IMG/VR virus record: IMGVR_UViG_3300013093_000188
Span: 1 to 30,140 of that record
Direction: 5' to 3' (one strand)
DNA from: a virus
DNA length: 30,140 nt
The notes beneath the pieces were generated by a model. The model was given only the letters and a program-made list of their open reading frames with translations, had not been told where the DNA came from and ran no database searches. Shown in pieces: positions 1 through 30,140 of the stretch; the stretch's first letter is position 1; each line of letters starts with the position of its first letter. Made by a program: the position numbers and the translations under genes.

Positions 1-272
1 CCGCCAAGTTCACCCAACATGTTAGCCATCTGAGACCCAAAGGCGTAGCCCTCCATAGCCACATCATCTACGTGGTCAAACTTATACAACCAGTTATAAA
101 CATGGGATTGGATATCTTTTAAACGATCTATGCCACGCTTTTCAGACTTATAAACCTCTGTGTAAAAAGCATCCCCTTGAACTGCGGTAGTAGCGAATCC
201 GCTGTATGACTGATCAATGCCAAGATACACGGGCTTTTCGGGATCAACAGCTCCGCTGTGAAAGACCTTCAC
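1..272 (-). CDS. RuvC-like Holliday junction resolvase (partial, 3' end beyond the window)
   Basis: Only the first 90 or so residues are present; the gene runs off the left edge. The GTG start (270-272) overlaps the upstream TGA as GTGA. An early YLGIDQSYSGFATTAV segment is the first strand of an RNase H/RuvC fold with its leading Asp. A later VAMEGYAFGSQ segment supplies the second acidic residue and is followed by MANMLGELG, typical of RuvC-type and phage resolvases. Proteins of this family cut four-way DNA junctions during recombination or before packaging. It is the last gene of a recombination cluster holding RecA and two PD-(D/E)XK nucleases. The fold assignment is good. The exact subfamily cannot be settled because the C-terminal catalytic Asp residues are outside the window. 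Confidence 0.75.
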   Translation of the reverse strand, partial: MKVFHSGAVDPEKPVYLGIDQSYSGFATTAVQGDAFYTEVYKSEKRGIDRLKDIQSHVYNWLYKFDHVDDVAMEGYAFGSQMANMLGELG

Positions 273-763
273 GCGTTAAAGTTACGCGAGCGCGAGACAA
301 AGTTGTTAGTAGATGTACGGCGTGTAAGTTCACGGCTTACCAACTTAATGTCTTCTGAAATGTTATCTGATAATAACTGCAACAGTTTAAGGTAGTTATA
401 CAATTCACGGTGGTTGATGTACATACCTTGATAAGTGGGATCAGTTTCAATCTCTGCATCAATCGCACCGGCAGTCTTACCCTTAGCCGCTCTAGTTAAC
501 TTCTGAGCTGCTTTTTCTAACTGAAGGGTTTTTGCAACCTCGGTTTCATCTGTTTGTGCGCACCACACCTGAAGGTTGATGAACTCTAGATACGCCACAT
601 AACGGCTATACAGATCCATCAAACTCTCATCATCAATAGATGTAATGTCTTTTGGCAGTTCTGGTACATCTGCATTAAAAGTCTTCTTTACCTTAAGCCC
701 TTGTTTCTCTAACTTAAGAATTGATTCTTCGCTGGTGCTACGGGTTTGAAGTTCAATTGCCAT
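269..763 (-). CDS. hypothetical helical protein of the recombination cluster
   Basis: This 164-residue protein is not recognised. It is charged and predicted mainly helical. Its middle (about 45-70) contains aromatic and hydrophobic heptad-like stretches (YVAYLEFINLQVW), followed by a Lys/Ala-rich helix at 78-100. A second hydrophobic helix lies at 118-145. The C-terminus is Arg/Asn-rich and basic. The ATG (761-763) has a clear AAGGAG about 8 bp upstream, and the reading frame overlaps the preceding nuclease gene by 11 bp. It sits between a Cas4-like nuclease and a RuvC-like resolvase. A role as a recombination accessory or mediator is possible by position, but nothing in the sequence proves it. 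No signal peptide or membrane segment is visible. Confidence 0.6.
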   Translation of the reverse strand: MAIELQTRSTSEESILKLEKQGLKVKKTFNADVPELPKDITSIDDESLMDLYSRYVAYLEFINLQVWCAQTDETEVAKTLQLEKAAQKLTRAAKGKTAGAIDAEIETDPTYQGMYINHRELYNYLKLLQLLSDNISEDIKLVSRELTRRTSTNNFVSRSRNFNA

Positions 764-1625
764 ATGTGTACTCCTTGCATCGGGAACAACCTTCGGAACT
801 TATATTACACGCCAATGGGGTATTTGCTTCCACCGCATCAACGATCTTCTTTGCGGCGTCTAAGATATGACTTATGCCGAAATCGCTTTTACGAACAACA
901 AACTCTTTGACATCTTGATTAGATTTATTTTCATAGATAAGAACAGCCTCCTGTGGGAAATTCTCGTAATCAGAATTAGTAGAACTTATAAGCTCTGCTA
1001 TCTTCATATAAATCTGAACCTGATTAACGTGTTTAGGGAAAGGGTTACTAAGCGCATCCCACGCCTTGTCAAAGTTATAGTCAAACTCACGGTAACCTGC
1101 TCGATCTTCCCAACTGAATGTTCCTGGGCCGATAGACTTAATCTCAAGCATAAGCGGGTCGCCTAACCCTACTAACCAACCGTCAGATTTACCGCCAATG
1201 CGTAGTGGTTCATAATTGATAGAAACCTCTCGGTATTCCCACTTACAGTCTGGATCTAATTCAGAAGATAAAGTCATGTTCTGCCACTTACCGCACACTG
1301 TACATTTCCAGTTACCGTATAAGTTACCCATACCAGCGAACCAATTTTGGTACTTTGCGTGGATAGCATGACCTTGTTCAAAAACAGAACGAAGCCTAAA
1401 ACTAACTTCTTTTTTTACAGGCTTAGCACCTAGAAGGTGGAAGTATGAAGCTCTGTAACACCAATCTGGGCTTACCATATCTGATGGGTGCAGAACTGTA
1501 TGACTGCGATTATCATCTGGTATTGAAAGAACGTAACGCTCTAATGCTCCAAGAGCACGCGTTGGTCGCTTACTCGCATCAACAAAACTCTTAAAGTTTC
1601 CAGATAATTTAGGTGCTTTTGCCAT
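753..1625 (-). CDS. Cas4/RecB-like PD-(D/E)XK exonuclease with probable Fe-S cluster
   Basis: A 290-residue nuclease. Visible motifs: Cys56 in DWCYRAS; FEQGHAIHAKYQ (83-93) with the RecB-family GH; the catalytic core IGGKSDGW (Asp148) then LEIKS (Glu161, Lys163); QVQIY (Gln202, Tyr206), the QxxxY motif of RecB/Cas4 nucleases; and three C-terminal cysteines (273, 280, 283). One N-terminal plus three C-terminal cysteines is the arrangement that binds a 4Fe-4S cluster in Cas4 and AddB. A separate CTVC knuckle (108-111) may bind zinc. Such enzymes resect DNA ends for recombination. The ATG (1623-1625) has AAGGTG upstream. There is no cas1/cas2 or CRISPR array, so a role in phage recombination is much likelier than spacer acquisition. 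Confidence 0.8.
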   Translation of the reverse strand: MAKAPKLSGNFKSFVDASKRPTRALGALERYVLSIPDDNRSHTVLHPSDMVSPDWCYRASYFHLLGAKPVKKEVSFRLRSVFEQGHAIHAKYQNWFAGMGNLYGNWKCTVCGKWQNMTLSSELDPDCKWEYREVSINYEPLRIGGKSDGWLVGLGDPLMLEIKSIGPGTFSWEDRAGYREFDYNFDKAWDALSNPFPKHVNQVQIYMKIAELISSTNSDYENFPQEAVLIYENKSNQDVKEFVVRKSDFGISHILDAAKKIVDAVEANTPLACNISSEGCSRCKEYTYGN

Positions 1626-1637
1626 AGGAGCACCTTA

Positions 1638-1955
1638 TCACCACTTACGAGTATTTACCCATTCCTTAAGCGTGAGCCCTAACTTTTTTGCTTTACGCTT
1701 GAGCGCATTGCGCTCTCGGTGACTCATACCACCCCAGATACCGTGCGTATCATCATTGGCGTCTGCATACAGCAAACACTCTTTACGAACAGGGCACTCA
1801 GGCAACCCATCTCTACCCATGCATACAGCTTTAGATATAGAGGCTACATCTTTGTATTGATTTTTATCTCTTGGGGGATACCAAAGTTCTGTATCTAATC
1901 CGCGGCATTTTGCGCGGTATCGCCAGGGTTCTGGTCCAAGGTCTTCGTCGTACAA
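1638..1955 (-). CDS. WhiB-family Fe-S transcriptional regulator
   Basis: A 105-residue Wbl protein. It has Cys17, Cys45, Cys54 and Cys60, the GIWGG turn (72-76) that follows the cluster-binding domain, and a basic C-terminus (KRKAKKLG) likely to contact DNA. Wbl proteins bind a 4Fe-4S cluster and act with the housekeeping sigma factor. They are an actinobacterial hallmark, also found in actinophages. The spacing between Cys45 and Cys54 is eight residues (CMGRDGLPEC) where the classical family has two (CxxC); the Cys54-x5-Cys60 spacing is normal. The start is TTG (1953-1955), supported by AGGAG five bases upstream (1961-1965). It lies inside the end of the preceding gene (61-bp overlap). Likely role: redirecting host or phage transcription. 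Confidence 0.88.
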   Translation of the reverse strand: MYDEDLGPEPWRYRAKCRGLDTELWYPPRDKNQYKDVASISKAVCMGRDGLPECPVRKECLLYADANDDTHGIWGGMSHRERNALKRKAKKLGLTLKEWVNTRKW

Positions 1956-2272
1956 GTATGCTCCTGAAGAGTATGGAGCAGTTCTAAGAGGTCATCCTCA
2001 GTTAAAATACAATAATTTTCATTATTTAAACTAATACCGAGGATGGGTGTACGACCATCAAGAATTGCTTCTTTAACGATCTTCTCCAGAACCGCTGCTT
2101 TAACGGTAAAGGAGGTTTTGCCTGTCCACTTATGTTCGATTAAATAATCGCGTGAACGGACATCACCCTTACGGCTCCAAAAAGCACCACTGGCAGCTGT
2201 GCGCTTACCATCAAATGCTTTTGCTAACCGTGCCTCGTGCTTCTGCGACTGCTTTTGACCCTCACTCTTCAT
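1895..2272 (-). CDS. PD-(D/E)XK nuclease, Hjc-like Holliday junction resolvase
   Basis: A 125-residue protein with the motif order of small archaeal-type (Hjc) and phage junction resolvases: Glu13 in the first helix, TAASGAFWSRKGDV with Asp37, then YLIEHKWT with Glu46 and Lys48. A helix (KAAVLEKIVKEA) and a PILGISL strand follow. The product would cleave branched DNA as a dimer. The polar C-terminal tail (from about 100) is encoded where the WhiB gene overlaps it. The ATG (2270-2272) overlaps the end of recA by 11 bp. It could be a related PD-(D/E)XK endonuclease of different specificity. A RuvC-like gene nearby makes this one of two putative resolvases of unrelated fold. Confidence 0.68.
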   Translation of the reverse strand: MKSEGQKQSQKHEARLAKAFDGKRTAASGAFWSRKGDVRSRDYLIEHKWTGKTSFTVKAAVLEKIVKEAILDGRTPILGISLNNENYCILTEDDLLELLHTLQEHTCTTKTLDQNPGDTAQNAAD

Positions 2273-3302
2273 TAACGTGCTTAGAACCTGCTTTAATAGA
2301 ATCTAAGACATCCCGTTCAAGGGTCTCTTTCAAATCAATCTCTTCTCGTATAGCCTGAAGCATACCATCTTGTCCTTGCCATTGCGAACCGCCATACCGG
2401 TAGTAGGCTCCCGCTCTGGTAATAACTTTATTCATAATACCGATGGCTAGGATTTCCTTGGCAAAGTCAAATTCTCCAGCGTTCTGCCCTGAGAAGTAGA
2501 AGTCTACGACGGCTACCTGGGTAGGTGGGGCGGACTTATTCTTGATGACACGGACTTTAATGGTCTGACCGACACGACGTTTTTCTTGTCCTGTGCCTTC
2601 CTCGATCCAATCATCACGTTTTACCTCAATACGGGTAAAGAAAGCGTAGTCCTTACCTAAACCGCCTGGGGTGGTTCTAGGGTCTCCGTACATGACGCCA
2701 ATCTTTGAACGCCATTGGTTGATCATAAGACCAATGAAAGGGCGTTCTGGGGTTGTTAGTGACCGCTTAGAAGCCTTACCCACCTTACGGAAGAACTTGT
2801 TGGTCATCAACGCTGATCGACCTACCGTTGACTCTTCCATTTCTTTTTCGTCTTCTGAAACCGGCACCAAAGCAGGAAGACTATCGACAACAATGCAATC
2901 AACAGCTTTACTTTCGGTGATTTGAATAACCGCTTCATATGCCTCCTCCATGATGTTTGTAGCAACAATATACACGCGGGACGTGTCTACTCCGCACATC
3001 TCTGCGTACTCAGACACCCACTCCTCCGCAGCAACCCATACAGTTGTAAATTCTGGGTCACGTCGTTGGTTGGCGGCAATAGTCTTAAGAGCAAGGGCGG
3101 TCTTACCGTTACTTGCCTCACCAATAATTTCATGCCATTGGTTAACTGGCCAGCCACCACCAAGGGCTACATCTACGGCAACAGAACCGGTGGTAAAACG
3201 ACCGCCAGTCTCTGTAATCTCTGAACCTAGGACGATAGTATCCGCGCCCATCTTCTTATTGATCGCGGTAAATACTTTTGCTAACTCACCTGTAATTGCC
3301 AT
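2262..3302 (-). CDS. recA: RecA-like recombinase
   Basis: A 346-residue strand-exchange ATPase. Walker A is GEASNGKT (61-68). The catalytic Glu region is WVAAEEW (89-95). Walker B is CIVVDSLPALVP (136-147). The DNA-binding loop region INQWRSKIGVMYGDPRTTPGG aligns with the bacterial RecA INQIR...TTTGG segment. Length is close to bacterial RecA (about 350), although the acidic C-terminal tail is short. It would form filaments on SSB-coated ssDNA and drive recombination-dependent replication and repair. The ATG (3300-3302) overlaps the stop of the zinc-ribbon gene as TAATG. Tight coupling to phage genes on both sides argues that it belongs to the phage. The substitutions relative to bacterial RecA suggest a diverged viral lineage. 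Confidence 0.93.
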   Translation of the reverse strand: MAITGELAKVFTAINKKMGADTIVLGSEITETGGRFTTGSVAVDVALGGGWPVNQWHEIIGEASNGKTALALKTIAANQRRDPEFTTVWVAAEEWVSEYAEMCGVDTSRVYIVATNIMEEAYEAVIQITESKAVDCIVVDSLPALVPVSEDEKEMEESTVGRSALMTNKFFRKVGKASKRSLTTPERPFIGLMINQWRSKIGVMYGDPRTTPGGLGKDYAFFTRIEVKRDDWIEEGTGQEKRRVGQTIKVRVIKNKSAPPTQVAVVDFYFSGQNAGEFDFAKEILAIGIMNKVITRAGAYYRYGGSQWQGQDGMLQAIREEIDLKETLERDVLDSIKAGSKHVNEE

Positions 3303-3670
3303 TATTCAAGCTTTCCGATAATTGTTGTGGGATTCCAACCACCTGTTTGGACTTGCTTTGCTGGTGTTGCTGGGCCTGATGCTACTGGACCTCCCATGAT
3401 TCCTGTACCTGCGCCTGATCCACTTTGAGTAATTGGATAGCCACAATCGTAACAGCGAGGACGTGCTTCAGGAGTAGCGCCACCATAATTACCGCTACCA
3501 CAGTTAGGACATCGTGGCGCTTGTGGTGTTGCTTGCTGTGAAGGAGGATATTGAGGTTGCTGTGGTTGCACATATGTAGCGGGTTGTGGTGCTACATACT
3601 GCGGAGTAGAAGCTGGACGCTGTGGTTGTTGTCCGTTTAGTTTATTAGCCCACCAATTAGAACTGCTCAT
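3302..3670 (-). CDS. small zinc-ribbon protein with Pro/Gln-rich disordered arm
   Basis: A 122-residue protein of unknown function. Residues 12-52 are Pro/Gln/Thr-rich low complexity (repeated QPQ and QP), probably disordered. A four-cysteine zinc ribbon follows: CPNC (54-57) and CYDC (73-76). The C-terminus is Gly/Ser/Pro-rich and ends in a short hydrophobic motif (TTIIGKLE). The frame is open to a TTG one codon earlier, but the ATG at 3668-3670 is better placed behind GAAGGG (7-nt spacing). It overlaps the upstream gene by 14 bp and recA by one base. Zinc ribbon plus flexible arm suggests a nucleic-acid or protein-binding adaptor for the recombination or replication proteins around it. That role is inferred from position only. 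Confidence 0.72.
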   Translation of the reverse strand: MSSSNWWANKLNGQQPQRPASTPQYVAPQPATYVQPQQPQYPPSQQATPQAPRCPNCGSGNYGGATPEARPRCYDCGYPITQSGSGAGTGIMGGPVASGPATPAKQVQTGGWNPTTIIGKLE

Positions 3671-4130
3671 CAAAGAACCCTTCGGTATCGTAGTGCTCAG
3701 ATGCTACACCATTTGGTTGAATTAAGCCAAGATTCAAAGCAATAGAAAATGTTCCTATTAAAGTAGATATAGAAACTAGTTTATATACGCTAATCATTGC
3801 TTCTACATCCTCATCATCTAGCTCAATCCCCTGAACCTTACCAGCCTCTTTACAGTGGATGGCGGTCATAAAGTTAGCGCTGATGTCGGACATCGAGTCA
3901 ATAAAGGGAAGGATAAATGCGAGTTTGCTCAACCGCTCTTCGCTATCCTCCAGTTCCTTGCTCTCACCCTCTTCACTAATCGGGCTTAACCCAATAAGTT
4001 CACCAATCACACTGTGGTCGGAGACAGCGGTATCGAACAAATACCAACGAAGAATAGTAGATAAAGGGACAGAGATGTCTTCCACGTACTCATCGTCATC
4101 CCTGTTAAATAATCGACTAAACCAATTCAT
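3657..4130 (-). CDS. hypothetical acidic protein downstream of DNA polymerase
   Basis: A 157-residue, strongly acidic protein that I do not recognise. It opens with a short amphipathic basic helix (MNWFSRLFNR), then an acidic stretch (10-19). An acidic linker (52-66) follows, then a helical region with two hydrophobic segments (about 70-90 and 113-137, VYKLVSISTLIGTFSIALNL). The second segment is long enough to be a membrane helix but is flanked by acidic rather than basic residues, so a buried helix is as likely. The ATG overlaps the polymerase stop as ATGA, so translation is probably coupled to the polymerase. Position between polymerase and recA suggests a replication accessory. No function is claimed. 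Confidence 0.62.
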   Translation of the reverse strand: MNWFSRLFNRDDDEYVEDISVPLSTILRWYLFDTAVSDHSVIGELIGLSPISEEGESKELEDSEERLSKLAFILPFIDSMSDISANFMTAIHCKEAGKVQGIELDDEDVEAMISVYKLVSISTLIGTFSIALNLGLIQPNGVASEHYDTEGFFDEQF

Positions 4131-6133
4131 TTAGCTTCGCCCCACTTTTGGACAACTTTAATGTCAGCAAGAAGTGGGACAGAAAGAAGGGTAATGCCTT
4201 CCATAGCCTTTTGAATAGCGTTGTGGCTCTCATCTACCAAATGGTCAGGTGTCAGCGTGACGAGTTCGTCATGCACCGTTAGTATCAACTTTGCCTCTTT
4301 AGGTAGGTAATCGTGAGCCCTAATCATAGCAAGTTTGATGATATCTGCAGCAGACCCTTGGATGCGCGTGTTGAACGCTTGTCGCTCAGCGCTAGCCCTG
4401 AATCCTGTCTGGCGGGAGTTAATATCAGGAAGGTAGCGTCTGCGGTTCATAATGGTGGTTACGTACCCTAAGTTCCTAGCAAGCCCTATAACCCTAGACT
4501 TGTACTTCTCCACGTCTGGGAACTTCTCAGAGAAGTCAGTCAAGAGATTTCGGGCTTCCTTAACACTACAGTGGATCTGAGTAGCGATCTTATCCGGACC
4601 TACTCCGTACATCATAGCTAGAACAAGAACTTTACCCGCCTTGCGCTCTACGCCCATAGTCTCGCCAATGGTGGTGTAGATGTCACCCTTAACGCCAGGA
4701 GTATTGTAGGTACTCATAAGAATAGGGTCATTGGACATCGCGGCTAGAACACGAGGTTCAATCTGGGAGTAGTCAGCCACCACTAACTTATAGTTATCAG
4801 GGGCACAGAATAGATTACGAATAAGGGTTCCGTAATCCTTCTCTGGGGGTAGGTTCTTACTGGGGGCTGGGACGTTTTGAAGGTTTGGGTTACGGCTAGA
4901 AAAACGACCAGTCTCAGCACCCCATTGAACAAAATCTCCGTATAACTTACCGTTGATCAGCATACTTTCGCGCTCTTCAACTTTAGACTTACCATTGACC
5001 GTCTTGGTTACTTCTCCACCCAAGTAAGGAATAACGTAAGTACTTTGTAACTTGCTTAAGTCTGCATAATCAAGCAGCGCCCCAACAAGTTCGTCTTTTT
5101 CTCTTAGTGGCTCTAAAGCCTCAGCAGATACGGAATACTCTTTATAAGTCAGCGCCTCCTGGCCTTGCTGAAGGGCTAGTGCTTCGCCTTTACCTGTTAG
5201 AACACCTGTTCGAAGACCTCGGCAACCTTCTTCTTTAGGTCCGTACAAGATGTACTGCTTCTCGTTATTAGAGTTCATGTTAAAGACTCGACCAGCGATA
5301 CGGTAAATCTCAGCCTTTGCGTTATCGATCTCAATCTCTAAGTGGTCGTTAAGTGTCTGCAAAGCCTTAGTATCAATTGAGGCGCCAGTAAGCTTCATAT
5401 CACAAAGGACACGGAGAACATCCATCTCCAAATTCATAACCTTTTGGACGTCTGCCTCTTCAATCTTTGGGGCAAGTACTTTCCAAAGAAGAAATGTGTA
5501 TTTAGCGTCTAGATAGGCGTACTTAGCCACTTCACTAAACGAGTAAATCTCCACCATGTGGCCAATGCCCTTAACCATCTTGAATCCGAGCTCACGCTCA
5601 AGGCAATCGTCTAGACCCAACTTGCCTTTATTCTTGTTATCGTAAAGGAAAGAAGCCATAAGAGTGTCAAAGTAAGGGCCGGAAGGAATTTCTCCACCGT
5701 AGTACTTGGCTACTGAGGAAAGGTCAAATACTAAGTTGTGACCGATGGTCAAGATATCTTCTTTAAAAAATAATGGCTTTAATGCCTTAAATACCTGAGC
5801 TGGAAAGAGTTGTACTGGAGGTTCTGAGAAGGTCTTAACTGCCTTCTTTTTATCTTTAGAGTAGTCAGCCTCAGTAGGTGCTTTACCTTTTGCTACTCTT
5901 TTTTCTCCTGCTGGAGTAAACGGAAAAGACTCAGAGATAAACTCTCCATTAGGATGACCGAGCGGGATAACATCTCCGCGACCATGTGTTGCAAGGCTTA
6001 TCCATAAAACTTCATTAACAGCGGGGATACCACGCTGGTCACCTACAGTTTCAACATCGTAGGCAAATGCATCTTGCTTTAGATAAAAAGCAACCATCTC
6101 ATTAAGTTGCTCTTCTGTGGTAATAATATTCAT
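4127..6133 (-). CDS. polA: family A DNA polymerase with 3'-5' proofreading domain
   Basis: A 668-residue replicative polymerase. The exonuclease domain has AYDVET (Asp26, Glu28), IGHNLVFD (Asp137) and YAYLD (Tyr205, Asp209), so proofreading looks intact. There is no 5'-3' nuclease domain. Polymerase motif A is VVADYSQIEPR (Asp454), motif B runs from Arg497 through Lys501 to Tyr509-Gly510, and motif C is TVHDEL (His621-Glu623). The residue equivalent to E. coli Phe762 is Leu505. The ATG at 6131-6133 is preferred over a TTG one codon upstream, because AAGGAG is 5 nt from the ATG but only 2 nt from the TTG. A stable hairpin lies just upstream (6153-6178). It works with the gp32-like SSB encoded before it and the DnaB/DnaG proteins. 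Confidence 0.95.
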   Translation of the reverse strand: MNIITTEEQLNEMVAFYLKQDAFAYDVETVGDQRGIPAVNEVLWISLATHGRGDVIPLGHPNGEFISESFPFTPAGEKRVAKGKAPTEADYSKDKKKAVKTFSEPPVQLFPAQVFKALKPLFFKEDILTIGHNLVFDLSSVAKYYGGEIPSGPYFDTLMASFLYDNKNKGKLGLDDCLERELGFKMVKGIGHMVEIYSFSEVAKYAYLDAKYTFLLWKVLAPKIEEADVQKVMNLEMDVLRVLCDMKLTGASIDTKALQTLNDHLEIEIDNAKAEIYRIAGRVFNMNSNNEKQYILYGPKEEGCRGLRTGVLTGKGEALALQQGQEALTYKEYSVSAEALEPLREKDELVGALLDYADLSKLQSTYVIPYLGGEVTKTVNGKSKVEERESMLINGKLYGDFVQWGAETGRFSSRNPNLQNVPAPSKNLPPEKDYGTLIRNLFCAPDNYKLVVADYSQIEPRVLAAMSNDPILMSTYNTPGVKGDIYTTIGETMGVERKAGKVLVLAMMYGVGPDKIATQIHCSVKEARNLLTDFSEKFPDVEKYKSRVIGLARNLGYVTTIMNRRRYLPDINSRQTGFRASAERQAFNTRIQGSAADIIKLAMIRAHDYLPKEAKLILTVHDELVTLTPDHLVDESHNAIQKAMEGITLLSVPLLADIKVVQKWGEAK

Positions 6134-6152
6134 CAATACTCCTTAAAGGAAA

Positions 6153-6178
6153 TGGGGAGCCTGCACGTAGACCCCCCA
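6153..6178 (-). terminator. stable hairpin between SSB and polymerase genes (terminator-like or processing site)
   Basis: On the minus-strand transcript, ten bases pair with ten across a six-base loop. The outer part is UGGGG with CCCCA, followed by pairs that include two G-U wobbles, and the loop is ACGUGC. It is followed by AUUUCCUUU, a weak U-tract that runs straight into the polymerase Shine-Dalgarno site. The placement suggests partial termination or an RNA-processing stem that lowers polymerase output relative to SSB. It is not a classical strong terminator because the U-tract is interrupted. Confidence 0.45.
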
Positions 6179-6195
6179 AATCAAGTTGAAACAGA

Positions 6196-6900
6196 TTATA
6201 GGTATGAAGCTGCTTCAAGGAGTTGTTCGTGAGTTGGCATCACAACATCAGATGCCGTAAATGGGACAACCTCTGAAGCAGCCTTTTCAGCAAGTTCTTC
6301 ATTAAGTTGCCAATCCTCTGCAAGATCTCGACCCTTGACTGCTTGTACTGTGTACTTAGCGGTAAGTCCTGCAGGACCGGTACGGCTGACCGCCCAGTAG
6401 TTGCGTGATAGAGGACCTTGAGGGCTGTGCTCTAGAGGGTAAAGAATGTTATAGATCTGACCACCAACAATCCATTGTTGACGCTTTGGTCCTTCAGGCC
6501 AGCTTAGGTTCAACACAGTGAACGCGTACTTTTCTGAAGGGTAGTTTTGATCATCTGGTAGTTTGCCAGCATTAGTTGCGCAAATAGGGCACTTAATGCT
6601 TGGATCGATAGAGGTAGGGCAGATAAATGAGCGCTTACCCTGTGTAATCTGACGGATGTAGTGCTCTTTGTAACGAATAAATGGTCCCGCGCCAAAGAAC
6701 TTGATGACTTGGAAAAGTCCTTCTTGAACCTTAAATTCCTTGTCATATACGCCTGTACCCTGCTTAATTTCTTTTGGTTGAACCCAACCAGAGTTAGCAG
6801 ATGAGGCGGTTGCAGTTGGTGTACCTGCTGGGCGATCATCAATAGAGGAAGCAAACTTATCCTCTGATGGTAGATAGTCTTCTGTTCGATTTACTGCCAT
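6196..6900 (-). CDS. gp32-like single-stranded DNA-binding protein
   Basis: A 234-residue protein. Its central segment has His80, Cys94, Cys104 and Cys107. The Cys-x9-Cys-x2-Cys spacing is the same as the zinc site of T4 gp32 (His64, Cys77, Cys87, Cys90), and the His-to-Cys gap differs by only one residue. Around it lies an aromatic and basic OB-like region (FIRYKEHYIRQ, KRQQWIVGGQIYN, LSRNYWAVSRTG) suited to ssDNA binding. The N-terminal 45 residues are Ser/Thr/Ala-rich and flexible. The C-terminal 40 residues are acidic, as expected of an SSB interaction tail. The ATG (6898-6900) has AAAGGAAA upstream. It lies next to the polymerase, and the C/A-rich untranslated leader suggests strong expression. 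Confidence 0.75.
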   Translation of the reverse strand: MAVNRTEDYLPSEDKFASSIDDRPAGTPTATASSANSGWVQPKEIKQGTGVYDKEFKVQEGLFQVIKFFGAGPFIRYKEHYIRQITQGKRSFICPTSIDPSIKCPICATNAGKLPDDQNYPSEKYAFTVLNLSWPEGPKRQQWIVGGQIYNILYPLEHSPQGPLSRNYWAVSRTGPAGLTAKYTVQAVKGRDLAEDWQLNEELAEKAASEVVPFTASDVVMPTHEQLLEAASYL

Positions 6901-6955
6901 TGTAGTTTCCTTTGTGTGTATGTATGTGTGTGTTTATGTATTTTGTATGTTTAGT
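6901..6955 (-). promoter_or_regulatory. C/A-rich, guanine-poor leader of the SSB gene
   Basis: Between the MerR-like gene and the SSB start, the minus strand is almost free of G apart from the Shine-Dalgarno site. It consists largely of ACA/CATA repeats (ACACACACATACATACACAC). Such a leader cannot fold and should leave the AAAGGAAA ribosome site fully open, favouring high translation of an abundant protein. I see no convincing -35/-10 pair in it. Confidence 0.4.
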
Positions 6956-7423
6956 TTATTTAGTTTCTTCTGCACGGATTTTAGTCCATGCCATCGCAAT
7001 CTCTTCACTGAGTTCACGATAGTCAGACCACTCTATACGACTAGTGTGTAAAACACCAGCCTTATGGAACAGTTCGACGGCTGCCTCCACCATGGCTCGA
7101 CTGTAAAGTCGGCGACCTTGGTGGTCTTCCCCTCTAATGTTTTTCTTAGAAGGAAGTCTGTATGGTGATGCTGGGATGTAACCCTTTTTAGTCCAATCCC
7201 TAACGGTAATTATTGGACGACCTAGAGCACTAGCAAGAGCACCTAGGGTAAACATATCAATAACTTTGCCATTAGGCAAAGGTTTCTTAAAAGGACGAAC
7301 GTCCCAGGCAGCGTCTGGCTCAACCTCAGGTTGTTTAACAACGGCAGCTTTACGCTTACGTTTACTGCCTGGATAGTACTCATCCAAATCAGCAAAGGTT
7401 GAATCAATGAAGTCTTGGGTCAC
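6956..7423 (-). CDS. MerR-like helix-turn-helix protein
   Basis: A 155-residue protein. Residues 58-120 look like a MerR-type winged helix: FTLGALASALGRP, then ITVRDWTKKGYIPASPYRLP, then GRRLYSRAMVEAAVELF. This is the usual recognition helix, wing and second helix-turn-helix of the family. The N-terminal 45 residues are charged with a basic patch (SKRKRK). The C-terminal helix (residues 125-155) carries tryptophans and may mediate contacts. The start is GTG, overlapping the preceding stop as GTGA. It lacks the long C-terminal dimer coiled coil and metal cysteines of true MerR regulators. It is better read as a small DNA-binding protein, either a transcription regulator or an excisionase-like or replication factor. 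Confidence 0.65.
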   Translation of the reverse strand: MTQDFIDSTFADLDEYYPGSKRKRKAAVVKQPEVEPDAAWDVRPFKKPLPNGKVIDMFTLGALASALGRPIITVRDWTKKGYIPASPYRLPSKKNIRGEDHQGRRLYSRAMVEAAVELFHKAGVLHTSRIEWSDYRELSEEIAMAWTKIRAEETK

Positions 7424-7827
7424 TTGGTGTCCACAATAAAGGCGTAAACAACTTTTTCTGGGAACATAGCGTCAATGTCTTCTTCCGTAAGTAATCCTTC
7501 ATAATAAGAAGCCATAATCGCGGCTTCGTCTAATGTAGGAACCATTTTAATACATTTGTCTTTGATGCCGCGTTCCTCTAACAGCGTGTCGGCTATGCTC
7601 ATATCCAAATTCTTAAATACTTTACGCTGTTTTACTAGGGTTACTTCGCCCTTTATCTCGTCAAGAACTTTAAGACGAACATGTCCACGGTCATCAACTT
7701 GACCGTCTGCGTCTAGAACAGTGGTAAGGCGTGCTTTTAATTCAGCTTGGCGCTTAGTAAGAAGATCAATCTCCCCTTTAAGGGAAAGATATTGACGAAC
7801 GTTTCTTTTAATATCATCTAGGTCCAT
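7420..7827 (-). CDS. hypothetical protein with N-terminal coiled coil
   Basis: A 135-residue protein that I cannot name. Residues 1-40 form a probable coiled coil (YLSLKGEIDLLTKRQAELKA). A compact alpha/beta portion follows, with a DDRGHVRLKV strand and a basic KQRKVFKN segment. The C-terminal half is acidic and helical (TLDEAAIMASYYEGLLTEEDIDAMF). This layout, a short coiled coil followed by a beta hairpin, recurs in small phage accessory proteins, but no family is proven. The ATG at 7825-7827 has only a weak ribosome site. Its stop overlaps the GTG of the MerR-like gene by four bases, so the two are probably co-translated. Confidence 0.6.
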   Translation of the reverse strand: MDLDDIKRNVRQYLSLKGEIDLLTKRQAELKARLTTVLDADGQVDDRGHVRLKVLDEIKGEVTLVKQRKVFKNLDMSIADTLLEERGIKDKCIKMVPTLDEAAIMASYYEGLLTEEDIDAMFPEKVVYAFIVDTK

Positions 7828-7851
7828 GAGGCGAACCTAGTACGAGGTTAC

Positions 7852-8004
7852 TTAGTTGTCAACCTCTACAAGATACGCTTCTAAAGCCTTGATAATTACG
7901 CTGGTTACGGTTACACCCTCGGAAGCGGCCTTCTTTTGGACGGATGTCCACAGGTCGTCAGGGACGCGGATAGTACGCGTTGGTGTCTTAGGTGCGTTAG
8001 GCAT
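7852..8004 (-). CDS. ribbon-helix-helix (Arc/CopG-type) mini-protein
   Basis: A complete 50-residue reading frame that is easy to miss because of its size. After a basic Pro/Thr arm (MPNAPKTPTR) comes TIRVPDDLWTSVQKKAAS, then EGVTVTSVIIKALEAYL. This is the beta strand, helix A, turn and helix B of ribbon-helix-helix repressors, with the usual IRVPDDLW start. Such proteins dimerise and bind operators through the paired strands. It begins 9 bp after the helicase stop; the ATG is at 8002-8004 and no strong Shine-Dalgarno is visible, so translational coupling is likely. With the neighbouring MerR-like protein and WhiB it is one of three putative DNA-binding regulators. It could control early genes, but the target is unknown. 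Confidence 0.8.
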   Translation of the reverse strand: MPNAPKTPTRTIRVPDDLWTSVQKKAASEGVTVTSVIIKALEAYLVEVDN

Positions 8005-8013
8005 TCATATATT

Positions 8014-9681
8014 TTATACGCTAACAAGCTCTAAAAACTGCTTTAAACTGCCAATAGTCATAGGAATTCCGCCATCTTCATCAATACCCTCACCATCAAT
8101 GACGGCGCTGGCTACGGCACTCTTATGCTGAAGCGCTTCCCATTGGCGCTGTTCAATGGAACCGGAAATGATGATGTCTTGAATGACGATCATTGGCCAT
8201 GTAGAGGATGCTCTTTTTATTCGTCCATTTCTTTGAATAGCAGAGCCACTAGACCAAGGCAAGTCATAGTTGACCAAAAGATTAGCCGCGGGAAGGTCCA
8301 CGCCATAACCACCAGCATCGCTACTAATAAGGACGCGCACATCAGGCTGTGTGTTAAAAGCCACTTTGTTATCTTCTTTAGTCTTAGCATCTAATTTCCC
8401 TGAATATAGTCGGCACTGTTCTCTACCTAATGCTTCTGCGATCATGTCTAGCATGTCTACATAAGTTGCAAAAATAACTACTTTGTTTGCTTCATCTTGT
8501 TCAAGAAAGTCTTTGACGTACTGGATAAGGTAATCCAGTTTAGGTGAACCGTCAATCCCGTCAAGAGCGCCACTATCAACCAACCCGTATGCATACAGCG
8601 ATCCTCCTTTAGTACCTAGAGTGGGGGTGAATTGGCTAAACCGAACCACTGAATCGTCTTCTAGTTCTTCTTCGTACAGAACTTCTTGTTGCATAGCTGA
8701 GAACTTACTAGCGCTAATTCTCAACAGGTCTGGGTGCGAGCACAACATCTTGAGACAGCCGATCTTAGACATAATCCGACCACGAATCTCGTCCTCTGGA
8801 CCACCTGCTTTATTCTCAAACCCGTAATGAGCCATAAGGTTAAAAGAACCGCCAAATAAAGTCTGAGCCTCATCTAATTCCGTAAGAAGATCATCAACTA
8901 TACGAAAGTACAACTTAGAAGCCTTGCGGTCTAATACGATCTTAATTGGGTCATTATGAATAGATTCTGGAAGATATGGAGCCACGTCTGGATCTTTTTG
9001 AGATTTACGCACAGAGGCGCTCTTCATCTTCTCATGTAAAGTCTTTAAGTTTCTGTATCCCTGAACCCCGCCCCAGCTATTACGTAGGATAAAGGTAGAG
9101 TCAAAGATATCAAAACGACCAAGAATGGTGCGGTCAACGAACTCCATAATGCTGTAAAGCTCTTCAGGCTTACCATTTTCAATAGGAGTACCGGTAAGAG
9201 CAAACTTATAAGGGGCGTTACTTAAGCGCTTTACTGAGCGGGATCTTTTAGATTTAAACGACTTAATGGCTGTAGCCTCATCAAGTACTACAAACCCTCG
9301 TGGGAGGTCTCTGATTGCTTCCCAATCATTGACGACTTGTTCATAATTAAGAATGATGTAATCAACGCCAGAGTTTCTCCAGTCGAGGGCTTGCTCGTAC
9401 TGTTCTGCTCTTTTCTTTGGGGTTCCGTCAATGACCAAAGCGCGTGAAGTGCCATCTGTAAACTTTTCAATCTGATTAGCCCACTGATACTTCAGTGAAG
9501 ATAAACAAATGATAAGTCCAGGTTCGGTAATTTTCCGTTCATCCATCAACTTTTCAAGAGCAGCAATAGTTAACACTGTCTTACCGAGACCTAAATCGTA
9601 GGCAACCAACATGCGACCTTCTTCGCACATACGGTTCACGGCTTCAGGTTGATAGGGAAGAAGAGTCCCTGTAAACGTCAT
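8014..9681 (-). CDS. SNF2/DEAD-type superfamily 2 DNA helicase
   Basis: A 555-residue SF2 ATPase with both RecA-like lobes. Motif I is DLGLGKT (29-35), Ia is around CLSSLKYQW, II is DEAT (134-137) and III is LTGTPIEN (162-169). Motif V is SSDAGGYGVDLPAA and motif VI QRNGRIKR. The GLGKT, TGTP.E and QRxGRIxR wording is SNF2-like. Without a chromatin domain it resembles phage branch-migration or annealing helicases such as T4 UvsW. A likely job is to remodel recombination intermediates and D-loops, working with RecA, SSB and the resolvases. The ATG overlaps the dNMP kinase stop as ATGA. UvsW-like function is inferred; the helicase assignment is solid. Confidence 0.9.
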   Translation of the reverse strand: MTFTGTLLPYQPEAVNRMCEEGRMLVAYDLGLGKTVLTIAALEKLMDERKITEPGLIICLSSLKYQWANQIEKFTDGTSRALVIDGTPKKRAEQYEQALDWRNSGVDYIILNYEQVVNDWEAIRDLPRGFVVLDEATAIKSFKSKRSRSVKRLSNAPYKFALTGTPIENGKPEELYSIMEFVDRTILGRFDIFDSTFILRNSWGGVQGYRNLKTLHEKMKSASVRKSQKDPDVAPYLPESIHNDPIKIVLDRKASKLYFRIVDDLLTELDEAQTLFGGSFNLMAHYGFENKAGGPEDEIRGRIMSKIGCLKMLCSHPDLLRISASKFSAMQQEVLYEEELEDDSVVRFSQFTPTLGTKGGSLYAYGLVDSGALDGIDGSPKLDYLIQYVKDFLEQDEANKVVIFATYVDMLDMIAEALGREQCRLYSGKLDAKTKEDNKVAFNTQPDVRVLISSDAGGYGVDLPAANLLVNYDLPWSSGSAIQRNGRIKRASSTWPMIVIQDIIISGSIEQRQWEALQHKSAVASAVIDGEGIDEDGGIPMTIGSLKQFLELVSV

Positions 9682-10211
9682 ACAAGTAAACCTACCATGC
9701 GGGCTTTAACGGAAGCAACAAGATCTTCAATAGTTCCATTATTTAATAAAGTTATATCGACAGGGTGCTCAGAGAGTTCTGACTCAGAAACATGGTTATT
9801 TACTGCAGATACGTTTGGACGCTCAACTCTCCAAAGGACGCCATTGGCCACTTTGATAGTCGAAGCTTCATTTTGAAAACGAACATCAGTAATAACATAG
9901 TTTTTATTTGTATTAGACATCTTTTTCAAAGCTGTGGTAACCCAGATGTCAGCACCTAAAATATCTCTAGCCCCTACACCAAGGTCTTGAAGTAGACGGC
10001 GAACTTCTGTACGACTCTTGGCTAGCTCCCAGCCAAACTCGCGGACGTGCTCATTTAAGTGGTATCCGTTGTTAAGTATTGGGTTAATCCGCAGTAGTAG
10101 TTCTCTTATTGGGTCTGCAAAAGCAATACGCTCAAACCCGTAGTTATCGACCAAAACTTTAGCAACTGTGTCTTTTCCTGAACGGGCGTATCCGGTGAGT
10201 CCAATAATCAT
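9678..10211 (-). CDS. deoxynucleoside monophosphate kinase (P-loop)
   Basis: A 177-residue P-loop kinase. GYARSGKDT (7-15) is the nucleotide-binding loop. FADPIRELLLRIN (31-43) is the typical segment after the first helix. SRTEVRRLLQDLGVGARDI (66-84) is the Arg-rich substrate and LID region. VITDVRFQNEA (106-116) is the conserved strand bearing the Asp and Arg. HVSESEL (140-146) closes the site. This matches phage dNMP kinases (T4 gp1 type), which phosphorylate dNMPs to dNDPs and feed the phage polymerase. The size is smaller than T4 gp1, as in many other phages. ATGA overlaps at both ends place it in the core replication operon between primase and helicase. Confidence 0.83.
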   Translation of the reverse strand: MIIGLTGYARSGKDTVAKVLVDNYGFERIAFADPIRELLLRINPILNNGYHLNEHVREFGWELAKSRTEVRRLLQDLGVGARDILGADIWVTTALKKMSNTNKNYVITDVRFQNEASTIKVANGVLWRVERPNVSAVNNHVSESELSEHPVDITLLNNGTIEDLVASVKARMVGLLV

Positions 10212-11137
10212 ACTAAAGCCTTTTCTCCCCTAATCATGTGCTTAGCGTTTTTAATGCCTTCTAAGATCTCCGACTTACTCATACCGCCTACATCTTTGCA
10301 GTCAGTCTTGGAATAGTCAAAGAACCACGCCTCAAACCAGTAATCCTTACAAGCCTTAAGAAGTTCTTTACTGGCTTTATGACCGGCATCGTCGTTATCC
10401 ATGGCAAAAACAACCCTATCTGCCCCCCTGATGACGTTTATCTGAGAGGTGGATATTGCGCACCCAAAAGTAGCAACGCCCCCTGTGACACCCACTGAAG
10501 CCAATCTAGCCACGTCTAATGGGGATTCAACGACAACCATATCCCCGCCCGTATATTGCTGAAACCCAAATAGGGCAATGTTCTTCTTCATACCCTTAGG
10601 GTAGTTATTAAAGTGACGGGTCTTGTAGCCCTTCTCTTGCCAGCCACAAAGAGAGCCCGTTACCGCGTCCCGTACAGGAAGTATCCAGCACTCGCGCAAA
10701 CGATCCCAAAGGATTTCATACTTCTGTGCAACAGAAACAGAGATACCTCTAGACAACAAAGCCTCTTCAGGAGGGGTGACAAAGGCTGAGAGCATAGACT
10801 CGGTGATAACAGTCTGCTCAGGGATTTCATTTTTCTTCTCTCGAACAGCCCTGTCGTATCTAAGAATTAAATCTTCTTCTGAACCAATCCACTCACGAGC
10901 CTTTTCATAATCAATACCCTGCACATAGCTGATAAGTGAATACAACCCGCCCTTAAACCCACAACTAAAGCAGATGTGAGCACCGGTATCTGCATTGATA
11001 AACCATGAAGGATTATGATCAATGTGACCTGTGCGTTCTAGGTGAGCTGGGCATGACCCCTTTACCTCAGAACCCGTAGAACTAATAATCTCAATACCTA
11101 AACGAGTGAGGAGTTCTTCCATATCATCGTTGGTCAT
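10208..11137 (-). CDS. DnaG-like DNA primase
   Basis: A 309-residue primase. An N-terminal zinc-binding domain has Cys29, His32, Cys56 and Cys59 (SCPAH and ICFSCG). The CHCC pattern corresponds to the CHC2 zinc finger of DnaG. A compact TOPRIM domain follows, with VVVESPLDVARL (Glu204) and VVFAMDNDDAGH (Asp247, Asp249), the metal-binding acids. It is about half the size of bacterial DnaG, without a DnaB-binding C-terminal domain. It also lacks a fused helicase, unlike T7 gp4; the helicase is the very next gene downstream of the overlapping ATGA. It makes RNA primers for lagging-strand synthesis. Confidence 0.9.
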   Translation of the reverse strand: MTNDDMEELLTRLGIEIISSTGSEVKGSCPAHLERTGHIDHNPSWFINADTGAHICFSCGFKGGLYSLISYVQGIDYEKAREWIGSEEDLILRYDRAVREKKNEIPEQTVITESMLSAFVTPPEEALLSRGISVSVAQKYEILWDRLRECWILPVRDAVTGSLCGWQEKGYKTRHFNNYPKGMKKNIALFGFQQYTGGDMVVVESPLDVARLASVGVTGGVATFGCAISTSQINVIRGADRVVFAMDNDDAGHKASKELLKACKDYWFEAWFFDYSKTDCKDVGGMSKSEILEGIKNAKHMIRGEKALV

Positions 11138-12378
11138 AGGTCATTGCTCTCGAGTTCTCTAAATTGTCCTGTCTCCCAATCCCAAACAAGGGACACGTCT
11201 ACAAGACCGCCGTTACGACTTGCCACTACGCGAAGAAGACGGGTGTCGTCAACATTCTCACTCTCGCGCTGTAGACCAAAGATAACGTCTGCATCTTGGT
11301 GGAAGGAAGATGAGTAACCGATGGAGTCAGCACTAACGTTACCGCCCTTCATCTTCCACGTAAGAACCTGCGTAGAAATGACAATAGGTATTTTAGTCTT
11401 TTGCGCCAAACGCTTTAGCGACCGGGTGATGTTAGTAATAGCTTGGGGAGTGTTAGATTCCCCAGTCTGTTCATCGAGCATTAAGTAAGTTCCGTCAATG
11501 AAAACAATGTCTGGTTGCTTTGCTTGAATCTTGGCAGCAATTGCGCTAACGGTAGATCCTTCTGCAGAACCCGAAAGCCAAAACTCTTCACGCATGGCTT
11601 GTATACCCTGAACAATCCTGCCGTATGTAGCTTCTTCTTTATCTGTAAGGCTTCCAGTCATTAAGCGCTTATGAGAAATTCGAGCTTTCATAGCGTAGTA
11701 ACGAGTAAGTTGCTCTTTGTTACTCATCTCAAAAGATATAAACAAAGGACGCTTATCTTGCATGTGAGCGTTAATAGCAATCTGTAAAGCAAGGGTTGAC
11801 TTACCAGTCTTAGGGGGAGCGATAATAACGATTAACTGCTCAGGCTGAAGACCTGAGGTTGCCTTATCCATAGTAGGAAAGCCTGTAGGAAGACCAAGAA
11901 GACCTGGGTTATTCTTACGGAACTCGTACTCTTCAAGAGCGCGCTTAGCCGCTTCTCTAATCTCAATGTCGGTTGTCTTATTAAGACCTGAATCTTCTAG
12001 TTTAAGAATTCCTCGCTGGAGGGCTAGAAGCGCTGACTCGTGGTCAGGAGTAGGTGTGTCGATAAAATCAATAGCGTCACCGATGGTGTCTGAAATAAAC
12101 TTCTTACGACGTTTTGTAATTAGGTCGTCGATTAAATAATCAACAGAATCTTCTACTGGGGAACCTTGTTCTGAAAAGGTTTTATAAGTAGGGAAGTTTT
12201 CCTTGACTACAGAAAGACTGGGGGTCTCTTGGTACTTAACAAAGTGATCGCGTAAAAATAAAAATAACTTTTTATCAAAGGGGTCAGCAAACCATGGGTC
12301 AGAAATACCTTTTTCAAGGATTTCACTGAGGCTTCTATCCTCAATGATTTTGCTTAGTAACTTTGCTTCGTTATTCAT
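11134..12378 (-). CDS. DnaB-like replicative helicase
   Basis: A 414-residue hexameric helicase. An N-terminal helical domain (1-135) is followed by a linker and a RecA-type motor beginning GLPTGFPTMDKATSGL (162-177), a DnaB family signature. Walker A is APPKTGKST (187-195). The H1a Glu lies in FISFEMSN (213-220). Walker B is IVFIDG (291-296). STQVL marks H3, and SSSFHQDADVIFGLQR holds the H4 and arginine-finger region. At the N-terminus an ATGA overlap links it with the upstream 135-residue gene. It unwinds the fork ahead of the polymerase and is presumably loaded by the DnaC-like ATPase encoded nearby. It is close to DnaB in length but with a shortened N-terminal domain, as in phage forms (T4 gp41-like). 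Confidence 0.92.
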   Translation of the reverse strand: MNNEAKLLSKIIEDRSLSEILEKGISDPWFADPFDKKLFLFLRDHFVKYQETPSLSVVKENFPTYKTFSEQGSPVEDSVDYLIDDLITKRRKKFISDTIGDAIDFIDTPTPDHESALLALQRGILKLEDSGLNKTTDIEIREAAKRALEEYEFRKNNPGLLGLPTGFPTMDKATSGLQPEQLIVIIAPPKTGKSTLALQIAINAHMQDKRPLFISFEMSNKEQLTRYYAMKARISHKRLMTGSLTDKEEATYGRIVQGIQAMREEFWLSGSAEGSTVSAIAAKIQAKQPDIVFIDGTYLMLDEQTGESNTPQAITNITRSLKRLAQKTKIPIVISTQVLTWKMKGGNVSADSIGYSSSFHQDADVIFGLQRESENVDDTRLLRVVASRNGGLVDVSLVWDWETGQFRELESNDL

Positions 12379-12782
12379 AATTGATTAAAGTCCAATCCCC
12401 AGTGCCCGTACCTTAACAGTTTATCCGGTGCATCGATAACACCTACTACCTCAGGTCTGTATGGAAGTTCACTCATCAAATGATTAATGGACTCATACGA
12501 GGAGTAGTATCTAAACGGATTAGTCCCAGCGTTGTCAATAGAATCCATAAAAGACCCAAGTTGTTCATTATCAAAATCATAAGAAATGAGTTCTAAAGTA
12601 ACTTCTCGTCTAGTGGTGTATAAGTACAGACGGCTAAGTACATCTCTTCTTAGTTTTTTATTAAGCTCTGGAACTTTAAAAAACTTAAGTTTCTTTTTTA
12701 CTACAACCTGAACATCTAAAACGACATCAGTAACTACTAGCACTCTGCGGGGAAGTTCATTGCTTATATCCCCATTGCGCAT
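12375..12782 (-). CDS. hypothetical alpha/beta protein between helicase and SWIM protein
   Basis: This 135-residue protein is not assigned. It starts with a hydrophobic strand and acid (RRVLVVTDVVLDVQVVV), then a basic helix (VPELNKKLRRDVLSRLYLY). A second strand follows (VTLELISYDF), and it ends with PEVVGVIDAPDKLLRYGHWG. The order strand-Asp, helix, strand and late GVID loosely recalls a HAD-like Rossmann fold, but the catalytic DxD is absent, so an enzymatic call is not justified. Overlaps on both sides (TGATG upstream, ATGA downstream) make it part of the helicase-loading operon. A helper role in helicase recruitment is possible by position only. Confidence 0.55.
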   Translation of the reverse strand: MRNGDISNELPRRVLVVTDVVLDVQVVVKKKLKFFKVPELNKKLRRDVLSRLYLYTTRREVTLELISYDFDNEQLGSFMDSIDNAGTNPFRYYSSYESINHLMSELPYRPEVVGVIDAPDKLLRYGHWGLDFNQL

Positions 12783-13090
12783 CAGTAGACCTCTATTTTC
12801 CCGTATCTTCTAAGGAATTGATTGTATGCGTCATTTGATCTTTTTGCCAACTCTGCCTCTTCTGGCGTGGCTGAGCGTAGGATCTCTGGAACATAACGAC
12901 CGTCATTAGCGTCTATACGGCCTTGGATAAGACGTGTGTGTCTGCAGGAGTTTCTCTTTGCGTAGTTAGAGCAGTTACAAAATAACTTATCTGATTCATC
13001 TAAGAACACTTCTGCAATTTCATACGAGTCTTTAACCTCGGGTAAAAATACCTGAAGAAGGCGCTTATCGCTCACAGTAAAGTCCTTCAT
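12782..13090 (-). CDS. SWIM-type zinc-binding mini-protein
   Basis: A 102-residue protein with Cys38-Asn-Cys40 and Cys49-Arg-His51 separated by eight residues (FCNCSNYAKRNSCRHTRLI). This is the CxC...CxH signature of SWIM zinc domains. A beta-rich N-terminus (ISVSD-like KDFTVSDKR, then SYEIAEVFLDESDKLF) precedes it, as in other SWIM proteins where strands lead into the zinc site. The C-terminal half is helical and charged (ATPEEAELAKRSNDAYNQFL). SWIM domains bind DNA or protein partners, for example with Rad51-family ATPases in the eukaryotic Shu complex. Here the gene is coupled by ATGA to the DnaC-like loader and sits before the DnaB helicase, which suggests a replisome adaptor (inference). 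Confidence 0.68.
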   Translation of the reverse strand: MKDFTVSDKRLLQVFLPEVKDSYEIAEVFLDESDKLFCNCSNYAKRNSCRHTRLIQGRIDANDGRYVPEILRSATPEEAELAKRSNDAYNQFLRRYGKIEVY

Positions 13091-13785
13091 TTGCGTAAGT
13101 CTTTACCGCCAGTGTCCAAGGGTAAGTACGCAAAAGCCTCGTGCGCAAAACTTTCTGTAGCGTCACCGTAAAGTCCAGCCCAATCTTCTAACTTGATATT
13201 AGTAGTAACAATGGTAGGCAATCCATTGTTAAAGCGTGTCCTTAAGATGTGATGAAGCATATTCTTTTGCCATCCGCTTAAGCTTGCGTGCTCTTTACCG
13301 AGATCATCGATGATAAGTACACGGATGTTAAAGGCATCGTTACGGCATTCACCTAACATTCCGTTGTAAAGATTAAGATCTAACTCATTTACATCTTCTT
13401 CCATAGTACGACCTTTCAAATTAAGAATGTCGTTAAATGTAGAAAAGAAACAGGGTGTAATAACAGTATTACCTTCTCTAACATCGAAAGATTCTATAGG
13501 GAACGTTAACATCATCTCTTGAATGATGGATAAAGCAAAAGTTGTTTTTCCTAAACCAGGCGTACCCCAAAGAAGTAAACCTAGACCGCAATCCTTTTTA
13601 CCCATGGCGCGAATTACTTTACCGTCGCGTACATCTGAGATCCATGTTTTTACGTCCTGCATGATGTCGTCTTCGATCTCGGAACAATCGTCTAGTGTCC
13701 AGCCGATGCGTGCTGTTGGAATACAGGCGGCTTGAATCCAGTGTCTACGACGGAGCTTAAAGTCTTTTGCTTTAATGTCATACAT
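13087..13785 (-). CDS. DnaC-like AAA+ helicase loader
   Basis: A 232-residue ATPase. Walker A is GTPGLGKTT (74-82). Walker B is VLIIDDLG (156-163), with the KEHAS extension typical of DnaC/DnaI. Sensor I is TIVTTNIK (191-198). The N-terminal 65 residues are basic then acidic and would contact DnaB, as in DnaC, T4 gp59-type and IstB-like loaders. Length agrees with DnaC (about 245). The sensor II and C-terminal lid are short. The ATG (13783-13785) overlaps the initiator-like gene by 8 bp, and its stop overlaps the SWIM gene by ATGA. It would place the DnaB hexamer at the origin marked by the upstream winged-helix protein. Confidence 0.86.
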   Translation of the reverse strand: MYDIKAKDFKLRRRHWIQAACIPTARIGWTLDDCSEIEDDIMQDVKTWISDVRDGKVIRAMGKKDCGLGLLLWGTPGLGKTTFALSIIQEMMLTFPIESFDVREGNTVITPCFFSTFNDILNLKGRTMEEDVNELDLNLYNGMLGECRNDAFNIRVLIIDDLGKEHASLSGWQKNMLHHILRTRFNNGLPTIVTTNIKLEDWAGLYGDATESFAHEAFAYLPLDTGGKDLRK

Positions 13786-14596
13786 CTCGTCGAAACCTCT
13801 CTCTGGACTTCATTGACTTTTGCTTCTCTGCCTGAATATCTTCAGGAGTAACCATAAGCCTTTGCGCTTGAATCATAAGACTACCGTACTGCTTAATGAA
13901 CATTTTCCAAATAAGGTCAGGGTCATTAAGCGAGGTGTTGTGCTTAATCTGCTGAAAGTATAGATCAATCATGACTTTTTCAATAGGTCCGCTGGTGCCG
14001 AATTCTTTTTGAGCATTAGCCAAAGCAACCCTGAAGGGGCTGCGGGTAACTTTCCAGGGCTTGATGTGCCAGTATTCGTACATCTGTTCGGCAAACTCAA
14101 ACGCGGTATCTGTGACCGTCCACTTAGCTGGGTCGGCTTTGTCGCGCTTCTTCATGCGTTGCTCTTCGGCCTTCTTAGCCTGAGCCTCTTCCTTGGCGCG
14201 GTGCTTCTCCTCACGGGCTTTCCGCGCAGCCTCTAAGCGGTCTTCCTCGAATTCGAAGTAAGTCATAGGTTTATCTTTCTCATCGACGTAGTCGATATAT
14301 TCGGTATATTTTAATAAGTTACTACTGTCTATTAGACTACTGTAACTAGTAGCCGTCTTGTCTATTGCCGCGGCATCGAGACCAGCTTTAGTGATGTTGA
14401 TCGCGGCTACAGGCTGTCTGCTACTCGGATCTTGGTATCGGACTGTCTCAATTAATCCCATGTCACGTAACCCGTTGATCAGACCTTGGGTCTTGTTAAT
14501 ACCCAACCCCACATTGCCAGCAATGGCTTTAGAGCCCCTACCAGAGGGGCTGTAGATCATAGCCTTAAGAACTTTAAGGTGTAACTCAGTAAACAC
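13778..14596 (-). CDS. winged-helix replication initiator-like protein
   Basis: A 272-residue protein immediately before the DnaC-like gene. Residues 1-75 form a winged-helix domain (LKVLKAMIYS, KAIAGNVGLGINKTQGLING, LRDMGLIETVRYQ, then a VAAINITKAG wing). A Ser-rich linker follows (82-92), then a highly charged Lys/Glu/Arg helix (115-155) and a helical C-terminal domain (160-250) with aromatic residues. This architecture, with a DNA-binding head, a linker and a C-terminal helical part beside a DnaC-like loader, matches phage replisome organisers (lambda O or DnaD-like) without clear sequence identity. The start is GTG (14594-14596) with AAGGGGG eight bases upstream. A repeat-rich AT tract inside this gene (14293-14366) may be the origin. 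Confidence 0.66.
   Translation of the reverse strand: MFTELHLKVLKAMIYSPSGRGSKAIAGNVGLGINKTQGLINGLRDMGLIETVRYQDPSSRQPVAAINITKAGLDAAAIDKTATSYSSLIDSSNLLKYTEYIDYVDEKDKPMTYFEFEEDRLEAARKAREEKHRAKEEAQAKKAEEQRMKKRDKADPAKWTVTDTAFEFAEQMYEYWHIKPWKVTRSPFRVALANAQKEFGTSGPIEKVMIDLYFQQIKHNTSLNDPDLIWKMFIKQYGSLMIQAQRLMVTPEDIQAEKQKSMKSRERFRRDV
14293..14366. other. AT-rich tract with nested palindrome and direct repeats (candidate replication origin)
   Basis: Inside the linker-coding part of the initiator-like gene. An AT-rich run (14293-14317) adjoins a nested inverted repeat centred on 14332. AGTTAC (14317-14322) pairs with GTAACT (14342-14347), and GTCTA (14327-14331) pairs with TAGAC (14333-14337). ACTACTGT occurs at 14321-14328 and 14336-14343. 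TGTCTATT occurs at 14326-14333 and 14359-14366. Phage origins are often located in the initiator gene with iterons beside an AT-rich unwinding element. Function is inferred from this pattern only. Confidence 0.4.
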
Positions 14597-14599
14597 GTT

Positions 14600-15220
14600 C
14601 TAAGCCCCCTTAGAAGGCGTTTTAGAGGCATGTATAAGGGCTACCACCTCTTCCGTAATTACGGCTGAGAGGGTTAAAAGGTGTTTGCTGACGATCTCAA
14701 GGATTTTGTCCTCAAGATCAGGTTCGCTTGATTCAGTAGAGGGGGTTACTGGTGCGCTAAAGAGATCCTCTAGTTCCTTAACTGTAGGGTTATGTACTTC
14801 CGACTTAGGAGCCTCTACCGCGTTAAGGGAGTTAAGACCCTCTGTTAGGTCAAATGCTGGGATGTTAGCCTCAAGGCATTGGTTGAGGGCGTCTGAGTCT
14901 GACCCGTCCCAAAGGAAGAACACGGATGACTTCTTACCCTTGATGTGGTCGATTGCCCCCGCGACGGGGTTATCGTTCTCAATAACACTGCAAGCAGGTA
15001 ACCCCGGGGCATCGGGCTTTGTGTTAAATACAACGATGTCGATATTCTTATCTTTAGCTAGTTGCGCCGCATAAATCTGACCATCGCTAGGGCGACCCTC
15101 AAAGGCAAGAACGAGTGTCCCATTCTTACCGTTGGCGTAGTAATAATCTTCCATAAGCGCATCCGTGTTCGCACGACTGGTACGCCCGTTGCCGATAACC
15201 AAGACGTAATAGTTATCCAT
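14600..15220 (-). CDS. Rossmann-like nucleotide-binding protein with helical C-terminus
   Basis: A 206-residue protein. YYVLVIGNGRTSRANTDAL (4-22) is a strand, glycine turn and helix. TLVLAFEG and DIVVFNTK are parallel strands, and VFFLWDGSDSDALNQCL is a fourth, each followed by a helix. This resembles small Rossmann/SLOG-type proteins (YspA/DprA-like) common in phages, but no active-site motif is clear. Residues 135-170 are acidic and Pro/Ser-rich (linker), and the C-terminus is a predicted helix (DKILEIVSKHLLTLSAVITEEV). The ATG (15218-15220) has a perfect AGGAGG 4 nt upstream, the strongest ribosome site in the replication half. It stands first after the 32-bp gap downstream of the membrane-protein gene. 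Possible role: nucleotide sensing or binding. Confidence 0.5.
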   Translation of the reverse strand: MDNYYVLVIGNGRTSRANTDALMEDYYYANGKNGTLVLAFEGRPSDGQIYAAQLAKDKNIDIVVFNTKPDAPGLPACSVIENDNPVAGAIDHIKGKKSSVFFLWDGSDSDALNQCLEANIPAFDLTEGLNSLNAVEAPKSEVHNPTVKELEDLFSAPVTPSTESSEPDLEDKILEIVSKHLLTLSAVITEEVVALIHASKTPSKGA

Positions 15221-15252
15221 AAGTCCTCCTAGGTTTAGGTGGGCTTACCCTA

Positions 15253-15525
15253 TCACTCTCTTGCGGAATTGATAATAGTCGGTCTGTAGGTAGATACCCG
15301 TTCGGCTGTGGTCAAGAAGACTCTTCCCAAAAAAGCGCAAGCCACCGTGTACAGAACATAGTTCTTTACCGTGCTATAGGTAATCAAGTTCCCTACCGCA
15401 GAAAATATCAAAGAAAAAACGGCATTTGGGGTCGTTGCTCCTATAAAGTCAGAGAGCACAGCCACTAGCCCTTCGACTGTGGCTAAGAAGAAAGCTGTGA
15501 ATAAACTTACAAGTATGAGGGTCAT
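15253..15525 (-). CDS. small membrane protein (possible holin)
   Basis: A 90-residue protein made largely of hydrophobic segments: about 1-20 (LILVSLFTAFFLATVEGLVA), 33-52 (PNAVFSLIFSAVGNLI) and 55-72 (YVLYTVACAFLGRVFL). That would be two or three membrane helices with a charged C-terminus (ERVSTYRPTIINSARE). Size and topology fit a phage holin. It lies at the junction between the tail module and the replication module. No endolysin gene is adjacent, so the holin call is tentative; other small phage inner-membrane proteins look the same. The ATG is at 15523-15525 and only a weak GGG-type ribosome site precedes it, 13 bp after the tail protein stop. Confidence 0.6.
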   Translation of the reverse strand: MTLILVSLFTAFFLATVEGLVAVLSDFIGATTPNAVFSLIFSAVGNLITYSTVKNYVLYTVACAFLGRVFLTTAERVSTYRPTIINSARE

Positions 15526-15538
15526 GCCCTAGATTCTA

Positions 15539-18076
15539 CTACGTCTGTGGCTGTGCGATGTATACAGCTGCAGTTGACCCTATTGGTAACTGGGCGTTCA
15601 AGGTTGCCCCGTACAAACGTGTCTGAACTACAAAACTATTCTTGTAGTAGTGGCTACGTGCGGCGTTGGCAGTTCCGCCCTCCCATATAAAGTTTCTATA
15701 GTCACCTAAACCGTTAGATCCATCAAAGTACGTTAGGAGCTGACCGCTGTTTTCAAATAAAGCGTGATCAAGGATAATGACATCACCGCTGTCAGATGTT
15801 GTCCAATCAAATTCCACGCTCGCATATGCAGTAGTGGCAGGGGCTGTGCCCGTTACATACAACCTACTCCATACACCATTACCGATAGGTGTGCTTGATC
15901 CTACGCTAGAACTGATTAATGTATAAGACGTGTTATACCAGTTGACTTTAACTACGCCAGCATCATCTGATGCCCCAACAGCCTGAGCATAAACACTAAA
16001 GGTGTAGGAGGTGCTTGGGTAGTAAATGCCAGTAAGTTGAGATGTAGTTGATCCATCCCATGAAGACACACTTGTTGACGCTCCTGAAGACGTAACTTGA
16101 AGTTGGTGTCCTGTAGCAAATACAGTTCCACCAGTAACAGTAGAGTTAGAGGCAGTCACATTGTAAGAGAATGTGTTAAGTGTTACCGATGTTATTGTTC
16201 TTGCTCCGTTGTAGTAAGAAGCGTTTGATCCAGTAACACCTGAGATAGTTACCGATGAACCGACTTGGTATGAGTGCGGTAGAGTTAAAGTAACAGTTGC
16301 AACGTCGGAAACAATGCTCGCTGTAGAGATTGAAAAAACATCAGCGTTAGGTTCAACATAGGCTGTTGTAAGCATTTGAGTGCCGTTTGTTGTAGTCCAA
16401 GGGGTTGTAGCAGTCACAAAGTTAGGGTTAATTAACTCATTAATACGATTTGCTCTTAAGGTGATATGGAGTTGTCGTGCTTCATCAAAAGAACTTGGCG
16501 TGCTTGCTACCTCGAACTGAGCTGCATCGAAGAAGTGGTGTTCGTTAGTAGCAGACCCACCAACAGAAGCAATAGATACTCCAGGCGTTGCATAATACGC
16601 ATGTGTAGGGGCAGCAGCAGATACGTATGGTCGGTATGAAGAAGAGAATAGAGCGGTATTATCAGAAACTCCTGTACCGCTTGATGTTGAAATAAAATTA
16701 CCAAAACGATCAAACCATTTTACTTTTGCTGTAACTACTCGGGCTGTTGAACCGGCGCCCTTAGCGGCGTAGATGCTAAAGCAATATGTTGTTCCAGCTG
16801 TTACAGGGATCCCATTTGTGATTGGGCTATCATCACCGCAGTACATATTGATTGTTTGAGCGCTTGTAGATAAGTTATAAAAAGCAACAATTCCATTTGC
16901 TTTATTTGGAAATAAAGTTGGCGCTGTAGACTCTACCCAAGGCGAAGGGTATGGTGTAATAAGACCGTATTGACCAGTGCTGGCATTAAATCCTGTAGTA
17001 GTAGGTAGGTCTGCAGTCGTAAGCGCAAAACTTAAAGAAGTAGAAGTAATTTCAGTAATTGTGTAAGGAGAGGTTGAGTTGATAAGAGGATAAGGCAAAC
17101 CACTTACAAGTATATAATTGCCGACATCATATTGTTGATCGTAACTTGCGCTGAAGGTTAAAGTAACTACATTTGATGTAATTGTTACTGTAAGGATTTG
17201 CATTACAGGCAATTGATCGTAATCAGAGGTTCCGTCAGTAGATACCCAATGACCTGTTCCTTCTTCAAAGGAAGAATCATTGTAGTCAAGCATAAGGTTA
17301 TGCCCTACGGTAATACCGTTAACGCTAGGGTTAGGGGTTCCAGAAATAGGGACAGGGACTCCCCAGCCACTAAAGTCTTTAATAAAACCAAGTAAACCTT
17401 CTTTAGAACCTTTTTGCTTTGTCAGCGTCACACCGTCTCGCAAAAGAATACGGTTTTGTTGAAGACCAATGGCGGGTTCATATGTTTGACCAAACTGGTT
17501 CATAAGTGTAGGGATTAATGCGCCATTAACTTTTTCAGGGTTATACCGTTGAAGCAACAGGTCTGTCATAGTTTGTTCGTAATCTAGTTCAAAACCAAAG
17601 TTTCCTAAGAAAGAATATAAAGCGGGATTTTCCCAATCAGATGATGGAGAGTATGGTTCAGTGATTTTATAGATATCTGGGAGCGCGTTATACATTTTGT
17701 CTGTATTACTATGGTCTTTAACAGATAAACTAAACGCACTTCCAGCGTTAACCCATGAGTACTGGATTAGGTTGTAGACAAAAATAGTGTAGTAATAAAA
17801 AGCACCTTGTACTAAGTTATTGTTATCTGTATAAAAAACAGGGTCTGAGCCGTTGTAGGCAGTCAAAATAACTACACCATCTGAGACATCTACTGGAAAC
17901 CCGTAAGAGTTTCTAACAATAACTAATTTAGACCAGTCACCTGTTGGGTCTGTCCAGTTTAAAAGAATCTCACCCTGTTTAGCTGGTTTAGCAGTAAATG
18001 GGGTAGCGTCAAACTTAATAGGGTTGTCTGTGCCGTAGTAGGCTTCACCGTAGTAATCAATTCCGTAGCGTGACAT
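15539..18076 (-). CDS. large tail protein: gpI-like base plus two carbohydrate-binding-like domains (receptor-binding candidate)
   Basis: An 845-residue structural protein following the gp6/J-like gene. The Tyr/Gly-rich N-terminus (RYGIDYYGEAYYG) and an Fn3-like region (to about 120) lead into a P2 gpI-like baseplate segment (125-245: ALPDIYKI, LYSFLGNFGFELDYEQT, LLLQRYNPEKV). Two beta-sandwich domains follow, each opening with an NLMLDYNDSSFEEGTGHW or ELINPNFVTATTPW signature of CBM4/9-like jelly rolls (about 258-530 and 545-780). Each is interrupted after its first strands by a beta module of about 75 residues (292-370 and 582-656). The C-terminus (790-845) is a further beta region. The usual place of the receptor-binding protein and the duplicated glycan-binding-like domains suggest host recognition. 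ATG at 18074-18076. Confidence 0.75.
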   Translation of the reverse strand: MSRYGIDYYGEAYYGTDNPIKFDATPFTAKPAKQGEILLNWTDPTGDWSKLVIVRNSYGFPVDVSDGVVILTAYNGSDPVFYTDNNNLVQGAFYYYTIFVYNLIQYSWVNAGSAFSLSVKDHSNTDKMYNALPDIYKITEPYSPSSDWENPALYSFLGNFGFELDYEQTMTDLLLQRYNPEKVNGALIPTLMNQFGQTYEPAIGLQQNRILLRDGVTLTKQKGSKEGLLGFIKDFSGWGVPVPISGTPNPSVNGITVGHNLMLDYNDSSFEEGTGHWVSTDGTSDYDQLPVMQILTVTITSNVVTLTFSASYDQQYDVGNYILVSGLPYPLINSTSPYTITEITSTSLSFALTTADLPTTTGFNASTGQYGLITPYPSPWVESTAPTLFPNKANGIVAFYNLSTSAQTINMYCGDDSPITNGIPVTAGTTYCFSIYAAKGAGSTARVVTAKVKWFDRFGNFISTSSGTGVSDNTALFSSSYRPYVSAAAPTHAYYATPGVSIASVGGSATNEHHFFDAAQFEVASTPSSFDEARQLHITLRANRINELINPNFVTATTPWTTTNGTQMLTTAYVEPNADVFSISTASIVSDVATVTLTLPHSYQVGSSVTISGVTGSNASYYNGARTITSVTLNTFSYNVTASNSTVTGGTVFATGHQLQVTSSGASTSVSSWDGSTTSQLTGIYYPSTSYTFSVYAQAVGASDDAGVVKVNWYNTSYTLISSSVGSSTPIGNGVWSRLYVTGTAPATTAYASVEFDWTTSDSGDVIILDHALFENSGQLLTYFDGSNGLGDYRNFIWEGGTANAARSHYYKNSFVVQTRLYGATLNAQLPIGSTAAVYIAQPQT
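16109..16333 (-). repeat. inserted beta module, copy 2 (residues about 582-656)
   Basis: One of three related protein modules. It has a VATVTLTLPHSYQVGSSVTI core, then SGVTGSNASYYNGARTIT and NTFSYNV. It sits within the second jelly-roll-like domain of the 845-residue tail protein. It shares the vG-v-vsG...nG...iTsvT...tFsY pattern with the copies at 16967-17203 and 18205-18423. Confidence 0.62.
16967..17203 (-). repeat. inserted beta module, copy 1 (residues about 292-370)
   Basis: Core VVTLTFSASYDQQYDVGNYI followed by LVSGLPYP, an NSTSPYTITEIT strand and SLSFAL. It interrupts the first jelly-roll-like domain of the 845-residue tail protein just after its FEEGTGHW opening, the same place as the copy in the second domain. 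It is the most diverged of the three. Confidence 0.55.
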
Positions 18077-18078
18077 GG

Positions 18079-19860
18079 TTAGCTAAGAATTCCGCCCGTT
18101 ACGTTTACAACAAGACTACCAATACCAGTTGCGCTAGGGCTGGCTGTTGCTCCAAGTTCATATAAGGTAGGTATTTCACTGGTTGCGCAAACAATGTTTC
18201 CTACTGTTAGTGCTGTTACTGAACCAGAACAAGACGCCGAAGACACGTTGTTAGCCACTAACGCGTATGAGAAAGTGTTAGTTGTTACGGAAGTCACAAC
18301 ATAAGTACCGTTGAATGTGTTGTCTACACCGGTAACCGATATTGTCTGTCCAACAGTAAGAGTGTGCGTTGCTGAAGTTGTTAATGTTGCTACATTTGAA
18401 GTAAGGGCTTTATTATCAATTGTGTATTTCTGATCTTGGTCAGCTCTAACCATTTTTGTTATGCTTTGGTAAGCAACTCCATCAACAGATGCTACTGCTG
18501 AATAAACGTCAGAGACAGCGATTGTGTCTCCAAAAACAACGTTATCAATGTAAAGCAAAGAGTTAAGCGCAGAAGTTACGTTTGTTAATACCGAAGATTG
18601 ACGATATTGCGGGGCAACAGTAACGTTAACGACTAAGTAAACACCTACATATTTGGGAGGTTGAAATGTAACTGTGGTATTAGCAGGAGTCTTGTCTACC
18701 AACGCGTTTAAAACGTTTGTTGATAGTGTGTTAAACACTGAGGTTGGAGTTACATTGTCGGATGCTACTCCAGGGTCTCCAAATGGTACAAAGTACAATG
18801 TTACAGAGGTATAAACGTTTGCTACAGCGATTGCCTTAGCCACACCAGAAACTTGGATAGCAAGTACCGCGTAGTCTGTTAAAGATACAGCTCTGTTAAT
18901 AGCTCGAATGCTTAGTGGAGCGTTTACACGAATAGAGTCAGTAGATTCAGCATCTGCTCCTCCAGTTGCTGCGCCGTCACCAGAACTTACAATATCTTGG
19001 TTAGAAACGGTAAGCCCAGCAGGTATTGTTGAACTAGGTACATTAATAATGTAAGTAATGGTGTTTGAGGCCACGTTTCCTTGTGATCCCGCACCAATTC
19101 TATAGGTTGCGTAGATAGCCACCCCGTTAGGCGGTATGCGACCACTTATGCCATCTCCAAAGGTTATATATGTGTATCCATCAGCATTTGTAAACGTTGT
19201 AAATACTGGGTCGTAACTATTTGAGTCGATTAGGTATTGAACATTTTGGTATGAAACACCATTAATAGTAATTTCAACAGAAGAATTGATTACTGAACTA
19301 TTTAAAAGTTGGTACGTTTGGTTAGCACTTCCATCAGACGTTCCAATAATCTCATTGCTTACGGTCTCTCCTTGAGTTGCAGTTACCGTAGCGGATCCAT
19401 TAGTAGCGCCTGAAGCAGCAGGGATTGTCAGTGATGAATTTGTTTCAAATACAACTTGAGTTGTAGTTGCGTTTTGAATTAAAGACGTAGCGACTTGAGT
19501 TAGCGCTGGGATAGTAATAGGGGAACTTGTTGAGTTTTGGAAGGTAAGGGTTACGGTTGAGGGCGTAATGTCAGTGGGGGTGTACCCAAGCAAATTAGCA
19601 ATCTGAAGAACACTAGCGCGTTGGGTAGCCGTTGAGATAAAGGCCTCGTTAGCAGCTCTATCAATATAGTAGTTGAGAATGTCTCCCATATACGCAAAAA
19701 GTTCAAGCAAGGTCATGCCAAAATCGGCTGGGTCTCTGTTAGTCCATAGAGGGGAGAAATTAGGGATCAAATTTGTCATATCAGACAAAATAGAGGCGTA
19801 GTCCCTAGATGTGTAGTCTACAGACGGCACAAAGTTACTTGTTGTACTACTTGTTGCCAT
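18079..19860 (-). CDS. baseplate wedge protein, gp6/J-like
   Basis: A 593-residue baseplate protein. The N-terminal signature of the T4 gp6/phage J family is clear: DFGMTLLELFAYMGDILNYY (46-65), DRAANEAFISTATQRASV and LLGYTP. The middle contains TFGDGISGRIPPNG (233-246), typical of the family, then IRAINRAVSLTDYAVLAIQV and VTVAPQY. The protein ends with EIPTLYELG...VNVTGGI, the usual C-terminal strand pair. Before this end a beta module is inserted (about 480-552), which makes the protein unusually long. The ATG (19858-19860) has GGAGGT five bases upstream and overlaps gp25 by 14 bp. It forms the wedge ring that triggers sheath contraction with gp25. Confidence 0.9.
   Translation of the reverse strand: MATSSTTSNFVPSVDYTSRDYASILSDMTNLIPNFSPLWTNRDPADFGMTLLELFAYMGDILNYYIDRAANEAFISTATQRASVLQIANLLGYTPTDITPSTVTLTFQNSTSSPITIPALTQVATSLIQNATTTQVVFETNSSLTIPAASGATNGSATVTATQGETVSNEIIGTSDGSANQTYQLLNSSVINSSVEITINGVSYQNVQYLIDSNSYDPVFTTFTNADGYTYITFGDGISGRIPPNGVAIYATYRIGAGSQGNVASNTITYIINVPSSTIPAGLTVSNQDIVSSGDGAATGGADAESTDSIRVNAPLSIRAINRAVSLTDYAVLAIQVSGVAKAIAVANVYTSVTLYFVPFGDPGVASDNVTPTSVFNTLSTNVLNALVDKTPANTTVTFQPPKYVGVYLVVNVTVAPQYRQSSVLTNVTSALNSLLYIDNVVFGDTIAVSDVYSAVASVDGVAYQSITKMVRADQDQKYTIDNKALTSNVATLTTSATHTLTVGQTISVTGVDNTFNGTYVVTSVTTNTFSYALVANNVSSASCSGSVTALTVGNIVCATSEIPTLYELGATASPSATGIGSLVVNVTGGILS
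18205..18423 (-). repeat. inserted beta module, copy 3, in the gp6/J-like protein (residues about 480-552)
   Basis: Core SNVATLTTSATHTLTVGQTI then SVTGVDNTFNGTYVVTSVT and NTFSYALV. It is inserted between the conserved C-terminal part of the gp6/J-like protein (VRADQDQKY) and its closing strands (NIVCATSEIPTL). It matches copy 2 best: VAT-LT...H...VG..I.V.GV...NG...TSVT.NTFSY. Confidence 0.62.
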
Positions 19861-20260
19861 ATGGCACCTCCGAAATTATGTCCCCAGATTGGTTAAGAAT
19901 ATCAGTTTTGACTGTAACAGTCTCAGGGTTCTGGGAACTTCCATATTTATACGTTATAGAAACGTCTAAATGCCCATCATATTGGCTAATGCTCGCAGCC
20001 ACATCAATCAAAGATAAGTAGGGGAGCATCTTTGTAAATCCTTGCGCCACCTCTTGTTTAATTAAAGTTATAGCAGAGCTGTTGCTTTCAAAAGTAGCTC
20101 CTCGCGTTCTTGTACCAAAAGCAGGTCGCATAACCCGTTCACTTACAAGAGTCATTATGGCTAGCACCACTCTGTCCTGCATTATTTTCTTTTGATCATT
20201 GGTGCTAAAAATACCGCCATTAGCATCAAAGGAAAACGGCAAAGCGATTGCTGTGCTCAT
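19847..20260 (-). CDS. gp25-like baseplate wedge protein
   Basis: A 137-residue protein of the T4 gp25/P2 gpW (GPW_gp25) family. Visible are IMQDRVVLAIMTLVSERVMRP (26-46) with the ExxMRP turn, then FGTRTRGATFE (48-58), LIKQEVAQGFTKMLPYLSLI and the LDVSITYKY strand. Size is normal for the family (about 130). gp25 joins the sheath to the baseplate wedge and is next to the gp6/J gene in nearly all contractile systems, as here. The ATG overlaps the spike stop as ATGA. No unusual features other than the 14-bp overlap with the next gene. Confidence 0.9.
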   Translation of the reverse strand: MSTAIALPFSFDANGGIFSTNDQKKIMQDRVVLAIMTLVSERVMRPAFGTRTRGATFESNSSAITLIKQEVAQGFTKMLPYLSLIDVAASISQYDGHLDVSITYKYGSSQNPETVTVKTDILNQSGDIISEVPYGNK

Positions 20261-20745
20261 AGTTCAACTCCCATCCATACTGGAAAATTAGGGTCTCCTG
20301 CGATAAACATTACCCAAACCTTCTGCTTAACATTTGGAACTAACCTATGCGGGGTGTGCTCCAAAGTACTAGTGGCGTCATTAAATGCCCCAGAAGAGGC
20401 GTTCCATTTATTAGCCGTGCTTACTGTTGTTACATGGGGGTGCGTTAAAGTTCCAGCTCCACTTTTTGCCACAACGGTCAAGGCTGGAACTGTTCCGCCA
20501 CCTGTACCCCCAGAAACCGCAACAGGCGTTGTTGTTAATAAAGCAGCGACCTGAGAGGCAGTATGGGCTTGATGGTCTGGGTGATTAGAATTATCAGTAA
20601 CTGGAAGGCACGGCTTAGCCCAATCAGTTTCAGCATCACCAAGTACCTGTGGAACTTTTAACTTAATCATGTTTTTATTGGTCGGATCAGCGTTATTGGT
20701 GCAGATGCCCTCATAAATTCCGTAAAAGCGCTTGTCTTCGTTCAT
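20257..20745 (-). CDS. gp5/VgrG-like spike protein with OB fold and inserted tip
   Basis: A 162-residue spike. The OB fold is split. RFYGIYEGICTNN, KLKVPQVLG and WAKPCLPV (6-50) supply the first half. VKQKVWVMFIAGDPNFPVWMG (139-159) is the characteristic last half (VWVxFxxGDPxxPVWxG). Between them lie about 85 residues that are absent in the usual family. They are rich in Gly/Thr/Val and histidine: HPDHQAH (55-61), a TGGG run and THPHVTT (101-107) with an HxH motif. There is no long C-terminal beta-helix. In phage spikes HxH motifs bind metal at the tip, so the insert may form the tip here (inference). ATG at 20743-20745, overlapping the hub stop as ATGA. Confidence 0.8.
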   Translation of the reverse strand: MNEDKRFYGIYEGICTNNADPTNKNMIKLKVPQVLGDAETDWAKPCLPVTDNSNHPDHQAHTASQVAALLTTTPVAVSGGTGGGTVPALTVVAKSGAGTLTHPHVTTVSTANKWNASSGAFNDATSTLEHTPHRLVPNVKQKVWVMFIAGDPNFPVWMGVEL

Positions 20746-22073
20746 AGTATGCCCGGTATCTTTGTCAACAATCGACTACTGGTAGGAGCCACACTTCCAG
20801 ATGGTTGTGCAGTCGGGCTAAGTGTAGCGGTTCCAGAAATCCAAATTGGGCTATCACCAGTTCCTTTACTTCTGTTATTAAGCGTGCCGAACGAACCATT
20901 TGTCTGTGGTCCAAGATTTGGTGATGTTTTTAATAGATTAGACTGAGGCTTAGCCACAGTTTGACGAACCCCAGGTATGATCGTTCTTGATGGGGTTGTT
21001 GCTGGTTTTGTAATCTGCTGACCGTCAGTCCACGCTACCGCTGTTCCCAAGGAGTCTGTGCCTACAGTTAATATGGTCGTGTAAACCTGACTGTTTCTTT
21101 CCTTTTCCACTACCTTATGCTCTGCTCCAAGAACAGTCCAATAACCTGTGTAATAGTTTCCTAATCCATCAAGATATACAGGAAGATCTGGTCTTAAGGA
21201 CGGGCTTCCTAAGACCTCTACAGTTGCTCTGTAAGGAAATGAGTTGCGGTCATCAGCTGCTTGGGCTTCATATTTAGCAATGTTTGGCGTATTAGCAACT
21301 ATATGGGTACTAAAAGTATCAAAAAACTCTGGAGAGCTTTTCCCTTTTGTTACCGCATTTCTCTTTTTATTTGTTATTGCTATAGGCGCAGTAGTGCCTG
21401 TGTCCAAACCAGAGATGGATACTGCTGCTTTCATGTCTTGATCGTATTTTATTGACTCACCGACCATTGGTTCAAAAGAATAAATTGTTGAGCCGTTAGG
21501 GTCGTTTGCCTCTCTCATAACAAAGTAAGGGGCGTCTGACCTACTATTTGTGTACTCATACAGCATTGGTTGAAAATAAATTTCTGTATTTTCAGTACGA
21601 AGGCTGTAACCAGATTGCTTAGCAAGCCTCACGCACAGTTCCCAGTCGGTGTGGCCAGCCTGAGCCACTTGTGGGTATATACGAGGATGAGGTACAGAAA
21701 AGCATACAAACTTATTCTTTTTAGCAATCTTTTGTATAATCGCGTCAGCAGATAGACCTTTGTACACGTATTGAGACTCGTTTTTCATGACCATGGACGC
21801 GCTTACCGCAACAACCTCTGTTATAAAGGTTCCTGGGTTTCTATTAACATTTACATGGTGAACATAACCTGTAAACTTTTTAGATCCCCCAGAGCTATTT
21901 ACTGTGAACTGGATTGGAGAGCCACTCTCAACAACGTCATACCTAACTCCCCAATCTCTAAATTGGAGCACAGCAACTTCATGCTCATACCTATTTTGGT
22001 ATAGGTGTAATGAGTACACATAGGTAGGACCTACAGTTGTGTTTGGAAAGGTTACAGAGACGTAATTAAACAT
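20742..22073 (-). CDS. gp27/gpD-like baseplate hub protein
   Basis: A 443-residue protein immediately before the gp5-like spike, as in T4, P2 and PVC systems. The early part (1-110) has the beta-rich hub features (YVYSLHLYQNRYEHEVAVLQFRD with later GSPIQFTV and FTGYVHHV). DWELCVRLAKQSGYSLRTEN with EIYFQP (about 143-168) is the recognisable gp27/gpD feature: a helix followed by a reading YYF-like strand. GYWTVLGAEHKV (about 320) belongs to the second barrel. The last 100 residues are Pro/Thr/Ser/Asn-rich and low complexity, probably a flexible linker to the spike. ATG at 22071-22073, 8-bp overlap with the LysM gene. It trimerises and mounts the spike. Confidence 0.8.
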   Translation of the reverse strand: MFNYVSVTFPNTTVGPTYVYSLHLYQNRYEHEVAVLQFRDWGVRYDVVESGSPIQFTVNSSGGSKKFTGYVHHVNVNRNPGTFITEVVAVSASMVMKNESQYVYKGLSADAIIQKIAKKNKFVCFSVPHPRIYPQVAQAGHTDWELCVRLAKQSGYSLRTENTEIYFQPMLYEYTNSRSDAPYFVMREANDPNGSTIYSFEPMVGESIKYDQDMKAAVSISGLDTGTTAPIAITNKKRNAVTKGKSSPEFFDTFSTHIVANTPNIAKYEAQAADDRNSFPYRATVEVLGSPSLRPDLPVYLDGLGNYYTGYWTVLGAEHKVVEKERNSQVYTTILTVGTDSLGTAVAWTDGQQITKPATTPSRTIIPGVRQTVAKPQSNLLKTSPNLGPQTNGSFGTLNNRSKGTGDSPIWISGTATLSPTAQPSGSVAPTSSRLLTKIPGIL

Positions 22074-22347
22074 TTGGTATCTTTAAGACCGTGCCTTCTG
22101 GGATGTCTGTAAAGTCAACAATTTGAGGATTAAACTCTGGAATGATCCACCAGTACTCTGAGTCTTTGTAGTATTTGTTAGCTATCTGATCAAGTCGTTC
22201 CCCTTGAACATATTGATGCTCAAAGTAGGTAAGGGTACCCAAGGTACTAAACTCATAAAAAACAATAGGGTTAGCCTGTCCACCAGCAGTAGTAGAGACA
22301 AAATCAATAGTAGAGTATTCGTAACGAGAGCCTTTGTATATTGTCAT
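22066..22347 (-). CDS. LysM-domain baseplate protein (gp53/gpX-like)
   Basis: A 93-residue protein. Residues 43-93 form a LysM fold: EHQYVQGERLDQIANKYYKD, then YWWIIPEFN, then DIPEGTVLKIPNV. The pairing of a WWxI.xxN motif with a final PxGTxLxIP strand is typical of tail LysM proteins such as P2 gpX or T4 gp53. It is adjacent to the gp27-like hub gene and the CIS-tube-like gene. In PVC/Afp systems tube and LysM domains are fused (Afp7/PVC7), and here they seem split into two coupled genes. ATG at 22345-22347 overlaps the preceding stop as TAATG. It connects hub and wedges; it does not necessarily bind peptidoglycan. Confidence 0.84.
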   Translation of the reverse strand: MTIYKGSRYEYSTIDFVSTTAGGQANPIVFYEFSTLGTLTYFEHQYVQGERLDQIANKYYKDSEYWWIIPEFNPQIVDFTDIPEGTVLKIPNV

Positions 22348-23390
22348 TACAGCCCCTTACTTGATAGCGTGACGCGAGAAAACGCGTTAAAGCTTATTGT
22401 AATATCTGAGTGAATTGGGATCATGTCTTCTGTAAACATTGTATGGTTTATGCTCATGCTCTCTATCCAACCAACATAGGACAGGCTATCTGGATTTGGT
22501 CCCAATTGAATAGCAACTGCTGTTGGTGACAAGAACGAGAGGTCTGCTGTTACTCGGTTTAGTGCATTTGACCACACAAAGCTTTTACCAGAACTATCTG
22601 TTTGACCAGAACCGTTAATCATCCTATAGATGTATTCAATGTCGGCCATGGTTCCTTTTTTCATTAAATCATCAACCATTTGTGATGTGTTTTGGGGCAC
22701 ACCTGCGGTACCACCTGATGTGTAGTATTGAACTTGAGAGCCTGGTACCGGTAAAGACTTAAATGCTGCAAAGTCGTTTACTCTATCAATTGTTATTGTA
22801 AATTGAATTGCTTCCATTGCTGTAAATAAACCACTTGCATAAGCAAATTTGTCTTGAACGCTAGGTACAACGTTTGAATTTCTTGTTAAAACAGTGCTGA
22901 AATTAGAAGGGTTCCATAAAAACTGAAAACCCCAGTAGTTATCTGCAGGTGTTGATGTAGGAGTATTTTGGCTGGTAGACGCTGTTGCTGGTGGTTGCAC
23001 CAGTTCATCCGCCGCGCTAGTTTTTGCATCTGCGTAGTACCACATAATAGCTCTTCTAGTTGAGTGATCCGTAGCATGGCCAGTGTAGATGGAACTATCT
23101 GTTATAGAAGGTGTTATTGGAAGACTCCACGCATGAGGAGGGAGGTTAAATTTTATTTGCCTAGGTGAAACATAAACAGCATCTGGCGATGAAGTAGGCC
23201 CAGGTTTTGCGCCTGATCCACTTCCTTGAGACATTAGTTTTTTCTGTAACGCTGCGTAAGCACTAGAGTTTGCAGAATTACGATTACCTTGAACAGACTG
23301 TTCTGCAGCCATTAGGGAGAATCTATCGCTAGGTGCTTTAGTTGTGCTTACTTTCTTTGACGCACCTTTTCCTGAAGAAGTAGATGACAT
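22347..23390 (-). CDS. tail tube initiator / CIS-tube-like baseplate protein
   Basis: A 347-residue protein. The N-terminal 70 residues are Ser/Gly/Lys-rich and unstructured. YWGFQFLWNPSNFS (152-165) resembles the FxFNPE segment of contractile-injection tube proteins (Afp7/PVC7, CIS_tube). The C-terminal region has GWIESMSINHTMFTEDMIP then SDITISFNAFSRV, again like the final strands of that family. The gene order (tape measure, this gene, LysM, hub) is the standard place for the protein that caps the baseplate and starts tube polymerisation. ATG at 23388-23390, one base after the tape-measure stop. The family assignment rests on local patterns and context, and it could instead be a different baseplate tube ring protein. 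Confidence 0.62.
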   Translation of the reverse strand: MSSTSSGKGASKKVSTTKAPSDRFSLMAAEQSVQGNRNSANSSAYAALQKKLMSQGSGSGAKPGPTSSPDAVYVSPRQIKFNLPPHAWSLPITPSITDSSIYTGHATDHSTRRAIMWYYADAKTSAADELVQPPATASTSQNTPTSTPADNYWGFQFLWNPSNFSTVLTRNSNVVPSVQDKFAYASGLFTAMEAIQFTITIDRVNDFAAFKSLPVPGSQVQYYTSGGTAGVPQNTSQMVDDLMKKGTMADIEYIYRMINGSGQTDSSGKSFVWSNALNRVTADLSFLSPTAVAIQLGPNPDSLSYVGWIESMSINHTMFTEDMIPIHSDITISFNAFSRVTLSSKGL

Positions 23391-23391
23391 T

Positions 23392-25485
23392 TTAGCTCTT
23401 TCCTATACTCTGAGCAGGATTTTGTAAGATCTTTTTAACTTCTGCAGCCACTTTATTTGGATCAGTAACTCCATTGATGTTAATAGTAAATCCGCCGTAA
23501 TTAACGTTACTACCGGTTGCAACTTGACCCCCAAATGCTGCAGCCTGCGCTGCGGCAAACCTTGATGCGGCAGTAGGGTCTGCTTGGGGCACAACAGTTG
23601 AAGATGTAGATGTAGAAGTTCCAGAAGGACCAGAGGATACTGTTACTGTAGGATCCCATTTTCCTTTAATTGCTTGTACACCTAAATTAGCTCTTTTTTG
23701 AGCGGCTGACGTGCTTTGGTCAAGAGGACGTTCATATTGTTGCATAAACAAAGCTGCAGCATTTCCCTCTGTTATTCCTTTACTAGAAAGGGTCTTCCAA
23801 AGAGAAGGATAATTAGTCTTCATCTCGGACACTAAGAACTTTTCTTGTGCCGTCACACTTGTTGGGCTTAAGTGGTTTTTTTCAGCAAAAGCCTTTAGGT
23901 TAGACCATCGGGTATCGTGCCACTGAGCAATACCACCAGAAGTTCCGCTATCACCTACAGATAGGGGATTTAGGTTAGATTCTCCCACCAAGTTACCGAC
24001 AACGCCAGTAGCACCGCTAGGACTTAAGCCATTCTTAATTAAAAAGTTATATATTTCCATAGGGGTTCCGCCACCGGCTTTTGCCCCACCGCCTTGGTCT
24101 CTATTGAGCCCTAGCATGTGGTTTGGAACAACTACCCCATCAGTTTTAGGCACAAATAGCTCAGGTCCTTTTTCACCAACAATATAAGGCGCTTTTCCAT
24201 CGGCCGGACCACCCTCTGCCAATAAACCAAAACCCAGTAAAGGAAGAAGGTCAGAAAGAGATACATCTGCAAGAGAAGGGATTAACTTGCTTATAAGTGG
24301 GATTACTTCTCCTAATCCTTTACTTCCTAAAGATGTTTTTCCTAATAATTTACCGCCAAGTAGTCCTGCGCCCATCTTTAGAGCCCCTCCGCCTATGCTT
24401 AAAGCGGTTGAGCCAAATCCTTTACCTCCACCAAGAGCGGCAGTTAGGTCACTCATAGAAGAGGCGAGGTTGTTCATTCCAGTACCAATATCAGCAGCTC
24501 CAGCGTATCCGCCAGCAGTAGCGGAAGACGTTGCTGTAAGAAGGTTTGTTTGAGCGGAAACTTGAGCTGCCATATTCCTGGTTGTTGCTGATTGAAGACC
24601 TAGGCTAGTAGCTTGGTTTCTTGTCAAAGAGCTTAAAGATGTTTTACCACCCATTTTTGCTTTTGTAATAAGTCCATCAAAAACAAGTTTCATCATAACA
24701 GGATCGCCGTTAAACAATCCTGAAACCATGTTATAGATTCCGTAACCAGGTTGCATAGAGTATTGAAGATCCGTTGGATCCATACCATTGCCACCACTTG
24801 TCTTATTAAGATAATTCCAGATTTGGTCAATAAGTTGTGGAAGTGGAAGCATCGAACCATCACTACCACGGATATTGATTCCAATAGTTCTAGCAAGGTT
24901 AACTGTGGTTGGGGCATTCATTGTTCCAGCAACCGCTTGAGCAATCGCTGTTTGTCCCATACCGGGTTCCATGTTAGACGCTGTAGCAACCCCAGCCATA
25001 ACTTTGTTAAAGTTACTAACTCCACCTAAACCAGCATTTTGAGCAGCAATGATGGCGTTTGTAGTATCCATGGAGTTAAGAGCAGTTCCGGTATTAGCCA
25101 TACTTTTTTGTAAAGATCTAACTTGAGCAGAGTTAGTTGCTCCACCAAAGCCATAGAAGGTAGACCGTTGGGTAAGATAATCCTGCATAACTGCAGTAGA
25201 AACGTTAGGAAGTCCGGCAGTAGCGATACCTACAGCGGCCGCTCCCATAGCAATTTTGTTTGTACTAGAACCGCTTGGGCTTGAGGCTATTTGATTTCCG
25301 CCACCATTACCGCTACCACCACCGCCACCTACTCCCATGCCTGAGAAGGCTCTAGCTACGGATTGTACTTTAGGTAAAAGGGTGTTCTCAATGGTGGTTG
25401 CTAACTGAAGAATGTCCTTATTAATATTTGTTACAGTGTTTGAGACACTGCCTAAGTTCATTCCAGCCTTAGCATCGTCAGCCAT
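23392..25485 (-). CDS. tape measure protein with tail lysozyme domain
   Basis: A 697-residue protein. Residues 1-60 are helical with a Gly-rich spacer (GVGGGGGSGNGGGN, 51-64). A helical Ala/Gln/Thr-rich body follows to about 420. The tape-measure C-terminal motif AEGGP...YIVGEKGPELFVP is at 423-446. Residues 474-608 form a phage tail lysozyme domain (TPMEIYNFLIKNGLSPSGAT, GVVGNLVGESNLNP with catalytic Glu502, SGGIAQWHDTRW, FMQQYERP). The last strands (NYGGFTININGVTD) end the protein. The start ATG (25483-25485) has a GGAGGT site overlapping the preceding stop. The helical length would set the tail length, and the lysozyme part would open the cell wall during injection. Confidence 0.9.
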   Translation of the reverse strand: MADDAKAGMNLGSVSNTVTNINKDILQLATTIENTLLPKVQSVARAFSGMGVGGGGGSGNGGGNQIASSPSGSSTNKIAMGAAAVGIATAGLPNVSTAVMQDYLTQRSTFYGFGGATNSAQVRSLQKSMANTGTALNSMDTTNAIIAAQNAGLGGVSNFNKVMAGVATASNMEPGMGQTAIAQAVAGTMNAPTTVNLARTIGINIRGSDGSMLPLPQLIDQIWNYLNKTSGGNGMDPTDLQYSMQPGYGIYNMVSGLFNGDPVMMKLVFDGLITKAKMGGKTSLSSLTRNQATSLGLQSATTRNMAAQVSAQTNLLTATSSATAGGYAGAADIGTGMNNLASSMSDLTAALGGGKGFGSTALSIGGGALKMGAGLLGGKLLGKTSLGSKGLGEVIPLISKLIPSLADVSLSDLLPLLGFGLLAEGGPADGKAPYIVGEKGPELFVPKTDGVVVPNHMLGLNRDQGGGAKAGGGTPMEIYNFLIKNGLSPSGATGVVGNLVGESNLNPLSVGDSGTSGGIAQWHDTRWSNLKAFAEKNHLSPTSVTAQEKFLVSEMKTNYPSLWKTLSSKGITEGNAAALFMQQYERPLDQSTSAAQKRANLGVQAIKGKWDPTVTVSSGPSGTSTSTSSTVVPQADPTAASRFAAAQAAAFGGQVATGSNVNYGGFTININGVTDPNKVAAEVKKILQNPAQSIGKS

Positions 25486-25487
25486 TG

Positions 25488-25682
25488 TTACCTCCTACCT
25501 CTCATAGCGCGTTGAATCCAGTTTGATCTTTCTCTAGCAGACAAACTTCTTATATCCGCTAGTGTCCAACCAGTAAAAGTTCTTGTTATAGACTCATACT
25601 GGTCGAGCAATCTTTCGTAATCTGCTTCGCTATACGCGAAACAAATCAACAAGACTAAGTGGTAGAGCGATATTCTCACCAC
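25488..25682 (-). CDS. tail assembly chaperone, downstream (frameshifted) part
   Basis: The open frame of 64 codons begins at a GTG at 25680-25682. The first 15 residues (RISLYHLVLL...) look like an out-of-frame translation of the preceding gene. The meaningful part starts around AYSEADYERLLDQYESITRTF (16-36), then WTLADIRSLSARERSNWIQRAMR, which resembles the short C-terminal half of tail chaperones (gpT-like, with an LSARER motif). It directly precedes the tape measure gene, as the family does, and is in the +1 frame relative to gene 25630-26421. It is probably made only by frameshift as a fusion of about 310 residues. An independent GTG start has weak AGGG support. Confidence 0.7.
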   Translation of the reverse strand: MVRISLYHLVLLICFAYSEADYERLLDQYESITRTFTGWTLADIRSLSARERSNWIQRAMRGRR

Positions 25683-26421
25683 ATGCCCTGCATGTCTTCT
25701 TCACCTCCCCAAGGCGTGGACCTGGGTTTCTTTCAAGAATTTCTTCAATAATCTTTGATCGATCAGCCATACTGAGGTTAAGCACCGTGCTTGCTCCCAT
25801 AGACGGTTGGTCGTTTACAGACAAAACACATCCAGAAAGAAGCAAAGTGTTAATCTCTGCTGATGTCTTATCTGAGTTTTCTAATAACTTTTTCTGAGTA
25901 ATACCTGTAGGAAGGGTTACTGTTACATACCCTTTCTTTGTTTCTACTCTCCAAGTCCTATCAATTATTGGGTCATTTAGGGTTTGTGTAGGAACATCAT
26001 CCTCAAGGTGCACAGAGACATCTTGTGTTTCAGCACAATTTCCGCAAATAACAGACAAATCTAAAGTGTCACCAAATGTAACTCTACGAACACCAATTAG
26101 GATGGCATCTCGGTCACCTGACAGAAGATTGTCTAGGTCAGCCAGTGTAGCGTCCCTTGATCCAATCTTTACAAGACCTCTTTGCAAAAGAACGTTAAGA
26201 GCCTTACCGGTAGTCGATGCTTTAGCAATTGCCTCTTCATCAATACCGGTAAGTTCACGAACTTCTGCTGTCTTAATTACTTCACCTTTTTCTATAAAAC
26301 CACCTGGTAGTTTTACTTCTGGACCAAGAGGAGCCTTAGTCTCAACTTCTTGAGCGGGCTCCTCCATCGCCTTTTTAGCAAACTTATTGATTAAGTCCGC
26401 GTCTGTAATTACTTGTGTCAC
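25630..26421 (-). CDS. tail assembly chaperone, upstream part (gpG-like), with zinc ribbon
   Basis: A 263-residue protein between the tube and the tape measure. The N-terminal half contains a probable helical region (ADLINKFAKKAMEEPAQEVE, LTGIDEEAIAKASTTGK, DLDNLLSGDRDAILIG). VTFGDTLDLSVICGNC (115-129) and KKTCRACGEN (242-250) are two CxxC pairs that may form a split zinc ribbon. The order tube, this gene, small frameshifted gene, tape measure is the classical gpG/gpGT arrangement; a T4 gp26-like baseplate chaperone is the alternative. The GTG start at 26419-26421 has AGGAG eight bases upstream. Near its end lies UUU CGC (25636-25641), a good +1 frameshift site. Confidence 0.72.
   Translation of the reverse strand: MTQVITDADLINKFAKKAMEEPAQEVETKAPLGPEVKLPGGFIEKGEVIKTAEVRELTGIDEEAIAKASTTGKALNVLLQRGLVKIGSRDATLADLDNLLSGDRDAILIGVRRVTFGDTLDLSVICGNCAETQDVSVHLEDDVPTQTLNDPIIDRTWRVETKKGYVTVTLPTGITQKKLLENSDKTSAEINTLLLSGCVLSVNDQPSMGASTVLNLSMADRSKIIEEILERNPGPRLGEVKKTCRACGENIALPLSLVDLFRV
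25636..25641 (-). promoter_or_regulatory. candidate +1 programmed ribosomal frameshift site (UUU CGC)
   Basis: The codons UUU (Phe261) and CGC (Arg262) come two codons before the in-frame stop of the upstream chaperone gene. When tRNA-Phe slips from UUU to UUC the ribosome continues in the +1 frame (GCG UAU AGC...), which stays open to the TAA at 25488. The same UUU CGN sequence underlies influenza PA-X frameshifting. The fusion would be about 310 residues. The downstream frame has a stop some 60 bases before the site, so the shift must happen in a short window containing this motif. Confidence 0.5.
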
Positions 26422-26446
26422 GTCTAGTTCTCCTATTTATTTAGTA

Positions 26447-27118
26447 TTAGAGGGTTTGAATTGGTGTTAGTGGGTCTGCTGGCTGTCCAGTGTTTGGATT
26501 TACAAAGAATACAGATAGACCTTCGTGAACCAATTGCATAGTTTCAAAAAGGATCGCTCCGTTAGTTGCGTCCAAGTCCGTATAGTTTAGACCAGTAATC
26601 CACGCATTGTGGATCTTGAACGACATCTTTGGTGTATTAGATGCGGCATTTGTATTTGGGTGGTCGTTTACAGTGATTACGATATCTACGCGGAAGTTTC
26701 CAGCGGTTCCACCAGCAGTCTGTGGGTTAGGGTTAAGACCAGAACCTTGAGCTGCTGAGAATAGGCCACGCATCCATGCGATTGCTTGGTCATTTCCATA
26801 AAGAACACCACGTGAGAACGTAATAGGTGTGAAGGTTGTCATTCCAGGGATCTGGTGAACAGTGGTGTTATACCCACCCTCACGGTACTGAATAGCCTGT
26901 GTGTTGATAGCCAGTCCACTGATGTTTGTGAAACCACCGACCCAACCGTTTGATACTCCAGTTGTATAGGTTGAAGATCCAGAAGCGTCTAGGATTCTTT
27001 TATCAAACGAAGGTACTGTATCCGATGATGGTTGTTGAAAACTAGCTGTAAACCTAAACCCGCGAAGCGGATCGGTTGCTAGGCTAGAGTTATAGGTAGC
27101 TAGTGTTGTGCTTGCCAT
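26447..27118 (-). CDS. tail tube protein (gp19-like)
   Basis: A 223-residue tail tube subunit following the sheath gene. DPLRGFRFTASFQQ (16-29) opens the family's first strand. FTNISGLAINTQAIQYREGGYN (63-84) and TTVHQIPGMTTFTPITFSRGVL (85-106) are the gp19-type core (xGLxxxxExxxYREGGxN and HxxPGxxxFxPxxxxRG). Then come AWMRGLF and late strands KIHNAWITGLNYTDLDA and ILFETMQLVHEGLSVFF. This is the standard fold that stacks into the tube inside the sheath. Its length (223) is slightly greater than T4 gp19 (163), with an extra loop near 30-60 and at 120-140. AAAGGAG precedes the ATG at 27116-27118. Strongly supported. Confidence 0.92.
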   Translation of the reverse strand: MASTTLATYNSSLATDPLRGFRFTASFQQPSSDTVPSFDKRILDASGSSTYTTGVSNGWVGGFTNISGLAINTQAIQYREGGYNTTVHQIPGMTTFTPITFSRGVLYGNDQAIAWMRGLFSAAQGSGLNPNPQTAGGTAGNFRVDIVITVNDHPNTNAASNTPKMSFKIHNAWITGLNYTDLDATNGAILFETMQLVHEGLSVFFVNPNTGQPADPLTPIQTL

Positions 27119-27134
27119 TTTTTATTTATCTCCT

Positions 27135-28649
27135 TTACGCCACAGTAACGGTGGTTCCACCGTCATACTGACCAATGTTGAGTACTACAAATTCAGCTGG
27201 GCGTTGTAGAGCAACTCCAACTTGGATATTTACAATTCCATTATCAATAGATGATTGTGGATTGTTGTCCGCGTCACACTTCACAAAGTAAGCGTTAGCA
27301 GGGCTTGTTCCTGTTAATCCTCCCTGAGCCCAGAAAGCAGTAAGGAAAGAACTAACAGCAGCGTTAATGCGTGCCCACAAACGAGCATCGTTTGGCTCAA
27401 ATACAGCAAAACGAGTAATGTCACGAAGTGACTTCTCGATGTAAATAAGGCTACGACGAACTGGAACGTAACGATCTACGTATCCGCCCTTAAGGGTGCG
27501 GGCACCAAAGACCACAATTCCAGAACCTGAGATGTATCGGATTGCGTTAACAGGAGCCGCAGCACTGTTCATAGAATCCAAATTAGCATTTGTTAGAGAA
27601 GGAACAGAAACCACACCCGCTAGGCGAGCCTGTAGTCCAGCAGGAGCCTTGAACACTCCACGAGAGTTATCTGTGGTTGCATATAGACCAACAACAGCAG
27701 CGCCTGCTCCAACAGTCTTAACGGCACCAGTTGATGATCCAACAGTAGCTGTTGGGTCAGCAATTGTAAGTGGTGGGTAGTAAACAGCAGCATAAGAGGT
27801 TGCTGTATATGTACCCGCAAGAGTTAATTGGTTTGCTACTGTGTCGTTAACTCCGTCAATAACAACAAACACGTCATTTGAACGGGTTGATCCTGTTGCG
27901 TAGGAGATAGCACCGTTGATAGTTGTTGCGTCGGTATAGCCCGGGATGTTAAGCACTAGAGATTGTGGGATTGTATCGTAAGAACTAAGAGCAGACACGA
28001 TGGTTGAACCTGTTACAGAAGATCCGTCTGAACCTGAAGTTAGAGCAGCATTTGAAACTGTTGTTGGGTTACGTGTAGCGCCTGTTGCTGTAGATCCTGA
28101 ATCGATTGCTGTGATGTATGTTGAGTTGTTATTAATGATTGTTACAGCATAACGAGGGTCAGTTGCTGTCATTGACACATCTGTCCACTGCTCAACAATA
28201 TTTGCAGCAGTTGCTCCGTTGTAGTAAACAACTACGTTGAAGTAACCAGTGATAGTAGAGGCTGTGATGCTGATATTGATGTTGTTACCCCAAGTACCTG
28301 GGTTAATTGCAGTAAGTTGAAGCGTGTTTGCTGGGCTACCTTCTCCGTCTTGGAAAGTACGGGTAGCAGAAGCTGCGCTAGAACCAGCAACGCGTGTAAC
28401 ATATGCTTGGCTTCCGCCGTTAGCAAAGTACATGTAAAGAGCTAGTGGAAGGTTGTTGTTTTGAACTGTGTTCCAAGAACCAAATGAGTTGACATATTGG
28501 CTCCAAGAAGTTACTAGAGTAGGTGTAACTGGTCCACGGTCGTTTGCACCAATAAATGCTGCAACAGTATTTGACGCGGCACCAGCAACTGGTTGAATAG
28601 GGTTTAGCGTTTCTTGAACGTACACCCCAGGGCGTAGGTAGGTTGTCAT
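27135..28649 (-). CDS. tail sheath protein (gp18-like)
   Basis: A 504-residue contractile sheath subunit. YLRPGVYVQET (4-14) is the well-known sheath start. The C-terminal domain has VGLYATTDNSRGVFKAPAG, GSGIVVFGARTL, YVPVRRSLIYIEKSLRD and ARINAAVSSFLTAFW, and then INIQ-like strands (VNIQVGVALQRPAEFVVLN, about 475-495), the usual joining arm. The middle (110-300) is a variable Thr/Ser-rich domain that protrudes from the sheath. Length is between R-type pyocin sheaths (about 390) and T4 gp18 (659). AAGGAGAT lies before the ATG at 28647-28649. It contracts to drive the tube through the envelope and proves the myovirus morphology. Confidence 0.95.
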   Translation of the reverse strand: MTTYLRPGVYVQETLNPIQPVAGAASNTVAAFIGANDRGPVTPTLVTSWSQYVNSFGSWNTVQNNNLPLALYMYFANGGSQAYVTRVAGSSAASATRTFQDGEGSPANTLQLTAINPGTWGNNINISITASTITGYFNVVVYYNGATAANIVEQWTDVSMTATDPRYAVTIINNNSTYITAIDSGSTATGATRNPTTVSNAALTSGSDGSSVTGSTIVSALSSYDTIPQSLVLNIPGYTDATTINGAISYATGSTRSNDVFVVIDGVNDTVANQLTLAGTYTATSYAAVYYPPLTIADPTATVGSSTGAVKTVGAGAAVVGLYATTDNSRGVFKAPAGLQARLAGVVSVPSLTNANLDSMNSAAAPVNAIRYISGSGIVVFGARTLKGGYVDRYVPVRRSLIYIEKSLRDITRFAVFEPNDARLWARINAAVSSFLTAFWAQGGLTGTSPANAYFVKCDADNNPQSSIDNGIVNIQVGVALQRPAEFVVLNIGQYDGGTTVTVA

Positions 28650-28673
28650 TAGATTATCTCCTTATTAAGTTAC

Positions 28674-29315
28674 CTAGTTAACAGATGGTGGTAGGACTGA
28701 TAGACCGGAAGGGATGTACGAAGTGGTGGTTTCGATCTCAACGTATTCAACGTTCTTAATAGCGGTAGACGCCTGTGCGGGAGTCATCTCACTAATAACA
28801 CGAACAGACAATACGTTTCTTAGAAGACGACGGTTTCCAGTTTCGCTTTCAACCGCATCTCTTTTTACAAATCCATCAAGAAACATAGAACGGCTACTTG
28901 TATCCGTACCTAGTTGATTTGGTACTATCAAGTTACCGTACTTTGATGGAAACTTATTAAGTAACTGAAACATGAGAGAGCGGTCATGTCTAGGGTTACG
29001 TGAGTAGGAAGTGATCTGGTACACAAGGTCATAAGCCACAGGTGTTAGGTATGTGTATGAGTACCCATCTACAGGGGTCTCAGTACCTCTATTATCTGAG
29101 TCAACTAAATACCCGTAGGTTTGTCGCTCGTTTCCTGGGATAATATCAATCAGGTCAATAGTGATAAAAGGAAATGTTTGATCACGAATTTCGATATCAG
29201 GGTAGCCAAACCACACCTTTACAGTGCGGGAAGGATTAGCGTCGTCGGATACAGTAATACCGCTTAGGAAAGTTTTAAGGGCTAGATCTTCAGCAATAAT
29301 AAATGGGTTACCCAT
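28674..29315 (-). CDS. putative tail terminator / neck protein
   Basis: A 213-residue protein upstream of the sheath. It is beta-rich. VKVWFGYPDIEIRDQTFPFIT (33-53), TIDLIDIIPGNERQTYGY, TPVAYDLVYQITSYSRNPRHD and VLSVRVISEM are strands with conserved-looking Pro and Asp. A C-terminal VEIETTTSYIP strand follows. In myoviruses the gene before the sheath is usually the tail terminator or a neck protein, and this fits by size and order (T4 gp15/gp3-like), but I do not recognise a specific motif. ATG at 29313-29315, overlapping the preceding stop as TAATG. It could also be a head-tail joining protein. Structural role confident, exact role not. Confidence 0.6.
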   Translation of the reverse strand: MGNPFIIAEDLALKTFLSGITVSDDANPSRTVKVWFGYPDIEIRDQTFPFITIDLIDIIPGNERQTYGYLVDSDNRGTETPVDGYSYTYLTPVAYDLVYQITSYSRNPRHDRSLMFQLLNKFPSKYGNLIVPNQLGTDTSSRSMFLDGFVKRDAVESETGNRRLLRNVLSVRVISEMTPAQASTAIKNVEYVEIETTTSYIPSGLSVLPPSVN

Positions 29316-29653
29316 TAAATCACCCCTAGAGAATAAAAAAGATCTGGGATTATTTTAGACTCTAAAACTTTTTGGATAAAAGAAGGAGCCCTGTAAATAA
29401 ATGGGCGTATCACAGCGTTAGGGATACCTTGAAACTTGCCGTACTCTAGGTCTTCTACCTCTGCCTTAACTGTGTCTGGGTAATAAACAGTTAGGTCAAA
29501 AGAATCATTTAATTTGACAGAGAGATTAAAGATAATGTCTTCAGGCCAGCCTGAATCCTTAGCAAGAGAGTGAAGTAGATCCGTCAAAGGCTGAATAAGT
29601 TCTTCAGCTGCGGATTCTGAGAGCTGCTCTAGGTTATCGCTTTTTAGAAGCAT
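29315..29653 (-). CDS. putative head-tail connector or neck protein
   Basis: A 112-residue protein coupled by TAATG to the tail terminator-like gene. The N-terminal 35 residues are amphipathic helix (LEQLSESAAEELIQPLTDLL, then HSLAKDSG). An alpha/beta portion follows, with LSVKLNDSFDLTVYYP and a mobile loop (VEDLEYGKFQGIPNAVIRPFI). The C-terminus is hydrophobic and helical (FIQKVLESKIIPDLFYSLGVI). Small proteins here (head completion or HK97 gp10-type) have this size and mix, but no family signature is decisive. ATG at 29651-29653 overlaps the upstream small gene by 20 bp. Function by context: connector between head and tail. Confidence 0.5.
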   Translation of the reverse strand: MLLKSDNLEQLSESAAEELIQPLTDLLHSLAKDSGWPEDIIFNLSVKLNDSFDLTVYYPDTVKAEVEDLEYGKFQGIPNAVIRPFIYRAPSFIQKVLESKIIPDLFYSLGVI

Positions 29654-29786
29654 TCTCTATTGCTTTTCCTACGAGATAGCCTACTACCGCCCCTTTAAGT
29701 GCTCCATGCTTACCTGGCGCTGGGATGTTCTGAACAATAGCCCGAGCGAACTCTACATCCGAGGGCTTATCAATTCTGTCAGACAC
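29634..29786 (-). CDS. 50-residue protein with glycine-zipper helix
   Basis: A complete small frame of 50 residues. After SDRIDKPSDVEFARAIVQN and a Pro turn (IPAPGKHG) comes GALKGAVVGYLVGKAIENA, a GxxxG/GxxxGK-type glycine-zipper helix, then a basic end (SKKR). The helix is hydrophobic enough to lie in a membrane or to pack tightly as an oligomer. The start is GTG (29784-29786) with AAGGAG seven bases upstream, within a short inverted repeat. It is the first gene of the tail module after the terminator and overlaps the next gene by 20 bp. The function is unknown; a membrane or tail-attached accessory is possible. Confidence 0.62.
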   Translation of the reverse strand: MSDRIDKPSDVEFARAIVQNIPAPGKHGALKGAVVGYLVGKAIENASKKR

Positions 29787-29800
29787 GGCAAATCTCCTTA
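29787..29800 (-). promoter_or_regulatory. Shine-Dalgarno site embedded in an inverted repeat
   Basis: The AAGGAG ribosome site of the small GTG gene lies in TCTCCTAAGGAGA, a 5+3+5 inverted repeat. If folded, the stem would hide the Shine-Dalgarno site, so translation of the first tail-module gene could be damped until it is melted or coupled. The stem is short, so the effect may be small. Confidence 0.35.
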
Positions 29801-29834
29801 GGAGAGGCAAGATACTTCGCAGGGGTGGTGCTTT

Positions 29835-29850
29835 AGTTCCGCACGGAACT
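29835..29850. promoter_or_regulatory. 16-bp perfect palindrome between terminator and tail operon
   Basis: AGTTCCGCACGGAACT on the plus strand, with six complementary bases on each side of GCAC (seven if the G/C next to the centre is counted). It may be an operator for a dimeric regulator (the ribbon-helix-helix, MerR-like or WhiB proteins here are candidates) or an RNA hairpin in the 5' leader. A TATACT sequence on the minus strand (29857-29862) just upstream could be a -10, but no good -35 is visible because the terminator occupies that place. Confidence 0.45.
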
Positions 29851-29860
29851 GATATAAGTA

Positions 29861-29889
29861 TAAAGAAAAAGCCCCGATTTCTCGGGGCT
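29861..29889 (-). terminator. intrinsic terminator of the lysine-rich gene pair
   Basis: Minus-strand RNA reads AGCCCCGA, loop GAAA, UCGGGGCU, then UUUUCUUUA: eight perfect pairs closed by a stable GNRA tetraloop and followed by a U-rich run. It begins 5 bp after the stop of the 40-residue lysine-rich gene, so it ends the upstream transcript from the right-hand region. It is the clearest terminator in the window and separates the tail module from what lies upstream. Confidence 0.88.
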
Positions 29890-29894
29890 AACTC

Positions 29895-30017
29895 TTACTT
29901 CTTTTTGGATTTAATTTTCTTTGCCAAGTTTTTGTCGTTCTTGGCATCTTCTTTTTCAAACTTCTTCTTCTGGGCTGAAGTCATACCCTTTTCCCATTTA
30001 GAATCTTTATGGGCCAT
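29895..30017 (-). CDS. lysine-rich 40-residue basic protein
   Basis: A complete small frame starting at ATG (30015-30017), one codon after the previous stop (TAA then ATG). Of 40 residues, 15 are Lys, with acidic partners (6), so the net charge is about +9. KWEKGMTSAQKKKFEKEDA is amphipathic and the tail (KKIKSKKK) is highly basic. It has no known domain. With its neighbour it is encoded just before a strong terminator, in the region leading from the head genes to the tail genes. It may bind or condense nucleic acid, or be a structural cement; both are guesses. The Shine-Dalgarno is weak (GGGCAAGAAG), so it is probably coupled to the upstream gene. Confidence 0.6.
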   Translation of the reverse strand: MAHKDSKWEKGMTSAQKKKFEKEDAKNDKNLAKKIKSKKK

Positions 30018-30140
30018 TTACTTCTTCTTGCCCATCTTCTTCATAGAAGCCTTTGGCATAGCAGTCTTCTTAGAATCTGCCTTCTTACCCTTAGAGCCCA
30101 TGCCGTATCCGACTTCGCCCTTCTTTTTACCGCAACCACA
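30018..30140 (-). CDS. lysine-rich basic protein with Cys-Gly motif (partial, 5' end beyond the window)
   Basis: The 41 codons to the right edge stay open in the frame that ends at TAA (30018-30020). The visible residues begin CGCGKKKGEVGYGMGS and continue Lys-rich (14 of 40) with few acidic residues (2), net charge about +12. Small residues and Met alternate with Lys (KTAMPKASMKKMG). The CGCG pair could bind a metal if partnered by more cysteines outside. An internal ATG (GMGS) could be a start, but the frame is probably longer. It precedes the other Lys-rich gene directly and ends at the shared terminator. Function unknown; a nucleic-acid-binding role is only suggested by charge. Confidence 0.5.
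   Translation of the reverse strand, partial: CGCGKKKGEVGYGMGSKGKKADSKKTAMPKASMKKMGKKK

Follow-up and report, generated by a model that had tools for sequence, protein, structure and literature searches.

A small module, most likely a β-barrel, recurring as an insert within a baseplate wedge protein and a fibre-like protein of a phage tail

Introduction

The β-barrel of endosialidases is present as an insert within the endosialidase propeller. A site for sialic acid and loops that discriminate between hosts were reported in the β-barrel of the K1F enzyme (PMC12632334). Other accessory domains of phage virions were found to adopt an Ig-like fold, and weak carbohydrate binding was proposed for them (Fraser 2006, as presented in the passages that cite it in PMC10684548 and PMC9230969); glycan contact was also proposed for the Ig-like domains of tail sheaths (PMC9230969). 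The insertion of CBMs in the baseplate protein Dit was found to promote adsorption, an effect that was tested (PMC10688798), and the searched passages of Smug 2023 (PMC10684548) describe a continuing shuffling of domains in phage tail and receptor-binding proteins. The principle of exchangeable accessory tail domains, such as the Ig-like domains and the evolved Dit, is known.

The present analysis concerns a module of 72-80 residues that was found as an insert in two adjacent tail genes of a virus record of 30,140 bases, the whole stretch of which is referred to here as the window.

Results

Genes of the window

Both module-bearing genes are encoded on the minus strand. The protein P0002 (18079..19860, minus strand, 593 aa), referred to as J, was found to match Baseplate_J of Pfam (PF04865, 38.5 bits against a cut-off of 21.1, E 1e-9) and the baseplate wedge of PHROG (E 5e-46). 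It adjoins a gp25-like gene (GPW_gp25, 27.8 bits against a cut-off of 27.2), and both its family and its place after this gene were those of a gp6/J-like baseplate wedge protein. The next gene downstream encodes P0001 (15539..18076, minus strand, 845 aa), a receptor-binding or fibre-like protein referred to as the fibre, with a weak match to Tail_P2_I of Pfam (E 0.16). The tail sheath (27135..28649, minus strand, 504 aa, PHROG tail sheath E 1.5e-44) was found to be free of the module.

The window was also found to encode a phage tail lysozyme domain (PF18013) in a protein of 697 aa (23392-25485), whose gene lies between those of the tube/hub and those of the baseplate. Downstream of the fibre lie three genes (272, 206 and 90 aa, 13778-15525) without any Pfam or PHROG match. 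A RecA/UvsX-like recombinase is encoded at 2262-3302 and might mediate recombination between modules.

Three copies of the module

The initial annotation had described a repeated segment of about 75 residues, present once in J and twice in the next gene, as a mobile Ig-like insertion, and it had proposed structure prediction, a profile search and a comparison with relatives lacking the insertion as checks. The repeat was found to be real by BLASTP, by shuffling and by a profile built from the copies of relatives, and its coordinates were correct to within a few residues. The copy m1 occupies J residues 480-551 (18208..18423, minus strand, profile E 1.7e-28), whereas the fibre contains m2 at residues 292-371 (16964..17203, minus strand, E 2e-22) and m3 at residues 579-654 (16115..16342, minus strand, E 2.6e-20). 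The three copies were found to be mutually related, with 37.5% identity between m1 and m3 (E 2.8e-8) and an E value of 0.008 between m1 and m2 in BLASTP within J and the fibre. The pair scores reached z values of 11.4, 6.2 and 6.2, and none of 1000 shuffles attained any of them. A six-frame search of the window with the profile gave no match below E 0.08 beyond m1-m3. The conserved positions of the module were found to be chiefly structural (G, V, T and F/Y). At the DNA level, the three copies showed only patchy similarity and are therefore not recent duplicates of one another. The identity of the module and its insertion into its hosts are held with high confidence.

Fold of the module

In the predicted structure of J, m1 was found to form a barrel. 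Residues 80-157 of this model (J 475-552) were found to match the FCCH domain of UBA6 (7sol, Z 10.4, 2.2 Å over 76 residues) and the phi92 endosialidase (4hiz, Z 10.0, 2.1 Å over 77 residues), and the K1F endosialidase was also present in the Foldseek list for the J model. The phi92 endosialidase was again the top match, at a weak E value of 0.04, in a profile search of solved structures (PDB). On the predicted model, m1 has the small β-barrel fold of FCCH and endosialidase domains.

In Pfam, the best window copy for E1_FCCH (PF16190) was m3 with 16.7 bits (E 0.0075), below the cut-off of 29.5 bits, and weak matches to this family were found in 14 of the 51 family copies at E<=1 (best E 1.1e-4). 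The family End_beta_barrel (PF12195) was matched by two of the 51 copies (best E 1.3e-5), with the first window copy unmatched. A single copy of the 51 was found to contain an Ig-type match (Big_9, E 0.037). An Ig-like fold was absent among the matches listed, of which the top ones for the module are FCCH and the endosialidase barrel. The Ig-like label of the initial annotation was therefore not supported, although a family that such a list leaves out may still match. Taken together, the structure matches, the weak Pfam matches and the PDB profile search indicate that the module is most likely a small barrel of the FCCH/endosialidase fold and not an Ig domain, a call that was made on the predicted model of m1, with m2 and m3 included solely through their homology to it in sequence. 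A literature search for FCCH domains in phages returned nothing relevant.

The module in J and its host domain

The AF2 model of J residues 396-593 (pLDDT 90) was found to contain the C-terminal domain of J, with m1 placed between a host strand at residues 462-472 (18445..18477, minus strand) and the last host strands at residues 562-591 (18088..18177, minus strand). With the module passed over in the alignment, the rest of the model matched the C-terminal domains of gp6/J proteins from a Streptomyces contractile injection system (9gtp, Z 12.0), cyanophage A-1(L) (Z 11.2), T4 gp6 (Z 10.6) and Mu (Z 10.0). The copy m1 was found to be missing from the J proteins of the Streptomyces phages BRock, GiJojo and LuckySocke, which share 35-38% identity with the window J where they match it, and from those of four genome contigs with 30-34% identity; in these proteins a short turn connects the two host strands. 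Mu and cyanophage A-1(L) likewise have J domains with the host fold and no m1. Within the close clade, m1 was present in nearly all J relatives. The model and the module-less relatives with their tight turn thus agree with the earlier observation that the segment interrupts the last strands of J.

The interval that holds m1 appears to be about 120 residues longer in T4 gp6 than in the bare domain, as judged from two ranges: the profile alignment extends to T4 residue 489, and the structural match extends to residue 659. The m1 site therefore seems to be a place where wedge proteins can grow, and the description of the wedge-core insertion as unusual was overstated although the insertion itself stood. 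In a distant J relative (L079:5362-7062, 45% identity), another β segment was found at the m1 site, so the J hairpin may take other modules.

The modules in the fibre and their origin

The fibre model (AF2, mean pLDDT 74) was found to contain a predicted β-sandwich domain at about residues 28-119, which is probably FnIII-like, followed by a helical part (124-235) and two tandem jelly rolls; the module stretches reached a pLDDT of about 83-92. The CBM-like jelly roll d1 (16493..17299, minus strand, residues 260-528) is interrupted by m2, and the CBM4/22-like jelly roll d2 (15731..16441, minus strand, residues 546-782) is interrupted by m3. The pair was found to resemble tandem CBM22 in a match to the model. 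The fold of d2 on the predicted model was that of a CBM4/22 jelly roll, with CBM4-2 (4bj0) matched at Z 14.9 and 2.4 Å over 141 residues within model residues 545-777 (233 residues); about 90 residues therefore remain unaligned, which is the size of m3. No CBM family of Pfam was found for the fibre jelly rolls at E<=1. When the modules were left out, d1 and d2 were found to align with each other (z 9.9), and both are interrupted in the same early loop; this alignment, together with the CBM matches, bears out the earlier view that both fibre modules interrupt jelly-roll-like domains at one position.

Both m2 and m3 were present in 68 of 68 distinct complete fibre relatives of the close clade, and no relative with one or zero modules was found among these 68, so the evidence for an insert-free m2/m3 site is structural, from the CBM4/22 folds that do not contain the module, and not at the level of sequence.

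The initial annotation had counted three insertions, and the three copies were found as described; three separate events were an overstatement. The location of m2 and m3 at the same position of two paralogous jelly rolls, and the joint retention of both copies in all 68 fibre relatives, make it somewhat more likely than not that a jelly roll received the module once and was then duplicated in tandem together with it, which would give two insertion events in the window. The module tree gave no supported grouping of the two slots (0.0), which counts against this origin. The more economical account is that the insertion preceded the jelly-roll duplication, a point on which the tree gives no decision, and such an origin is compatible with any functional reading of the module.

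Extra and nested copies in relatives

Every insertion of at least 35 aa in the J and fibre relatives was scanned, and each was found to be a further copy of the module, except for a 95-aa insert in the L051 fibre and those of the distant L079. Module scores were obtained for the inserts at J residues 147, 498 and 545 and at fibre residues 86, 311 and 529; six inserted segments reached 13-76 bits, whereas their shuffles (300 each) reached at most 7. At about J residue 147 (19413..19425, minus strand), L051 and L075 carry a module that the window lacks. This extra copy was not close to any resident copy in the module tree, and its source is therefore probably a different lineage of the module. 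A copy inside m1 was found in L032 and L107, a copy in the first fibre domain in L051, and a copy inside m2 in L032, L041, L045 and L049; in L049, a 235-aa insert with several module copies also lies after fibre residue 529. In L032 the copies were found to be nested in both J and the fibre, where the resident copy holds the new one in its first loop.

The 95-aa insert of the L051 fibre, located after window fibre residue 246, was tried as a candidate copy and rejected (-4.4 bits). It shows a 'GNGVQPNTLITNV'-type β pattern, and another accessory module may be involved.

Spread between genes and phages

Module-bearing ORFs, as assigned by module-free queries, comprised 111 J, 104 fibre, 40 sheath and 34 other proteins; the underlying searches were directed at J, at the fibre or at the module itself, and the counts are no measure of abundance. 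Labels from the full J query (130 J, 15 other) were discarded, as they were contaminated by module-only matches and changed to 111 and 34 with the module-free queries.

The copy nested in the J of L032 represents a sister subtype, B, which was found in the tail sheath of some relatives and is absent from the window sheath. It showed 55-85% amino acid identity to copies in other proteins, including tail sheaths (phrog_23). In the sheath of relatives, the module site was located after about residue 102 or 133 of the window sheath, and the sheath of L166 was found to contain two modules in tandem. Among the close sheath relatives fetched with the module-less window sheath, 30 were without the module and 3 contained it. 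At the DNA level, sheath copies reached up to 79% identity over about 200 nt to copies in another protein. Microbacterium phage Big4 gave the best isolate match of m1, a segment of its major tail protein with 51% identity, whereas the identity of m1 to m3 of the window was 37.5%.

Exchange of the module between genes and phages is considered probable. The word mobile in the initial annotation holds for the family, in view of the J proteins lacking m1, the copies at new sites and those in sheath and unrelated proteins; the window copies were found to be fixed in the close clade.

Some ORFs of 731-754 aa that are unrelated to the window J (L291, L274, L308, L313 and L314) were found to contain a module 56-69% identical to m1, the ORF of L291 belonging to phrog_11667 (unknown function). 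Unassigned proteins of about 290-460 aa (L165, L179/L195/L197, L218/L222/L224, L225 and L175) contained one to four modules, and the two tested from this set, L165 and L175, also matched PASTA weakly.

Discussion

Proposed role of the module

The best overall explanation, favoured on balance, is that of a self-contained small β-barrel that would fit into structural proteins at an exposed hairpin or loop and leave the host fold unbroken. Recombination would carry it among virion genes, and it would be retained where it projects from the tail, namely in the wedge protein J, the CBM-like jelly rolls, the sheath and the major tail protein, whose sites are presumably exposed on the virion. There it may act as an accessory surface module that makes weak, many-fold contacts with cell-surface glycans and thereby aids adsorption. 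That weak glycan adhesion is the main benefit of the module is put forward more tentatively, at slightly less than an even chance, by analogy with the sialic-acid site of the K1F barrel, the adsorption effect of CBM insertions in Dit and the glycan-contact proposal for sheath Ig-like domains. The CBM fold predicted for the hosts of m2 and m3 also favours glycan contact. Weak glycan binding or a change of host range, as put forward in the initial annotation, would be a plausible role. Against it, no obvious set of sugar-binding residues was found to be common to the module copies, and the FCCH-type fold has a non-glycan role in E1 enzymes.

A structural role as cement or spacer, in which the barrel would bridge neighbouring wedges, fibres or sheath subunits and stabilise the virion with glycans uninvolved, is given a smaller yet appreciable chance. 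It would account for the conservation of m1, the mean identity of which (61%) was equal to that of the J core (61%) and above that of its own host domain (51%), along with its presence in nearly all close J relatives; extra sheath domains have likewise been proposed as tail stabilisers (PMC9230969). The mean identity of m2 (46%) and m3 (41%) was lower than that of their hosts (60% and 52%, respectively), which speaks against a cement. These identities suggest that m1 may have acquired a structural role and that m2 and m3 may be freer; for m1, such conservation would fit a structural role better than a variable receptor-binding surface. A cement is also hard to reconcile with the optional module of the sheath (30 relatives without, 3 with) and with extra copies that occur in some relatives only, even inside other copies, because such sporadic and nested copies require no fixed partner interface.

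It is unlikely that the module expands in a nearly neutral manner, folding alone and being inserted or duplicated in tandem harmlessly without any consistent function. The tandem and nested copies (the L166 sheath, the 235-aa insert of the L049 fibre, and L032) and the restriction of extra copies to few relatives are what such an expansion would produce, but m1, m2 and m3 were kept across the clade and the family pattern persists in diverged phages. The assigned cross-gene copies were also all located in tail proteins, in a sample not designed to test other genes.

A bolder extension of the favoured surface-module explanation, in which the barrel would be an intragenic mobile protein element of tails that enters exposed hairpins repeatedly and in frame, its own first loop included, in several genes per genome and by a route favouring its ends, such that any outward-facing tail protein could be decorated, is unlikely.

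That the segments are integral, ancestral parts of their host domains, as their constant or nearly constant presence in the close clade might indicate, is highly improbable. For J it is already contradicted by proteins that keep the host fold without the module, those of the Streptomyces phages, of genome contigs, of Mu and of cyanophage A-1(L), and the CBM4/22 folds that lack the module also oppose it.

Significance

For the decoration of phage tails, the module offers a testable single-domain case with occupied and empty sites, nested copies and cross-gene transfer in comparable relatives. Its sites mark insertion-tolerant points in a wedge protein and a sheath protein, and, in the event of glycan binding, the module would serve the wedge, the sheath and the receptor-binding protein as a compact tag for adhesion. 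The barrel fold also explains the weak and otherwise misleading matches of such phage proteins to ubiquitin-E1 domains.

Comparison with known systems

The module was found to share its predicted fold and its location in a phage tail protein with the endosialidase barrels of phi92 and K1F (End_beta_barrel PF12195; 4hiz, 1v0e), with a weak sequence match (E 0.04). The endosialidase barrel belongs to a glycan-cleaving tailspike and contains a known sialic-acid site, whereas the present module occurs in multiple copies in a wedge protein, jelly rolls and sheaths. The FCCH domain of ubiquitin E1 (PF16190) shares the predicted fold and weak sequence matches, and the module has no tie to ubiquitin activation.

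The Ig-like domains of phage virions are likewise promiscuous accessory β domains exchanged between phages, but they differ in fold, and the present module is inserted within domains and within itself. The evolved Dit of lactococcal phages (PMC10688798) also contains an internal insertion in a baseplate protein that is present or absent among relatives; its insert is a CBM of about 168 aa with a tested effect on adsorption, whereas the module is a small barrel with a putative role. Extra domains of tail sheaths (PMC9230969) are similarly optional β domains on the sheath core of some phages; they were described as mostly Ig-like, whereas the module is common, at high identity, to other virion genes. 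Neither the module nor its nested insertion was found in the searched passages of PMC10684548. The new elements are the fold, the insertion within domains and within resident copies, and the occurrence in proteins as varied as the wedge, the receptor-binding protein, the sheath and the major tail protein.
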